From Desulfobacula toluolica Tol2 (GTDB lineage: Bacteria; Desulfobacterota; Desulfobacteria; Desulfobacterales; Desulfobacteraceae), in contig NC_018645.1 in NCBI RefSeq assembly GCF_000307105.1, positions 283,001 to 347,000 of the forward strand: 64,000 nucleotides of DNA. The letters are read 5' to 3'. A model generated the notes under the pieces. It did not search any database, was not told the origin of the DNA, and was given only the letters and a program-made list of their open reading frames with translations. The position numbers and the translations under genes are program-made. Numbering within the stretch: the first letter of the stretch is position 1; each line of letters opens with the position of its first letter. This document shows positions 1 through 64,000 of the stretch, piece after piece.

Positions 1-1
1 G

Positions 2-2344
2 AAATGGAAAGAAATTGAATGGGACGAAGCACTTGATATCATTTCCACCAAGATGAAAAAAATCATGGAAGATGATCCCAACAAGATTCTTTTTACCAAC
101 CAGACAATGAGAGCTTCTGACGGCCCCCATAATCATGCGTATTTTTATGCCCAGGCATTTGGCGTGAAAAACAATGGTAACTTTATTATTGGCGGCGGAA
201 GTCTTCATTGTGGAAATGCCTGCCATATGCTGGGTGGTTTGATTCATGGTGCATGGTCCATTGCTCCTGACTGGAGATATACAAAATATGTTTTAAAATG
301 GGGTTCCAGTAAAGGCACCGGCTCCGGACATTCAGCCATGACCATGGCCCGGTTGAGAGCCGATGCAGTCAGACGCGGTATCAAGGAAACGGTTTTTGAT
401 CCAATGGGTAACTTTGCCGGCGGCAAGGCAACCGAATGGGTTGCAATTCTTCCGGGTACGGATGCTGCAGTTGGTCTGGCAATTGCCAACTATATCGTTA
501 ACACACGCGGTGAAATGGACATACTTTATCTTAAAGCCAAAACCAATTTCCCGTATCTGATTAAAGCCGACGGCACATACATACGTTATGAAGACAGTAA
601 CAAACCAATGATATATGATGAAAAAGACGGTACGATCAAGGAGTATGACGACAAGACTCTTGCTTTTGAAAATTGTGCCCTTGATGGTGAATATGAATAC
701 AATGGTGAAAAAGTCAGACCCTGTTTTGTTCCTTTTAAAGAACATTTGAAACAATTTACACCGCAATGGGCCTCTGACATATCAACTGTTCCAGTTGCCA
801 AGATTCTTCAAGTGGCCAAAGAATGGGTGGATAATGCCCAGATCGGCTCCACTATTACTCTTGAAGGAAAAACTTTTCCGTACAGACCGGTTTCTTCCGT
901 TACTTTCCGTGGCTCACAGGGTCATACAAACGGCATCCATCAGGTGGCTGCAATTGACTTGATGGCCCAGCTTGTTGGTGCGGAAGACGTACCCGGCGGT
1001 ACACTGGGATGGCCTGCTATAAGACGTGCCTATCCGGGCGGCAATTACGAGCAGACCTGCAGCGTTGGTACTGACGGGGTTATTGTTCCTTCCGTATTCT
1101 ATTCTCATGACCCCTGGCCAGTACATTCAGCCAAGCTTCCCGCCACCAACATGGGATGTGTGGATGTATGGACACACTGCACGCTTTCTCATATCCCCTA
1201 TGTTGATGAAATGGAATACATTCATGAAAAATTCGGCATGAAATCCAAACCTGAAATGATTTTCGGAATTTCAGCCAATTTTGTTATCAGTAATTCCGAC
1301 TGGGATGTTGCTGTTAGAAATTTTAAAGACTGCTTTGTTGTTCAAAACGACCTGTGGATAAATGAAACCGACCAGGCCATTGGCGATCTTATTTTGCCGG
1401 ATGTGTCTTATCTTGAAAAAGACTGCTGGTCTTCTGAAATTGATGCGTTCTTCTTCTCCGGCAGTCCGTCCCATGAAGACTGGTATGTACACCTTCAGCA
1501 GCCGGTTGCCGAACCTGTTGGCGAATCTCGTTTCTTCATGGATGTATATATTGATGTGGCCAAACGTGTGGGAGTCCTTGATAAGTTCAACCAGAAAATG
1601 AACGAGTACTACGGCGTGGAAGATCCTGAACTTCAGATCAAACCAGGTGAAGTTTTAACCTGGAAGCAGATCGGAGAAAGATTCCTGAAATGGGTCTATG
1701 GCAAAGACAAGGAAAAAATTGAAAAACAGGGATATGCCACCTGGCCTAAAAAAATTGAAGATGTCTACTGGAGATGGGATATTGATTCCAGGTGCCCGGT
1801 TTATATGGAATACCTGATTCATGACAGAAAAGCCATGGAAGATATCTTTGAGAAAACCGGTTTTGATCTGGAAATGGAAATGGATCAGTATACGCCGCTT
1901 CCATCCTGGTTCTGGCCTGAATCCCATAAGGATCTGGATGATGAATATGACCTTCTGGCATTTTCTTACAGGGATATTTTGCACACAAACAATACAACCT
2001 TCCAGAATCCGTATGTGGACGAAGTATCAAAGATGTGCCCATATACCTTCACCATCACATTAAACACGACAATGGCAAAGAAAAGAGGGTTAAAAGACGG
2101 AGATATCATCTGGATTGAAACCAAAGCCGGGGTCAAGGAAAACGGGATTGTGAAAACCATGGAAGCCCAGAGCCCGAAAGTTATAGGTATTGCGGGTCAG
2201 GGCGGACTGTGGGCTGATGGGCGACCCATTGCCAAAGGTAAAGGTGCCAACTTCTGCAAGCTGTTGCCTTCAAAACTGAAATATTTTGATCCTGTTGCAG
2301 GTAACATGGAAACCGCTGTTGCCGTTAAGATTTATAAAGACTAA
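2..2344 (+). CDS. Molybdopterin oxidoreductase catalytic subunit (5' partial)
   Basis: This is the catalytic subunit of a DMSO-reductase-family molybdenum (or tungsten) enzyme. The reading frame is open to the left edge, where KWKEIEWDEALDIIS is the usual family motif just before the first cofactor-binding domain. About 780 residues are visible and the N-terminal [4Fe-4S] region lies outside. A cysteine-bearing loop (GSLHCGNACHML, bases about 197-235) sits where the metal-ligating residue is expected, so cysteine is the likely ligand (inference). Later segments FRGSQGHTNGIHQ and VVQNDLWINETDQAIGDLILPDVSYLEKD, and the C-terminal beta-barrel domain, fit the family. No signal sequence can be judged. 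It precedes an NrfD-type gene by 14 bp, so it is probably part of a membrane-bound complex such as those related to polysulfide or phenylacetyl-CoA oxidoreductases. The substrate cannot be named. Confidence 0.9.
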   Translation, partial: KWKEIEWDEALDIISTKMKKIMEDDPNKILFTNQTMRASDGPHNHAYFYAQAFGVKNNGNFIIGGGSLHCGNACHMLGGLIHGAWSIAPDWRYTKYVLKWGSSKGTGSGHSAMTMARLRADAVRRGIKETVFDPMGNFAGGKATEWVAILPGTDAAVGLAIANYIVNTRGEMDILYLKAKTNFPYLIKADGTYIRYEDSNKPMIYDEKDGTIKEYDDKTLAFENCALDGEYEYNGEKVRPCFVPFKEHLKQFTPQWASDISTVPVAKILQVAKEWVDNAQIGSTITLEGKTFPYRPVSSVTFRGSQGHTNGIHQVAAIDLMAQLVGAEDVPGGTLGWPAIRRAYPGGNYEQTCSVGTDGVIVPSVFYSHDPWPVHSAKLPATNMGCVDVWTHCTLSHIPYVDEMEYIHEKFGMKSKPEMIFGISANFVISNSDWDVAVRNFKDCFVVQNDLWINETDQAIGDLILPDVSYLEKDCWSSEIDAFFFSGSPSHEDWYVHLQQPVAEPVGESRFFMDVYIDVAKRVGVLDKFNQKMNEYYGVEDPELQIKPGEVLTWKQIGERFLKWVYGKDKEKIEKQGYATWPKKIEDVYWRWDIDSRCPVYMEYLIHDRKAMEDIFEKTGFDLEMEMDQYTPLPSWFWPESHKDLDDEYDLLAFSYRDILHTNNTTFQNPYVDEVSKMCPYTFTITLNTTMAKKRGLKDGDIIWIETKAGVKENGIVKTMEAQSPKVIGIAGQGGLWADGRPIAKGKGANFCKLLPSKLKYFDPVAGNMETAVAVKIYKD

Positions 2345-2358
2345 AGGAGGAATATAAC

Positions 2359-3261
2359 ATGAGTAAGAAAATTCACGAACTTGAACAAATAATGTTTCCT
2401 CCTGACGGCAGCGGACTCAAGCCCTATGAGTGGATGGTAAATCCCACCCGCCAGCAGCAATGGATTGATGATAAAGGTATTTTTCTCTGGCTGGCTTTCT
2501 TTTTCTCAGAGATCGGAGCAGGCCTTTATTTTGTATCACTCTTTTATGAGAATACTGCAGGATTGATTATAGGCTGGCTGATTACCCTGATTCTTGGCGG
2601 TATTATTCATGTCCTCTACCTGGGAAATCCATTTAGGGCCTGGCGAATGCTCATGAAACCCAATACGTCCGAGTTGTCCCGGGGAATTTGGGTTATAGGA
2701 GTCTTTGCAGTATTAGGGTTTCTACAGATGCTGACCGGCAGTTTTAATATTGTTTTTAACTTTATTATGGGAATTGTGTGTCTTTTAATTATTTCCCATG
2801 GATTTGCCACCATGAATGTCATCAGGGCTTTGCCGGCCTGGAGTTCAAATATGGTGCTGCCTTTATCCATCATATCCGGGGTATGGATTGGTCAGCAACT
2901 CTTGCAGTTCATGTTTGCCGTTTCCGGATCTGCTGCGCTTGCATCTGGAATGGAAGTCTGGGCTGAGGTGTTTTTCTTTGCTTATTTCTTGTGCATACTG
3001 CTGTATGTCTGGGGAACCTATCACAGCAATGAAATCGGTAAGGCATCCGTTAAAATGCAGGTGAGCGGCGAAATGCTAAAGATCTCTCTTGGTGGTGTGG
3101 TTGGGCTTGGCATTGTTCTTCCGCTTATTTTCACCCTGATCATGTGGGGTGGGGATACCAATGGAGTTTTGATTTTCTTGAGGTTGGCCTGTGTTTTTGC
3201 AGGAGACCTTGCCATGCGGTATGTTATAATGAAAAGTGCGGTTTATAAGCCTTTGATTTAG
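2359..3261 (+). CDS. NrfD/PsrC-like membrane subunit
   Basis: A 300-residue polytopic protein of the NrfD/PsrC/DmsC type, expected to pass electrons between the menaquinone pool and the molybdoenzyme encoded just upstream. About eight hydrophobic segments are visible (for example FLWLAFFFSEIGAGLYFVS near residue 42), and the family-typical LGNPFRAWRMLMKPNTSELSRG lies at about residues 87-108. A strong ribosome site (AAAGGAGG, about 2343-2350) precedes the ATG, and the 14-bp gap to the upstream gene indicates one transcript. No iron-sulfur subunit gene lies between the two, so if the complex has one it is encoded upstream of the window. The gene is followed by a terminator. Confidence 0.88.
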   Translation: MSKKIHELEQIMFPPDGSGLKPYEWMVNPTRQQQWIDDKGIFLWLAFFFSEIGAGLYFVSLFYENTAGLIIGWLITLILGGIIHVLYLGNPFRAWRMLMKPNTSELSRGIWVIGVFAVLGFLQMLTGSFNIVFNFIMGIVCLLIISHGFATMNVIRALPAWSSNMVLPLSIISGVWIGQQLLQFMFAVSGSAALASGMEVWAEVFFFAYFLCILLYVWGTYHSNEIGKASVKMQVSGEMLKISLGGVVGLGIVLPLIFTLIMWGGDTNGVLIFLRLACVFAGDLAMRYVIMKSAVYKPLI

Positions 3262-3373
3262 GACACTCAGGATTTAATAACCTGAATTCTGCGTAAGACT
3301 TGTTGTTATAATACACTTAACGTCTTATCTGTTCGGGGGTTAAGTAAATCCGCAGTTCTTCAGTATAATGTTT

Positions 3374-3422
3374 CAAAAAGGGGTGGGAAAGAACATGATT
3401 TTTTCCTGCCCTTTTTTTTTGT
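3374..3422 (+). terminator. Intrinsic terminator after the molybdoenzyme operon
   Basis: An imperfect inverted repeat pairs AAAAAGGGGTGGGAAA with TTTTCCTGCCCTTTTT and runs directly into nine T residues. It lies about 110 bp after the NrfD-like stop codon and before the next gene. Confidence 0.75.
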
Positions 3423-3649
3423 TTTTAAGGACGAATAGTAGAAAATGTCACTTTGATGTTGAAAAATTCGTAAAATATTTATAATATGGCTATATAACAG
3501 TTGAAATTAAGCTATTCATGATTAAACTCAGGAATAATTCGTGTGGGAACGATATAAAACCGTATAAATATAAGGTGCTTTACACAAAAAAAATTGACTC
3601 TGAATCAAAAAACCGGTATCAAACCTTTTTTTGCAAAATAGGAAGTTAT

Positions 3650-3835
3650 ATGGCTGATAAAGAAAAAAAAGACAAAGCTGAAGAAAGTCAATTCCCATCA
3701 CAGACCAAGGTGAAATTTGAGGTTTATGGAGAGGAAATGATTGAGAAAGAAGTGAAATCCAGCGGTAACAGCGGTAGAATTTATCTTCCGCCGAACTGGG
3801 TAGGGCATACTGTGAAGATCATAAAAGTAGAATAA
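3650..3835 (+). CDS. DUF2080-like small protein
   Basis: A 61-residue basic protein ending in KEVKSSGNSGRIYLPPNWVGHTVKIIKVE. The phrase (K)xSGNSGRxYxPxxWxGxxVKxI resembles the small DUF2080 family ('transposon-encoded' proteins, common in archaea), whose fold looks like that of AbrB-type antitoxins. ATG 3650 is preferred because AGGAAG lies just upstream; the same frame stays open to an earlier ATG at 3518, but that extension looks non-coding. The GNAT gene begins 2 bp after the stop (or 14 bp, with the alternative start), so the two are co-transcribed. Function is unknown; a DNA-binding role in a mobile or toxin-antitoxin context is only inference. Confidence 0.65.
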   Translation: MADKEKKDKAEESQFPSQTKVKFEVYGEEMIEKEVKSSGNSGRIYLPPNWVGHTVKIIKVE

Positions 3836-3849
3836 TAATGGAGGATCTT

Positions 3850-4290
3850 GTGGAAAACACAGTCAAAATAAGACAAATAACCTTTAATGATTCAGAGGCA
3901 ATTCAATATATACGCAAGGCTATCTCTGATGATGATACACAAGTAAATTATAAAAAAACTATTGAGAGACAGATATCGGAAGGAGCCAGTAAATTTAGTC
4001 TGGTAGCTGAAATTAACGGGAATGTGGTGGGATATATTCTAAGTACCGCCCTTTATGCTGGGTTTGGGATTAAAAAGAGTGCCTGGATTATGGATGTTGG
4101 CGTTCATCCTGATTATATGGGGCAGGGCATTGGGTTAAAACTTGCAGGAAAAATTTGTGATATATGCAAAGATAAAGGGATTAAAGCTATATACTCCTCT
4201 GTCCTCTGGGATTCCACTGATGTGCTTTCTTTCTTTAAAAAGCTTGGATTTGAGAGAAGCAATTTTATCAACCTCAAAAAGAAAATGTAA
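3850..4290 (+). CDS. GNAT-family N-acetyltransferase
   Basis: A protein of about 146 residues with the GNAT acetyl-CoA fold. Motif A reads VGVHPDYMGQGIGLKLAG, the Q/RxxGxG/A pyrophosphate-binding loop, and the end FFKKLGFERS matches motif B. It should transfer an acetyl group to an amine of unknown identity. The frame has an ATG at 3838, but GTG 3850 is favoured because GGAGG (3840-3844) sits five bases before it. It follows the small DUF2080-like gene directly; a small DNA-binding-like protein followed by a GNAT recalls toxin-antitoxin organisation, but this GNAT lacks obvious TacT-type features, so this remains open. Confidence 0.8.
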   Translation: MENTVKIRQITFNDSEAIQYIRKAISDDDTQVNYKKTIERQISEGASKFSLVAEINGNVVGYILSTALYAGFGIKKSAWIMDVGVHPDYMGQGIGLKLAGKICDICKDKGIKAIYSSVLWDSTDVLSFFKKLGFERSNFINLKKKM

Positions 4291-4299
4291 AAAAAAGAG

Positions 4300-4490
4300 T
4301 CAGTTGAAGACCAGGACAGGCCATGGAAGTTTTTTATATGAAAGACCTTTTAACCTGCTGAAATTAAATATCTTTCATTATTTGTTGTGGCAGAGTGATC
4401 TGTCATGGCCGTTTATATGAAAGTCTTAAAAAATTCATAAATAGGTTTTTGATTTTTGCTGTGGTGGTTTAATCTGTCATGGGAGTTATT
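4300..4490. repeat. Dispersed structured repeat, copy 1 (about 2.5 units)
   Basis: This region holds tandem, diverged units of about 80 bp. The best-conserved unit (4333-4413) matches 27915-27995 at 77 of 81 positions without gaps. Each unit starts TTTATATGAAAG and ends ATCTGYCATGG plus GTT. It can form two hairpins: ATGAAAGA with TCTTTCAT (4338-4345 / 4371-4378) and TGGCAGA-GTGA-TCTGTCA. A diverged second unit follows from 4412 and the end of another precedes. No open reading frame uses it. Confidence 0.75.
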
Positions 4491-4547
4491 CCGGATGTGA
4501 ATCTTTGCGTTTCATAAGAAAATATATTTAATTTGAAGGATATGACA

Positions 4548-5774
4548 ATGGAAAAAATAATTGTAGAAAATCCAGTCGTTGATTTGGACGGGGATGAAAT
4601 GACACGGATCATCTGGAAAGAAATCAAGGGTAAGCTTATTTTCCCCTATCTGGAATTGGAAACCGTTTATTATGATCTGGGTATTGTGAACCGGGATGAT
4701 ACCCTTGATCAGGTGACGGTTGATGCTGCCAATGCTGTAAAAAAGGTTGGAGTGGGGATTAAATGCGCGACCATTACACCTGATGAAGCCCGTGTTGAAG
4801 AATTCGGCCTCAAAGAGATGTACCGTTCTCCTAATGGCACTATCCGGAATATCCTGGGCGGAACGGTTTTCAGGGAACCCATTGTGGTAAAAAACATTCC
4901 AAGACTTGTTACCACCTGGAAATATCCTATTTGTATCGGTCGTCATGCTTTTGGAGATCAATACAGGGCCACGGATTTTGTTGTGAAAAAAAAAGGCAAA
5001 CTTGAGCTGACATTCACTCCTGCGGACGGTTCAGACCCAGAAGTGTTTGAGGTCTATGACTTTGCCGGCGGCGGGGTTGCCATGGGTATGTACAATACTG
5101 ATGAATCCATTTTTGGTTTTGCCCATTCATGTTTTAATCAGGCCATCAATAAAAAATGGCCCCTGTATCTTTCCACAAAAAATACCATTCTAAAAAAATA
5201 CGATGGCAGGTTTAAAGATATTTTTGAGCAGGTTTACCAGGAACACTATAAACAAAAAATGGATGAACTGTCCATTGGCTATGAACACAGGTTGATTGAT
5301 GATATGGTGGCTGCCGCCCTGAAATGGGAAGGAGCCTTTGTCTGGGCATGTAAAAATTATGACGGGGATGTTCAGTCGGATACCCTGGCTCAGGGATTTG
5401 GCTCTCTGGGGCTTATGACCTCCTGCCTGGTTACCCCGGACGGAAATACAATGGAAGCCGAGGCTGCCCATGGCACGGTTACACGGCATTTCAGGGAACA
5501 CCAGAAAGGAAACCCAACGTCGACCAATCCCATTGCTTCGATTTTTGCATGGACAAGAGGTCTTGCTTTCCGGGGAAAACTGGATAAAAATCAGGCATTG
5601 ATTGATTTTTGCAACACCCTTGAGCAGGTCTGTATAGATACTGTTGAAAGCGGTAAGATGACCAAGGATCTGGCACTGACTATTCATGGTAAAAATCTTG
5701 ATAAAAGCCACTATCTCAACACCCGGGAATTTCTGGACGCAATCGCCGATAATTTATCAAAAAAACTGGAATAA
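4548..5774 (+). CDS. icd: NADP-dependent isocitrate dehydrogenase
   Basis: A 408-residue isocitrate dehydrogenase of the homodimeric, eukaryotic-like type, which oxidatively decarboxylates isocitrate to 2-oxoglutarate with NADP in the cytoplasm. Family hallmarks include [13 protein letters not shown] near the N terminus, [21 protein letters not shown] (isocitrate-binding loop) and [27 protein letters not shown] (NADP site) near the C terminus. ATG 4548 is preferred: GAAGGA lies seven bases before it, whereas ATG 4542 is too close and TTG 4533 has no ribosome site. The length matches the family. It stands alone, supporting an oxidative TCA cycle of the Desulfobacter kind (inference). Confidence 0.95.
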
Positions 5775-5874
5775 CAGGTCTTATAAATTAATAATGCAGA
5801 CCAGCCTGACAAACGCTTTAATGCTTGGGAGTGCGGGTCGAAAGCGGAACACTTTTTGCCGTTGTATATAAAAT

Positions 5875-5918
5875 GGCTGCTTGAACCTCTTGGTTTGGGG
5901 ATTCAGCAGCCTGAAACA
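5875..5918 (-). terminator. Possible terminator of the liv operon
   Basis: GGCTGCTTGAA pairs with TTCAGCAGCC around a 16-base loop; read on the minus strand it is followed by ATTTTATAT, a weak U-tract just after livF. Only moderately convincing. Confidence 0.4.
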
Positions 5919-5931
5919 TAAGTTTAACCCT

Positions 5932-6639
5932 CTATATGCCCAGATATGCCTTTTTAACATCTTCGTTGGCAAGAAGATTTGTTCCCGTATCGGTTAATGT
6001 AATCACACCGTTTTCCATTACATACCCCCGGTGGGCTTTTTTCAGAGCAAGATTTGCATTTTGTTCAACAATAAAAATAGTGGTATTCTGTTCTTCATTT
6101 ATTTTTTTAATAATACTAAAAATCTGTTTGACGATCAGGGGTGCCAGCCCAAGGGAGGGTTCATCCAGCAGCAGTACTGTGGGCCGTGACATCAATGCCC
6201 TTGATATGGCAAGCATTTGCTGTTCACCTCCGCTTAAGGTTCCGCCTGCCTGGTTTTTTCTTTCAGCCAGTATGGGAAACAGCGTGTAAACATAGTCCAG
6301 ATCTTTTGTGATGTTGTTTGTGTCATTGCGTAAAAAAGCACCCATGTCAAGATTTTCAGCAACCGTGAGGTAAGGAAAAATTCTTCGGCCTTCGGGAACC
6401 TGGCAGATGCCCATTTTGACAATTTCTTCGGGCGGCATTGCTGTTATATCAAGGCCTTTAAACTCTATTCTGCCGCGTTTGGCCGGAACAATGCCGCTGG
6501 TTGTCATCAAGGCGGTGGATTTTCCCGCTCCATTGGCTCCTATAAGGGATATTATTTCCCCTTCTTTTACCTCAAGGTCAATCCCTTTGAGGGCATGAAT
6601 ATTTCCATAATATGTATGGATATTGCTGAGTTTAAGCAT
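5932..6639 (-). CDS. livF: Branched-chain amino acid ABC transporter ATPase LivF
   Basis: A cytoplasmic ATPase subunit of about 235 residues of a high-affinity branched-chain amino acid (or related amide/urea) importer. Walker A GANGAGKST, the LivF-type stretch CQVPEGRRIFPYLTVAENL, signature LSGGEQQ, Walker B VLLLDEPSLGLAPL and switch histidine region IVEQNA are all present. Two starts are possible: 6657 (overlapping livG by 26 bp) or 6639; the latter gives the usual MLKLSNIHTYYG N terminus and an 8-bp overlap, so it is preferred. Last gene of the operon. Confidence 0.93.
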   Translation of the reverse strand: MLKLSNIHTYYGNIHALKGIDLEVKEGEIISLIGANGAGKSTALMTTSGIVPAKRGRIEFKGLDITAMPPEEIVKMGICQVPEGRRIFPYLTVAENLDMGAFLRNDTNNITKDLDYVYTLFPILAERKNQAGGTLSGGEQQMLAISRALMSRPTVLLLDEPSLGLAPLIVKQIFSIIKKINEEQNTTIFIVEQNANLALKKAHRGYVMENGVITLTDTGTNLLANEDVKKAYLGI

Positions 6640-7420
6640 TATAGGATTCATCTCCAAGATAGGCTTTGATTACTTCCGGGTTCGACTTTATCTCTTCAGG
6701 GGTGCCTTCTGCAATTTTTTTGCCGTAATCCACCACATGAATATTGTCAGACAGGCTCATGACAAGTTTCATGTCATGTTCAATCAGGAGGATTGATACG
6801 TTCTCCTCATCCCGGAGCTTTATGATAAGATCATCCAGGCTTTTTGTCTCCTGGGGATTCATGCCGGCTGCAGGCTCATCAAGGAGCAGAAGAAAGGGGT
6901 TTGTTGCCATTGCCCTGGCAATTTCAAGGCGACGCTGGGCACCATAGGGAAGATTTGTGGCCAGTTCATTCACATACATTTCAAGGCCTATTTTTTCAAG
7001 TATGGAATAGGCTTTTTCAACAATGAATTTTTCTTCCGCTTTTGTGGCTTTGCCACGGAATATTGCACCCAGTACACCTGTTTTTGTAATGGGGTGGCAT
7101 CCGATCATGACATTTTCAAGAACCGTCATGGATTCAAAGAGACGAATATTCTGAAAGGTTCTGGCCAGCCCTTTTTTTGTAACAATATTGGGTTTAAGCC
7201 CGTTTATCCTCTCCTGCTTTCCTTTGGGAAAGATAAGAATATCCCCTTTTGTGGGTTTGTAAATACCTGTAATGCAGTTAAAAAATGTTGTTTTACCGGC
7301 ACCATTGGGACCGATAAGAGCTGCAATCTGCCCTGCGTGAATACAGATATCAAGGCTGTCAAGGGCCCGTAAGCCGCCAAAGGCCATGGTCATGTTTTTT
7401 ACTTCAAGAATAGGTTTCAT
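6632..7420 (-). CDS. livG: Branched-chain amino acid ABC transporter ATPase LivG
   Basis: The second ATPase of the transporter, 262 residues. Walker A is GPNGAGKTT, followed by FNCITGIYKP; the LivG-typical KGLARTFQNIRLFESMTVLENVMIG stretch, signature-like LPYGAQRRLEIARA and Walker B LLLLDEPAAGMNP are visible, as is LLIEHDM. It pairs with LivF to drive import. It overlaps livF and lies 26 bp after livM, so expression is coupled. Confidence 0.94.
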   Translation of the reverse strand: MKPILEVKNMTMAFGGLRALDSLDICIHAGQIAALIGPNGAGKTTFFNCITGIYKPTKGDILIFPKGKQERINGLKPNIVTKKGLARTFQNIRLFESMTVLENVMIGCHPITKTGVLGAIFRGKATKAEEKFIVEKAYSILEKIGLEMYVNELATNLPYGAQRRLEIARAMATNPFLLLLDEPAAGMNPQETKSLDDLIIKLRDEENVSILLIEHDMKLVMSLSDNIHVVDYGKKIAEGTPEEIKSNPEVIKAYLGDESYNA

Positions 7421-7446
7421 TTAAACACTTTAATGGTTGAAAAGAG

Positions 7447-8643
7447 TTATGTTTTTTGAAATTTGTATGTTTTGCGGACATTTTTTATGATTCCGCCGGG
7501 CCTGAAAACCATCATAAGAACAAGAACCGCACCAAATATGATCATTCTGAATTCTGCAAATGCCCTTAAATATTCCGGTAGCAAAATGAGAAGAAGCGCT
7601 CCTGAAATCACACCGGTTATGGAACCCATGCCGCCAAGCACAACCGTACACAGTATAATTACCGACTCCCATATGGTAAAACTGGCAGGATTGATAAAAG
7701 TTGTTTTTGCGGCAAAAATCACACCTCCCATCCCGGCCCACATGGCCCCTAGTCCAAAGGCTCTAAGTTTTGTTTTTGCCTTGTCGATTCCCATGGCCTG
7801 GCAAGCTATTTCATCGTCTTTAAGGGCAATCCAGGCTCTTCCGATCCGTGAATTTTCAAGTCGGTTGATCACAAATATGGTAAAGATGACCAGCCCCACA
7901 ATGATGTAGTATAAATAAATGATTGATCCTGAAAGGGAAAGGTCAACGCCGAAAAGAGGGGGCTTGGGAATATTGGCGATGCCGCTGGGGCCAAAGGAGA
8001 AATCATTCCAGTTTTCAAGAACAAGGCGAATGATTTCTCCAAATCCCAGGGTTACAATGGCAAGGTAGTCCCCCCTGAGTCTTAATACAGGGTAACCCAG
8101 TATTACGCCAAAGATCAGAGCAAGAATTCCGCCTAAGGGCAGGGCAATCCAGAATATAAGGCCGTAGTGATAGTTGAGCAGGGCATAGGAGTATGCTCCC
8201 ACAGCAAAAAAAGCGACATATCCAAGGTCCAAAAGTCCTGCAAGACCGATAACAATGTTAAGGCCTAGTCCAAGCATCACATAGATCAAGGCTGAAATCA
8301 TGATATTGGTCTGGTACATGGAGAACAGATGGGGGAAGGCAAGGATGAAACATCCCAGCAGTATCATCAAGGGAATAAAGATCTTTTTTTTCTGGGAAAT
8401 TTTTTGAACAAAAGAGAGTTTATCAATAGCCTCTTTTTTTGCTTTCATGGATTTTTGTTTGATCATGTATCGCCAGAGCATGCTGAAAAAAAAAGAGCCC
8501 GCCCCAACAAAGGCCATATTTATCCAGCGCCACTGAACAATATTTTCAACCGTATTGACCCGGATCACCATGATTGGAAATGTCAGAAACATGAACCACA
8601 GTGCTGCCAGAATTGATTTTTTTATTTCACTTTTTATTGTCAT
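7447..8643 (-). CDS. livM: Branched-chain amino acid ABC transporter permease LivM
   Basis: A 398-residue inner-membrane permease. The first 100 residues form an extra N-terminal part with two hydrophobic segments (as in E. coli LivM) and a basic linker; the core then shows the family motif NIVIGLAGLLDLGYVAFFAVGAYSYALL and the RLRGDYLAIVTLGFGEI loop that contacts the ATPases. It starts 3 bp after the livH stop, so translation is likely coupled. Confidence 0.93.
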   Translation of the reverse strand: MTIKSEIKKSILAALWFMFLTFPIMVIRVNTVENIVQWRWINMAFVGAGSFFFSMLWRYMIKQKSMKAKKEAIDKLSFVQKISQKKKIFIPLMILLGCFILAFPHLFSMYQTNIMISALIYVMLGLGLNIVIGLAGLLDLGYVAFFAVGAYSYALLNYHYGLIFWIALPLGGILALIFGVILGYPVLRLRGDYLAIVTLGFGEIIRLVLENWNDFSFGPSGIANIPKPPLFGVDLSLSGSIIYLYYIIVGLVIFTIFVINRLENSRIGRAWIALKDDEIACQAMGIDKAKTKLRAFGLGAMWAGMGGVIFAAKTTFINPASFTIWESVIILCTVVLGGMGSITGVISGALLLILLPEYLRAFAEFRMIIFGAVLVLMMVFRPGGIIKNVRKTYKFQKT

Positions 8644-8646
8644 AAT

Positions 8647-9561
8647 CTATACTTTCTGTGTCTCGGATTTGCCCAGGATTCCCGAAGGTCTCAGTATCAG
8701 GATTCCGACAAGAAACAAAAACGCAAACACATCCTCGTAATCACTTGAGATATAGCCTGTAAAAAAGCTTTCCGTCCATCCTAAAACCAATGAGCCGAGA
8801 ACAGCTCCAGGTATGGAGCCGATGCCTCCGAGAACTGCTGCAACAAATGCCTTGATGCCTGCAATAAATCCCATGTAAAAATTGATCTGCCCGATGTGGG
8901 ACGCAATTAAAAGACCTCCGATTGCAGCAGTGGCAGAACCCACAACAAATGTGAAGGTGATCACTTTGTTTACATTTATTCCAAGAAGAGATGCCATTGT
9001 TTTGTCCTGGGATGTGGCACGCATGGCTTTACCGATTTTCGTGAATTTGATGAGAAAGGTGAGAAAGATCATTACAATAACCGTTGTAATAAAAATAACA
9101 AGTTCAGCCGATGTCCAGATATGTGAATAAGGTTCCCAGAATTTAAAATCGGGAATCAGGCTTGGAAACGGCAGAAAGTCTGATGTCTGGGCCAAAAGGA
9201 CATAGTTCTGGAGGAAAAGCGACATTCCAATGGCACTGATCAGTGCGGAAAGACGCGGTGCATTTGCATCCCTCAGTGGTTTATAAGCAATTTTTTCAAT
9301 GGTGAAACCGTAGGCACTGGCATATATGATGGATGCTGCTGCAGCAACGATAATAACAGCCAGGCTTGGCATTCCCATCATTGTCAGGACGCTTGCCACA
9401 ATCAGGCCCGTAAAGGCACCGATCATGTAGATTTCACCATGGGCAAAATTGATAAGCTGTATGATGCCGTATACCATGGTATAGCCCAGGGCTATCAGGG
9501 CATAGATGCTGCCCCTGGTCAGTCCGCCAAAAAAAAGGTATGAGAAATAGTCAAAATCCAT
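8647..9561 (-). CDS. livH: Branched-chain amino acid ABC transporter permease LivH
   Basis: A 304-residue permease with about eight membrane segments. The N terminus GLTRGSIYALIALGYTMVYGIIQLINFAHGEIYMIGAF is a hallmark of LivH, and the GKAMRATSQDKTMASLLGINV loop is the coupling region. It forms the translocation path with LivM. It follows the binding-protein gene after about 40 bp. Confidence 0.94.
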   Translation of the reverse strand: MDFDYFSYLFFGGLTRGSIYALIALGYTMVYGIIQLINFAHGEIYMIGAFTGLIVASVLTMMGMPSLAVIIVAAAASIIYASAYGFTIEKIAYKPLRDANAPRLSALISAIGMSLFLQNYVLLAQTSDFLPFPSLIPDFKFWEPYSHIWTSAELVIFITTVIVMIFLTFLIKFTKIGKAMRATSQDKTMASLLGINVNKVITFTFVVGSATAAIGGLLIASHIGQINFYMGFIAGIKAFVAAVLGGIGSIPGAVLGSLVLGWTESFFTGYISSDYEDVFAFLFLVGILILRPSGILGKSETQKV

Positions 9562-9601
9562 ATTACCTGCTTTGCTTGTTCGACATTATTTTTGCCCACC
9601 A

Positions 9602-10792
9602 TTATTTTTGTTCGACAAATGCACCGTCTTGTATCCGGTAAACAGAAAAGCCTATGCCTGTTGCATCACCATTTTCATCAAAGCTGATTTTTCCAAGGGG
9701 TGTTTCAACATACTCTGATTTAAGGGCTTTCATGACGGCATCGTAATCTGTACCTCCTGCTTTTTCAATAGCGTTGAGCAAGGCAAGGGTTGCTGCATAT
9801 GCGGCATCAAAAAATGCGCCGGGATCGGTTCCATAAACGTTCTGATGTTCTTTTTTTGCCGCAATGGCAAGTTCATTGCCGGAAACATCCATGGGGCCTG
9901 TGGCAAAAACGCCTTCGGCATATTTGCCTGCAACTTTGATAAAGGTATCGTCTTTTATACCATCTGAGCCCATGAAAAGAGTGTCCATTTTTTTCTTGCG
10001 CATAAGTGTTACTATTTTGGATGCTTCAGGATGATAACCGCCCCATACAACAAGTTCGGGTTTGATCTGCCTGACTTTCATGACAATGGCTGAATAGTCT
10101 ACAGAACCTGGTGTTACGCCTTCGAAAAGAGCCACTTCAATACCTGCCTCTGTAAAATATTTTTGTGCAAGCTCGGCCTGTCCTTTTCCATAATCTCCCT
10201 TGTCATGGAGTATGACAATTTTTTTAACCTTAAGAACTTCGGTTGCAAACTTTACCTGAATTTTTGCCTGAACAGCATCGTGGGCAATGGTTCTTAAAAA
10301 ATTGGGGTATTCACCTGACAAGGTTAAATCAGGATTTGTGGCGGAAGGGGACATGGCAATAATGCCGGCATCTTTGTAAATTCCCATGGCGGATTTGGTT
10401 GCGCCGCTGCAGATATGGCCAAGCACAACGTCAACTCCGTCTGAAATAAGTTTTGTGGCCGTATTGCCGGCAACTTCAGGCTTACACACGTCATCTTCCA
10501 CTAAAAGTTCAACCTGTTTGCCAAGAACTCCGCCATTTTGATTTATTTTGTTTACAACCAGCCTTGCGGCATTTACCGTAGGCAGCCCATAGGATGCAAG
10601 ATCCCCGCTGTGTGCGCCTGCAACACCCAGCTTGATTGATTCATCAGATTGTTTTTCAGCTTTTTGTATGGGCGTTTTATTTTTCTGTTTGAGTTTTGGA
10701 ATGGTTTCTGATTCATCCGTGGGTTTTTCGCCACAAGAAAAAAGCAGAAAAATGCATGATAATATTACTAAGCTTAAAGAATGTTTTTTCAT
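9602..10792 (-). CDS. livK: Branched-chain amino acid-type substrate-binding lipoprotein
   Basis: A 396-residue periplasmic binding protein of the Leu/Ile/Val (PBP type 1) family. A lipoprotein signal is clear: a hydrophobic stretch ending LLFSC with the lipidated cysteine at residue 20, then a charged linker to about residue 50. The mature domain starts IKLGVAGAHSGDLASYGLP and contains VEDDVCKPEVA and GHICSGATKSAMG (ligand-binding region, around residues 113-150). Unlike E. coli LivK it is membrane-anchored. Ligand identity cannot be read from the sequence; branched-chain amino acids are the default, but amides or aromatic compounds are possible. First gene of the operon, with its own promoter. 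Confidence 0.9.
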   Translation of the reverse strand: MKKHSLSLVILSCIFLLFSCGEKPTDESETIPKLKQKNKTPIQKAEKQSDESIKLGVAGAHSGDLASYGLPTVNAARLVVNKINQNGGVLGKQVELLVEDDVCKPEVAGNTATKLISDGVDVVLGHICSGATKSAMGIYKDAGIIAMSPSATNPDLTLSGEYPNFLRTIAHDAVQAKIQVKFATEVLKVKKIVILHDKGDYGKGQAELAQKYFTEAGIEVALFEGVTPGSVDYSAIVMKVRQIKPELVVWGGYHPEASKIVTLMRKKKMDTLFMGSDGIKDDTFIKVAGKYAEGVFATGPMDVSGNELAIAAKKEHQNVYGTDPGAFFDAAYAATLALLNAIEKAGGTDYDAVMKALKSEYVETPLGKISFDENGDATGIGFSVYRIQDGAFVEQK

Positions 10793-10858
10793 CGTTAATT
10801 CCCCTTTAGTATGAAATGTTTGTTTCGGACAGCATAGTTACAATTTAACCCCATTCTT

Positions 10859-10890
10859 TTGACTATAAAAAGAAGGCTTTTCATAGTCAA
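10859..10890 (-). promoter_or_regulatory. Sigma-70 promoter of the liv operon with a dyad operator
   Basis: On the minus strand TTGACT (10890-10885), a 17-base spacer and TATAGT (10867-10862) form a near-consensus promoter about 70 bp before the binding-protein start. The -35 and -10 elements are themselves the two arms of a perfect dyad, TTGACTAT and ATAGTCAA, so a symmetric repressor could cover the promoter (inference). Confidence 0.7.
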
Positions 10891-10943
10891 GGAATTTTAT
10901 GCCGTAATGTTTGGAGCGGCTAACGGTTTTTTGATTTTTGCCG

Positions 10944-12086
10944 TCACAGTTTATTTAAGGCGGTTTCCATTCTGTTTAACCCTTTTTCAAGCACAGATTT
11001 CGGACATCCGAAATTGAGGCGTACAAACCCTTTTTGTCCAAAAAAACGGCCGTCGGACAGTCCCACACCTGCCTGTTCAAAAAAACGGACAGGATCTTCA
11101 AGCCCTGTCTGCCTGACATCAATCCAGGCAAGGTAGGTGGATTCAATAGGGTTGAGTTTGCACCCTTTCATTTTATTGATCCTGGTTTGAACAATGTCCC
11201 GGTTTTTTCTCAGGTAGGCAATCAATTGAAAGAGCCAGTCATCACACTCTTTATACGCGGCTGTTGCCGCGAAAAGGCCCAATAGATTTACATGGGGAAT
11301 CAGGCCTTGTAATCCGGATGTGAATTTTTGTCTTAACCGTTCATCCGGGATGATGGCAAAAGAACAGCCAAGACCCGGAATATTATAAGTTTTGGAAGGT
11401 GCCATCAAGGTGATTGTTTGTTGGGCGGCGGTTTGTGATATTGATGCAGTGGGCAGATGGTGCTTGTCATTGTCCAGGACAAAATCACTGTGGATTTCAT
11501 CTGAACAGATGACAACATCATTGGCAGCGCAAAGCTCCACAAGCTTGTTGATTTCCTGTCGTGTAAAAACAGTTCCACATGGGTTATACGGGCTGCAGAA
11601 CATAAACAGGCTGGTGTTTTTTTTGAATTTGTTTTCAAGGGCATCAAAATCAAGGGTTGCCCGCTGTTTTATCTCTACCATTGGAACAGTGACAAGTTTT
11701 TTTTCGCAGTTTCCAGGGGCATCTAAAAACGGCGGGTATATAGGTGTTGTGGTGACAATCTGATCTTGTGGTTTGCCAATGGTTTTGCAAGAATTGTTCA
11801 ATGCGCTGACAACACCTGGAATCCATATGATCCACTCTTTTTCAACTTTCCAGTCATAGAGGGATTTTAATCGTTTTATAACTGCACAGTTGAGTTCGTC
11901 GGGAACAATCGTATATCCCAAAATTCCATGTTCAATGCTTTGTTGAAGGATTTTTAAAACAGGGGTCGGGACTTTAAAATCCATGTCCGCCACCCACATG
12001 GGCAGGATATCCGTGTCTTTGTATTTTTCATATTTCAAAGAAGACGTGCCGCTCCGGTCAATTATTTCATCAAAATTGCAGTTCAT
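10944..12086 (-). CDS. PatB/MalY-type C-S lyase (PLP aminotransferase fold)
   Basis: A 380-residue fold-type I PLP enzyme of the MalY/PatB group, which usually acts as cystathionine beta-lyase or cysteine-S-conjugate lyase releasing ammonia, pyruvate and a thiol. The PLP lysine is K232 in MAPSKTYNIPGLG; SDEIHSD (about 195-201), CSPYNPCGTVF (about 164-174) and the N-terminal LPMWVADMDF are typical. The C-terminal FVRLNFGCPKS contains the substrate-carboxylate arginine. It is monocistronic. A true aminotransferase role is less likely given the WVADMDF signature. Confidence 0.88.
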   Translation of the reverse strand: MNCNFDEIIDRSGTSSLKYEKYKDTDILPMWVADMDFKVPTPVLKILQQSIEHGILGYTIVPDELNCAVIKRLKSLYDWKVEKEWIIWIPGVVSALNNSCKTIGKPQDQIVTTTPIYPPFLDAPGNCEKKLVTVPMVEIKQRATLDFDALENKFKKNTSLFMFCSPYNPCGTVFTRQEINKLVELCAANDVVICSDEIHSDFVLDNDKHHLPTASISQTAAQQTITLMAPSKTYNIPGLGCSFAIIPDERLRQKFTSGLQGLIPHVNLLGLFAATAAYKECDDWLFQLIAYLRKNRDIVQTRINKMKGCKLNPIESTYLAWIDVRQTGLEDPVRFFEQAGVGLSDGRFFGQKGFVRLNFGCPKSVLEKGLNRMETALNKL

Positions 12087-12258
12087 CTATTTATCAGGCT
12101 CCTTTAAATTCAGTGATTGAAACAGTTCATATTAACACGAAAAAATGGAAATAAAAGGAACGGTTTGTAAGAATTGCCTGAGTTTTTTTTGAGGGTGTAA
12201 AAAACAATTGGGAGAAAAATTTAAACTATTGTATGCTGACCTGGAGTTTGCTTTATGG

Positions 12259-12285
12259 ATTTGTTGTTGATCAAGCTCAACAAAT
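12259..12285. promoter_or_regulatory. Inverted repeat upstream of the aminopeptidase gene
   Basis: Perfect 8-bp arms ATTTGTTG and CAACAAAT separated by 11 bases, lying between two divergent genes and 55 bp before the aminopeptidase start. Could be an operator or an RNA hairpin; nothing else supports either. Confidence 0.35.
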
Positions 12286-12340
12286 TGCCATTTCCCTATT
12301 TTTTTGTTGCGATAAACCAATGTTAAATAAAGGTTAAATA

Positions 12341-14119
12341 ATGAATACAAATGAAAAATTAGATATGATCCGGCAATGGATGAAAGATAAAAATTTTGCT
12401 GCAATTGTTGTTCCAAGCGATGATCCACATCAGAGTGAATATGTTGCCGAACACTGGCAGGCAAGAAAGTGGCTTACCGGATTTTCAGGCTCTGCCGGAA
12501 CGGCTGTCATAACACTTGATCATGCTGGTTTGTGGACGGATTTCAGATACTATATCCAGGCTGAACAACAGATCGCAGGATCACGGTTCAAGCTGTATAA
12601 AGCGGGAGAACCGGATGTTGCGACCTTTCAAAAATGGCTGATTGATACGCTCAAGCCAAAAGATACCATTGGTATGGATGGGAACGTGTTCAGCACAGCC
12701 AATGTGAAAAAGTATGAAAAAAAATTTAAAGCCAAAGGCCTTTTGCTGGATACAAAAATGGATATTATAAGGGAACTATGGACTAACAGGCCTGCCATGC
12801 CAATGTCACAGGCCTTTTGTCTGTCGGAAAAATATGCCGGAGAAAACAGACAGGATAAAATCAGGCAAATTCGGAACCGGATGGATACCCTGGGTGCAGG
12901 CTACCATTTGACGGCAACCCTTGATGATATTGCCTGGACCTTGAATCTTAGGGGAAAAGATGTTCATACAAATCCTGTAAATATTGCGTTTTTATTGATT
13001 GGACCTGACAAGGTGTCTTTGTTTGTCAACAAGAAAAAAATAAGTGCTGCGCTTGAACAGGAGTTGAAACATGATGGTGTTCACCTTGCTGAATATGAAA
13101 GCATTACCATTGCATTATCGCAAATTCAAGATCAGCAAACAATTTTAATTGATCCTGAAAATACCAATTACAGACTGTATCAGTCTATTAATAAAAATTG
13201 CAGGATTATTGAAAAGCCCAATCCGGCCATTGCGCTCAAGGCTGTTAAAAATGAGACACAAATTGCTCATTTGAGACACACTGCAGTAAAAGACGGGGTG
13301 GCGGTTGTCAATTTTCTTTTCTGGCTTGCCCAGCAGGGTGAGAATGCACAAATAACCGAACAATCTGTTGCAGATATATTGTATGGGTTTCGAAAAGACC
13401 AGCATTTGTTTGTGGATAACAGTTTTGATCCGATCATTGCTTACCGGGACCATTCAGCCATGTGCCATTATTCGGCAACAAAAGAATCTGATGTGGTCAT
13501 TGGCAGCGATGGTATGTTTTTATTTGATTCAGGTGGTAATTATTTTACCGGTACAACCGATATTACCCGGACTGTTTTTCGGGGTGAACCGTCAAAAAAG
13601 GAAATAACAGATTACACCCTGGTTCTCAAAGGCCATATTGCCGTGGCAACAGCACTTTTTCCCAAAGGAACCAGAGGGTTCCAGATTGATACGCTGGCAA
13701 GGCAGTATTTATGGAAACAGGGAATGGATTTTGGTCATGGTACAGGGCATGGCGTCGGGTTCTTTTTGTGTGTTCATGAAGGCCCGGCAAGGATCAGTCC
13801 CCATCCGGTTGATGTGAAACTTGAAAAAGGTATGGTGCTGACCAATGAACCGGGTGTCTACAGGGAGGGCGGTTATGGTATCCGTTTGGAAAACATGATT
13901 CTTGTGGATCAGGCCTTTGAAAATGAGTTTGGAACATTTATGAAATTTGAAAACCTGACATATTGTCATTTTGAAAATAATTTGATTGACACAGATATGC
14001 TGTCAGGCGAGGAAAAAGACTGGATCAATTCATATCACACCATGGTATATGAAAAGCTGTCCCCTGAACTGGATAAGGATGTGGCATCATGGCTCAAGGA
14101 AAAAACCCGGCTGATTTAA
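12341..14119 (+). CDS. Xaa-Pro aminopeptidase (M24B family)
   Basis: A 592-residue cytoplasmic peptidase of the long aminopeptidase-P type, removing an N-terminal residue preceding proline. Two creatinase-like N-terminal domains (about 1-300) precede a C-terminal pita-bread domain. Metal ligands are recognisable: the Asp residues in LFDSGGNYFTGTTDITRTVF, the His in GHGTGHGVGFFLCVHEGP, and the Glu residues in LTNEPGVYREGGYGIRLENM. The length matches the eukaryotic/bacterial three-domain group. AAAGG precedes the ATG. No operon partners. Confidence 0.95.
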   Translation: MNTNEKLDMIRQWMKDKNFAAIVVPSDDPHQSEYVAEHWQARKWLTGFSGSAGTAVITLDHAGLWTDFRYYIQAEQQIAGSRFKLYKAGEPDVATFQKWLIDTLKPKDTIGMDGNVFSTANVKKYEKKFKAKGLLLDTKMDIIRELWTNRPAMPMSQAFCLSEKYAGENRQDKIRQIRNRMDTLGAGYHLTATLDDIAWTLNLRGKDVHTNPVNIAFLLIGPDKVSLFVNKKKISAALEQELKHDGVHLAEYESITIALSQIQDQQTILIDPENTNYRLYQSINKNCRIIEKPNPAIALKAVKNETQIAHLRHTAVKDGVAVVNFLFWLAQQGENAQITEQSVADILYGFRKDQHLFVDNSFDPIIAYRDHSAMCHYSATKESDVVIGSDGMFLFDSGGNYFTGTTDITRTVFRGEPSKKEITDYTLVLKGHIAVATALFPKGTRGFQIDTLARQYLWKQGMDFGHGTGHGVGFFLCVHEGPARISPHPVDVKLEKGMVLTNEPGVYREGGYGIRLENMILVDQAFENEFGTFMKFENLTYCHFENNLIDTDMLSGEEKDWINSYHTMVYEKLSPELDKDVASWLKEKTRLI

Positions 14120-14463
14120 ATGAAAAAAAGATCAGGCCCGGAGTAATTTATTGTAGCTGAGGGAATTTTTGTGGTATAAAAAGTATTATCTTTTTTGCTT
14201 TTCATGTTCATTTTCATTATGCAGTCACCTGTATTCGTTTCCTTTGTGGCTGGTCTTGCTATGGAATCAAATGATTTGATGAAATTTTTTGTGCAGAAAC
14301 CCGTTTTTGATTTTTGATTGATTTGGCACGTTTTTTGGTTGTCTATATGTTTGATCGTTTATCTGATTGTCTGATAGAAAAGTTTTGATAAGAATAACAT
14401 CAGAACAGATGTGAAAATTATCCATCAGGCAAAAATAGTTTGTTTAAAAAAAGGAGAAAAATA
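14120..14463. other. Intergenic leader of the redox cluster
   Basis: A 344-bp gap without a supportable gene. TTGGCACGTTTTTTGGT at 14323-14339 resembles a sigma-54 -24/-12 element, but the -12 GC is replaced by GG, so it is a weak candidate. The rest is AT-rich sequence in which I see nothing. Confidence 0.4.
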
Positions 14464-14628
14464 ATGGTCAGCTGGTTATGTAGTAAATGTGGGTATACGC
14501 TTGAAGCAGATACCCCGCCCGAAGAGTGCCCGTCCTGCAAGAGCGATTGTTCCTTTGTTGATAATTCCTGCTATACGCCGGATTGCGAAGGAAAGCCAAA
14601 TGATCCTCAAATCAAGGGAGAGGATTGA
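14464..14628 (+). CDS. Rubredoxin-like cysteine-rich miniprotein
   Basis: A 54-residue protein with the rubredoxin-type half-sites WLCSKCGYTLEADTPP and CPSCKSDC, followed by extra cysteines in CYTPDCEG. The CxxCGY...CPxC arrangement is that of the short rubredoxin domain found in rubrerythrins and similar proteins, so Fe(Cys)4 or Zn binding is likely. The ATG is set by AAAGGAG seven bases upstream. It starts the redox cluster; another cysteine-rich gene follows after 35 bp. Function is probably electron transfer or metal-thiolate chemistry in oxidative-stress defence (inference). Confidence 0.8.
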   Translation: MVSWLCSKCGYTLEADTPPEECPSCKSDCSFVDNSCYTPDCEGKPNDPQIKGED

Positions 14629-14663
14629 AAAAAACAGAATAAATCGAATGCCGGGAGGTTGTT

Positions 14664-14846
14664 ATGACAAAAAAATACAGAATAAAAACGTCTTGCCCCC
14701 AGTGTGGATGTTCAGGAGTGTCTCACCTGTCTGAAGAGGAAATTAAAAAACGGTATGGAGATGTGCCCAATATCGAACTTGAATGTCATGAGTGCATGAT
14801 GATTATGGATGCGGATGTTCAAGAAGATACAAATGCGGATGAGTGA
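14664..14846 (+). CDS. Small zinc-ribbon protein
   Basis: A 60-residue acidic protein with two cysteine pairs, CPQCGC and CHEC, spaced about 30 residues apart, consistent with a zinc ribbon. A GGGAGG ribosome site precedes the ATG. I do not recognise the family. It lies between the rubredoxin-like gene and a terminator, so the two probably form a short transcript. Confidence 0.7.
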   Translation: MTKKYRIKTSCPQCGCSGVSHLSEEEIKKRYGDVPNIELECHECMMIMDADVQEDTNADE

Positions 14847-14893
14847 ATAGATCACCAATACCAAAGCGTATCACTGGGCAATAAAACATATGC

Positions 14894-14925
14894 GGCATGG
14901 GATAACATCCCATGCCTTTGATTTT
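14894..14925 (+). terminator. Intrinsic terminator
   Basis: A perfect 10-bp stem, GGCATGGGAT with ATCCCATGCC, closes a 3-base loop and is followed by TTTGATTTT. It ends the two-gene cysteine-rich transcript. Confidence 0.8.
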
Positions 14926-15204
14926 AATGATTGTTTTGTGCCGGTTAAATCGTATGCTTTCGCAAGAAAAAATTGAATCACGCCTTTGACCGGGGTATTG
15001 TATTGCTCCAATCTTTATTATGATGTCTGGTGTCCGGATGGCTTTGAGACAGGTTTGTATTGTTGTGGCATGATACAAGAGTTTCTCTTGATTGATACAA
15101 AGAGGGCAATATTCGTGAGGAAGTTAAATGTGAAAAGTATTGAAGCTGAAATGGTTTTCAAAAAGAAATGACTTTAAATATGTGAAGGAAGAAAGGAATT
15201 CAAA
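14926..15204. other. Intergenic region before the rubredoxin gene
   Basis: No convincing gene here; a 61-codon frame (14986-15171) lacks a good ribosome site and resembles nothing known. A promoter for the following rubredoxin/rhodanese genes is presumably present, but I could not identify one with confidence. Confidence 0.4.
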
Positions 15205-15384
15205 GTGGCTGAACCCAAGGATATATACCAATGTCAAACAGTGAATTGCGGTTATCTTTATAATCCTGATAAAGGAGACAGAAAAGGAAAGATTGCAAAG
15301 GGAACAAAATTTGAGGATCTTCCGGATAGCTGGAGATGTCCTGTGTGCGGTGCAAGTACCAAGTCATTAAAATCGCTTGGTTAA
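15205..15384 (+). CDS. Rubredoxin, CX4C variant
   Basis: A 59-residue rubredoxin starting at GTG 15205, with AAAGGA seven bases upstream. The iron ligands are C10 and C15 (CQTVNCGY, four residues between them rather than two) and C45 and C48 (WRCPVCGA). The core [21 protein letters not shown] is classical. A CX4C first knuckle is known in Desulfovibrio rubredoxin-2. It is a one-electron carrier, here beside rubrerythrin and flavoprotein genes that could be its partners. Short length and GTG start make it easy to overlook. Confidence 0.92.
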
Positions 15385-15446
15385 GTTAAGGGTATAAAGA
15401 ATAGACGGTTTTAATATTGATATGAAATTTAAAAAGAGGATTTGAT

Positions 15447-16277
15447 ATGAAATGGATGCAGTTTTTTACACCTGCTAAATCGTTAGACTTTAAAGAGACG
15501 GAAAATTATATTTCTCAACATCCGGGAGAACAGATGACCATACTGGATGTAAGGCAGCCATCGGAATACCAGGATAGCCATATTCCGGGTGCCGTCCTTA
15601 TTCCTTTGCCCCAGCTGTCGGACCGGCTGGGTGAGCTTGACCCCGAGCGTCCCACCCTGGTTTATTGAGCAGTAGGAGGGCGCAGCCGTGTTGCTGCTCA
15701 GATGCTTGCCGGAAAGGGGTTTAAAAGCGTATTTAATGTGTCAGGCGGGATAAAGGCCTGGCAGGCGAAAACCGCAATTGGCCCCCAGGATCTTGGAATG
15801 GACCTTTTCAGTGGCAAAGAAGAACCTCTGGATGTGTTAAAAGTGGCATATTCTCTTGAACAGGGGTTATGCGAATTTTATAATACCATGGAAAAACAAG
15901 CAAAAAAGAAACAGGTGAAAGATCTTTTTGGCAAATTATCTGAAATCGAAGTGAAACATCAGATGTCTATTTATAAGGCATATAATGAGATCAGTGCCGA
16001 GAAAGTGAGTAAGGATAAGTTTGAAACAATGGTTGAAGCAAAGGCTTTGGAAGGTGGTATGACGACAAAAGAATATCTTGATCTTTTCAAGCCTGATCTT
16101 GATTCTGAAATTGAAGTAATTTCCCTTGCCATGTCAATCGAGGCCCAGGCCCTGGATCTGTATCAGAGAGTTGCTTTGAAAATTGAAAACAAGGAATCAA
16201 AAGCGATGGTCAATAAAATTGCCAATGAAGAAAAAGCGCATTTGGCAAGCCTGGGTAAACTAATGGATGCTCTTTAG
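15447..16277 (+). CDS. Selenocysteine-containing rhodanese-ferritin-like fusion
   Basis: Reading TGA 15666-15668 as selenocysteine gives one 276-residue protein. Residues 10-110 are a rhodanese domain (LDVRQPSEYQDSHIPGA); the catalytic loop reads U74-AVGGR, matching CxxGxR with Sec replacing the sulfur-carrying Cys. Residues 125-276 form a ferritin-like four-helix domain (SLEQGLCEFYNTMEKQA, EVKHQ, SIEAQALDLYQR, NEEKAHLASL) that could bind a di-iron site. Both halves are in the same frame with no other stop. Directly at the UGA, TGAGCAG (15666-15672) pairs perfectly with CTGCTCA (15694-15700), a position suited to a bacterial SECIS. Likely acts in sulfur or selenium transfer or peroxide defence (inference). 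Alternative: a nonsense mutation in a Cys version, less likely since codon TGA falls exactly on the catalytic residue. Confidence 0.85.
15666..15700 (+). promoter_or_regulatory. Candidate bacterial SECIS element
   Basis: A hairpin starting at the in-frame TGA: 7-bp lower stem TGAGCAG/CTGCTCA, a 21-base top containing a possible GGC-GCA-GCC mini-stem. The top does not match the E. coli fdhF loop closely, but bacterial SECIS loops vary widely between genera. Confidence 0.6.
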
Positions 16278-16362
16278 CCTGAATGTCACAAAGAACCTGA
16301 AGGTAACATGTAACCCGGATGTCCCATGTAATTTGAAGCTCATACCTAAAAGGAGAATGAAT

Positions 16363-17484
16363 TTGAACAAAAATCTTGTGCTTGTCGGAGGAGGTCATGC
16401 GCATATGATGACCCTTGAAAATATCGGTAAATTTGTTGAAAAAGGGGTGAAAGTAACCGTTATAGGGCCTTCTGTTTGTCACTATTATTCGGGTATGGGG
16501 CCCGGAATGCTGGGCGGAACTTACACTCCTGAAGATATCCGGTTTGCCACCAAAGAGGTGGTTCAAAGACAGGGGGGTGTTTTTGTAAAGGATAAAGTTG
16601 TCCGGATTGATCCTGAAAAAAAACAGGTTTACACACATACAGGGCAGAAAGTTTCCTATGACGTAATCTCCTTTAATGCGGGCAGTTATGTTCCCATGCC
16701 GGAAGCGTTTGAAAATAATGATCATATATATCCGGTTAAGCCCATTGAAAAATTGATGGATGCGGCAGATAATCTCAAAGCCCTGTTTGCACAAAAAAAA
16801 ATAAATATCAGCATTGTCGGTGGCGGCCCTTCATCTGCCGAAGTTGCAGGCAATGTATGGCAGCTGGCAAAAAAAACAAACCGGCATATGCCTGATATTC
16901 ATATTTTTGCCGGTAAAAAATTCATGTCACGGTTTCCCGGGAACGTGAGATTGAAAATTATTTCCTCGCTTGAAAAAAGAGGGGTTCAAATTCATGAAAC
17001 AGGGTATGTAAAACAGATTCAACCAGATGAAATTTATTTTGAATCAGGTGACACATTTTCAACAGATTTTCTTTTTATAGCGATGGGGGTTAAGCCTTCA
17101 ACTATATTTGAGGCATCTGGTCTGCCTGTGGGGCCGGATAAAGGACTTCTGGTGAATCAATATCTTCAGTCAACAGATTATCCTGAAATATTTGGAGGCG
17201 GAGATTGTATCTATTTTGAGGATCAGCCTTTGGATAAAGTCGGGGTTTATGCGGTTCGGCAGAATCCTATCCTGATGCACAATCTGATGGCTGCCCTGGA
17301 AGGCGCTGAACTTAAGCCTTTTGACCCCGGGCCTGATTATTTGTTGATTTTCAACATCGGTGGAGGCCAGGGTGTATTAAAGAAAAATAATTTCGTGTTT
17401 GGCGGGAAAATTGCATTCATAATTAAAGACTATATTGACCGCAAATTCATGAAGAAATTTCAAGCCATTGAAAAGGTGGCATAG
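16363..17484 (+). CDS. NDH-2-like FAD oxidoreductase (SelD-N-terminus type)
   Basis: A 373-residue flavoprotein with FAD-binding LVLVGGGHAHMMTL at the N terminus, a second Rossmann motif SIVGGGPSSAEVAGN and FGGGDCIYF near the C terminus, the layout of type-2 NADH dehydrogenases and sulfide:quinone reductases. The GGGHAH start and YYSGMGPGMLGGTYTPEDIRF resemble the flavoprotein domain fused to SelD (selenide, water dikinase) in cyanobacteria and other taxa. TTG 16363 is preferred (AGGAG seven bases upstream); ATG 16357 is too close. No membrane segment is obvious. It follows the Sec-rhodanese gene by 85 bp, suggesting shared redox or selenium chemistry (inference). Confidence 0.85.
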   Translation: MNKNLVLVGGGHAHMMTLENIGKFVEKGVKVTVIGPSVCHYYSGMGPGMLGGTYTPEDIRFATKEVVQRQGGVFVKDKVVRIDPEKKQVYTHTGQKVSYDVISFNAGSYVPMPEAFENNDHIYPVKPIEKLMDAADNLKALFAQKKINISIVGGGPSSAEVAGNVWQLAKKTNRHMPDIHIFAGKKFMSRFPGNVRLKIISSLEKRGVQIHETGYVKQIQPDEIYFESGDTFSTDFLFIAMGVKPSTIFEASGLPVGPDKGLLVNQYLQSTDYPEIFGGGDCIYFEDQPLDKVGVYAVRQNPILMHNLMAALEGAELKPFDPGPDYLLIFNIGGGQGVLKKNNFVFGGKIAFIIKDYIDRKFMKKFQAIEKVA

Positions 17485-17529
17485 ATATTTTGATTGTTGC
17501 TGTTAAATGCTGAAAAGGGAAGATGACGG

Positions 17530-19674
17530 ATGAAAAAAAGTTTGGGAGTGAAAATTATACTGTTGATGGTCATCGCAGGTGTAATTGTCCTGTTTTTTTT
17601 GTTTGATCTGGACCGGTATTTTTCGTTCGTCAACCTGAAAAGTCAATTGGATTTCTTTGAGGGCTATTACCGTCAGCATAAAGCTTTAACCATGGTTATG
17701 TACATGGCAGTCTATGTTCTAATGGCGGCATTGTCTCTTCCGGGTGCTGCCGTTATGACCCTTGCAGGAGGTGCTTTATTCGGTCTGGTTTACGGAACTG
17801 TTCTGGTCTCTTTTGCCAGCACCACAGGTGCAACCCTGGCATTTTTATTTTCCAGGTATATGTTCAAAGACTGGGTTCAGCGTAAATTTTCATCAAACCT
17901 TGATGCCATTAACAAGGGGATGGAAAAAGAGGGTGGATTTTACCTGTTTGCCTTAAGGCTTGTGCCGGTGTTTCCTTTTTTTGTGATCAACCTGGTCATG
18001 GGATTAACGGCTCTTCGCACCAGTGTGTTTTATATTGTGTCCCAGGTGGGAATGCTGGCAGGAACCATTGTCTATGTGAATGCCGGAACCCATTTGGCAA
18101 AAATAGAATCAGCTGGTGGAATTTTATCGTTAAAACTTATTTTTTCCTTTGTTTTGTTGGGTATTTTTCCGATTATTGCCAGACGCTTTATATCGGCAGT
18201 TAGGCAGAGGAAAGTTTTTTCAAAATTTATGAAGCCAAAAAAATATGAGTATAACCTGGTTGTCATAGGTGCAGGCTCTGCCGGGCTTGTGGCCTCCTAT
18301 ATCGCAGCAGCCGTCAAAGCAAAGGTAGCCTTGATTGAGGCTCATCAAATGGGGGGGGATTGTCTCAATACCGGGTGTGTTCCCAGCAAGGCTTTGCTTG
18401 CCGGTGCTAAATTTCTTTCCCGTGTCAAAAGAGCAGAAGAGTACGGGTTTGACAAGGCCTCGGTAGAGTTTGATTTTGCAAGGGTCATGGAGCGGGTTCA
18501 ATCTGTTATTAAAAAAGTGGAACCTCATGATTCGGTTGAGCGGTATACCGGGCTGGGTGTGGATTGTATTCATGGTAAAGCAAAAATCATATCCCCGTTT
18601 GAAGTTTGTGTGAATGATAAAATATTCACCACAAAAAATATTATTATCGCAACCGGTGCAACCCCTATGGTGCCTGACCTGCCGGGCCTGGAAAAGATAA
18701 ACTATCTGACTTCGGATACAATCTGGGATATCAGGACCCTGCCGAAAAAACTGCTGGTGCTGGGTGCCGGACCTATTGGGTGTGAGCTGGCCCAGGGTTT
18801 TTCAAGACTGGGATCAAATGTGACACTTGTACAGAGAAGCGGCCGGATAATGAAAAAGGAAGACCCGGACGCGGCTCAGATTATTTTGGACCGGTTTCAG
18901 GCAGAGGGTATAACACTTTTTTTGAATCATTCAGCCAGAGCTATTGATGTTTTGGGGGAGGAGAAAAAACTTGTCTGTGACCATGATGGAAAAGAGGTAA
19001 AAATACCATTTGACGAAATATTGATCGCTCTTGGAAGGGTTCCTGATGTTAAGGGGGTTGGCCTTGAAGAGCTGGGGATTGAGTTGAAAGGCAATCAATC
19101 AATTAAAACCAATGAATTTTTGCAGACCAATTTTCCCAATATCTATTGCTGTGGAGATGTTCATGGTCGGTATCAGTTTACCCACACAGCAGCTCATGAA
19201 TCATGGTATGCTTCTGTGAACGCACTGTTTGGCGGATTTAAAAAATTCAGAGTGGATTACAGTATCATCCCCTGGGCTACTTTCACTGATCCTGAAGTGG
19301 CAAGGGTGGGAATAAATGAGACAGATGCAAACCTTGCCGGCATTGATTATGAAATGGCCAGATATGGACTTGCTGATCTTGACCGGGCCATTGCAGATTC
19401 TGAAGACCATGGTTTTGTAAAGGTTTTGACCGTGCCGGGAAAGGACAGAATATTGGGGGTCACCATTGTGGGGCATCATGCAGCAGATGTGATTTCCGAG
19501 TTTGTATTGGCAATGAAGCATGGAATAGGATTGAATAAAATTCTTGGGACCATCCATATTTATCCTACCATGGCAGAAGCCAACAAGTATGCAGCAGGTT
19601 TATGGAAGAAAACCCATGCACCTAAAAAATTACTTGCATGGGTCGCAAAATACCACGCCTGGGTGCGCAAGTAA
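17530..19674 (+). CDS. TVP38/DedA-like membrane domain fused to disulfide oxidoreductase
   Basis: A 714-residue fusion. Residues 1-225 are a TVP38/TMEM64 (SNARE-associated) membrane domain with LPGAAVMTLAGGALFG and LRLVPVFPFFVINLVMG. Residues 240-714 are a class I flavin disulfide reductase like mercuric reductase or dihydrolipoamide dehydrogenase: FAD motif VVIGAGSAGLVAS, redox pair C278/C283 in GGDCLNTGCVPSKALL, NAD(P) motif VLGAGPIGCELAQ, and C-terminal IHIYPTMAEANKYAAG with the proton-transfer histidine absent from the usual HxHPT position (IHIYPT instead). No N-terminal metal-binding domain and no C-terminal vicinal cysteines, so mercury reduction is unlikely. Likely a membrane-tethered reductase; substrate unknown. 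Confidence 0.9.
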   Translation: MKKSLGVKIILLMVIAGVIVLFFLFDLDRYFSFVNLKSQLDFFEGYYRQHKALTMVMYMAVYVLMAALSLPGAAVMTLAGGALFGLVYGTVLVSFASTTGATLAFLFSRYMFKDWVQRKFSSNLDAINKGMEKEGGFYLFALRLVPVFPFFVINLVMGLTALRTSVFYIVSQVGMLAGTIVYVNAGTHLAKIESAGGILSLKLIFSFVLLGIFPIIARRFISAVRQRKVFSKFMKPKKYEYNLVVIGAGSAGLVASYIAAAVKAKVALIEAHQMGGDCLNTGCVPSKALLAGAKFLSRVKRAEEYGFDKASVEFDFARVMERVQSVIKKVEPHDSVERYTGLGVDCIHGKAKIISPFEVCVNDKIFTTKNIIIATGATPMVPDLPGLEKINYLTSDTIWDIRTLPKKLLVLGAGPIGCELAQGFSRLGSNVTLVQRSGRIMKKEDPDAAQIILDRFQAEGITLFLNHSARAIDVLGEEKKLVCDHDGKEVKIPFDEILIALGRVPDVKGVGLEELGIELKGNQSIKTNEFLQTNFPNIYCCGDVHGRYQFTHTAAHESWYASVNALFGGFKKFRVDYSIIPWATFTDPEVARVGINETDANLAGIDYEMARYGLADLDRAIADSEDHGFVKVLTVPGKDRILGVTIVGHHAADVISEFVLAMKHGIGLNKILGTIHIYPTMAEANKYAAGLWKKTHAPKKLLAWVAKYHAWVRK

Positions 19675-19735
19675 GGTGTGGGTTGTTAAGTTAAGGTTAA
19701 GTTAAATTAATTTTTTAAAAGGAGGAAAATTTAAG

Positions 19736-19927
19736 ATGAAAGTAACCATTACAAAACAGTGCATGGGTGACAGAAACTGTAACGATCTTTGTCCTGAAGT
19801 TTTTGAATATGATGAAGATCAATTAAAATCTACGATTAAAATAGATGATATTCCAAAACATCTTGAAGAGATCGTTCGCCGTGCAGCAGATGAATGCGGT
19901 GCAGATGCCATTATTATTGAAGAATAA
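19736..19927 (+). CDS. Ferredoxin with Asp in the cluster motif
   Basis: A 63-residue single-cluster ferredoxin. Ligands read C9, D12, C15, C19 (CMGDRNCNDLCP) and distal C54; the second cysteine is replaced by Asp exactly as in Pyrococcus furiosus ferredoxin, which can hold a [3Fe-4S] or [4Fe-4S] cluster. An AAAGGAGG-type site (about 19719-19726) precedes the ATG. It lies between the disulfide reductase fusion and rubrerythrin, and is likely an electron donor to one of them. Confidence 0.88.
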   Translation: MKVTITKQCMGDRNCNDLCPEVFEYDEDQLKSTIKIDDIPKHLEEIVRRAADECGADAIIIEE

Positions 19928-19941
19928 AAAAGAAGGTGCCC

Positions 19942-20517
19942 ATGGTTAAATTCAGGGAAAGTCAGACAGCAATTAATCTTCATACCTCTTTTGCAGCAGA
20001 GACCCAGGCAAGAACACGGTATGATTTTTTTGCAAACAAAGCCCGGGATGAAGGGTATATCCAGATAGCAAAGATATTTGATGAAACAGCGAATCAGGAA
20101 TTTGAACATGCCCTGCGGTTTTTTAAATTTTTTAACGGGGGTGAGCTTGAGATCAAATGGACCTTTCCCACCGGTGTTATCAAGGATACATATGCCAATC
20201 TTCTTTCAGCGGCAGCATTGGAAAAGTATGTCAGTGAGGATATGTATGCCAAATTTGCTAAAATTGCTGAAGATGAAGGCTTTGAAAGGGCAAAAGATAC
20301 GTTTGTTAATATTATTGTTGCTGAAAAGCATCATGAAAAGCTCTACCTTGAACTGGCCGGGAATATTGCAACGGACAGGGTGATTAAAAAAGACGACGAA
20401 AGAGTCTGGCGTTGCCTGAGCTGTGGATATATTCACACTGGAAAAGCAGCACCCAGAAAATGCCCTGCCTGTGTAAAACCGGCAGGCTTTTTTGAGTTGC
20501 TGTGTGAAAACTGGTAA
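19942..20517 (+). CDS. rbr: Rubrerythrin
   Basis: A 191-residue rubrerythrin, which reduces hydrogen peroxide to water in anaerobes. The di-iron four-helix bundle spans about residues 5-145 (AAETQARTRYDFFA, ANQEFEHALRFF, AEDEGFERA, AEKHHEKLYL), and a C-terminal rubredoxin-type domain carries WRCLSCGY and CPAC. ATG 19942 has GAAGG five bases before it; an in-frame GTG at 19936 is less likely. It starts 14 bp after the ferredoxin stop, so both are co-transcribed, and a strong terminator follows. Confidence 0.95.
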   Translation: MVKFRESQTAINLHTSFAAETQARTRYDFFANKARDEGYIQIAKIFDETANQEFEHALRFFKFFNGGELEIKWTFPTGVIKDTYANLLSAAALEKYVSEDMYAKFAKIAEDEGFERAKDTFVNIIVAEKHHEKLYLELAGNIATDRVIKKDDERVWRCLSCGYIHTGKAAPRKCPACVKPAGFFELLCENW

Positions 20518-20535
20518 ACTGCTAAGCTGTAACCA

Positions 20536-20583
20536 ACACACTTGGTGATACGTTTTTGTATCACCAAGTGTGTCTCATTTTTT
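20536..20583 (+). terminator. Strong intrinsic terminator after rubrerythrin
   Basis: A perfect 16-bp stem (ACACACTTGGTGATAC and its complement) with a 6-base loop, followed by TCATTTTTT. It closes the redox cluster. Confidence 0.92.
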
Positions 20584-20725
20584 GTGCCAATTATTTTATA
20601 TCTTTGATTTCCTATTCTCGCCAATGGTTATAATTCCTGTGTTTAAAGCCGTCTTATGATTCTGTCGTGTGCAGGCACGAAATTTGCTATTAACTATATT
20701 ATGTTGTTGTAGTATGTCGAATTGG

Positions 20726-20751
20726 TTTTATAAAAGTGATTTTATAAAAGT
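20726..20751. promoter_or_regulatory. Tandem palindromic boxes
   Basis: The 12-mer TTTTATAAAAGT occurs twice (20726-20737 and 20740-20751), 14 bp apart, each with a palindromic core TTTTATAAAA, about 50-70 bp before the next start codon. Possible operator pair. Confidence 0.35.
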
Positions 20752-20796
20752 AGTCCTGAAACAGTGGATTAACTAAAACACTAATTGGAGGCGACG

Positions 20797-21150
20797 ATGA
20801 GTCTTAATGATATAAAAAAAAATTATGATCTGATCAATTCCGTAGACTGGGACATGACACCGGAAGAGGCCATTGCGCTTCATCTTGAGTGGGGGCCGTT
20901 AAGATCACAGGCCTATTATAATTCACGGGACAATAGTAATGAAACCGTCTATTTCGTCATTAATACATGGAAAAAAATACCGATTTTAACCTTGGTCAGA
21001 CGGCGGGGGTTTGATTCCGAAGAACTGGGAACTTTCAAGCTGCCCCAAAATCTTGAAAAAGAATTTATGAATGGAATCGGCAAGTATAAGGGGGTATATG
21101 CGGTTGATGGAAATGTAAGGGATTGGCTCAAAAAGGAGCTTGACGTTTAA
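20797..21150 (+). CDS. Conserved hypothetical protein (DVU0772-like)
   Basis: A 117-residue soluble protein beginning MSLNDIKKNYDLINSVDWDMTPEEAI. The VDWDMTPEEA phrase and the YFVINTWKKIPILTLVRR and KGVYAVDGNVRDWLKKEL parts resemble a family I associate with Desulfovibrio DVU0772, restricted mostly to sulfate reducers; this recognition is tentative. ATG 20797 has GGAGG six bases upstream; a TTG at 20785 is less likely. Single gene ending in a shared terminator. Function unknown. Confidence 0.75.
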   Translation: MSLNDIKKNYDLINSVDWDMTPEEAIALHLEWGPLRSQAYYNSRDNSNETVYFVINTWKKIPILTLVRRRGFDSEELGTFKLPQNLEKEFMNGIGKYKGVYAVDGNVRDWLKKELDV

Positions 21151-21189
21151 GCAGTTATTATAATACTTGTCTTGGAGTTTTTAATTGCA

Positions 21190-21244
21190 AAAAAAGTTCG
21201 GGACAAAAACACCATATAAGATGTGTTTTTGTCCCGAATGATTT
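21190..21244. terminator. Bidirectional terminator between convergent genes
   Basis: TTCGGGACAAAAACAC (21197-21212) pairs perfectly with GTGTTTTTGTCCCGAA (21223-21238), flanked by A7 on the left and TGATTTT on the right, so it can stop both the hypothetical gene and convergent proC. Confidence 0.88.
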
Positions 21245-22102
21245 TCAGCAGTCTTTTTTATTGTTTTTTATAAATTCTTTTACCATCATATCTCCCAGCT
21301 CTTTTGACCTTTTTGCAGCAGCTTCCACAGCATTGATCATGGTGGTTCTAAGCCCTCCCTGCTCCAGGGTGTGTATGCCCACAACGGCTGTGCCGCCGGG
21401 AGATAAAACCCTGTCTTTGAGTTGCCCCGGGTGTTCTTTGGATTCAAGCAGGAGCTTTGCAGCCCCAAGCACTGTCTGAGTCGATAAGAACAGGGAATCT
21501 TTTCTTGATAATCCCATTTTGACACCAGCGTCTGCCATGGCATCAACAATTGTAAAAATATAGGCAGGGCCGCTGCCGCTTAATCCTGTAAAAGCATCCA
21601 TGAGGATGTTTTCCTGGATAAAGACGGTTTTTCCGACAGAATCAAAAATAGCCCGTGCAAGTGCTATGTCTTCTTTTGTGGCGTATTCACCGGCGGCAAT
21701 TGCAGTGGCGCTCTCTTTGACAAAGGCGCAGATATTGGGCATGACCCGGATCAGCCGAAGTTCCTTTTTAAGCCCTGATGCAATGGCGGCCAATGGAACA
21801 CCGGCGGCAATGGAAATGATCAGTTTTGATGTGTCAAGAGCGGATGCGGTCTCTTTTAAGACCAATCCTAAAATCTGAGGTTTTGTGGCATAGACGATGA
21901 TTTCAGACTTTTTTACCACTTCAATATTGTCCGTGGTTGTTACGACCTTGTATTTTGTTTGGAGTTCTTTTAAACGGTCTTCTGCAACGTCTGAACATAT
22001 AATATTTTCAGGTTTTGCTGCCTTGGAAAGAACTAAGCCGCTGATTAATGCTTCGCCCATATTCCCGCTTCCGATAAATCCTATTTTTTTTTCCTGCAGC
22101 AT
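21245..22102 (-). CDS. proC: Pyrroline-5-carboxylate reductase
   Basis: A 285-residue enzyme reducing 1-pyrroline-5-carboxylate to proline with NAD(P)H. N-terminal Rossmann motif IGFIGSGNMGEALISG, VYATKPQ, MPNICAFVKESATAIAAG (family usually RxMPNxPxxxGxGxTA) and the C-terminal GLSGSGPAYIFTIVDAMADAGVKMGL and LKDRVLSPGGTAVVGI are diagnostic. AAGGAG lies ten bases before the ATG. Monocistronic. Confidence 0.96.
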   Translation of the reverse strand: MLQEKKIGFIGSGNMGEALISGLVLSKAAKPENIICSDVAEDRLKELQTKYKVVTTTDNIEVVKKSEIIVYATKPQILGLVLKETASALDTSKLIISIAAGVPLAAIASGLKKELRLIRVMPNICAFVKESATAIAAGEYATKEDIALARAIFDSVGKTVFIQENILMDAFTGLSGSGPAYIFTIVDAMADAGVKMGLSRKDSLFLSTQTVLGAAKLLLESKEHPGQLKDRVLSPGGTAVVGIHTLEQGGLRTTMINAVEAAAKRSKELGDMMVKEFIKNNKKDC

Positions 22103-22440
22103 AATGACTGTACTCCTTCATATGATTGATTAAAAATGAAACTTTTATAATAAGATGTTAAAAACAATATAGTCAAGATAAATTGTGTTGATTTTCAATT
22201 CGCAATGCAATTGGAAAAGTTAAATTTTTTTGCCATTTAAGAATTGAATCGTGAATGTGTGTGTTAAAGAATGATTTGTGTAGGAATGATAATTTGCCGT
22301 TAAAATTTTTATATCAGCTTATAATGCTTTTAATTTAAAGATAAGATGTTTTTTGAAAAGCATTGACTCCAAATTAATTTGTTGGCATAATAGTTTAAAT
22401 TACTTTGGATACAATCTAAATAATAGGGAGATTTTCTTTT
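22103..22440. other. Divergent intergenic region proC / KamA-like gene
   Basis: A 338-bp AT-rich region without a gene. It holds the promoter of the KamA-like gene listed separately; elsewhere I see nothing that can be named. Confidence 0.5.
22363..22391 (+). promoter_or_regulatory. Sigma-70 promoter of the KamA-like gene
   Basis: TTGACT at 22363-22368, a 17-base spacer and CATAAT at 22386-22391, about 50 bp before the start codon. Spacing and elements are near consensus. Confidence 0.7.
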
Positions 22441-23742
22441 ATGCAATATAGGCCCTATACACTCAAGAATTATCAAAAGATTTCAAAATTGAAATCTTTG
22501 CCTGAAACGGCTTCATTTGATATGAATGTCGTTGGCAGGGTTTTGCCCTTTAAAACGAATAATTATGTGGTTGATGAACTCATTGATTGGGATAACTATG
22601 ACAAGGACCCATTGTTTGCCATTAATTTTCCTCAAAAAAGGCTGCTGGAGCCGGAACATTTCGAACTTGTCTCAGGATTGTTAGAATCCGGTGCAGACAC
22701 GGGTACAATTGATAGGACAGTCGATGAAATCCGGCAGGGACTTAATCCCCACCCGGCAGGTCAGCTTGATTTTAACGTCCCGGTGCTTGCCGGAAATAAA
22801 GTCAGTGGAATCCAGCACAAATACAAGGAAACCATGCTTGTGTTTCCGGCCCAGGGTCAGACATGTCATGCTTATTGTACCTTTTGTTTCAGGTGGCCAC
22901 AGTTTACCGGAATGAGTGGGCATAAAATAGCATTGAAACAGTCGGACATTTTTATTGAATACCTGAAACATCATCCTGAAATCACGGATGTCCTTTTCAC
23001 CGGCGGTGACCCCATGACTATGAGTGCAGGCAGGCTGGAGGTTTATATTAATGCTTTGCTTGAATCAGGGCCTTCCAATCTCAGAACAATCCGGATCGGG
23101 ACCAAATCGCTTTCTTACTGGCCTTACCGGTATCTGACGGATAATGATTCTGAAAAAATACTGGAACTTTTCAGAAAAATTACTGATTCCGGTCTTCATC
23201 TTTCCATAATGGCGCATATTAATCATTACAGGGAGATGTCCACCGATGCTTTTCGTGAGGCGGTAAAACGCATCCAACAGACAGGTGCCGTTATAAGATC
23301 CCAGTCGCCGGTTCTAAAAAATGTAAATGACTCATCTGATATCTGGGAAAAAATGTGGATTGATCAGGTGAATCTTGGAATCATCCCCTATTATATGTTT
23401 ATTCCCAGGGATACCGGATCTCACATATTTTTTTCCATCCCTTTGATCAAGGCATATGACATTTTCAGAAAGGCGTTCAGTCGTGTGAGCGGTCTTGCAA
23501 GAACTGTAAGGGGGCCTAGTATGTCAGCACTTCCCGGAAAGATTAAAATCGATGGCATACCTGATATTAACGGTAAAAAGTACATTGCAATGTCTTTGAT
23601 ACAGGGCAGGTCTCCTGACTGGGTGAAAAAACCGTTTTTTGCTGAATATGATGAAAATGCCTGCTGGATTAATGAATTAAAACCGGCTTTTGGAGAAACA
23701 TCTTTCTTTTTTGAGCGTGATGAATTCAAATCAGTTGATTAG
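22441..23742 (+). CDS. KamA-family radical SAM protein
   Basis: A 433-residue radical SAM protein of the lysine 2,3-aminomutase family. The cluster cysteines are C142, C146 and C149 (CHAYCTFCFRW), close to the KamA CxxYCxxCFRR motif, and the SAM-binding DVLFTGGDPM follows. In LAM, PLP is held by a lysine in a glycine-rich PGGGGK segment; here the corresponding stretch is GPSMSALPGKIKIDG, so a lysine is present but the motif is shortened. It may therefore act on a different amino acid or reaction. No acetyltransferase (beta-lysine pathway) gene is next to it. Confidence 0.85.
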   Translation: MQYRPYTLKNYQKISKLKSLPETASFDMNVVGRVLPFKTNNYVVDELIDWDNYDKDPLFAINFPQKRLLEPEHFELVSGLLESGADTGTIDRTVDEIRQGLNPHPAGQLDFNVPVLAGNKVSGIQHKYKETMLVFPAQGQTCHAYCTFCFRWPQFTGMSGHKIALKQSDIFIEYLKHHPEITDVLFTGGDPMTMSAGRLEVYINALLESGPSNLRTIRIGTKSLSYWPYRYLTDNDSEKILELFRKITDSGLHLSIMAHINHYREMSTDAFREAVKRIQQTGAVIRSQSPVLKNVNDSSDIWEKMWIDQVNLGIIPYYMFIPRDTGSHIFFSIPLIKAYDIFRKAFSRVSGLARTVRGPSMSALPGKIKIDGIPDINGKKYIAMSLIQGRSPDWVKKPFFAEYDENACWINELKPAFGETSFFFERDEFKSVD

Positions 23743-23894
23743 GGTGATTTGAATAACTGCCTGCAGAAGTTTGTATGAGGAATCATCATCCTCAATGATT
23801 GCATTAAGCTGAGCTGATCTCCTTGAAGTATAAAAAGTTGTTGCTTTTAAGATGATTATCAATCAAATAAGAGAAAAAGTGTCAATTTAAAAGG

Positions 23895-24407
23895 ATGGAA
23901 AAAAATAAGGATATAAAATTGGATCAGCTTAAAAATATACGTTGCAGGGAACTTCTGGTTTTATTAAGAAAAATTACACAGGCAATTGACATGCATTCAA
24001 AACGCCTGGACAAAAATTTTGGTTTGACTGGTCCTCAGCTGATCATTCTTCAAGAATTGTTAAACGGAGAAATGGCTGTTTCCGAACTGGCACGAAAGGT
24101 CAGTTTGAGTCAGGGAACCGTAACCGATATCATACACAGACTGGAAAAAAAGTCTTTGATCATCAAAAGGCGCAGTGATCTGGATAAACGTTGTGTTATG
24201 ATTACGCTCTCTGAAAAATGTCGACATATCCTTGATCTTGCACCTCCACCTCTTCAGGAAACATTTGCGGATTCTTTTACACATTTGGAGGAATGGGAAC
24301 AATTGATGATCTTAAGTTCCATGAACAGAATTGTGGACATGATGTCTGCTGAAAAAATCAAATCCTCTTCTATTATTGCCTCTGTTCCTGTAAAGATTTC
24401 TTCATGA
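23895..24407 (+). CDS. MarR-family transcriptional regulator
   Basis: A 170-residue winged-helix regulator. [65 protein letters not shown] covers the HTH and wing typical of MarR (about residues 45-112). The N-terminal 25 residues are longer than in many members. The ribosome site AAAAGG abuts the ATG. A YaiI-like gene follows after about 40 bp. Effector and targets are unknown; it could regulate the adjacent genes or itself. Confidence 0.88.
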
Positions 24408-24450
24408 AAATTTTATGTCAACCCCATTCATTTCAGCTTGGGGTGAATTG

Positions 24451-24912
24451 ATGGGGCATAGAAGGATATGGGTTGATGCAGATGCATGCCCTGTGGTGAT
24501 AAAAAATATTTTGTTTAAAGCCGCCCAGCGGGTTGGAATTTTTTTGACACTTGTTGCAAATCAGCAGATGTATATTCCACGTTCAAAATGGATTACACTG
24601 ATTCAAGTGGTGCCGGGATTTGATGAAGCAGACAATGAAATCGTAAACAGGGTATGCCCTGACGACATTGTAATTACAAGTGATATCCCTTTGGCAGCCA
24701 AGGTATTGGAAAAAAGAGGGCACGCACTTAATCCACGGGGAGAGTTGTATTCCAAGGATACCATTCGTGGAGTTCTTTTGATGAGAGATTTCAAAGAGAC
24801 TCTTCGATCAAGTGGTATTGAAACTGGTGGCCCACCAGCACTCACTCAGAAAAATCGTAACATTTTTGCTGCAAACCTGGATAAACTATTGCTAAAAACA
24901 ATCTGTTCCTGA
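24451..24912 (+). CDS. YaiI/YqxD (DUF188) family protein
   Basis: A 153-residue protein with [17 protein letters not shown] at the N terminus, [42 protein letters not shown] and an [12 protein letters not shown] segment, all hallmarks of the YaiI/YqxD family (PIN-like fold; function unproven). ATG 24451 is chosen to match the family N terminus; the frame also has ATG 24415 without a ribosome site. Likely co-transcribed with the MarR gene. Confidence 0.88.
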
Positions 24913-26006
24913 GCCAAATGGTACATCTTAACCAGCCTGGATGAGTTTATCGCCTGATAAATTTTTTATACTTTTCTTGATAAAAAGTAAACGCCTAAAC
25001 ACCTGGACAAAAGTTCCCTCCTTTATATAACAATGAATTTTCCTGATTGAAAGGCCGTCTTCAAAGCTGGGATCGGAAAAAATTTTAGTATAGGTGCTTA
25101 TTGGTTAATAATTTTTCTGGATATCGACACACCACTAAGCTACAAGATAATATCTTATTGATAAAAAAATAATTGAGGAATTAACTCTTGATGATATTCG
25201 GCTCATCTTGACCGGAACGTCATTAAGTATTTGTAGTCACCAATATCAGCAGTTTTGTCTGTTTTGTATCAATCTGTAATTATTTCAGTCATAAACACTG
25301 CCGTTGTTATATCATGGATTTTGGACGATTGGTACATCATCAAGCATATTTGTATTTATCGACCACCTGTAATTTTTAAACCTAAAATACCAGACTGATA
25401 TAAACAATCTGGGGTATTGACAAAAGAAACAACTCATATCGATCTTATGCAGAATGTTGGACATAATAATGAAATAATACAATATGGGAATATTTCTGGA
25501 TGCTGCATGATACAGCAAAAATATATGAATAATTTTAAGATATTGTATTCTCATCTATTTGCCATATTTGTGGATGATAATTCTTTAAATCCACTTAAAA
25601 AACTTATGACTCACGAGAGATCAAACAGGATACGGAACTGTTTGCCAAACATTGGTTTTTCTATGTTACAAATCCATCAGGCTGGATATCCTGATTCCCT
25701 GTCCTGATATCATTCCCGGTGATATTCCTTGTACCATCAAAGGTTAGCTCTTGCAGTTTTCTACAAATATGTTGTTTTTCATCCCGCCATAAGCCAGGCA
25801 AGGTTTTTTTGTTCTTAATTATCAAATTTAAAATAGAGTCAAAAAGAAATATAACATTTTTGTATGTATATTTGAGTATGAAAAATTCAAATTCGTAATA
25901 AATTTGATAATTAACTGAGAGCTTTTGCTCTTCTTAAATATAAAACATCAAATTTATCGTATGGTTTCAGAATGTTATAAACTATGTCATATTCTTTGAA
26001 CGCTTC
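24913..26006. other. Gene-poor region, possibly decayed coding sequence
   Basis: About 1.1 kb between the YaiI-like gene and the amtB promoter with no gene I can support. Two short frames (25312-25554 minus, 25417-25707 plus) overlap each other and match nothing I recognise. The stretch 25150-25284 translates without stops to a short acidic segment (IIEELTLDDIRLILTG) that looks protein-like and may be a remnant. A long inverted repeat at its right end is listed separately. Confidence 0.5.
25816..25914. repeat. 16-bp perfect inverted repeat upstream of amtB
   Basis: TTAATTATCAAATTTA at 25816-25831 is exactly repeated in inverse at 25899-25914, leaving 67 bases between. It lies about 95-190 bp upstream of the sigma-54 promoter, the usual enhancer range, but does not resemble the NtrC consensus. 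It might also be ends of a lost small element. Confidence 0.6.
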
Positions 26007-26023
26007 CTGGCACAGGGTTTGCT
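26007..26023 (+). promoter_or_regulatory. Sigma-54 promoter of amtB
   Basis: TGGCAC (26008-26013), five bases, TTGCT (26019-26023): a full match to the -24/-12 consensus, about 60 bp before the amtB start. Fits nitrogen-regulated expression of ammonium transporters. Confidence 0.88.
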
Positions 26024-26083
26024 CTATGCAATAAAAGACACAAGCTGAAAAGAAAATATGATTTTAAAGAGAGGATCGTTATC

Positions 26084-27379
26084 ATGTTGGGAAAAAAAAT
26101 ACTGATGTCTTCAGGGGGAGTACTTTTAACAGCGACTCGTGCCTTTGCAGAAGCAGGAGTCATTGATACGGGAGATACTGCCTGGGTCACCATATCAACC
26201 GCCCTGGTCATGATGATGACTCCGGCAGGCCTGGCTTTGTTTTATGGCGGTATGTCACGGTATAAAAACATGCTGAATACCATTGCCATGATTCTGGTTG
26301 CCTATTGTCTTGCCAGTATTGTCTGGGTTGGGTGGGGATACTCCCTTGCTTTTGGTGAGGGCTCAACCCTTTTTATCGGCAATCTGCAATATTTTTTTTT
26401 GAGCGGTATTGATATTCATTCCGTATCCGGGACCATCCCCACTCTTATTTTTGTGTTGTTCCAGATGACTTTTGCCTGTATTGGTGTTGCCATTATCCTG
26501 GGATCCGTGGTCGACAGGATGAAATTTTCTTCATGGATTGTATTTACTATTTTATGGGTGACCTTTGTATATACACCGGTTTGCAACTGGGCCTGGGGTG
26601 GCGGATGGATGCATAAGATCGGTGCCCTTGATTTTGCCGGCGGCAATGTTGTCCACATCAACGCGGGTGTTTCAGGGCTGGTGCTGGCCATGTTTCTCGG
26701 GAAGCGAAACGGGTATGGAAAAGAATCCATGATTCCGTCCAGCGTCAGTTTTACTGCCCTTGGCGCTGGCTTGTTATGGTTTGGATGGTTTGGATTTAAT
26801 GCCGGCAGCGCACTGGCAGCAGACGGCATTGCTGCTTCTGCATTCCTGGTCACCAATACCGCTGCTGCCATGGGTGGGCTGGCCTGGTTGTTTGTTGAAT
26901 GGAAACACAGCAAAAAACCAACCCTTCTGGGGCTTGCATCCGGTGCCATCGCGGGTCTTGTGGGTATAACCCCTGCTGCAGGCTTTGTCACTTTGGCAGG
27001 GGCCCTGGTAATCGGGGCTGTTGCAGGCATCATCGGTTTTTTCGGCGTTGCCGTACTCAAGCAGAAGTTGGGATATGATGATTCTCTTGACGCCTTTGGC
27101 ATACACGGCCTGTGCGGGATGTGGGGAGCTATGGCCACGGGGCTTTTTGCATCCCCTTCCATCACTGAAGGGGCGGCAGGCCTGTTTTACGGCAATCCGG
27201 GACAGGTTTGGATTCAGTTTTTGTCCATTGTAGGCACCATTGCTTTCAGTGCAACGGCCACTCTTATCGTGGTGCTGGTAACCCGGATGCTGACCAACGG
27301 ACTGAGGGTGGACAGGGAGGAAGAATTTGCCGGACTTGACAATGCCCTTCACGGCGAACGTGCATTTGAAATAGAATAG
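26084..27379 (+). CDS. amtB: Ammonium transporter AmtB
   Basis: A 431-residue inner-membrane ammonium channel of the Amt/Rh family with a probable N-terminal signal sequence (cleavage near AFA-EAG, residue 23) and eleven membrane helices. The pore twin histidines are H191 (VVHINAGVSG) and H341 (DAFGIHGLCGMWG); LALFYGGMSRYKNMLNT and AGDDS-like C-terminal features are normal. AmtB genes are commonly paired with glnK (PII), but none is beside it here. Expression is expected from the sigma-54 promoter upstream. Confidence 0.96.
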   Translation: MLGKKILMSSGGVLLTATRAFAEAGVIDTGDTAWVTISTALVMMMTPAGLALFYGGMSRYKNMLNTIAMILVAYCLASIVWVGWGYSLAFGEGSTLFIGNLQYFFLSGIDIHSVSGTIPTLIFVLFQMTFACIGVAIILGSVVDRMKFSSWIVFTILWVTFVYTPVCNWAWGGGWMHKIGALDFAGGNVVHINAGVSGLVLAMFLGKRNGYGKESMIPSSVSFTALGAGLLWFGWFGFNAGSALAADGIAASAFLVTNTAAAMGGLAWLFVEWKHSKKPTLLGLASGAIAGLVGITPAAGFVTLAGALVIGAVAGIIGFFGVAVLKQKLGYDDSLDAFGIHGLCGMWGAMATGLFASPSITEGAAGLFYGNPGQVWIQFLSIVGTIAFSATATLIVVLVTRMLTNGLRVDREEEFAGLDNALHGERAFEIE

Positions 27380-27434
27380 ATACAAAATTTCAGGCATCCC
27401 GCCTCTTGTATTACTCCCTTTTTATCTTACATGG

Positions 27435-27467
27435 GCGGTTCCGGCTTTGTTAATAAGTCGGAACCGC
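27435..27467. terminator. Hairpin downstream of amtB
   Basis: GCGGTTCCGGCTT pairs with AAGTCGGAACCGC (one G-U) around a 7-base loop. It is followed by an A-tract rather than T on the plus strand, so it may work as a Rho-assisted 3' end or RNA-stabilising hairpin. Confidence 0.5.
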
Positions 27468-27498
27468 TGCAAAAAAAAATTACGGTCTCGCCTGTGAA

Positions 27499-27708
27499 CT
27501 AAACATTCATTCTTAAGAAAGTGTCCTTGCAGTTGCCAGCCTGGGTGATCTGTACCCTGCCGCGCCAGGTATACTGAAATGCATTCCGAATAAGGTTGCC
27601 CGTCACAATTCGGGCCTGTGAACCTGGGAACTGAATAATGAAGGATTCCGTATCAAGATCAACCTCAACATTCTTATCTCTGATTTTTGTTGTTTCAAGC
27701 TTATCCAT
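27499..27708 (-). pseudogene. Remnant of a histidine kinase ATPase domain
   Basis: A 69-codon frame whose middle reads RIVTGNLIRNAFQYTWRGRVQI, the N-box region of a HATPase_c domain (asparagine-rich ATP/Mg site). Nothing of the HisKA domain upstream or of the G boxes downstream remains: the stop comes about 26 residues after the N box. It is therefore a fragment of a former sensor kinase gene rather than a functional protein. Confidence 0.6.
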
Positions 27709-27825
27709 GTTATGGGGGTAAGGAGCGGCAGATAAACTTTTTTTGAAATCAAAAGCTCATAATTAAAAAGATTGATTGATTTAATAAACCAAAGACGTAT
27801 GATGATGTTTAGTTAAAAAATATTT

Positions 27826-27997
27826 TTATATGAAAGTTTTCAAAGATTCATACAGAGATTTTCGATCTTTGTTGTGGGCAAACATGGATGAAAGACCAAG
27901 TCTGCTCGTGGCGGTTTATATGAAAGAACTTTTAACCTGCTGAAATTAAGTGTCTTTCATTATTTGTTGTGGCAGAGTGATCTGCCATGGCCGTTAT
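27826..27997. repeat. Dispersed structured repeat, copy 2 (two units)
   Basis: The second unit (27915-27995) equals 4333-4413 at 77 of 81 positions. The preceding unit (from about 27826) is diverged but keeps TTTATATGAAAG, the TATGAA/TTCATA pair and TTTGTTGTGG. In this copy the second hairpin is perfectly paired (TGGCAGA-GTGA-TCTGCCA): the T-to-C change converts the G-U pair of copy 1 to G-C. Confidence 0.75.
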
Positions 27998-28076
27998 TGC
28001 GGTCGTCAAGCACGAAAAAAAACAGTGGATCATCTTGTATTTCGGGTACTCTTGATGCGGTAAAAGGAGAGTTTAT

Positions 28077-28856
28077 ATTTTAAAGGACAGACTTGAATGT
28101 ATTTATTCTCAATATAATAAAAGGCAATATGTGGACCCTGATCCGCTTTTGTTTTTGTATGATTATCCTGAAAAGAAAAACCGGGAAATAGCGGGGTTCA
28201 TTGCCGCCTGTTTTGCCTATGGCCGGGTTGATCAGATCATGAAAACCGTGGGCCATATTCTTGGAAAGCTTGGGCCTGATCCTTTTACATACCTGATGAC
28301 CCGGACAAAAAAAGATATGGCGAATGAGTTTAAAGGGTTTCGATACAGATTTGCAAATGAGTCCCATCTGGTTCACCTGTTATGGGGGATCAGGACGGTT
28401 TTAAAGAAGTTTTCATCTCTTGAAAATTGTTTTTATGAGGGAACTGAATCTACTGATGAAAACGTTTTACCAGGGCTTGTCTTTTTGTTTGAGCAGATGA
28501 ATCAGCATAATAAAACGGGTCATCTCCTGGCAGATCCGAAAAAGAAAAGTGCATGCAAACGAAGCAATCTGTTTTTGAGGTGGATGGTCAGAAAAGATCA
28601 GGTTGATCCTGGCGGATGGGATAAAATAAGCCCTTCTATCTTGATTGTACCTCTGGATACCCATATGTATAAAACAGGGCTTATGCTTGAGTTTACACAA
28701 AGAAAGAGTATGGATTTGAAAACAGCCCTTGAAATCACACAGGGGTTTAGAACTGTTTTAAGGCAAGATCCGGTTAAATATGATTTTTGCCTGACCCGGT
28801 TTGGTATCAGGAAAGGGATGAGCATGGAACATTTGAAAAAGGCTGTCTGCGGGTGA
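28077..28856 (+). CDS. TIGR02757-family protein, probable ATT start
   Basis: A protein of about 259 residues resembling the TIGR02757 family (function unknown; helical, DNA-glycosylase-like HhH context has been suggested). PDPLLFLYDYPEKKNREIAGFIAACFAYGRVDQIMKTV is typical. The first usual start is GTG 28131, but the in-frame upstream codons encode ILKDRLECIYSQYNKRQYV, which fits the family N terminus, and AAGGAG (28064-28069) lies seven bases before ATT 28077. No ATG, GTG or TTG exists between the upstream stop (28053) and 28131. Translation from ATT is therefore probable (inference); otherwise the N terminus is truncated. Confidence 0.75.
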   Translation: MLKDRLECIYSQYNKRQYVDPDPLLFLYDYPEKKNREIAGFIAACFAYGRVDQIMKTVGHILGKLGPDPFTYLMTRTKKDMANEFKGFRYRFANESHLVHLLWGIRTVLKKFSSLENCFYEGTESTDENVLPGLVFLFEQMNQHNKTGHLLADPKKKSACKRSNLFLRWMVRKDQVDPGGWDKISPSILIVPLDTHMYKTGLMLEFTQRKSMDLKTALEITQGFRTVLRQDPVKYDFCLTRFGIRKGMSMEHLKKAVCG

Positions 28857-28958
28857 AAGATAAAAGAGCTGCAATGTGTGGTATAAGGTGTTGCTCCATC
28901 TGATTTGACAACCTGTGGCTGCCGGGTGGAATGGTAGATAAAAAAGATTTTCACTTTA

Positions 28959-28986
28959 TTGACATTCTACCACTTTGTAGTATTTT
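28959..28986 (+). promoter_or_regulatory. Sigma-70 promoter of the nifU-nifS-hdrCB operon
   Basis: TTGACA, a 16-base spacer and TATTTT, about 60 bp before nifU. TGGTAGA upstream (28931-28940) and TCTACCA at the spacer (28965-28973) form a 7-bp dyad that could bind a regulator. Confidence 0.55.
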
Positions 28987-29047
28987 AAACCTTAGATATT
29001 TAAATGACAAATTTAATCCGGTTAAAATTCGATGAAGGAGACGGTTT

Positions 29048-29611
29048 ATGTGGGATTATACAGATAAGGTTAAGGATCATTTTTTAAAGCCCAGGAATGT
29101 GGGTGAACTGGAAGGGGCCAATGCCGTTGGTGAAACAGGGTCCTTGAGTTGCGGTGATGCATTGAAGCTGTTTTTAAAAGTTGATGAGAATGAGAAAATT
29201 GTTGATGCAACTTTTATGACTTTCGGATGTGCAAGCGCTGTTGCTTCTTCCTCGGCTTTGACCGAGATCATTAAGGGAATGACCCTTGATGAGGCTTCAA
29301 AAATTACCAATGACGATATTTCAGATTATCTTGGCGGTCTGCCAAAGGAAAAAATGCATTGTTCGGTCATGGGACAGTCAGCTTTGAAAAAAGCCATTGC
29401 CGATTACAGGGGAATTCAGATTCTGGAGAAACCGGGTGAGATGGTTTGTGAATGCTTTGATGTTACGGATCTGGAGATTATTGAGGCTGTCAAGGCAAAC
29501 AGCCTTGAAACCACCGAAGATGTGACCGACTACCTGAAAGCCGGAGGCGGATGCGGCCAGTGCCTGGAAAGGATTGAAGAAATTATTGAATCTGTTAAAG
29601 CCAAAGGATAA
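29048..29611 (+). CDS. nifU: NifU-like Fe-S scaffold with BFD-type domain
   Basis: A 187-residue iron-sulfur scaffold. Residues 1-122 are the IscU/NifU N-terminal domain with scaffold cysteines C35 (SLSCGDAL), C61 (TFGCASA) and C105 (MHCSVMG). Residues 130-182 are a [2Fe-2S] bacterioferritin-associated ferredoxin-like domain with C134, C136, C169 and C172. The C-terminal Nfu domain of classical NifU is missing. It accepts sulfur from the cysteine desulfurase encoded next and assembles clusters for transfer to apoproteins. GAAGGAG precedes the ATG. Confidence 0.93.
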
Positions 29612-29621
29612 TTTATCGAAA

Positions 29622-30794
29622 ATGAGAATTGTATATACGGATAACAATGCCACAACAAAAGTTGCAGATGAAGTTATAGAAGAAATGCTTCCCTATTTTG
29701 GGCAATTTTATGGCAACCCGTCTTCCATGCATACCTTTGGGGACCAGGTTGATAAAAAAATAAAACAGGCAAGGCAGCGTGTGGCAAATTTTATCAATGC
29801 CGATCCAAATGAAATTATTTTTACAAGCTGCGGAACAGAGAGTGATAATTGTGCTATTTATTCAGCCCTTAATGCTTTTCCTGAAAAAAAGCATATCATT
29901 ACCTCCAATGTGGAGCATCCCGCTATTAATAAGCTTTATCAGCATCTTCAAAAGAAAAAAGGGTATGAAGTTACTTTTGTTCCGGTGGATAAAAAAGGCC
30001 TCCTGAATCTGGATCTTTTGTACGACAGCCTGTCCGACAACACAGCAATTGTTTCGTTAATGTGGGCAAATAATGAAACAGGGGTGTTGTTCCCCATTGA
30101 GGATATCGCTAAAAAAGTCAATAAAAAGGGTATTTTGTTTCATACGGATGCGGTTCAGGCAGGCGGCAAGGTTCCCATTGATGTGAAACAGGTGGGTGTG
30201 GATATGTTGTCTCTTTCCGGGCATAAAATTCATGCACCCAAAGGGATCGGCGTGCTGTATGTGAAAAAGGGAGTAAAGTTTTCACCTTTTTTGATCGGCG
30301 GACACCAGGAAGAGGGACGCCGGGGAGGCACGGAAAATACAGTATCCATTATCGGGCTTGGAAGGGCTTGTGAACTTGCCACAGAGCATTTGCCTGTTAT
30401 GAATACAAGGGTCAGGGAACTGCGCGATTATCTTCAGACCCGGCTGCTTGAAAAAATTCCCTGTTCATCGGTTAACGGGGATCTGGATCTTAGACTGCCC
30501 AACACCTTGTCCATAGGATTTGATGCAGTGGAAGGAGAATCCATTCTGCTTTTGCTGGACCGGGAGGGCATCTGTGCCTCGTCAGGATCAGCCTGCACCT
30601 CTGGATCTTTAGACCCTTCCCATGTACTCATGGCCATGGAAGTGCCGTTTAAGTCTGCCCACGGGTCCATTAGATTTTCTTTGTCCCATTATAATACAAA
30701 GGATGAAATGGATATAATTGTTTCAGCTCTTGTCCCTGCAATTGAGAAACTCAGAGAAATGTCACCCTTCTGGAAGGATGGCAAAGTGGTATGA
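29622..30794 (+). CDS. nifS: Cysteine desulfurase (NifS/IscS type)
   Basis: A 390-residue PLP enzyme that removes sulfur from cysteine for Fe-S assembly. N terminus VYTDNNATTKVADEV, PLP lysine in SLSGHKIHAPKGIGVLYV, and catalytic cysteine loop CASSGSACTSGSLDPSHVL identify the group I (NifS-like) type. ATG 29622 (MRIVYTDN) is the family start although the frame is open further upstream, inside nifU. It lies 10 bp after nifU and overlaps the next gene by ATGA. Confidence 0.95.
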   Translation: MRIVYTDNNATTKVADEVIEEMLPYFGQFYGNPSSMHTFGDQVDKKIKQARQRVANFINADPNEIIFTSCGTESDNCAIYSALNAFPEKKHIITSNVEHPAINKLYQHLQKKKGYEVTFVPVDKKGLLNLDLLYDSLSDNTAIVSLMWANNETGVLFPIEDIAKKVNKKGILFHTDAVQAGGKVPIDVKQVGVDMLSLSGHKIHAPKGIGVLYVKKGVKFSPFLIGGHQEEGRRGGTENTVSIIGLGRACELATEHLPVMNTRVRELRDYLQTRLLEKIPCSSVNGDLDLRLPNTLSIGFDAVEGESILLLLDREGICASSGSACTSGSLDPSHVLMAMEVPFKSAHGSIRFSLSHYNTKDEMDIIVSALVPAIEKLREMSPFWKDGKVV

Positions 30795-32203
30795 TACCCT
30801 TTGAAAAAGGGCAAGATGAGTTTGCCAATGACATCAGGGAATATGCAGGGATTAATTTTAATACCTGCCTGCATTGCAAATCCTGTACAAACGGCTGCCC
30901 TTTTTTAGAAGGAATGGATTATGCGCCTAATGCGGTCATTCGTCTTGTTCAGCTTGGACAAGAAGAGGCCGCATTAAACAGTTCCACCATCTGGGTGTGT
31001 GTGGGATGCAACACCTGCAGCAGTTGCTGTCCCATGGCAATTGACATACCTGCCGTAATGGACGGCCTTCGTAAAAAGGCTCTTGAAAAAAAGATTAAAG
31101 TGCCGGAGCCTGATATTTTAAATTTTCATACCCAGGTATTGAACACCATAAAAAAATACGGCAGAAACCATAAGCTTGAAATCATGATGCGGTATAAGTT
31201 GAAAAAAATGGATTTTCTCAGCGATATGGGGTTGGGTCTTAAAATGCTGAAAAAAAGAAAGCTGGATTTAACACCATCCAAAATTCAGGATAAGAGCGCC
31301 ATTGAAAAACTTTTCAGGAAAAAAAACAGTTCCCGAAAAAATAACTCCAGGTCAAAGCGATTGCAATTTACTTTTTTTCCGGGATGTTCGCTCAAGGCAT
31401 CAGGGCATGAAAACACCCTGTCGCTGTTAAAATTTTGTGAGCTTGTGAATATCGAGCTTACAGAGCTTGAAGACTGGAATTGCTGCGGGTCGTCCTCAGC
31501 CCACAGCATTGACCTTGATCTGGCTGAAAAACTTCCCATGAGAAATATATCCCTGGCACCAAAGGGTGTTTCTTTGCTGATCGCCTGTCCAAGCTGCTTT
31601 GTCCGTATGAAATCCATGTATCTGAAACTCAAATCAGACAAACAGCTCAGGCAAAAATATGAAGATCTGTGGGGAAAGTCTTTTGATGAAACACTTGAAA
31701 TCATTCCTTTTTTTGAGATTTTTAACCGGATTGATATAAAAGACCATATTGAACGGCCCAAAGAAAAATTAAAACAGTTGAAGGTGGCTCCTTATTACGG
31801 CTGCATGCTTGCCATGCCGCCGGACTTGAGGTTTGAAAAAAGTTATGCAGGGGTGTTGGAAAAAACTCTTGGAGCGCTGGGGGCTGATGTCATCTGTTTC
31901 GGATATGGAACACGGTGCTGCGGAACCTACCTGTCGGTTGCAAAACCACGGGTTGCCCAAAAGGTTGTCAATGAAATTATTTTCAAGGCCATGGAAGCAG
32001 GTGCGGAATGCATGGTGACCGCTTGTGCAATGTGCCATTTGAATCTTGAAATCCGGTGCAGTCTTGAAAACCCGATCCCGATCCTCCATTTTTCCGAATT
32101 GCTGTCAATGGCACTGGGTGAAGCAGATCGGAAAAAATGGTTTCCCCGGCACATTGTAAATCCTGTGCCTTTGTTGAAAAAAAGAGGTTTGATATCTTCC
32201 TGA
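30791..32203 (+). CDS. HdrC-HdrB-like fusion (CCG-domain Fe-S protein)
   Basis: A 470-residue soluble protein joining a HdrC-like part (two [4Fe-4S] motifs: C26/C29/C32/C36 and C70/C73/C76/C80) to a HdrB-like part with two CCG domains (FPGCSLKASG...NCCGSS...CPSCF, and YYGCMLAMP...RCCGTYLS...CAMCH). CCG domains in HdrB hold noncubane [4Fe-4S] clusters for disulfide reduction. The linker (about 130-185) is rich in lysine. The ATGA overlap with nifS makes it translationally coupled, an uncommon arrangement: either a dedicated client of NifUS or an electron donor for cluster assembly (both inferences). No HdrA gene is adjacent. Confidence 0.88.
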   Translation: MIPFEKGQDEFANDIREYAGINFNTCLHCKSCTNGCPFLEGMDYAPNAVIRLVQLGQEEAALNSSTIWVCVGCNTCSSCCPMAIDIPAVMDGLRKKALEKKIKVPEPDILNFHTQVLNTIKKYGRNHKLEIMMRYKLKKMDFLSDMGLGLKMLKKRKLDLTPSKIQDKSAIEKLFRKKNSSRKNNSRSKRLQFTFFPGCSLKASGHENTLSLLKFCELVNIELTELEDWNCCGSSSAHSIDLDLAEKLPMRNISLAPKGVSLLIACPSCFVRMKSMYLKLKSDKQLRQKYEDLWGKSFDETLEIIPFFEIFNRIDIKDHIERPKEKLKQLKVAPYYGCMLAMPPDLRFEKSYAGVLEKTLGALGADVICFGYGTRCCGTYLSVAKPRVAQKVVNEIIFKAMEAGAECMVTACAMCHLNLEIRCSLENPIPILHFSELLSMALGEADRKKWFPRHIVNPVPLLKKRGLISS

Positions 32204-32212
32204 CGTTTTGGC

Positions 32213-33139
32213 TCAGGATGTCTTGAACAGTTCTGTACTCAGATATCTTTCTCCTGTATCACAGATAATAAACACAATGGTCCTGTCTTTGTTTTCAGGG
32301 CGGGAAGCAAGAATTTTGGCTGCATGAAAAGCAGCTCCCGATGAAATACCGCAAAGAATGCCTTCATCCCGGGCAAGATCTTTTGCACCCTGAAAGGCCT
32401 CCTGGTTTGTGATGGTGAGAACTTCATCAAGGATATCAATGTTCAGATTCTCAGGGATAAAACCGGCACCAATACCCTGGATTTTATGGGGTCCGGGCTT
32501 GCCGCCGGAAATAACAGGCGAATCAGCTGGTTCAACAGCCACACATTGTATGCTGCGATTTTTTTCTTTCAAAACTTCCGACACCCCGGTAATGGTCCCG
32601 CCGGTGCCCACACCTGCAACAAATATATCAATTTTTCCATTGGTATCCTCCCAGATTTCCACAGCCGTGGTTTTTCGATGGATTTCAGGGTTGGCAGGGT
32701 TGGAAAACTGGTCGGGCATAAAGGCATTGGCTGTTTCTTCAACAATTTTTTTTGCCTTTTCAATGGCCCCTTTCATGCCCTTGGGGCCTTCTGTCAGGAT
32801 AAGGGTGGCCCCCAGGTGTTTTAAAAGCTGCCGGCGTTCATTGCTCATGGTTTCAGGCATGGTTAAAATCAGTTTTAATCCTTTGACCCGTGCCGCAAAT
32901 GCAAGAGCAATTCCGGTATTCCCGCTTGTGGGTTCGACAATTGTGGAGTTTGAATTGATTTTCCCGGTTTCAAGGGCATCTTCGATCATGGCAATACCGA
33001 TTCTGTCCTTAACGCTTCCGGCCGGGTTGAAAAATTCAGTTTTTCCATAAATATTTGCCCCGGTTTTTCTGCTTGCGGTTTTAATATGGATTAAAGGGGT
33101 GTTGCCGCAGGTTTTTGTGATATCAGATTTGGTATTCAT
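32213..33139 (-). CDS. cysK: Cysteine synthase (O-acetylserine sulfhydrylase)
   Basis: A 308-residue fold-type II PLP enzyme making cysteine from O-acetylserine and sulfide. PLP lysine lies in NPAGSVKDRIG, the substrate loop is EPTSGNTGIALAF, and the phosphate cup is GVGTGGTITGV. ATG 33139 is chosen because GGAGGAG precedes it (spacing 6); upstream in-frame ATGs lie inside cysE. Its start overlaps the cysE end by 17 bp, as expected for proteins that form the cysteine synthase complex. The CysE C terminus ends in Ile (EYQI), the residue that inserts into the CysK active site in that complex. Confidence 0.96.
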   Translation of the reverse strand: MNTKSDITKTCGNTPLIHIKTASRKTGANIYGKTEFFNPAGSVKDRIGIAMIEDALETGKINSNSTIVEPTSGNTGIALAFAARVKGLKLILTMPETMSNERRQLLKHLGATLILTEGPKGMKGAIEKAKKIVEETANAFMPDQFSNPANPEIHRKTTAVEIWEDTNGKIDIFVAGVGTGGTITGVSEVLKEKNRSIQCVAVEPADSPVISGGKPGPHKIQGIGAGFIPENLNIDILDEVLTITNQEAFQGAKDLARDEGILCGISSGAAFHAAKILASRPENKDRTIVFIICDTGERYLSTELFKTS

Positions 33140-34109
33140 GGTTTTGCTCCTCCCGATCTTCCTGGTATTTGTAAATAAGGCTGGGAGATTCAATAAACAC
33201 TTTGGTATCCGCTGGAATAGAACGGGTCAGCCAGACGTTTCCTCCTACAACGGACCGTTCTCCAATGATGGTTTCTCCTCCCAGTATGGTGGCCCCGGAA
33301 TAGATGATAACATCATCTTTAATGGTGGGGTGTCGTTTTGATCCCCTGAGCTTTTCACCTGCGTTTGGGGGCAAAGATAAGGCACCAATGGTTACATTTT
33401 GATAGATCCTGACATTGTTTCCGATGACACTTGTTTCTCCTACCACAACACCTGTTCCGTGGTCAATGACAAATCGTTTGCCTATTTTTGCACCCGGATG
33501 AATATCGATTCCGGTCTGGTTGTGGGCATATTCCGTCATTATTCTAGGCAGTTGCGGAACTTCCAGTTTGAACAGGAGATTGGCAATCCTGTAAACGGTG
33601 ATTGCATACAGTCCGGGATAAGAAAAAATTACCTCGTCATGGCTTTTTGCAGCAGGGTCTCCATCGTAGGCACCTTTTACATCTTCAGCCAGGGAAATGC
33701 GAAGATCCGGGACAGCCTGGATTACTTTTAAAGCAATTTCATTGCCCCTGTTTTCACATTCCGAACATGTCTGACCATAACGCAGACAATCGTGTCTCAG
33801 GACATGAATGATCTGTTCGGACAGGATCTCATAGAGCTGGGATAACACTTGTCCTAAGTTGTAGGCAAGATTTACTCCGTCTATTTTTTCACTTGAAAAA
33901 TAACCCGGGAAAAGAATTTCCCGGAATTTATCAATCATTTCCTTTACGGATGTGGAAAAATGGATCGGCTCATCCCCAATATGTGCAAAACACCTGTCAT
34001 CTTCCATGGATGACAGAATGGTGGTAATAATTTTTGATAATTCTTTGCGATGCTCAGAATCATTCTCTCTTACGGTCTGGCATAAATTGTTTTTAAAAAA
34101 ATTATCCAT
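33123..34109 (-). CDS. cysE: Serine O-acetyltransferase
   Basis: A 328-residue left-handed beta-helix acetyltransferase of the longer EpsC-like group. Residues 1-170 are the helical N-terminal domain; DIHPGAKIGKRFVIDHGTGVVVGETSVIGNNV gives hexapeptide repeats with catalytic D-H pair, and RHPTIKDDVIIYSGATILGG the acetyl-CoA site. It makes O-acetylserine for CysK. The C-terminal Ile fits complex formation with CysK. A CSEC pair in the N-terminal part (YGQTCSECENRG) is notable and could respond to redox. It lies 5 bp after the regulator gene. Confidence 0.95.
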   Translation of the reverse strand: MDNFFKNNLCQTVRENDSEHRKELSKIITTILSSMEDDRCFAHIGDEPIHFSTSVKEMIDKFREILFPGYFSSEKIDGVNLAYNLGQVLSQLYEILSEQIIHVLRHDCLRYGQTCSECENRGNEIALKVIQAVPDLRISLAEDVKGAYDGDPAAKSHDEVIFSYPGLYAITVYRIANLLFKLEVPQLPRIMTEYAHNQTGIDIHPGAKIGKRFVIDHGTGVVVGETSVIGNNVRIYQNVTIGALSLPPNAGEKLRGSKRHPTIKDDVIIYSGATILGGETIIGERSVVGGNVWLTRSIPADTKVFIESPSLIYKYQEDREEQNHEYQI

Positions 34110-34114
34110 TGTTT

Positions 34115-34510
34115 TTAAATTCCTTTTTGGGTTTCAAAAAATCCTTTAAACACTTTGCATTTTCTGCATTCTTCCATTTTGTCTTCCCATGAATTGTGTG
34201 CTTCACCACTGCATTTGGTTCCATTGATGAACCAACACATATCACCGGCTTTAAATTCCCATGCCGGGCATTTTTTAAGGGTTTTATCGGGACATTTCAG
34301 TATTTCCCAGCATTTGTCCGAAGAATTCCCATTGTTCAGTATTATTCGGGAAAGCAGGAAAAGCAGTTGCCGTTCAACGTGGTGGGGGATTTTGCGCCAT
34401 CCTTGTTCATAACTGTGAATTGCCTTGATGGAAACTCCAAGAAGCTGTGCCAGCTCTTTTTGTGTTTTTTTCAGTCTGGCTCTGATAGTTTTAAAATTAT
34501 TGCTTTCCAT
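34115..34510 (-). CDS. HTH regulator with two-CW cysteine domain
   Basis: A 131-residue protein: an XRE-type HTH (about residues 5-55, LKKTQKELAQLLGVSIKAIHSYEQGWRKIP) followed by a cysteine-rich domain with two Cys-Trp pairs (CWEILKCPDK, KKCPAWE, MCWFINGTKC, CRKC). This matches the 'two-CW' domain arrangement of deltaproteobacteria, likely a metal or redox sensor. It is the first gene of the operon with cysE and cysK, so it probably senses sulfur, redox or iron state and controls cysteine synthesis (inference). Confidence 0.85.
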   Translation of the reverse strand: MESNNFKTIRARLKKTQKELAQLLGVSIKAIHSYEQGWRKIPHHVERQLLFLLSRIILNNGNSSDKCWEILKCPDKTLKKCPAWEFKAGDMCWFINGTKCSGEAHNSWEDKMEECRKCKVFKGFFETQKGI

Positions 34511-34729
34511 TAATGGCTCTTTTTAAATTTAAAGGATTATTTGTGTTTATTGCTTATTTTTTCAAACATATACCACATAGTGGGAGCTGTCAATGGTGAA
34601 ACCGCATATCCGGAGGATGGCTGTTATATGTTTGGATTTTTCAAGATTTTTATATAAAATGATGCTTGACCTTACATTTTCTTGTATTACTTTATGCAAC
34701 AGATTATTAAAAATAATGAAAGGGGCGTC

Positions 34730-37318
34730 ATGAAACTTGATAAATTAACTGTAAAATCACAGGAATTGTTGCAATCCGCCCATGAAATGGCGGAACGGTA
34801 TGGTAACCAGGCCATTGAACCGGTTCATTTTTTAAAGGCCATGGTAGAGGATGATCAAGGGATTGTGTTGTCCATATTAAAAAAGATCGGTGTTCAGGTG
34901 GATGTCCTGAAAAGGAATATTCAGGCAGGTGTTGAAAAACTTGTCAAGGTGTCGGGTGCCGGCAATGTTTATCTTTCCCGGGAGGGCAAAACAATACTGG
35001 ATAAATCGTTTTCAGAAGCTGAAAAAATGAAGGATCAATATGTGAGCCTGGAGCATATTCTTTTGTCTCTTGCCACGGTGAAAGGGACGGTATTTGATAT
35101 TCTGAAAGAAAACGGGGTTACACGGGATGCCATTTTAACTGTATTAAGGGATATTCGTGGCAACCAGACCGTGACCGACCAGAATCCTGAAGAAAAATAC
35201 CAGGCCCTTGAAAAATTCGGGCGGGATTTAACGGCCCTGGCCCGGGACGGAAAACTTGATCCGGTCATTGGAAGGGACGAGGAAATACGGCGTATCGTCC
35301 AGGTGCTGTCACGTCGGCGTAAAAACAATCCCGTGCTGATCGGTGAGCCAGGTGTCGGCAAAACCGCCATCGTGGAAGGCCTGGCCCAGAGAATTGTGGA
35401 AGGGGACGTGTCTGACACCTTGAAAGACAGGCGGGTGATTGCCCTTGACATGGGTGCATTGCTTGCCGGGGCCAAGTTCAGGGGGGAATTTGAAGAGCGG
35501 CTCAAGGCGGTATTAAAAGAGGTGGAAGCTGCAGAAGGTGAAGTGGTGTTGTTTATTGATGAACTGCACACCGTTGTCGGGGCAGGGGCTGCAGAAGGAT
35601 CTGTGGATGCCTCCAATATGCTCAAGCCTGCCCTGGCCCGAGGCACCTTACGATGTGTCGGTGCCACCACGCTGAACGAATATCGAAAGTACATTGAAAA
35701 AGATGCAGCTCTTGAACGCAGGTTTCAGCCGGTTTATGCCAAAGAACCCACGGTGGAGGATACCATTTCAATCTTAAGAGGATTAAAGGAAAAATATGAG
35801 GTCCACCATGGCATACGGATAAAGGATTCCGCCATTGTGGCGGCAGCCACCCTGTCCAACAGGTATATTGCAGACAGGTTTTTGCCGGACAAGGCAGTGG
35901 ATTTGATTGACGAATGTGCCTCCCGTCTGAGGATAGAAATTGACTCCATGCCACGGGCCATTGATGAAATCCAGAGAAAAATTACCCAGGCCCAGATTGA
36001 ACGGCAGGCCCTGATCAAGGAAAAAGACAAGGCATCTAAAGAGCGGCTTGAAAAACTTGAAATGGACATTGCCGTCATGAAAGAGGAAGTCGGTCCTTTA
36101 AGGCTGCACTGGGATAATGAAAAGCAGTTGATCCAGGATATCAGCGCTATCCGGGAGAATATGGACAGGTTTCAGACCCAGGCTCATGTGGCCGAGCGCA
36201 ATGGAGACCTGGAAACGGTTGCCAAGATCAGGTATGGCACCATTGAACAGCTGCAACGGGATCTTGAGGCAAAAAAACAGGCTCTCAACGACCTTCAGCA
36301 GGACAAGAGAATGCTCAAAGAGGATGTGGAAGAGTCGGATGTGGCCGAAGTGGTCTCCACCTGGACAGGCATTCCTGTGTCCAAAATGTTGAAAGGAGAG
36401 CAGGAAAAACTGGTCCAAATGGAAGGCTATATCAAAAAACGGGTCATAGGCCAGAAAAAAGCCATTGATGCGGTATCCAATGCGGTCAGGCGTGCCAGAT
36501 CAGGGCTGCAGCCCGAAGACCGTCCAATCGGGACTTTTATTTTTATGGGGCCGACAGGGGTGGGAAAGACCGAGCTTGCCAAATCTCTGGCCGAGTTTAT
36601 TTTTGACAGCGACCAGGCCATGGTGAGAGTGGACATGTCCGAATACATGGAAAAGCATTCCGTGGCAAGGCTGATCGGGGCACCTCCGGGATATGTGGGG
36701 TATGATGAAGGCGGGTATCTGACCGAAGCGGTCCGGCGTCGTCCCTATTCGGTGATCCTGTTTGACGAGATTGAAAAAGCTCATCAGGATGTGTTCAATG
36801 TGCTGCTCCAGGTTCTGGACGACGGCCGGATGACGGACGGACACGGCAGGACCGTGGATTTTCGAAACACTATTATCATCATGACGTCGAATGTGGGCTC
36901 GCGCTTCCTTCAGGAGGCCGGTATCAGCGGGCTTGACGAGAACAAAACGCAGCAGAGCATCGCCCATGCCTTAAAAGAGGTGTTCAGGCCGGAGTTTTTG
37001 AACCGGATCGATGAGATCATCACCTTCCATTCCTTGACAATGGAGGATATCAAGCAGATTGCCGCCATACAGATCGAAAAACTCAATGGGCGGCTGAAAT
37101 CGCGCAACCTTGCAATCATTCTGGATGACGGTGCCATGGAGCTTTTGGCTCAAAAGGGGTATGATCCCACCTTTGGTGCCAGGCCGCTAAAACGGGTGAT
37201 CCAGCAGGAGATTGAAAATCCTTTGTCCATGGCGATCCTTAAAGGGGAATTTACAGAAGGGGATACGATTAATTTTATTCAAAAAAACGGCGGGCTGGTG
37301 TTGGATCTGGTAAGTTAA
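34730..37318 (+). CDS. clpB: ATP-dependent disaggregase ClpB
   Basis: An 862-residue Hsp100 chaperone that, with DnaK, extracts proteins from aggregates. N domain (1-145), first AAA+ with GEPGVGKT and [10 protein letters not shown], the long middle coiled coil (about 400-520, shows M-domain spacing), second AAA+ with GPTGVGKTE and LFDEIEKAH, and the C-terminal D2-small domain are complete; length is normal. ATG 34730 ([14 protein letters not shown]) matches family starts and has AAAGGGG upstream; an ATG at 34682 would add 16 unlikely residues. No CIRCE element is visible upstream. Confidence 0.97.
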
Positions 37319-37389
37319 AGTTTTCATTGCTCCACATGCTTTTAAACAAGTAAGTCAAAACTTTGAATCGCAATTTTTAAATAACTGCT

Positions 37390-37425
37390 GTGGGCAGACC
37401 GGGTATTTCATTCGGGTTTGCCCAC
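37390..37425 (+). terminator. Hairpin between clpB and hrpB
   Basis: GTGGGCAGACC pairs with GGTTTGCCCAC (one G-U) around 14 bases. No T-tract follows. It ends 12 bp before the hrpB ATG, which lacks any Shine-Dalgarno sequence, so it may be a 3' end for clpB or a 5' leader structure. Confidence 0.45.
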
Positions 37426-37437
37426 AATAAATAATAA

Positions 37438-39993
37438 ATGACCCTCATACCCATACAACAGCATATTGCCGATATCAAAAAAGCCCTTGAAACGTCAGGG
37501 CGGGCTGTGGTTCAAGCACCGCCCGGAGCAGGTAAAACCACTCATGTCCCCCTGGCCCTTCTGGATGAGCCATGGCTGAAAAATAAAAAAATTCTGCTCC
37601 TTGAGCCAAGACGTCTGGCAGCCAGATCCTGTGCCGCCTATATGGCTGATCGTCTGCACGAGAAGGTGGGGCAAACCATTGGGTATCAGATTCGGCTGGA
37701 CAGGAAAATCGGCCCGGATACCCGGATTGAAGTGGTTACCGAAGGTGTGTTTACCCGGCAAATCCAGGCGGACCCGTCCCTGGAAGAGGTGGGACTGGTG
37801 ATATTTGATGAATTCCATGAAAGAAATATCCACAGTGATCTTGGGCTTGCCCTCTGCCTGGAGTCGGTTGAAGCCTTGCGGGATGATTTGCGCATTCTTG
37901 TCATGTCTGCCACAATGGATGTGGCGGCAGTGTCAACCATCATGGACGCTGCACCGGTGATTGTTTCACAAGGAAAAAGCTTTCCTGTAAAAACAACATA
38001 TCTTCCTCCTTTAAACAAACAAAACAGAACTGTTCCCATTGAAACCACCTGCGCCTTGGCCATAGGGCGTGCGATGTCAAAAAATTCCGGGGATATATTG
38101 GTTTTTTTGCCCGGTGTCGGGGAAATCAAGCGGGTGGCGTCACTTCTTGAGGATACCCTGGATTCAGGGACTCATGTTTTTCCATTATACGGCAATTTAT
38201 CTCAAGAAGAGCAGGCCATGGTTTTTTGGCCATTAACATCAGGCAAACGAAAAATTGTACTGGCCACATCTATTGCCGAAACCTCCATCACCATTGAAGG
38301 CATTTGTATTGTCATTGATTCGGGACTTATGCGGGTGCAAAGGTTCTCCCCCCAAACAGGGATGAGCCGTCTTGTGACAATACCGGTTTCAAAATCCTCT
38401 GCCGACCAGAGAAGGGGGAGGGCAGGCAGGACCGCACCTGGAAAGTGTTACCGGTTGTGGTCTGAGCATGACCATCAATTGCTTAAATCCTTTATAAAAC
38501 CTGAAATTTTAAGTGTTGATCTGACCGGATTTGCTTTGGAACTGGCCGCCTGGGGAGTGTCAGAGCCCGGACAATTAAAATGGCTTGACCAGCCTGAAAA
38601 AGCTTCTTTTGACCAGGCAAAAAATCTGCTTAAAATTCTGGGGGCCATTGATGAAAAAGGACAAATCACACCCCATGGAAAAAAAATAGTGGCCGCCGGC
38701 CTGCATCCACGGCTTGCCCATATGATCATCAAAGCAGATGAAAAAGGTCAGGGCCTCCTGGCCTGCAGGATAGCTGCATTTCTCAATGAGCGGGATTTTA
38801 TCCGGTTTGATCAAAACGCAGTTGATCCGGACATCCGCCTTCGCCTGGAATTGATTGAAGCAATAATCAACAAACAAAAGATCCTGCAACAAGGAATCAA
38901 GACAAATAAAAGGATCATTCACAGGATCATCAAATCCGAAAAAAATACGGCAAAAAAGTTAGGGATCAAACTTAAGAAAACAGACCCGGAAATGGCAGGA
39001 AGGCTACTTGCCCATGCCTATCCTGATCGGATTGCCCAAAAAAGAAACAACCGGGACAACACGTTTTTAACGGCATCTGGAAAAGGCACATTTTTTACTC
39101 AAACAAACACGGTCTCCATCAATGAATATATTGTTGCCCTTCATCTTGACGGTAATCCCAGGAATGCAAAAATTTTTCTTGCAGCACCCTACTCCAAAAA
39201 GGAGCTTGAGCTGGATTTCAGCAAGGATTTTAAAACCGGACAGATCATAAAATGGAATAAAAAAACCGGTATGATACAGGCAACAAAAGACACCTTTTTT
39301 GGTGCCCTGTTAATTGGGCAACAGGCCATATCTGACATTGATCATGAGAAAGCCTGTGACATCCTGATTCGGGAGATAAAAAAAACAGGACTTGCCCTGC
39401 TGCCCTGGACCAAACGCTTAATAAGCCTGAAGCAGCGCGGGATTTTTCTTAAACATACCGGTCGGTTTGCTGATCTGCCGGATATGTCGGATACAGCTCT
39501 TGAAAAACAGATGGAAACATGGCTTAAACCTTTTCTTACAGGAATTTTTTCTTTAAAACAGCTTGAAAAAATTGATCTTGAATCTGCATTTTTATCCCGC
39601 CTGACCTGGAAGCAGCAGCAGGCCATAGAAAAAAATGCGCCAACACATATCACGGTTCCCAGCGGGTCTAAAAAACCATTAACCTACTGTCGTGAAAACG
39701 GTTTTCTTAACGCGACAATCCTTGATGCACCGATTCTTGAAGTCCGGCTTCAGGAAATGTTTGGCCTGACCGAAACGCCGAAAATCGCAGGTCATGCCAT
39801 TCCGGTTGCCCTTCATCTATTGTCCCCTGCCGGACGACCTGTCCAGATCACAACGGATCTTAAAAGCTTCTGGAAAAACACCTATAAAGATGTAAAAAAA
39901 GACCTGATGGGACGGTATCCGAAACATTTCTGGCCCGAAGATCCCCTTTGTGCCATGCCGACCAATCGAGTAAAACCAAAGACCCGAGTATAA
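37438..39993 (+). CDS. hrpB: ATP-dependent helicase HrpB
   Basis: An 851-residue DExH-box helicase of the HrpB group. N-terminal VQAPPGAGKTTHVPLALL (Walker A), LLEPRRLAARS, FDEFHERNIHSDLGL (motif II), MSATMD (motif III), then ATSIAETSITIEG and QRRGRAGRTAPGKCYRLW (motifs V and VI) and a C-terminal HrpB domain to residue 851. Probably acts on RNA; physiological role is unclear. The start has no visible ribosome site; the ATG is set by the family N terminus (QQHIADIKKALE). Confidence 0.93.
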   Translation: MTLIPIQQHIADIKKALETSGRAVVQAPPGAGKTTHVPLALLDEPWLKNKKILLLEPRRLAARSCAAYMADRLHEKVGQTIGYQIRLDRKIGPDTRIEVVTEGVFTRQIQADPSLEEVGLVIFDEFHERNIHSDLGLALCLESVEALRDDLRILVMSATMDVAAVSTIMDAAPVIVSQGKSFPVKTTYLPPLNKQNRTVPIETTCALAIGRAMSKNSGDILVFLPGVGEIKRVASLLEDTLDSGTHVFPLYGNLSQEEQAMVFWPLTSGKRKIVLATSIAETSITIEGICIVIDSGLMRVQRFSPQTGMSRLVTIPVSKSSADQRRGRAGRTAPGKCYRLWSEHDHQLLKSFIKPEILSVDLTGFALELAAWGVSEPGQLKWLDQPEKASFDQAKNLLKILGAIDEKGQITPHGKKIVAAGLHPRLAHMIIKADEKGQGLLACRIAAFLNERDFIRFDQNAVDPDIRLRLELIEAIINKQKILQQGIKTNKRIIHRIIKSEKNTAKKLGIKLKKTDPEMAGRLLAHAYPDRIAQKRNNRDNTFLTASGKGTFFTQTNTVSINEYIVALHLDGNPRNAKIFLAAPYSKKELELDFSKDFKTGQIIKWNKKTGMIQATKDTFFGALLIGQQAISDIDHEKACDILIREIKKTGLALLPWTKRLISLKQRGIFLKHTGRFADLPDMSDTALEKQMETWLKPFLTGIFSLKQLEKIDLESAFLSRLTWKQQQAIEKNAPTHITVPSGSKKPLTYCRENGFLNATILDAPILEVRLQEMFGLTETPKIAGHAIPVALHLLSPAGRPVQITTDLKSFWKNTYKDVKKDLMGRYPKHFWPEDPLCAMPTNRVKPKTRV

Positions 39994-40157
39994 AAAGAAG
40001 CAGGCATAAAAAGAGCCGGGCATAATTTGATTCTCTCCTTGCGCTCATCTTCCAAACAAGCTAATAATAACACAAAAATCGGGCATAAAAGGACTGATGA
40101 ATCCCTGTTTTTTAAAGAGTGGAAAACAAATTTTAACGAATGGAAAGATATTGTTTT

Positions 40158-40691
40158 ATGGATATTAAATTTTGCACGGCCTGCGGCTCTCCCACTGAAT
40201 TAAAAATTCCGGTTGATGATGATCATGTCCGGTCCGTGTGTACCAACTGTGGCCTGGTTCATTATAACAATCCCAAAGTGGTGGTGGGATGCATCCCTGA
40301 GTTTAACGGACAGGTGTTGCTGTGCAAAAGAAATATTGAACCCAGAAAAGGCAAATGGACACTTCCGGCCGGGTATCTTGAAAACGGGGAGTCGGTTCAG
40401 GACGGTGCCCTGCGCGAAACCCTCGAGGAAACAAGGGCAAAGGTCAGTATCATAGACGCCTACCGCCTGTTTAATATTGTTTTTGTTGATCAAATCTATT
40501 TCATGTTCAGGGCAAATCTGATGTCTGATGAATTCGGCCCCACAAATGAAAGCATTGATGTCAGGTTGTTCGACGAAAAAGATATCCCGTGGGACGATAT
40601 TGCCTTTGAAGTAATCAAACAAACCCTGGAACATTATTTCCAGGACAGAAAAAAAGGGGATTTCCCCTTTAAAATTTTTGATCTTCGTTGA
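40158..40691 (+). CDS. NUDIX hydrolase with N-terminal zinc ribbon
   Basis: A 177-residue protein: zinc ribbon (CTAC...CTNCG, residues 5-32) followed by a Nudix domain similar to NudC-like or ADP-ribose pyrophosphatase-type members. The Nudix box reads GYLENGESVQDGALRETLEET plus RA, so the expected final glycine is replaced by Arg; the metal-binding RETLEE glutamates are intact. Likely hydrolyses a nucleoside diphosphate derivative. ATG 40158 fits the ribbon start; ATG 40140 is an alternative. Its last 110 bp recur at 50458-50571. Confidence 0.9.
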   Translation: MDIKFCTACGSPTELKIPVDDDHVRSVCTNCGLVHYNNPKVVVGCIPEFNGQVLLCKRNIEPRKGKWTLPAGYLENGESVQDGALRETLEETRAKVSIIDAYRLFNIVFVDQIYFMFRANLMSDEFGPTNESIDVRLFDEKDIPWDDIAFEVIKQTLEHYFQDRKKGDFPFKIFDLR

Positions 40692-40736
40692 TTTGCTTTT
40701 ATCTAAGATTTTCTTTCGGGCTTGTTTTAAAATATT

Positions 40737-43700
40737 ATGATGAGATTCAGTTTCTTTTATCAGAAAAAAAAGGTGCTTAATAGATTCTACAAAACTCTTC
40801 GGGGCAGACTTATTGTTTCGTTTTCCGTGACCTCTATCGTGTTGATTATTCTTTTGGTGACTTTTTTTTATTTTGTCATGAAGAATAGTTTAATCAAAAA
40901 CGCCGAAAAAATGATTAAGTATAATACCGAAGCGGTAGCGCTTAAAGTCGAAAAGACGAATATGGAAGCGGTCACAGTTCCAAAAACCATGGCTATAGCC
41001 CAGGAAAATGGAATGTGGGGAAACCGAAAACTATCAACGGCTTACGCTCGCGAGATTCTAAAAAATACGCCTCGTTTCACGGGTGCGTACTTTGGTTATG
41101 AACCCAATGCAGACCAGGATGATCAAATCTATCGTAATAATAATCCATCTCAGGCCAAATCAATGGATAAAAACGGACGATATCTGCCCTATTGGTTTGC
41201 AGCAGGAGAGCAAATCAAACTGACGCCTCTTATTAATATGGAAACAAGTCTTTATTACCAGGGGTGCAAGGATCGATATTTTTCCACAAAAAAAGACAAG
41301 GCCATGGTAACCGAACCATATTTCTACGAAGGAAAGATGATCGTAGAACAGACATATCCCATTGAAATCAATGGAAAATTCATGGGAATCGCCGGGGTTG
41401 ACAGGGCATTGACGGATTTGCTCATTTTTCTGAACAGTTTTAAACCCTATGACACATCAAAACTCATATTGATAAGCCGAATGGGAAGAATAATCTCTTC
41501 AAATATGAATCTGGGATCGGAAAAAACATTCAAGCTGTCTCTGGAAAAGTTAAAAAGCAAGGGCCAAAAAATTGAGGAAACCCAATTGGACAGGAGTATG
41601 TTGACTTTTGATATCAACGACACCGATTATTCCGGAATTCTCCAAATGTTTCACAAAGCACGCAAGGGAACCATACCTCTGCTGAAAAAAGTCGATCCAT
41701 TCGACAATAACACTTACTATTACTACTCCGGCAAGATTCCTACTGGTGACTGGACCATTGTTATGCGAGTCGCTGAAAATGAAATTTTAAGGCCGATCAA
41801 GATTATTCTTTATGGCGTATCAGGGGCTTCCCTTTTATTGATCGGGCTTCAAGTCATACTCGCCATACACTTAAGCCGCACAATGACTGATCCCATCAAT
41901 GAAGTCATTGACGCCTCGACCCGTATTGCAAATGGAAATTTTGAGGTATTCCTCCAGCGATCCGATATTTCTGAAATTGATACACTGGCACTTTCTCTGG
42001 CAAATACAGCACATAAATTAAAAATTTTAACACAAAAACTCAATGACGAAAAAGATCAACTTGAAGATGAAGTTGAAGAACGAAAACAGATCGAAGCAAG
42101 CCTCAGTGAATCGCATGAGCGGTTTAAAAAAGTTGTGGACGGCCTGGATGCTATTGTTTATGTAAGTGACATGGATAACCATGAACTTTTGTTTGTTAAT
42201 AAGTATGCCGAGGATGTTTTTGGCGATATTCTCGGAACAACCTGTTGGAAGACCCTGCAAACAAACCAAACCGGTGTTTGTTCATTTTGCACCAATGAAA
42301 AGCTATTGGATAAAAACGGAAACTCGACCGGTATTTATAAATGGGAATATCCGAACAGCAGTAATGGAAGCTGGTATGACTGCCGTGATCAGGCGATACC
42401 ATGGACGGATGGAAGAATGGTTAGAATGGAGATCGCAATGGATATCACTGACCGGAAAAAGACAGAGGAAGAGCTTTCAAAACACCGCGATCACCTGGAA
42501 GAATTAGTAAAAGAGCGGACAATTGATTTGACACACACCAACAAAAAACTGGAAAAAGAAAAGGAAAAAGCGGAAGCCGCCAATCGTGCTAAAAGTGCAT
42601 TTCTTACAAACATGTCCCATGAGATCCGTACCCCTATGAACGCTATTCTGGGCTTTACGGAAATCTTAAAAGAGAAGATTGAAAATCCTCAATTATCGCT
42701 ATATATAAAATCGGTTTTTTCCGCAGGCAAATCTCTATTAAGTCTGATCAATGATATACTCGACCTCTCTAAAGTTGAAGCCGGTATGCTGACACTTGAG
42801 TATAAACCGGTTTCTCTGCTGGATATTCTGGATGAAATGAAGACCGTATTCGAGCAAAAAACAAGTGATAAGGGACTGGAATTTATAATGGAAATCCCCT
42901 TTGACTTGCCAATAGCTCTCTTTCTTGATGAAATCCGGATACGACAGGTTTTGATTAATCTGATCGGGAATGCCATTAAATTTACCAATACCGGGTATGT
43001 TAAAGTTTCTGCTAAATATCAGTATCCGGATCCGATACACAGAAGCCTTATTGATTTAACCATTCTGGTGGAAGATACGGGAATGGGAATTGCGGAAGAT
43101 CAATTGGACGTTGTTTTTAATGCCTTTGTTCAGCAAAAGGGCCAAAAAACATCTCAATTCGGCGGCACTGGACTTGGGTTGGCGATTACCAAGAACTTGA
43201 TCAAGGTAATGAAAGGGGAAATCCACATAAAGAGCGAAGTTGGAAAAGGCAGCGTTTTTTTTATTGAATTAAAAGGAATTGAAGTTTCTTCGGCAGAAGC
43301 TTTGAAAAGTACTCAGGAAAAATTTATTGATTTTACCTCCTTGCAATTTAAAGGAAGCAAGATACTCATCGTGGATGATATCAAATATAATAGAGACCTT
43401 GTCAGCAGTTATCTGGAGGACTTCAACCTGATGCTTCTGGAAGCGGAAAACGGTAAGGAAGCTATTTATAGTGCGAAAAAAAATCACCCGAACCTGGTGT
43501 TGATGGATATGAAAATGCCTGAAATGGACGGGTATGAAGCCATGAATATTCTTAAAAAAGATAAAGCTCTAAAAACAATCCCTGTAATTGCGGTGACTGC
43601 TTCGGCCATGAAAAAGGATGAAGAGATGATATCTCAGCTTTTTGATTCATACTTGAGAAAGCCTATAAGTAAAACAGATCTTGTTGCAGAAATCATGAAG

Positions 43701-44027
43701 TTTCTGCCCCACTTCATGATGAAAAAACATAAAAGTGTTAATGTCGGCACAACCGCTGCAAAGGAACCGCTTAAAACCGGATTAAAAACTGCTCCTGACT
43801 ATTTTGAATTGCAAAAAATCTTAAAAAGACGATGCAAAGAATCTGAACACCTGTGCTGTAATATGGCGATTGATAAAATTGAAACCTTTGCCAGGGACAT
43901 GAAAAAACTCGGCAATGAGTTTCAGTGTGAGTCCCTGGTTTTATGGGGGGAGGATCTCTACCTGGCTGCCGTATCATTTGATGCGGATAAGATAAAGCAG
44001 ATCTTGGAGGAATTGTACACCATATAA
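40737..44027 (+). CDS. Membrane hybrid histidine kinase (dCache-HAMP-PAS-HisKA-HATPase-REC)
   Basis: A 1096-residue hybrid sensor kinase. TM1 at about 27-48, a periplasmic double-Cache domain (about 60-345, with GRYLPYWFAAG and IEINGKFMGIAGVDRAL), TM2 around 365-385, HAMP, a PAS domain with an extra cysteine cluster (TGVCSFCTNEKLL), coiled coil, HisKA with [16 protein letters not shown], HATPase ([29 protein letters not shown]) and a receiver (LVLMDMKMPEMDGYE). Residues after about 1010 include an alpha-helical tail that lacks a clear HPt histidine motif. Begins 45 bp after the NUDIX stop. Confidence 0.93.
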   Translation: MMRFSFFYQKKKVLNRFYKTLRGRLIVSFSVTSIVLIILLVTFFYFVMKNSLIKNAEKMIKYNTEAVALKVEKTNMEAVTVPKTMAIAQENGMWGNRKLSTAYAREILKNTPRFTGAYFGYEPNADQDDQIYRNNNPSQAKSMDKNGRYLPYWFAAGEQIKLTPLINMETSLYYQGCKDRYFSTKKDKAMVTEPYFYEGKMIVEQTYPIEINGKFMGIAGVDRALTDLLIFLNSFKPYDTSKLILISRMGRIISSNMNLGSEKTFKLSLEKLKSKGQKIEETQLDRSMLTFDINDTDYSGILQMFHKARKGTIPLLKKVDPFDNNTYYYYSGKIPTGDWTIVMRVAENEILRPIKIILYGVSGASLLLIGLQVILAIHLSRTMTDPINEVIDASTRIANGNFEVFLQRSDISEIDTLALSLANTAHKLKILTQKLNDEKDQLEDEVEERKQIEASLSESHERFKKVVDGLDAIVYVSDMDNHELLFVNKYAEDVFGDILGTTCWKTLQTNQTGVCSFCTNEKLLDKNGNSTGIYKWEYPNSSNGSWYDCRDQAIPWTDGRMVRMEIAMDITDRKKTEEELSKHRDHLEELVKERTIDLTHTNKKLEKEKEKAEAANRAKSAFLTNMSHEIRTPMNAILGFTEILKEKIENPQLSLYIKSVFSAGKSLLSLINDILDLSKVEAGMLTLEYKPVSLLDILDEMKTVFEQKTSDKGLEFIMEIPFDLPIALFLDEIRIRQVLINLIGNAIKFTNTGYVKVSAKYQYPDPIHRSLIDLTILVEDTGMGIAEDQLDVVFNAFVQQKGQKTSQFGGTGLGLAITKNLIKVMKGEIHIKSEVGKGSVFFIELKGIEVSSAEALKSTQEKFIDFTSLQFKGSKILIVDDIKYNRDLVSSYLEDFNLMLLEAENGKEAIYSAKKNHPNLVLMDMKMPEMDGYEAMNILKKDKALKTIPVIAVTASAMKKDEEMISQLFDSYLRKPISKTDLVAEIMKFLPHFMMKKHKSVNVGTTAAKEPLKTGLKTAPDYFELQKILKRRCKESEHLCCNMAIDKIETFARDMKKLGNEFQCESLVLWGEDLYLAAVSFDADKIKQILEELYTI

Positions 44028-44173
44028 ATCAACGGCAGTTCATAGCTCCCTATATTCCTTATTTAAATAATTGATTTTATTTTTGCAATCAATCTCACTA
44101 TGATAACGGCAGTAAGGTGTAAAACCAGGAAAAAAAGAGTGCGGATAATGTCTCAATACAGGAGTGGATAATT

Positions 44174-46192
44174 ATGGATATTTCTGGAAAAATGGGTAAT
44201 AGAATACTGATTATTGATGACGGGCTGAAGAATATTCAGCTGATTGGAACAGTTCTGCGTGACAAAGGATATGCCGTCAGTATTGCTCAAAGCGGAAGCC
44301 AGGGGTTGAATGTGATTCAGCAGGATAAACCAGATTTGATTTTATTGGACATTATGATGCCTGAAATGGACGGTTTTGAAACCTGCCGCCGTCTTAAAAA
44401 AAATCCTGAAGTAAAAAATATCCCGGTAATTTTTTTAAGCGCCCTCACGGATACGGTAAACAAAGTGGAAGGATTTAAAATCGGAGCCGTGGATTATATC
44501 ACCAAACCGGTTAATGCAGAAGAACTGATGGCAAGAATCAAGACACATCTGACAATCAAAAGCCTGCGATATGAACTCGAAAATGCCAATATAAAACTTG
44601 AGGAAAAGATCCTGGAAAGAACCCGGGAACTGGCCCTAAAAAATCAGGCATTGATGGATATCAAAGAAAAATATCAAATTTTGGTGGAGAGCGCCAATGA
44701 TAGCATATTTGTTGCCCAGGATAATGTCATAAAATTTTCAAATCGAAAAACCGAAGAGCTGACCGGTTATGCTAAAGATGAATTGATAAAAACGCCTTTC
44801 ATTGATTTTGTCCATCCGGACGACCGGGCTAAAGTGCTTGACAGGTACGCCAAGCGGTTGACAGGCAAAAACCCTGTCAGCACATATTCATTTAAAATTA
44901 TCAGTAAATCCGGTGTGGAAAAAACAGTACATCTCAATACCGTCTTGATTCAATGGGAAAACAGACCTGCTACACTTAATTTTCTAAGAGATATCACTCA
45001 AATAATAAAAATTGAGTCCCAACTACAACAATCCCAAAAAATGGAGATCATTGGCACCCTTGCAGGTGGGATAGCCCATGATTTTAACAACATTCTTTTT
45101 CCTATTATCGGTCATGCGGAGATGCTGTTAGAGGATATTCCTGAGGACAGCCTTTTTAGAGACAGCTTGGATGAAATTTATGCCAGTACCTTGAGAGCCA
45201 AGGATCTGGTCAAACAAATTCTTACATTTTCCCGTCAAGAAAGCCCTCAATTGACTCTGATGAAGATGCAGCCCATTGTCAGGGAAGCATTAAAACTTGT
45301 CAGGTCTTCAATCCCCACAACAATTAAAATCAAGCAGGATATTAACTCTGCCTGTGGTGTTATCAAAGCAGACCCCACACGAATTCATCAAATTGTTATG
45401 AACCTTGCGACCAACGCTTATCATAGCATGGAGGATACTGGAGGGGAACTGAAAGTAAGTCTCGATGAAATCGAACTGAGTGGAAACAACCTGATAATGC
45501 CTGAAATAAAACCTGGCGTTTATGCCTGCCTTACGATAGCAGATACAGGCATGGGAATGGATAAAGTGGTGGCAAAAAAAATCTTTGACCCGTTTTTTAC
45601 CACCAAAAAAAAAGGTAAGGGCACAGGGATGGGGCTTTCAGTGGTACATGGTATTGTAAAAGGCATGAAGGGTGATATCCGATTTCACAGCAAACCGGGT
45701 AAAGGAACTGAATTTTATGTGTATCTGCCGATAGTTAAAAAATCTACTGAAATAATCAATACACAAGTCAAAGAACGAATTCAGGGGACAAATGAACGAA
45801 TTCTACTTGTAGATGATGAAGAAAGTATCATTAAAATGGAAAAAAAGATACTGGAACGGCTGGGGTATCAAGTGTCTTCACATATCAGCAGTATTGAAGC
45901 ACTCAAAACATTCCGTGCAGCGCCGGATACTTTTGATCTGGTCATTACCGATATGGCAATGCCCAATATGTCCGGCGACAGGTTATCGGTTGAATTGATG
46001 AAAATACGGACCGATATTCCTATTCTGCTCTGCACAGGGTTTAACGAAACCATCTCTGAAAAAAAAGTGGTATCACTGGGAATAAAAGGACTTTTAATAA
46101 AGCCGATAGCAATGAAGGAGCTTTCCAAAAAGATATGTGAAGTTCTGGATAAAATAAAAATTGAATCCCCAAAACAACACCTGTTCTCATAA
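44174..46192 (+). CDS. Soluble hybrid kinase (REC-PAS-HisKA-HATPase-REC)
   Basis: A 672-residue cytoplasmic kinase. An N-terminal receiver ([15 protein letters not shown]) is followed by a coiled coil, PAS ([21 protein letters not shown]), a HisKA domain of the [12 protein letters not shown] type (about residue 297), HATPase ([39 protein letters not shown]) and a C-terminal receiver ([16 protein letters not shown]). The AHDFNN-type kinase resembles those pairing with NtrC-like regulators, and such a regulator is encoded next. The input is likely phosphorylation by the upstream membrane kinase (inference). Confidence 0.92.
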
Positions 46193-46258
46193 AATACAGG
46201 GTAACATAATTGGTTTGAAGACTTTTTTTAATTTTTAAACAAAAGACAAATTATAAAA

Positions 46259-47653
46259 ATGCCAAAAATTTTGATCATTGATGACGACTACATAATCTGC
46301 AAAACTCTTGTTAAAAAATTTACAAGATTAAATCATGAGGCACATTATTCTCTAAACTTGAAACAAGGCCTTGAAAAATTATTTTCAGATCAGTTTGATA
46401 TAGTTTTTCTTGATGTAATCCTTCCTGACGGAAACGGACTGGAAGCCATCGAGATAATAAAGGATCATCCTTTTACCCCTGAGATAATTATCATGACCGG
46501 CGATGGCAATTCAGAAGGTGTAGAACTTGCAATAAAATCAAAGGTATGGGATTATATTCAGAAAAATGGCTCTCATAAAGAATTTCAATTTTCACTGAAC
46601 CGGGCATTAGAATACAGGCATCAAAAACAATCCGAAATCCAAAGAAAACCGATTAAAAGGGAGGCTATTATTGGGAACAGCAGGCAGATTAAAATTTGTC
46701 TTGAAACGACTTCAAAAGCCTCCAACAATGATGTTCCGATATTGATTACAGGTGAAACAGGCACTGGAAAAGAACTCTTTGCCAAAGCCATTCATAAAAA
46801 CAGTGTGCGACAGCAAAATAATTTTATTGTTGTGGACTGTGCAGCATTACCCGAACATCTGGTTGAAAGTTTTCTTTTTGGCCATTCAAAAGGTGCCTTT
46901 ACCAGTGCGGATTCGGATAAAGTGGGATTGATAAAATTGGCGGATGGAGGCACCCTTTTTCTTGATGAGGTGGGAGAGCTTCCCCTGGTTCTGCAAAAAA
47001 AGTTTTTAAGGGCGCTTCAGGAAAAAAAATTCCGGCCTGTGGGAAGCAAGAAAGAGATCTCAAGCAATTTCAGACTTGTCTCCGCAACTCACCGTAATCT
47101 AAGGGCAATGGTAAAAAAAAGACGGTTCAGGGAAGATTTTTATTTTAGAATTGCTTCCATAAAAATGGAAATTCCCCCTTTACGCGATCGTAAATCAGAT
47201 ATTGCTTTATTGCTGACACACCACATGAACCGAAAAGAAAAAATTGATGGATACCTACATAACGTATCCGATGAATTCGTCGACAATCTTCTTGGGTATG
47301 ACTGGCCCGGAAATGTAAGGGAATTGCTTAACACAATAGATTATGCATGCAGTGATGCTTTTCAGGAATCAATACTTTTCTCCAAGCATCTTCCGGATCA
47401 TATTCGTGCATTTAATATCAAAAACAGAATAAAGAACCGTAAAGAATCCGAATCAACACCTTGTTCCAAAGAAAAGAGCGCACCTGTTGAACGCCTCAGG
47501 CTCAAAGAGTATATGGAAAAAATGAAGCAGCAGTATGTAACAGATCTGATGTCCCATACCCGAGGTGATATAAAAACCGCCTGCCGCTTATCCGGTCTTT
47601 CCAGGGGCCATCTTTACGCCCTTTTAAAAAAATATAACATCAGCGGTTTGTAA
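46259..47653 (+). CDS. NtrC-family sigma-54-dependent response regulator
   Basis: A 464-residue activator: receiver (1-118, phospho-acceptor D53 in IVFLDVILPDGNGLE), AAA+ domain (about 138-370) with GETGTGKELFAKAIH, FGHSKGAFTSADSD, DGGTLFLDEVGELPL, and a Fis-type HTH at the C terminus (GDIKTACRLSGLSRGHLYALLKKYNI). The sigma-54 contact loop reads GAFTSA rather than GAFTGA; the key FT is preserved. In the receiver, the conserved switch Lys-Pro is replaced by KNG. It lies just upstream of tandem candidate sites and a perfect sigma-54 promoter. Confidence 0.94.
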   Translation: MPKILIIDDDYIICKTLVKKFTRLNHEAHYSLNLKQGLEKLFSDQFDIVFLDVILPDGNGLEAIEIIKDHPFTPEIIIMTGDGNSEGVELAIKSKVWDYIQKNGSHKEFQFSLNRALEYRHQKQSEIQRKPIKREAIIGNSRQIKICLETTSKASNNDVPILITGETGTGKELFAKAIHKNSVRQQNNFIVVDCAALPEHLVESFLFGHSKGAFTSADSDKVGLIKLADGGTLFLDEVGELPLVLQKKFLRALQEKKFRPVGSKKEISSNFRLVSATHRNLRAMVKKRRFREDFYFRIASIKMEIPPLRDRKSDIALLLTHHMNRKEKIDGYLHNVSDEFVDNLLGYDWPGNVRELLNTIDYACSDAFQESILFSKHLPDHIRAFNIKNRIKNRKESESTPCSKEKSAPVERLRLKEYMEKMKQQYVTDLMSHTRGDIKTACRLSGLSRGHLYALLKKYNISGL

Positions 47654-47657
47654 AAAC

Positions 47658-47690
47658 GTCATATTTTTCTGACTGTCATATTTTTCTGAC
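47658..47690. promoter_or_regulatory. Tandem candidate activator sites
   Basis: GTCATATTTTTCTGAC occurs twice, identical, at 47658-47673 and 47675-47690. Each has GTCA and TGAC half-sites. They sit 158-190 bp before the -24 element, a typical enhancer distance, right after the activator gene. Confidence 0.6.
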
Positions 47691-47847
47691 AAAAAACTTG
47701 AACACCCTTGTTTTTAAAAGAAAAACGTTAGAATTCAACATGAAAACAAAGATGTTTTATTAAGAATGATCAGATTTCCATGACAAAATAATAAAAGCTT
47801 ATCTCTTGTAACTGTCTATAATATAATGATTTTATCTTTCATCCTCC

Positions 47848-47864
47848 TTGGCACCCAATTTGCG
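47848..47864 (+). promoter_or_regulatory. Sigma-54 promoter
   Basis: TTGGCAC (47848-47854), five bases, TTGC (47860-47863): full -24/-12 match, about 50 bp before the next start codon, driving the small protein and chemoreceptor genes. Confidence 0.88.
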
Positions 47865-47914
47865 TATTAGATATTTAAAAGGCAAATCCTTTAATTATTG
47901 TAAAAGGAGAAATG

Positions 47915-48307
47915 ATGAACCTTATACTATTCATCCATCAAGCTGCGTTTAAAAAAGGTGTAATCCTTGAAAATATCATTGATGGCTATTTTGACGGGAC
48001 CAAACGCCAGACTCTCCGGACTGTTAATGCGCTCAAAGAAAAATTGAAAAAAGGTGCCGGCTTTACTAAAAACGAAATATTTATATTGCTTGTTGATTCC
48101 AGGAGCAGATTAAATGAATTGACCTCGCTGATTGATTTGCTGGAAGGCAAACGCATTATCCTGATCCTTCCCGACGAATCAAAAACCACCCTTTCCATAG
48201 CATCCAAGTTTTTTCCAAGATTTTTTACCTTTGTCAGTGAAACCTATAATGATCTTTGTGACGTATTACACAAAATGACCAAGCAAGCAAACATAAATAC
48301 AAATTAA
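47915..48307 (+). CDS. Small hypothetical signalling-associated protein
   Basis: A 130-residue soluble protein I do not recognise. The pattern of alternating hydrophobic strands and helices (NLILFIHQAAF, NEIFILLVDSRSRLNELTSLIDLLEGKRIILILPDE, FPRFFTFVSETYNDL) suggests a Rossmann-like or degenerate receiver fold without a phospho-acceptor Asp motif. ATG 47915 is preferred over 47912 because AAGGAG is 5 bases before it. It lies directly after the sigma-54 promoter and 18 bp before the chemoreceptor gene, implying a role in the same pathway. Confidence 0.75.
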   Translation: MNLILFIHQAAFKKGVILENIIDGYFDGTKRQTLRTVNALKEKLKKGAGFTKNEIFILLVDSRSRLNELTSLIDLLEGKRIILILPDESKTTLSIASKFFPRFFTFVSETYNDLCDVLHKMTKQANINTN

Positions 48308-48325
48308 TAAAATAAAGGAGGAATC

Positions 48326-50329
48326 ATGTTTGAAAAATTTAATTTGAAAACCAGAATGCTGCTTTCCATAGGTTCCGTAGCATTTCTTGCCTTTGTTGTT
48401 ACCATTACCGTTGTTGCTGTTAAGGCAACCAATATGGCAAAAACCGAAGCCATCGAAAAGGCTGAACAAATTGCCTACCGGTATAGCGGTGTGGTCAAGG
48501 CTGAACTGGAATTGGCCATGGATGCGGCAAGGACAACGGCACATCTTTTTGAAGGAATTAAAGAACATGTCGATTCTCCGGAAAGAAAAAATTTAAACGC
48601 AATGCTCACACAACTTCTTGAGCGCAACCCTGATTTTATAGGTGTCTGGACCTGTTGGGAACCCAATGCCCTGGATGGAAAGGACGCAGTATTTGCCGGC
48701 AAAGATGGCCATGACAACACAGGAAGATTCATCCCGTATTGGACCCGCAGTGCTGGCAAAACCGTTGTCGAACCTCTTATGGATTATGATCAGCCCGGGG
48801 CCGGGGATTATTATCTTTTGTCCCTGAAAACAGAAAAAGAGACAATTCTTGACCCCTATTATTATTCCATTGGCGGCAAGGATGTTCTCATCACCAGCCT
48901 TGTAGCTCCCATTAAATATAATGGCCGGGTGGTTGGTGTGGCTGGAATTGATATTGCTTTAGATTCATTCAATAAATTAGTTACTGATATCAAACAAAGT
49001 AAAGTTATATTTGAAACCGGTTATCTCAGTTTGATATCCAACAACAACACATATGTGGCCCACCCGGAGACTGAAAGAATCGGGCAGAATATTATCGTGA
49101 CGGATGCGTGGGCGAAACCGTTTATAGACGATATATCAGCGGGCAGACAATTTATTACCGACAGTTTTTCTGAAACATCCGGTTCACATGTGTGGAGAGT
49201 GGGTGTGCCCATTGTTATTGGCCATTCAACCACTCCCTGGGCAATTTTATTGAGTGCGCCCAAAGAAAAAATACTGGCAGCAGCTCACAGTATAATGTAC
49301 ACATCTGTTTTTATCGGCGTGATATCGTTGCTGATACTTATCGCGGTTGTTTTTTTTATTGCAAAGAGCATTGCTGATCCCATGACCAGGATTGTAGCCG
49401 GTTTGAACCAGGGAGCCAACCAGGTTTCATCCGCTGCCGGCCAGATATCTTATGCAAGTCAATCTCTGGCTGAAGGATCTTCCGAACAGGCTGCATCCAT
49501 AGAAGAGACATCTTCTTCAATGGAAGAAATGTCTTCTATGACAAAGAAAAATGCTGATAATGCAAGTCATGCCGACAACCTTATGAAAGAAGCGAATCAG
49601 GGGGTAAAAACAGCTAATGAATCAATGGATCAAGTCATCCTTTCCATGGAAGATATCTCAAAAGCCAGTGAAGAAACCTCTAAAATCATAAAAACCATAG
49701 ATGAAATAGCTTTCCAGACGAACCTCTTAGCGTTAAATGCAGCTGTTGAGGCGGCCCGGGCAGGAGAAGCAGGCGCAGGCTTTGCCGTGGTTGCGGATGA
49801 AGTTAGAAATCTTGCCATGAGAGCTGCAGAAGCTGCAAAAAATACAGCGGAACTCATTGAAGGCACGGTGAAAAAGGTAAACAAAGGGTCTGCACTTGTA
49901 TCAAAAACCAATGATGCCTTTGTTAAAGTCGCCAAAAGCTCAGGCAAAGTGGAAGAAATTGTTGCAGAAATTTCCGGAGCATCTTATGAACAGGCCAATG
50001 GTATTGAACAGGTAAATATAGCCATTACTGAAATGGACAAGGTTGTTCAGCAGAATGCAGCCAATGCTGAAGAGTCTGCCTCGGCATCTGAAGAGATGAA
50101 TGCCCAGGCCGAACAGCTTAAGGATTATGTTGGAGAACTTTTCATGCTGGTTACCGGTAAAAGAAACAAAAAAGGCCGCAATATTTCTTCTCCCTCTCTC
50201 GAAGCTATGTCTTCAAAATCAGCACTTATTGATGATTTGAAAAAAAAAATACCGACAAAAAAAACGATTGAAATCAAACCTGAGCAGGTCATTCCGTTTG
50301 ATGATGTCAAGGGGTTTGAAAATTTTTAA
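48326..50329 (+). CDS. Methyl-accepting chemotaxis protein with dCache sensor
   Basis: A 667-residue chemoreceptor. TM1 at about 12-34, periplasmic dCache domain (about 45-310, with [21 protein letters not shown] and [11 protein letters not shown]), TM2 at about 318-342, then a signalling domain with the hairpin tip [21 protein letters not shown]. The Cache features closely resemble those of the kinase at 40737, so both might sense the same type of ligand. No pentapeptide CheR-binding tail is evident. AAAGGAGG precedes the ATG. A terminator follows. Confidence 0.94.
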
Positions 50330-50347
50330 AATCGTATTTAAGACAGG

Positions 50348-50389
50348 GGGTACAGGGCTATAAGTTTTATGCCCTGTACCCGTTAGTTT
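50348..50389 (+). terminator. Terminator after the chemoreceptor gene
   Basis: GGGTACAGGGC pairs perfectly with GCCCTGTACCC around 12 bases, followed by GTTAGTTTT. Confidence 0.75.
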
Positions 50390-50457
50390 TATATGAGTTC
50401 ATTATACTATCAAACCGGTCATTGAGTTCTGTCGTCTGTTTGATATTATTTTTTAAC

Positions 50458-50571
50458 GATATCCCGTGGGACGATATTGCCTTTGAAGTAATCAAACAGA
50501 CCCTGGAACATTATTTCCATGACAGAAAAAAAAGGATTTTCTCCTTTAAAATTTTTGATCTTCGCTGATTT
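50458..50571 (+). pseudogene. Duplicated 3' end of the NUDIX gene
   Basis: This stretch aligns without gaps to 40581-40694, with 107 of 114 bases identical. It still encodes the last 36 residues of the NUDIX protein in frame with its stop (DIPWDDIAFEVIKQTLEHYF ...), but no upstream coding part or start. It brackets the signalling block at 40.7-50.4 kb together with the intact gene. Confidence 0.85.
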
Positions 50572-50917
50572 AAAAAACTCTGTTTATCGAGTGATGCTGA
50601 CGTGCAAAATTATTGCAAGCGTTTAATTTATTTTCATATTTACTTGACAAAAAGCCTGTTTTTGTTTTACTTTTAAAACCAATTGCTAATATAAAATATT
50701 CACGAAAAAATACACAAGCACTATTACAATTCGGCGAACCAAAAAATGCAGATTTATTGATTGCTTTGATAAGGACTGCAGATTTAATTCATTCTGAACT
50801 TGAGGCGTTAAAAGGTTTGATGACCGGTCTCAATCCGGGCAGTTTTATATGGATTAAATTTTGGGTCCTGAGCGCATGATTTGAAACCGTATTAATCTGA
50901 AAAACGGAAAATTTCAT
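50572..50917. other. Intergenic region before the TonB receptor operon
   Basis: About 345 bp. An 88-codon frame from TTG 50613 to 50879 contains FGEPKNADLLIALIRTADLI, which looks protein-like but has no clear start or recognised family; it may be a fragment. No promoter is obvious. Confidence 0.4.
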
Positions 50918-52963
50918 ATGAATCGGACCAAGGAATTATCAAGATATTTTTGGGAAAAACTTAACTTCATTTTTTCAATAGTGTTCATAATGAATTTTTG
51001 TTTTTATTTTAATTATCTGTCAGCTTCTGAGCTTGATCTCATACACTTAAGTCTTGAGGAACTGATGAATATTAAAGTAACGTCTGTGAGTAAAAAAAGC
51101 CAGCATCTTTCAGAAAGTGCGGCCGCTATTTTCGTTATAACTGGTGACGATTTAAAACGTTCCGGGGTCACGAATATTCCGGATGCTTTACGAATGGTTC
51201 CCGGTGTTACGGTTGCCCGCATTGATTCAAATAAATGGGCTGTAAACGTCAGGGGATTTAACAGCCGGTTTGCTGCGCAATTACTGGTACTCATTGATGG
51301 TCGAAGCGTTTATACGCCGACATATTCAGGTGTTTACTGGGAGGTCAATGATATTTTATTGGAAGATGTGGACCGCATTGAGGTGATTCGCGGACCCGGG
51401 GCTACTCTCTGGGGTGCCAATGCCGTGAACGGTGTCATCAACATTATCACCAAGCACACAAAGGAGACCCACGGGGGACTTGTAAGTGCCGGCAAAGGTA
51501 ATGTGGAAAAAAACATGGCCTCTGCCAGGTATGGCAATTGTTTTGGAGAAGATTCCCATTGGAGGATCTATACAAAACACCAAGAACGGGATGAATTCAA
51601 ATATCTGACAGGAGGCAATGCCGATGACAACTGGAAAATCACACAATTTGGTTTCAGGATGGATTCAGCCCTTACCCCCAAGGACAATCTTACCGTTCAA
51701 GGTGATATCTACGAGGGCGATATCAATCAGGCGCTTAACCTGGTCGACAAGAAAAACTTTCCATACATGGGTGTGTTTCCAGTTGAAACTTCCGTGTCTG
51801 GAAAAAATTTCCTGACCCGATGGCAGCACACGTTATCCTCAAGATCAGATTTTTCCCTGCAGGTATACTATGACACCACCAAACGCATTGAAGACATTAT
51901 CGACGAAAAACGGGACAATTTTGATATGGATTTTCAACACCACTTTGCTGCTGGAACCCGTCATGACATCGTATGGGGTGTAAGATACCGATATACTGAT
52001 GACAACTATGCCAATTCAATCATTTCTGACATAGACCCGACCAGCCGACAGGACCATCTTTACAGTGCCTTTGTCCAGGATGAAATATCTTTTTTACGGG
52101 ACCGGGTACACCTGACCATTGGTTCAAAATTTGAACATAATGATTACAGCGGTTACGAGGTGCAGCCCAGTGCCAGACTAATGTGGGCAGCAAATTCCAG
52201 GCACAAAATCTGGGGAGCCGTTTCCAAAGCCGTTCGAACCCCCTCCAGGGCGGAATTCGATGGCAAATTGTCCTATGTTGCCACACCTGTTTCAGTTGCA
52301 TTTCCTCCGTCTTTTGTTCCGAAAGTTGTTCCTTTGGTGATTGATATGAAGGGAAATGAACATTTTGACGCTGAAGAATTGATGGCCTATGAAATGGGTT
52401 ACCGCTTCATACCAACCCACAAATTTTCAGTGGATCTGACCTTTTTCTATAATGATTATGAGAACCTCAGAATGTTTGAAAACGGGGAGACTGTTTCTAC
52501 AGGAACAGCCATTATCATGGAAAGTAACCTTGTAAACGGTTACAGCGAAACCTCCTATGGCGGGGAAGTCGCAATAATTCTCAAGCCTTCTGATTTTTTT
52601 AAATGCAACCTTGCTTACAGTTTTATTAATACCGATAATAACGGGATTTGGGGATTCCCCCGGCACCAGGTATCTGCCCGGGGACAGTTTAATCTTACCA
52701 AAACCCTTGAACTGGATGCCTGGCTCCGATATGTGGATGACACATCTGCCTCTTATGTTTTTACGGACAACTTTCAGTATGATATTGATGATTATCTGAC
52801 AATGGATTTAAGACTGGGGTGGAAAATCACCCCGCAAATTGAACTGTCCCTGGTTGGTCAAAATCTGCTGGATAAAACCCATATGGAATTTGTACAGGAA
52901 GCCTTTAGCCGGGCCACTGAGGTGGAACGCAGTTTTTATGGTAAATTGACCTATCAATTTTAG
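50918..52963 (+). CDS. TonB-dependent outer-membrane receptor
   Basis: A 681-residue receptor with a hydrophobic N-terminal export segment (IVFIMNFCFYFNYLSA), a short leader LSLEELMNIKVTSVSKKSQ, plug domain (about 60-175: AIFVITGDDLKRSGVTNIPDALRMVPGV, VNVRGFNSRFAAQLLVLIDGRSVY, VIRGPGATLWGANAVNGVINIIT) and a 22-strand-type barrel ending in aromatic YQF. The LMNIKVTSVSKK phrase takes the position of the TonB box. It is followed by YfiR, a kinase and a GGDEF-EAL protein with very short gaps, so it probably works in signalling as well as, or instead of, uptake. Ligand unknown. Confidence 0.92.
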   Translation: MNRTKELSRYFWEKLNFIFSIVFIMNFCFYFNYLSASELDLIHLSLEELMNIKVTSVSKKSQHLSESAAAIFVITGDDLKRSGVTNIPDALRMVPGVTVARIDSNKWAVNVRGFNSRFAAQLLVLIDGRSVYTPTYSGVYWEVNDILLEDVDRIEVIRGPGATLWGANAVNGVINIITKHTKETHGGLVSAGKGNVEKNMASARYGNCFGEDSHWRIYTKHQERDEFKYLTGGNADDNWKITQFGFRMDSALTPKDNLTVQGDIYEGDINQALNLVDKKNFPYMGVFPVETSVSGKNFLTRWQHTLSSRSDFSLQVYYDTTKRIEDIIDEKRDNFDMDFQHHFAAGTRHDIVWGVRYRYTDDNYANSIISDIDPTSRQDHLYSAFVQDEISFLRDRVHLTIGSKFEHNDYSGYEVQPSARLMWAANSRHKIWGAVSKAVRTPSRAEFDGKLSYVATPVSVAFPPSFVPKVVPLVIDMKGNEHFDAEELMAYEMGYRFIPTHKFSVDLTFFYNDYENLRMFENGETVSTGTAIIMESNLVNGYSETSYGGEVAIILKPSDFFKCNLAYSFINTDNNGIWGFPRHQVSARGQFNLTKTLELDAWLRYVDDTSASYVFTDNFQYDIDDYLTMDLRLGWKITPQIELSLVGQNLLDKTHMEFVQEAFSRATEVERSFYGKLTYQF

Positions 52964-52972
52964 GAATTATCC

Positions 52973-53554
52973 ATGACACTTCTGCACAATTTTGTAATTT
53001 ATGTGATAAAAAAGATGATTATTTCTTTGATTGTTCTATTAATCATCTATGTTCATGCAGAGAAAACAGTCATGGCCGATGAAATAGACGAGTATGCCGT
53101 CAAAGCGGCATTTACATTTAATTTTATCAGTTTCATCCAGTGGCCTGAAACCTCATTTGCCGGCAATACTGCCCCCCCATACAGGATCGGCTTTATGGGA
53201 GACATCTTGGTTGCAAAACGGTTTAATGCTCTTAACAAAAAAAATAACGGGACAAGAACAATTCATGTTCGTCGTTTGTCCACGCCAGAAGACTGCCGTG
53301 AATGTGATATCGTTTTTATCAGCCGGGATATCGATCGCAAAATTTCAGAAAAACTCCTGTTAAAACTAAAGGGAAAGCCTGTTTTAACCATAGGAGAAAC
53401 AAAGGAATTTATAAAACTTGGCGGCGTGATAAATTTTTTTTCAAAAAATGACCGCCTGCAATTTGAAATCAACCCTGGCGCGGCAAAAAAACAGGGACTT
53501 AAACTGAGTTCCCGTTTATTAAACCTTGCTGTTATTGTGGGAGAACAAAAATGA
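52973..53554 (+). CDS. YfiR-family periplasmic protein (DUF4154)
   Basis: A 193-residue secreted protein with hydrophobic signal ([21 protein letters not shown]) and the DUF4154 pattern: [59 protein letters not shown] and [23 protein letters not shown]. YfiR family members bind the periplasmic CHASE8 domain of partner proteins and hold them inactive. The two cysteines of CREC might be redox-active, as in Pseudomonas YfiR (inference). It overlaps the kinase by ATGA. Start could alternatively be the second Met at residue 15. Confidence 0.9.
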
Positions 53555-56466
53555 AAACCGGTTCAAAATTATCCATACAAAATTTTTCAATCCGGATCAA
53601 ACTCATATGCCTTCTGGGAGTTACAGCCTTACTGACATTATTCATGGTTTCTACAGCGCTGATTATTAATGAAAAATACAATACCAGGAAAACACTTGTC
53701 GGAGAACTGCAATCCATGGCGGATTTTGTTGCGTTGAACAGCGGCCCTGCACTGGTGTTTGATGATGAGCAGGCTGCTCTGGAAAATCTGGCCTCCCTGG
53801 CGGCCAAACCGGAAATTATTGTTGCAGTTTTGTATGATAAAACCGGAAGCATTTATAGCAAATACAGCCGGAAATCCATTGATGCAGAAACCATTATTTC
53901 TGAATTTAGAAAAGTTTATCCCAGTCCTAAAGACACTCTGAATCAATTAAAAGATCAGGGAATGCTGAGCTTTTTATTAAAGGATCATATCCATTTGATA
54001 CGACCGGTGATTGTGAAAGGAAGCTTTTTGGGAGGAATACATCTGATTGATAATATGCAGCAGGTCAAAAAACGGTTAAATGCCTATTATCTGGTCGTGG
54101 GCGGTATTGTCTTCATTACATTGATTGTAGTGTTGCTTTTATCTGCCAGAATGCAGTCTTTTATTACAGGGCCGATGTTTGAGGTTATTGATTCCATGCA
54201 CAAAGTATCGGAACAAAAAAATTACCAGGTTCGCGTCAAAAAACAACGCAAAGATGAATTCGGGTTATTGGTGGACCATTTCAATGAAATGATTGAAGAA
54301 ATTCAAGCCAGAGATGAAGAACTGAAAAAATACAGCCTGGGCCTTGAAAAAATGGTTGAACTGAGGACAGAAGATCTTTCTCAGGCAAAAAAAGATCTTG
54401 AAGCCATGGTAAAGAACCTTGAAAAAGCCAAAGAACAGGCAGAAGAAGTCAGCAGAATCAAATCTCAATTTCTGGCCAATATGAGCCATGAAATAAGAAC
54501 CCCCATGAATGGTGTTCTGGGAATGACAGAGCTTTTGCTTACCACAAGACTGTCTGAGAATCAGCATCGATATGCTGAAACTATCCAGAACTCCGGCGAA
54601 TCACTTTTGGAAATCATCAATGATATTCTTGATTTTTCTAAAATAGAAGCTGGAAAACTTGAACTGGAGATGATTGATTTTAATTTGGAGCAGCTGATTG
54701 AAGATGTTTCCCAGCTTCTTGCATCCCAGGCCCACAGTAAAAGATTGGAACTGGTTGTGGCGATTAAACGTGGAACCCGCATATATCTGAAGGGTGATCC
54801 CACAAGGCTCAGGCAGGTTCTGACAAATCTGATCGGGAATGCAATTAAGTTTACGGAAAAAGGGGAAATTGTTATAAAGGCCTCCACAACCAGGAAGGAT
54901 AATAACAGGGTCAATTTGCATCTCTCCATCAAGGATACAGGCGTGGGGATTAATCCTCAGGATCGCATAAGGCTTTTTAAAGCGTTTTCCCAGCTTGACG
55001 GTTCCACAACACGCAAATACGGAGGAACAGGGCTTGGACTGACAATTTCCAGGGAGCTTGTATCTTTAATGGGCGGGGTGTTAAAGTGTGACAGCAGTCC
55101 TGGCAGAGGAAGTGATTTTTTTTTCACATTGCCCATGAGAAAAAACCGTGAGAACCCTCAAAAAACAGGCTTGATAAATAACGATACATTAAAAGGACTG
55201 AAAGTCCTTATTATAGATGACAACCCCACCAATCTGGAAATACTTGAAGGACAGATTGCCTGTTTTTGTATGAAATTCGATTCCAGCCTCAGGGGAGCCG
55301 AAGGCTTGAAAAAGCTGCAAATTGCACAACAGGAAAATGTTCCATTTGATTTAGTCCTTCTGGACATGAATATGCCGGATATGGACGGTTTTGAGGTGAT
55401 CAGGAGAATAAAGGCCGCCCCGGATTTGAAAAAGCCCTCAATCATTATGCTCACGTCTGTATGGATAAGCGGCGAGGACCAAAAGGCAATGCATTCAGGC
55501 ATTAATGCGTATTTGACAAAACCGGTCAGACAATCGGATTTACAAAATTCGCTGTTAAAAGTCTTGAGTCAAACATTAAAGGGCGAACGGTTTCAGTCGG
55601 TCACCCGGCAAACTTCTGAAAAGGAAATAAAACCGTTCGATCTCCATATCCTTGTGGCAGAAGACAATTTGACAAACCAGGAAGTTACTATGGGAATGTT
55701 AAGAAAATTCGGCTGCCGGGTTAGTCTTGCCGTCAACGGCAGTCAAGCGGTTGAAATATTTTTGAAAGAATTGCCGGATCTTGTTTTAATGGATTGTCAA
55801 ATGCCTGAAATGGATGGTTATCAAGCTGCCGGAGAAATACGGAAGCATGAAAAAGCATTGAACATAAGAACACCCATCGTGGCATTGACAGCTCATGCAC
55901 TGGAAGGGGACAAAGAAAAATGCCTGGCTGCCGGCATGGACGATTATTTAAGCAAACCTTTTAAGTCGGAAATGTTGCAGTTTATTATTAACCGCTGGTC
56001 TGTTTCAGGCAAAGACCGGGAATTACACCGGGAAATCAACACAAAAAAACATGGTTCAGATATTCTTCATAAATGCCCGGAAAATAATAATTCCACTGAT
56101 AATACAAAATCTTCAACCGTGATTGATCCCAATGCAATTCAAATAATCAAGGATCTTCAGATGGAAGGAGAACCAAGCATTTTACCCCGCGTGATTAACA
56201 CATATATAGAAAGTACGGAATCCAAAATATCTGACCTGAAATGCAATATATCAAAAGTCACTGTCAAGGATTTGCAGATTTTAGCACACAATCTTAAATC
56301 ATCAAGTGCTAATATGGGAGCAATGCGGTTGTCTGAAATAAGCAAAGAACTTGAAATGAGTTGCCGGAACAATGCCATAGAGAATGCCCAGCCTTGTATT
56401 GATGAGATTGAGTCTGAATTTATTAAAGTCAAATCCGCTTTAGAGATGGAGATCAGGCGATTATGA
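53551..56466 (+). CDS. CHASE8 hybrid histidine kinase with two receivers and HPt
   Basis: A 971-residue hybrid kinase. TM1 (about 17-35), periplasmic CHASE8-type domain (about 38-165: [26 protein letters not shown]), TM2 (about 185-205), HAMP, coiled coil, HisKA with [16 protein letters not shown], HATPase ([28 protein letters not shown]), a first receiver ([15 protein letters not shown]), a second ([15 protein letters not shown]) and a C-terminal HPt with [13 protein letters not shown]. The CHASE8 domain is the known partner of YfiR, encoded by the preceding overlapping gene. It overlaps the next gene by ATGA. Confidence 0.94.
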
Positions 56467-58595
56467 TTAATACAGATGAAAAAAGAAAAAAACCGTTGGC
56501 ATTGGTCGTGGATGATGAGCCTTCTTTAAGGCTCCTTATCATGGCAGCACTGAAAAAATTCGGATTTGATGCCATTGAAGCCAAAAACGGAAGGCAGGGA
56601 GTCGAACTGTTTAAAGCTGAAAAACCGGATATTATTCTGATGGATGTGATGATGCCGGATATGGATGGTTTTGATGCGTGTAAAATGATCCGGCAATCCC
56701 CTGACGGAAATTATGCCCAGATCCTTATGGTAACCGGCCTTGAAGATACCGAATCAACGAAAAAAGCTTTTGACGTTGGTGCCAACGGCTTTGTAACCAA
56801 ACCGTTAAATCTGGTCATGCTTGGCCAGAGGGTCAAATACATGCTGCGTGCGGGTCATGCATTCAGGGAAATAGATATCAGCAGAAGCCGTCTTGCAAAA
56901 ACCCAGGAACTTGCAAAAATCGGAACCTGGCAGTTTGATCTGGTGACCAATGAATTTCATTGTTCCCTGGAGGCTTGTCAATTGCTGGGATTGAATAATA
57001 ACGACCAAAACGTTACATTTGATGACTTTCTAAGTCCGATTATCAATGAGGACAAAGAACTTGTAAAAGAAACACTTGAGAATGCATTCAAGACAAAAAA
57101 TCCATCCAACCAGAATTATCGAATTCATTCCGTGAACGGGTCACACAAGCATATATTGAATAAATCAGAGGTTATTTTTGATGAACAGACTCAATCTATT
57201 TTGATGCTTGGAATTGTCCAGGATGTAACCCAGTTGAAAAAAGCAGAAGAGGAAATTCGGCTTCTTGCTTTTTATGACAGCTTGACCGGCCTTGCAAATC
57301 GTATGCTTTTCATGGACCGTCTGGACCATACCATAATGTATTCCATTCGGGAAAAAAAACATTTTGCATTGCTGTTTCTTGATCTGGATAATTTTAAACG
57401 TATTAATGATACATTGGGTCATCATATCGGTGACATGCTGCTTAAAAAAGTGGCTGAAACCATAAAAAATTCGATAAGGAACAGTGATTCTGCAACAAGA
57501 ATCGACAAACAGGCCAGACAAAATGATTTGTTGATCGCCCGGCTTGGAGGTGATGAATTTACCATTTTGATAGCTGATCTTAAAGATCCGGAATATGCAG
57601 CACTGATTGCCAACAGGCTGCTCAAGGCAATTCCGGCTGTTCACATTTTTGAAGGCAATGAAGTATCCATAACCACAAGCATTGGGATCAGTGTCTTTCC
57701 CGAGGATGGCAACAGGGCTGATATTCTTTTAAAAAATGCCGACACCGCAATGTACCACGCAAAAAGTCAAGGACGAAACACCTATCAATATTTCATGAAT
57801 TCCATGAACAAGGCTGCGATTGAGCGGTTTGCCATAGACAGGGACATCAAAAAAGCGCTTAAAAACAAAGAGTTCTTTTTGTACTATCAACCTCAGCTGA
57901 ATCTATCGAACCGAAAAATAGTTGGTGCGGAAGCGTTGATTCGATGGAAACACCCTCTTAAAGGAATAATTTCGCCGGATAAATTCATACCCATTGCAGA
58001 AGAATCCGAAGTTATTATTCAAATCAACAAGTGGGTTCTTTTTACGGCATGCTATCAGGTTGAACAATGGATCAAACAGGGGTTTAGCCCCATCAGGATT
58101 GCAGTAAACCTGTCAGGATACAAGCTGGCCAAGCAAAAAATAATTGAGACCATTAACAATGTCCTTCAAAACATATCTTTTAGTGCCCAAAATATTGAGA
58201 TAGAAATTACTGAAAATATTCTCATGCAGGATAATGAAGAAACAATATCCACGCTGAAAAAAATCAAGGAAATGAATCTGAAAATCGCATTGGATGATTT
58301 TGGTACTGGGTATTCATCATTAAATTATTTGATGTCCTTTCCTGTGGATACCATAAAGATCGACCGGTCGTTTGTCATGAACTGCACCTCAAAAAACAAA
58401 AATCTTGTGATTATCAAGGCAATCATTGCAATGGGACACAGTCTGGGCAAAAAAATTGTTGCAGAAGGAATTGAAACCGAAGAGCAATATCATTTGATGA
58501 AAAAAATAGGCTGTGATGAAGCACAAGGATACTATTTCAAGCGTCCGGTTCCCAAGAATGAATTCGCAAAACTCCTTGCCCGTGGGTCGCTTTAA
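56463..58595 (+). CDS. REC-PAS-GGDEF-EAL c-di-GMP protein
   Basis: A 710-residue response regulator: receiver ([16 protein letters not shown]), PAS (about 145-265), GGDEF with intact LGGDEF (about residue 360) and EAL with AEALIRW and DDFGTGYSS. Both a cyclase and a phosphodiesterase are predicted, so activity direction cannot be read. It probably receives phosphate from the HPt of the upstream kinase and adjusts c-di-GMP. Translation is coupled through ATGA. Confidence 0.94.
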
Positions 58596-58631
58596 TCTTA
58601 AAAAAATAATTTTATGAGATGGAGGAATTTA

Positions 58632-58844
58632 ATGAAAATGTATTGTAGCCTGGCAAGTATTATATGCATTTTACTCGGCTTGTATGGATTGGCTCCGGCA
58701 ATGGCGGATTCGAGTATTTTCGATTTGGAATCAGGGGGTGGTCAGGGCAAACGCATTAAAAAAGTCATAAAAACAGATATTTTTTATTCTTGCAAAAAAT
58801 CCTTTGAAGATTTGAGAAATTTTAGTATCAGAGTTTTTTTTTGA
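58632..58844 (+). pseudogene. Truncated secreted protein
   Basis: A 70-codon frame with a good ribosome site (GGAGG six bases before the ATG) and a convincing signal peptide (MKMYCSLASIICILLGLYGLAPAMA, cleavage near residue 25). The next 20 residues (DSSIFDLESGGGQGKRIKK) look like the beginning of a periplasmic protein, but then the sequence turns AT-rich and stops just before the ISAs1 gene. I interpret it as an originally longer gene cut by the insertion; it might instead be a genuine small protein. Confidence 0.5.
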
Positions 58845-58868
58845 ATTTTACCTCGGAGGTTTTAAAGA

Positions 58869-59427
58869 ATGAATACGGAAAAAGGAACACTGATATCTGA
58901 ACTGTCCAAGATAACCGATCCGCGAATTGATAGGCGTAAAGAGCATAAATTAATAGACATACTGACAATTACCATATGTGCTGCAATCTGTGGTGCCGAC
59001 ACATGGGAGCAAATAGAGCAGTATGGAAATTCAAAATACGAATGGCTATCAACATTTTTGGAACTTCCCAATGGTATACCCTCCCATGATACAATAAGGC
59101 GAGTATTTATTCTCATTGATCCGGATGAATTTAGAACAGCCTTTATCGACTGGATAAAATCAATAAAAGATTTGATGAAAAATGAAGTCGTTTCTATTGA
59201 TGGCAAAACATTGAGGGGATCCCATAATAAAAGAGATGGGAAGGCGGCAATTCATATGGTCAGTGCCTGGACGTCCGATATGAATATGGTTCTTGGGCAA
59301 CTAAAAACAGAAGAAAAATCAAATGAAATAACGGCAATTCCAGAATTGCTTGAGATTTCAGGATGCATTGTAACCATTGATGCAATGGGATGCCAAAAAA
59401 AATTGCTGCTAAAATCATAGAAAAAAA
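58869..59427 (+). mobile_element. Truncated, frameshifted ISAs1-family transposase
   Basis: The N-terminal half of an ISAs1-family (DDE) transposase: ITDPRIDRRKEHKLIDILTI, ICGADTWEQIEQYG, LPNGIPSHDTIRRVF, VSIDGKTLRGS and ITAIPELLEISGCIVTIDAMGCQKK. The frame then stops at 59418-59420, but a +1-base frame continues AAKIIEKNAD, the normal family sequence; one A is missing in the run 59395-59402. Homology ends at about 59427, roughly half the usual 370 residues, where receiver sequence begins. GGAGG precedes the ATG. No terminal inverted repeats could be defined. Confidence 0.85.
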
Positions 59428-60047
59428 TGCTGACTTCGATAGGAATAAGGGGGGATGGTCAATCCATGAGAAAGAACAGCATATCAGCCTATTTGACCAA
59501 GCCGGTCCGGCAATGCGACCTTTACAACTCGCTGCTTACGGTAAACGGAACACCTCCAAGGCACGAGAATCATCAGCTTGTCACCCGTTACAGCCTTGCT
59601 GAAGAAACGAGATGGTCCAACCTGCACATCCTCCTGGCAGAAGACAATAAGGTAAATCAGATGGTGGCTTTAAGTATGTTAAAAAAATACGGCTGCAGGG
59701 TAAGCCTTGCCAACGACGGCAGACAGGCTGTTGAACTGTTTTTAGGAGAATTGCCGGATCTTGTTTTAATGGATTGTCAAATGCCCGAAATGGACGGGTA
59801 TCAAGCCACTGGTGAAATCCGAAAACATGAAAAGAAACTGAATATCAAAACACCCATCGTGGCATTAACAGCCCATGCACTTGAAGGTGACAGAGAAAAA
59901 TGTCTGACTGCCGGCATGGACGATTATTTGAGCAAACCATTTAAATCCAAGGGGTTACAGGCCGTTCTTGACCGGTGGTCTCTTTCAGGCAAAGATCATG
60001 ATTTAAAGAACAAAATAAATGGTCCAGAACAGGTTTCAAAAGTTTGA
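59427..60047 (+). pseudogene. Receiver-domain fragment of a hybrid kinase
   Basis: A 206-codon frame paralogous to residues about 640-830 of the kinase at 53551. It starts inside a first receiver (MLTS ... AYLTKPVRQ) and includes a complete second receiver ([62 protein letters not shown]) but lacks sensor and kinase domains and the HPt. It might be expressed as an orphan receiver, since its one full domain is intact, but there is no ribosome site at ATG 59427. The 3' end overlaps the convergent MetF-like gene by 12 bp. Confidence 0.8.
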
Positions 60048-60863
60048 TAGAATATCAGGTAAAATATCAAATCGGTCAAAAGGCGGCATTATACAGGCAC
60101 CGGAAAAATAGGATTTTCCAAGTTCAAGCATCTGTCTTGACTGGTCAACTCCCGTTTTCACAGGATTTTCAGCAGTTTTTATCTGTTGCCGCAAAAATTT
60201 TGGAACGGCAATGCCGTCCACCTTGTCATGAAGAAATACAGCATGTTTATAAGACAGCAGCGGGAGAATGCCCATGATGACAGGGACATCAAGATGCTGT
60301 GTAGCCGTATGAATCGCTTTGGCGGTTTTTTCATCATAAACCGGTTGAGTGACAATAAAGCGGCAGCCCGAAGCCACCTTTTGTTCCAGTCGCTTAACTT
60401 CATGCTTAAGCCCGTTGACTTCAGGTCTGAAATCAAGAACCGCACCAATATCCAGATCAGACTCCCTGGCCAGGGCAATCAGTTGAAACACATTTAAATC
60501 GCCCACCGTTGATGTGGACTCCTCAGCCCTGGAAGATGACGGATCACCGGTTACGGCGATAACCGTTTCAATTCCCAGGGCTTTGGCACCCCACAGTTCG
60601 CTTTGCAATCCCAGCCGGTTGTGGTCCCTTACCGTACAATGCAGGATGGCAGGTTTTAGGGTTGCTTGTTGTACCAGATGTGTGAACACCATGGCCGACA
60701 TCCTGGGTTTTGCCACGGGATTTGAGGCAACACTGAACGCGTGAAACCGAAGACCGGAAAGGTTGCACAGCTTTTCCAGAATTGCGGTCGGATCATTGCC
60801 TGCGGGCGGCACCACTTCTATGGTGATAATAAAATCATTGTCATCTGAAAAAAGAAACGACAT
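60036..60863 (-). CDS. Methylenetetrahydrofolate reductase-like protein
   Basis: A 275-residue TIM-barrel protein of the MetF family, which reduces 5,10-methylene-THF to 5-methyl-THF. Visible motifs are FIITIEVVPPAGND (family EFFPP position, here EVVPP), LHCTVRDHNRLGLQSEL, VIAVTGDPSSS, LDIGAVL and CRFIVTQPVYD. The VVPP change and the short C-terminal part differ from E. coli MetF, so it may be a special-purpose paralogue, for example in the Wood-Ljungdahl pathway with a separate MetV-type partner (not seen nearby). AGGGGAGC-like site precedes the ATG. Confidence 0.82.
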   Translation of the reverse strand: MSFLFSDDNDFIITIEVVPPAGNDPTAILEKLCNLSGLRFHAFSVASNPVAKPRMSAMVFTHLVQQATLKPAILHCTVRDHNRLGLQSELWGAKALGIETVIAVTGDPSSSRAEESTSTVGDLNVFQLIALARESDLDIGAVLDFRPEVNGLKHEVKRLEQKVASGCRFIVTQPVYDEKTAKAIHTATQHLDVPVIMGILPLLSYKHAVFLHDKVDGIAVPKFLRQQIKTAENPVKTGVDQSRQMLELGKSYFSGACIMPPFDRFDILPDILSNF

Positions 60864-61152
60864 GGTTTGCTCCCCTGATAAAAATTTTTTATTTTGAAAA
60901 CCGTGAAAACAAATGAGATAAGTTTAATACGCACCAAAATTAAATGCAAATAAATATCATTTTTTTTTAAAAAGAACTTGCCTGTCATAATTTTGTAATG
61001 GTATCGTTCTAATTACTGAATAAAAATTTCTTAACTGCGGTATTCAATCTTAGGATATTAAATTAAAACCGTTGTACCACTGAAGTTTCAAAGCATATGG
61101 CGTTTACAAAAAATCAAAGCGCTGTGGGAATAACTAATGACAGGAGGCCGTT

Positions 61153-61689
61153 GTGAAGTTAAGCTATCGAATGCGTCTTTTGCTTATAGTGATCAGCATT
61201 GGTGTGCTGGCTGGAGGCGGACTTGTTTTCAAAAAATTATTTATTCCGGATTCTTTTGGCGTATACGGCCATTACAGGGCAAATGCAATTGCAGAAGCCG
61301 CCCTTATTCCGGTTAGGCACGGGACCAATGCCTCCTGTTTCAAATGTCACCCTTATGAAGCAAAAATCCATAAAAAAGGGCGGCATCAAACCATTTCATG
61401 TGAATTTTGTCACGGCACTTATGCAGATCATATCAACAAAGGCAAAAAGATCGGAATTCTTCCCGTTAAAAAAGAAAAGCAAATCACCACCCTGTGCCTC
61501 AGATGCCACAACACCGAGATCAAGGCAAGGCCTGAACACGTTATTAAAACCGTTGCCATGCCAAATCATTTAAAGGACCAACAAGTTAAACTCACTCACA
61601 ATTGTAATCAATGTCATCATGTTCATGCACCTTTGAAATATATTATCCGGGCAAAACAGATAACCGGATTGCTGGAGGCAGGAGGATGA
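61153..61689 (+). CDS. Membrane-anchored tetrahaem cytochrome c
   Basis: A 178-residue cytochrome with an N-terminal membrane anchor (LLLIVISIGVLAGGGLVF) and four CXXCH haem sites at C62-H66, C83-H87, C115-H119 and C151-H155. GTG 61153 is set by AGGAGG five bases upstream. The arrangement recalls NapC/NrfH-like quinol dehydrogenase cytochromes, though order and spacing of sites differ, so the family is uncertain. It overlaps the next gene by ATGA and is the first gene of a respiratory operon. Confidence 0.9.
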   Translation: MKLSYRMRLLLIVISIGVLAGGGLVFKKLFIPDSFGVYGHYRANAIAEAALIPVRHGTNASCFKCHPYEAKIHKKGRHQTISCEFCHGTYADHINKGKKIGILPVKKEKQITTLCLRCHNTEIKARPEHVIKTVAMPNHLKDQQVKLTHNCNQCHHVHAPLKYIIRAKQITGLLEAGG

Positions 61690-62486
61690 AAATATTAGAT
61701 CCATCACCGGAAATGAACCGGCGGTCGTTTGTCAAAAAAGTTTTGAACGCAACCATTGCAGGTTCTTTATATCTGGTCTGGCCCATGGGCGGAGGCAGCC
61801 TTGAAATTCCCGAACAGATCCCGGGAATCAAGGGCAAAGACTATGAAATTCGCAACCAGGAGTTTGCCTTTATCGTGGATATTACTCGCTGTATCGGCTG
61901 CGGAGCCTGCTGCATGGCTGATAAACGCGAATATAATGTGCCGGACGGGAACTACCGAACCTGGGTTGAGCGGTATGTAAAAGGATTCAGTGACCAGATT
62001 TATGTGGATTCTCCCAATGGCGGCCTGGATGGATACCAGACCCCCCGGACAGATATTGATGAAAAAACAAGGGATACCTTTTTTGTGCCCAAGCTGTGCA
62101 ATATGTGCAGGCAAGCGCCATGTGTTCAGGTATGCCCTGTGGGCGCAACCTTTGTATCCCCTGACGGATTTGTTCTGATGGATGAAAAGCAGTGTGTGGG
62201 ATGTGGCTATTGCATCCAGGCCTGCCCCTATTCGGTTCGATTTTTAAATCCTGTTACAAAGGTCGCGGAAAAATGCACCTGGTGCTACCATCGGGTCAGA
62301 AAAGGACTGTTACCGGCCTGTGTCGAGGTCTGTCCCACAGGAGCCCGAAAATTTGGCTCCATGAAAGACGAAACATCCGAAGTCTATAAAATTTTAAAGG
62401 GTCCGGGTGTTCTGACGGTATTGAGAAAAGAGATGGGAACCTGGCCCGCCCTTTATTACAAAGGCGCACGAAGGGAGGTGGTCTGA
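61686..62486 (+). CDS. Tat-exported ferredoxin-like subunit (DmsB/NrfC type)
   Basis: A 266-residue electron-transfer subunit. The N terminus MNRRSFVKKVLNATIAG is a twin-arginine signal, so it acts in the periplasm. Four [4Fe-4S] motifs can be read: CIGCGACCMADKREYN, CNMCRQAPCVQVCPVGA, CVGCGYCIQACPYSVR and CTWCYHRVRKGLLPACVEVCPTGA. ATG 61686 overlaps the cytochrome stop. It should connect the NrfD-type subunit encoded next with the cytochromes. Confidence 0.93.
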   Translation: MKILDPSPEMNRRSFVKKVLNATIAGSLYLVWPMGGGSLEIPEQIPGIKGKDYEIRNQEFAFIVDITRCIGCGACCMADKREYNVPDGNYRTWVERYVKGFSDQIYVDSPNGGLDGYQTPRTDIDEKTRDTFFVPKLCNMCRQAPCVQVCPVGATFVSPDGFVLMDEKQCVGCGYCIQACPYSVRFLNPVTKVAEKCTWCYHRVRKGLLPACVEVCPTGARKFGSMKDETSEVYKILKGPGVLTVLRKEMGTWPALYYKGARREVV

Positions 62487-63676
62487 TGGATGCCGCCTAC
62501 GGCCCGGCAGCAATGCTGGTTTCCAATTATGTGTTCCCCAATGATCTTCATGTCCACTGGAGCATGATGATCGTCCTTTATCCGTATATGACAGGACTTG
62601 TGGACGGGGCATTTATCATTGCGGCTCTTTACTATCTTTTTAATGTCAAAAGTCTCAAACCCGTGGCAAGATTTTCACTTTTGTTTGCTCTGGCATTCCT
62701 GTGTTGCGCCACTTTACCGCTTTTGCTTCATCTTGGGCGGCCCGAGCGAAATCTCAACATGCTGTTAACGCCCAGCCCCAGCTCTGCCATGGCCGGATTC
62801 GGGTATATCTATGCTGTGTCCATGGGAGTTCTGGTCTTTATTGTTCTTTTTGTGTATCGAAAAGACCTGGTGGCATCACGAAAAAATTCCAAAGGATTGC
62901 GAAAGCTTTTGTATCGGGTTTTGACCTTTGACAGCATTGACCTGTCAACAGAAGCGCTTGTGCTGGATCAAAAAATCATCAGGTTCCTGGTCGGCATCGG
63001 TATCCCCGTTGCGATCGTCCTTCACGGGTATGTGGGGTTTATCTTCGGAGGGGTCAAAGCCAATCCCACCTGGTCAACTCCGCTTATGCCGGTTATGTTT
63101 CTTTTTTCCGCATGTGTATCGGGAATATCTGCTGTTATCCCGGCCTATATGGTCATCCGCAAAGCAAAAGGACGATCCATTGATCATGACTGCGTCAAAA
63201 CCTGCATTAAAATCCTTACCCTGTTTTTTATCCTGGCATTTGCCTTTGAGATGCTGGAGGTTTTTTCCCATTCATACTTGAAATCCGGGTATCACCATAT
63301 GGTTGAAGGGCTGCTGAACGGCCCGCTGGCAAGCTCCTTCTGGTTATGGCAGGTCAAGATCTGTTCAGTGATCCCGTTGCTTCTCCTGGGAATAATGGCC
63401 ATATTCACGATAAAGCCCAAAACTTATAATTTTATGGCAGCCGTTGTTTCAATCATCCTCTTGCTTCAGGTGCTGATCATGCGATGGAATGTGGTGATCG
63501 GGGGCCAGCTCATGAGCAAGAGTGCCAGAGGCTATACACAATTTCATCCCGAGTGGTTTGACAAGGAGGGGATACTGGCGGTGATGATCGTCATGGCCAT
63601 CCCGTTTATTGTTTTGTTTGTGTTAAGCCGGATCTTCCCATTCTGGACGCAGGATAATAAAACAATCGTAAAATAA
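62486..63676 (+). CDS. nrfD: NrfD-family membrane subunit
   Basis: A 396-residue polytopic protein with about ten membrane segments, of the NrfD/HybB/PsrC type. Features include LLLHLGRPERNLNMLLTPSPSSAMAGFGYIY near residue 75, LHGYVGFIFGGVKANPTWSTPLMPVMFLFSA and RWNVVIGGQLMSKSARGY at the C terminus. Probably oxidises or reduces menaquinone and exchanges electrons with the Tat-exported subunit. ATG overlaps the preceding stop (TGATG), with GGGAGGTGG before it. Confidence 0.93.
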   Translation: MDAAYGPAAMLVSNYVFPNDLHVHWSMMIVLYPYMTGLVDGAFIIAALYYLFNVKSLKPVARFSLLFALAFLCCATLPLLLHLGRPERNLNMLLTPSPSSAMAGFGYIYAVSMGVLVFIVLFVYRKDLVASRKNSKGLRKLLYRVLTFDSIDLSTEALVLDQKIIRFLVGIGIPVAIVLHGYVGFIFGGVKANPTWSTPLMPVMFLFSACVSGISAVIPAYMVIRKAKGRSIDHDCVKTCIKILTLFFILAFAFEMLEVFSHSYLKSGYHHMVEGLLNGPLASSFWLWQVKICSVIPLLLLGIMAIFTIKPKTYNFMAAVVSIILLLQVLIMRWNVVIGGQLMSKSARGYTQFHPEWFDKEGILAVMIVMAIPFIVLFVLSRIFPFWTQDNKTIVK

Positions 63677-63719
63677 CCCTTAACTTAAAATATGACATTT
63701 TTAAAAAAGGAGGTGATGC

Positions 63720-64000
63720 ATGAAAGAGGTAAGGCAGTGCAGCAAAGCATCGGCGATTTTGTATTTCAACTTAATATTACGGGAGAAAAATTTTATGATA
63801 GTTTTAAGATCATACCTGATTTTTGTTATGTTCTCTTTTTTTACAGCAGGGGCGGCCTGGGCATTGACTGAGGCATCCTTTGACGTAAAAAATCCAAAAA
63901 ATCAGGAAATGAACAAAAAATGCATCACCTGTCATTTAAAAGAGAACAAGTCCCTGGTCCTTCAATGGGAAAATTCAGCCCATGCCGCAGCTAAAGAAGG
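63720..64000 (+). CDS. Multihaem cytochrome c (3' partial)
   Basis: The visible 93 codons contain a signal sequence (VLRSYLIFVMFSFFTAGAAWA) and a first haem site CITCH, followed by LKENKSLVLQWENSAHA; the 'CxxCH...W..S.HA' beginning resembles octahaem hydroxylamine oxidoreductase-like cytochromes. The start is ambiguous: ATG 63720 has a perfect Shine-Dalgarno (AAGGAGGTGAT) but a 25-residue extension before the signal; ATG 63795 gives a normal signal and has GGGAG upstream. It belongs to the operon with the tetrahaem, ferredoxin and NrfD subunits and continues beyond the window. Confidence 0.85.
   Translation, partial: MKEVRQCSKASAILYFNLILREKNFMIVLRSYLIFVMFSFFTAGAAWALTEASFDVKNPKNQEMNKKCITCHLKENKSLVLQWENSAHAAAKE

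Follow-up and report, generated by a model that had tools for sequence, protein, structure and literature searches.

A predicted selenoprotein with a rhodanese and a ferritin-like domain in Desulfobacula toluolica Tol2 and related bacteria

Described relatives and composition of the gene

Rhodanese selenoproteins are already known. Five forms are distinguished in PMC13188914, two of which (form 2 and form 4; PF00581) are tabulated with a UxxG motif. Four rhodanese selenoprotein entries are given in PMC9312934, and a row in PMC5029168 places a 'sulfurtransferase homologous to a rhodanese-like protein' among the selenoprotein families. Neither PMC13188914 nor PMC9312934 mentions ferritin or rubrerythrin in its main text, and no paper on a rhodanese selenoprotein fused to a ferritin or rubrerythrin domain was found in the open-licence PMC literature.

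The NADH-dependent persulfide reductase (Npsr) and the CoA-disulfide reductase-rhodanese proteins (4ocg, 3nta, 3icr) pair a rhodanese with an FAD/NAD(P)H oxidoreductase. In persulfide dioxygenase-rhodanese fusions (5ve3) the rhodanese is joined to a non-haem iron module; persulfide dioxygenases of this type have a metallo-beta-lactamase fold and one iron. Rubrerythrin and COG1633 proteins (PF02915; 2oh3, 1vjx, 2fzf) are four-helix bundles with the ligand pattern E, ExxH, E, ExxH. Finally, the TIGR03169 domain (Nterm_to_SelD) is fused N-terminally to SelD in other bacteria.

We analyzed a stretch of 64,000 nucleotides from the genome of D. toluolica Tol2 (NC_018645.1, positions 283,001 to 347,000), here referred to as the window. 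It carries a gene for a rhodanese joined to a ferritin-like domain (Table 1). Compared by the tabulated motif, the protein shares with forms 2 and 4 of PMC13188914 the Sec within the rhodanese and the Gly three residues further on (here U-A-V-G). It may already have been counted under one of these forms with its second domain unnamed. In Npsr a single polypeptide comprises the FAD domain and the rhodanese. Here, the two are encoded by separate genes, and the Sec rhodanese is combined with a diiron-type domain. In place of the iron module of 5ve3 the protein has a four-helix diiron-type bundle. In contrast to rubrerythrin and the COG1633 proteins, the chain lacks a rubredoxin domain and carries an N-terminal Sec-rhodanese and an invariant EGG loop.

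Table 1. Features in the window (positions count from its first nucleotide)
Feature	Position	Strand	Remarks
Rubredoxin gene	15205..15384	+	59 aa; GTG start; directly upstream; PF00301, 71.4 bits
Rhodanese/ferritin-like gene, predicted selenoprotein	15447..16277	+	276 codons and stop; Rhodanese PF00581, residues 29-108, 75.9 bits (cut-off 22.2); ferritin-like part, Rubrerythrin PF02915, residues 129-273, 56.2 bits (cut-off 22.8)
In-frame TGA, codon 74	15666..15668	+	catalytic residue of the rhodanese loop; predicted to be read as selenocysteine
7-bp hairpin TGAGCAG/CTGCTCA	15666..15700	+	15666-15672 pairs with 15694-15700; not conserved
SECIS-like hairpin, conserved	15682..15697	+	stem 15682-15686/15693-15697 (GCAGC/GCTGC), loop 15687-15692
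NDH-2-like FAD/NAD(P) oxidoreductase	16363..17484	+	TIGR03169 relative; start TTG 16363 or ATG 16357
VTT (TVP38-type) membrane domain fused to a mercuric-reductase/dihydrolipoyl-dehydrogenase-like flavoprotein	17530..19674	+	714 aa
Rubrerythrin with rubredoxin-like domain	19936..20517	+	NF045767, 228.6 bits (cut-off 200); PF21349

The reading frame of the gene contains a single TGA, codon 74, and is otherwise open. The active loop of the rhodanese, U-A-V-G-G-R, begins with the residue of this codon. In a plain ORF listing of the window only a 191-aa ferritin-like fragment starting at 15702 stands in for the 276 residues, which illustrates how such genes escape notice.

Relatives were collected in two sets, the species of which may overlap: 63 related loci from other assemblies, and 103 full-length places in 99 genomes of a phylum sample of 395 genomes. 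The family profile matched 134 genomes of this sample at E <= 1e-20, and the full-length places were picked by eye as matches that begin at model position 20 or before and reach position 265 or beyond. A further TAG or TAA is present in two of these places (L147 and L177). The window itself (L092) was left out of the hairpin and codon counts. Three loci with a partial or broken frame (L073, L082, L086) were left out of a 61-row family alignment and, together with L092, of the tree. In L086 (4001-4826), from a Desulfobacula relative, the frame is broken behind the rhodanese domain with several in-frame TGA; the coverage of its contig is 2.65, so that an assembly error is possible.

Both Pfam domains were matched in all 61 aligned members, including the protein of the window. 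The first codon of the rhodanese loop is one for Cys or TGA in all 166 places, and the loop closes with Arg in all rows except L189 (CRSGLS). A six-residue rhodanese loop ending in Arg, here Arg79, is of the sulfurtransferase type. These comparisons strongly support a gene encoding one two-domain selenoprotein, with residue 74 as the predicted sulfur-accepting residue of the rhodanese.

In the ferritin-like domain the residues E138, E168, H171, E202, E232, E262 and H265 are all present in 162 of 167 rows. The five deviating rows are two with Ser168, one with Val138, L082 at a contig end and L086 with its broken frame. The pattern E, ExxH, E, ExxH is that of ferritin-like diiron proteins, and the domain is predicted to be of the diiron type with a full ligand set. 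E202 lies in an invariant EGG loop (E202-G204) between the second and third long helices. No rubredoxin-like FeS domain was matched by Pfam in this chain, and the protein is therefore not a rubrerythrin sensu stricto.

An AlphaFold2 model of the protein had a mean pLDDT of 78.7 and a pTM of 0.77, with pLDDT below 50 in the linker (101-117) and at the N-terminus. Its rhodanese half resembles that of the persulfide reductase 4ocg (Z 10.2, 33% identity over 94 aligned residues). The closest solved rhodanese domains are led by 1yt8 (thiosulfate sulfurtransferase) and 6mxv; behind these, the closest ones include those of enzymes that handle persulfide, namely the persulfide dioxygenase-rhodanese 5ve3, the persulfide reductases 6pfz and 3nta and the CoA-disulfide reductase 3icr. 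The ferritin half matched the COG1633 protein 2oh3 with a Z of 11.2, a value at which helical bundles are unspecific. By sequence, the best solved relatives of this part were 2fzf and 1vjx.

Selenocysteine codon and RNA hairpin

Codon 74 of the 63 related loci is TGA in 56, TGC in five and TGT in two. In the 103 places of the phylum sample it is TGA in 31, the window's own included, TGC in 56 and TGT in 16. No other codon was found at this position in either set (63 of 63 and 103 of 103). On a tree of 163 rows, computed without the column of codon 74, at least 18 changes between Sec and Cys were required. Such a restriction to TGA and Cys codons combined with repeated Sec/Cys exchange is the usual mark of a selenoprotein. 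The Sec machinery is present in the genome as well, with selA (605.6 bits), selB (358.7), tRNA-Sec (selC, 76.5) and selD (360) all above their cut-offs. We consider it almost certain that the UGA of codon 74 is read as selenocysteine.

The list of selB genomes includes each of the 30 other genomes in which a TGA form occurs (matched by eye). Since 353 of the 395 genomes have selB, this co-occurrence says little, and it was dropped as a strong test.

The selD gene (L199, G000:C1:2134729-2135649) itself has one in-frame TGA (...SGUAAK) and is likely a selenoprotein gene. Furthermore, four other rhodanese genes with in-frame TGA were found in the same genome: L195 (G000:C1:2692992-2693276) with YCDUANEGTS, of the CxU type; L196 (G000:C1:3293590-3293910) with YCASSNUW; L197 (G000:C1:4795092-4795412) with LYUTMGIRSG and Sec at the catalytic place; and L198 (G000:C1:4647397-4647660), which has two TGA codons (FYUGUVDD). 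With these four candidates and the five forms tabulated in PMC13188914, the rarity of rhodanese-type selenoproteins was overstated in the initial annotation of the gene.

In TGA forms a family hairpin, CGCAGC-loop-GCTGCG, is located 13-30 nt behind the TGA. At least five of its six pairs are kept in 74 of 81 distinct TGA sequences versus 11 of 79 Cys sequences; the window's copy has five. The clearest single mark is the silent site of Ala83, where the codon is GCT in 79 of 87 TGA forms versus 12 of 79 Cys forms, while over the whole of these genes GCT accounts for 16% and 12% of the Ala codons, respectively. Compared with synonymous shuffles, the hairpin was more stable in TGA forms (median z -1.14) than in Cys forms (-0.22; p 2e-7, relatedness ignored), and the phylum sample alone gave -1.23 versus -0.24 (p 2e-5, relatedness again ignored). 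In a test on 13 independent tree pairs, the hairpin accompanied Sec in an average of 7.4 pairs and Cys in 0.1, and 5.6 pairs showed no difference (median p 0.016, range 0.002-0.22).

In bacterial SECIS elements the loop lies 16-37 nt after the UGA, and a G is among the first two loop bases. Here, the gap from TGA to loop is 18 nt, and the loop begins with CG in nearly all sequences. An Rfam scan of 15560-15800 gave no match. The copy in the window is not stabilized relative to its synonymous shuffles (z 0.0), and over 48 nt its lowest-energy fold is the 7-bp hairpin starting at the TGA, not the conserved one. Taken over the family, a role of the conserved hairpin in decoding the UGA as selenocysteine is strongly supported by these sequence comparisons.

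The 7-bp hairpin had been pointed out in the initial annotation. It does exist, but all seven pairs are found in just three of 81 distinct TGA sequences, the window's among them, and in two of 79 Cys forms. It was rejected as the conserved SECIS element and is probably due to chance.

Apart from this hairpin, the structural claims of the initial annotation agree with our results. It had placed a TGA at the sulfur-carrying residue of a rhodanese loop with intact coding sequence on both sides, as is borne out by frame, Pfam domains and relatives. The proposed selenocysteine at the catalytic position is in line with the Sec/Cys exchange, the Sec machinery and the selection at the RNA level behind the TGA. 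Homologues with Cys at this position, which it had suggested to look for along with selA to selD, were found (7 of 63 and 72 of 103). The fusion to a ferritin-like domain was confirmed by the PF02915 match and the diiron ligand residues.

Gene neighbourhood and flavoprotein partner

The oxidoreductase encoded directly downstream aligns over the full 365 positions of TIGR03169, but with 270 bits it stays below the cut-off of 310 and it is not fused to SelD; due to this score it is regarded as a relative and not as a member of TIGR03169. Its best solved match is the NDH-2-type 9pxk, followed by a CoA-disulfide-reductase-type enzyme and FSP1.

In 56 of the 63 related loci the gene of this flavoprotein follows downstream at a distance of no more than 300 nt. 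Among the other seven, the contigs of L029, L069 and L082 end within 75 nt, the broken frame of L086 obscures the actual distance, and no flavoprotein match was found in the flank of L059, L079 and L080. Of 102 places in the phylum sample, 22 have the flavoprotein on either side at a distance of at most 400 nt. With a threshold of E <= 1e-45, a TIGR03169-like gene is present in 43 of the 395 genomes, that is in 32 of the 99 genomes with the rhodanese-ferritin family and in 11 of the 296 without it (Fisher p 5e-13, relatedness not corrected). It is not obligatory, since 67 of the 99 family genomes do without such a gene at this threshold. No clear tie to Sec was seen (14 of 31 Sec genomes versus 18 of 68 Cys-only genomes, p 0.10).

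In another genome, G046, a TIGR03169-like oxidoreductase gene (G046:C102:46499-47587) has one in-frame TGA and possibly encodes a further selenoprotein; the rhodanese-ferritin profile had no match there at E <= 1e-20.

Of the 63 related loci, 23 have a rubredoxin gene upstream of the family gene (22 within 500 nt, one partial match); for the most part these belong to the closest relatives. The VTT-flavoprotein fusion, whose position is shared mainly by the closest relatives, and the rubrerythrin follow in many of these loci.

Neighbours in the phylum sample were surveyed as same-strand ORFs of at least 70 aa within 250 nt, with the flavoprotein group excluded; 44 downstream and 49 of 52 upstream neighbours were scanned (three long upstream ORFs were left out). 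Among the families listed, only FA_hydroxylase occurred in more than four neighbours (9 of 49 upstream), counted without a background control. These fatty-acid-hydroxylase-family genes adjoin L110, L114, L117, L126, L127, L128, L130, L131 and L137 upstream, and one adjoins L099 downstream. They stand beside both Sec and Cys forms, and that of L127 is weakly OlsE-like, below the cut-off. Stress-type neighbours among the families listed, likewise counted without a background control, were peroxiredoxin (2 of 49) and Ni-superoxide dismutase (1 of 49) upstream, and Fe/Mn-superoxide dismutase and FUR (each 1 of 44) downstream. Additionally, the Cys forms L175, L176 and L177 have proteins of one cluster (454-468 aa) encoded 31-74 nt downstream. 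For the protein next to L175, models of metallo-beta-lactamase (GloB) and of rhodanese gave matches that all stayed below cut-off; in this it resembles persulfide dioxygenase-type fusions.

Putative function

From these data we would propose the following mechanism. Sec74 would take up sulfane sulfur from persulfide, polysulfide or thiosulfate as a selenosulfide, formed within the six-residue loop that contains Arg79 and is of the sulfurtransferase type. The diiron centre in the C-terminal part would deal with peroxide/O2 or iron. The neighbouring flavoprotein would pass electrons from NAD(P)H and reset one or both centres; the selenosulfide of Sec74 might be reduced directly or via rubredoxin, which is present in Desulfobacula-type loci. 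Rhodanese-ferritin protein and flavoprotein together would thus be a split, selenium-based relative of the NADH-dependent persulfide reductase, extended by a diiron module, and might serve against oxidative and sulfane-sulfur stress in anaerobes. Persulfide/selenosulfide chemistry coupled to iron or peroxide fits the composition of the protein, and we infer a selenosulfide/peroxide redox chemistry that would be fed by the flavoprotein. For the whole picture of a Sec74/Arg79 rhodanese, a diiron module and a reset by the flavoprotein we estimate a probability of about 0.5. Only tentatively, and with some doubt, would we go further and propose a new enzyme class in which a Sec perselenide/selenosulfide on a rhodanese is coupled directly to a diiron centre of the same polypeptide and is returned to its starting state by an NDH-2-like flavoprotein, itself a relative of the SelD-fused domain.

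The protein could also be a selenium-boosted peroxidase of the rubrerythrin type, in which Sec74 reduces peroxide through a cycle via selenenic acid, while the rhodanese fold serves as a mere scaffold and transfers no sulfane sulfur. The rubredoxin upstream and the rubrerythrin downstream in the window would suit such an enzyme, as would the peroxiredoxin, superoxide dismutase and FUR neighbours elsewhere, but the latter are few and come from the counts without background control. The loop with Arg79 is of the sulfurtransferase type, and no resolving Cys was seen, with no invariant or near-invariant Cys besides position 74 in the 61-row alignment. On balance we regard this peroxidase as unlikely, though it is the alternative to be taken most seriously.

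Less probable again is a function in selenium handling, by which the rhodanese would carry a perselenide and, together with the TIGR03169-like flavoprotein, feed or recycle selenium for selenophosphate synthetase. The partner is related to the SelD-fused domain (270 bits to Nterm_to_SelD) and associates with the rhodanese-ferritin family across genomes, and in the fusions covered by PMC4561486 an NADH-dehydrogenase-like domain is by far the commonest partner of SelD. However, the partner stays below the TIGR03169 cut-off, SelD is encoded elsewhere in the genome, and the flavoprotein accompanies Cys forms too. With selB in 353 of the 395 genomes and the full-length family in 99, a general factor of Sec synthesis is not indicated, and the diiron domain would be left unexplained.

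That the TGA is a real stop, a mark of gene decay or a sequencing error is hardly credible: the 191-aa fragment of the plain ORF listing would suit it, but TGA recurs at this codon in 56 of 63 related loci and 30 of 102 further places (86 other loci), the Sec machinery is present, the frame with its catalytic and iron residues is kept on both sides, and the RNA hairpin persists in TGA forms, whereas most Cys forms no longer have it.

The rhodanese-ferritin family is widespread, with full-length members in 99 of the 395 sampled genomes of the phylum. With its natural Sec/Cys pairs it lends itself to a test of selenium in place of sulfur at a persulfide-type active site, and the family offers a partner for the group of TIGR03169-related oxidoreductases. 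If the proposed enzyme class holds true, sulfate reducers would possess a persulfide (or peroxide) reductase based on selenium and iron.
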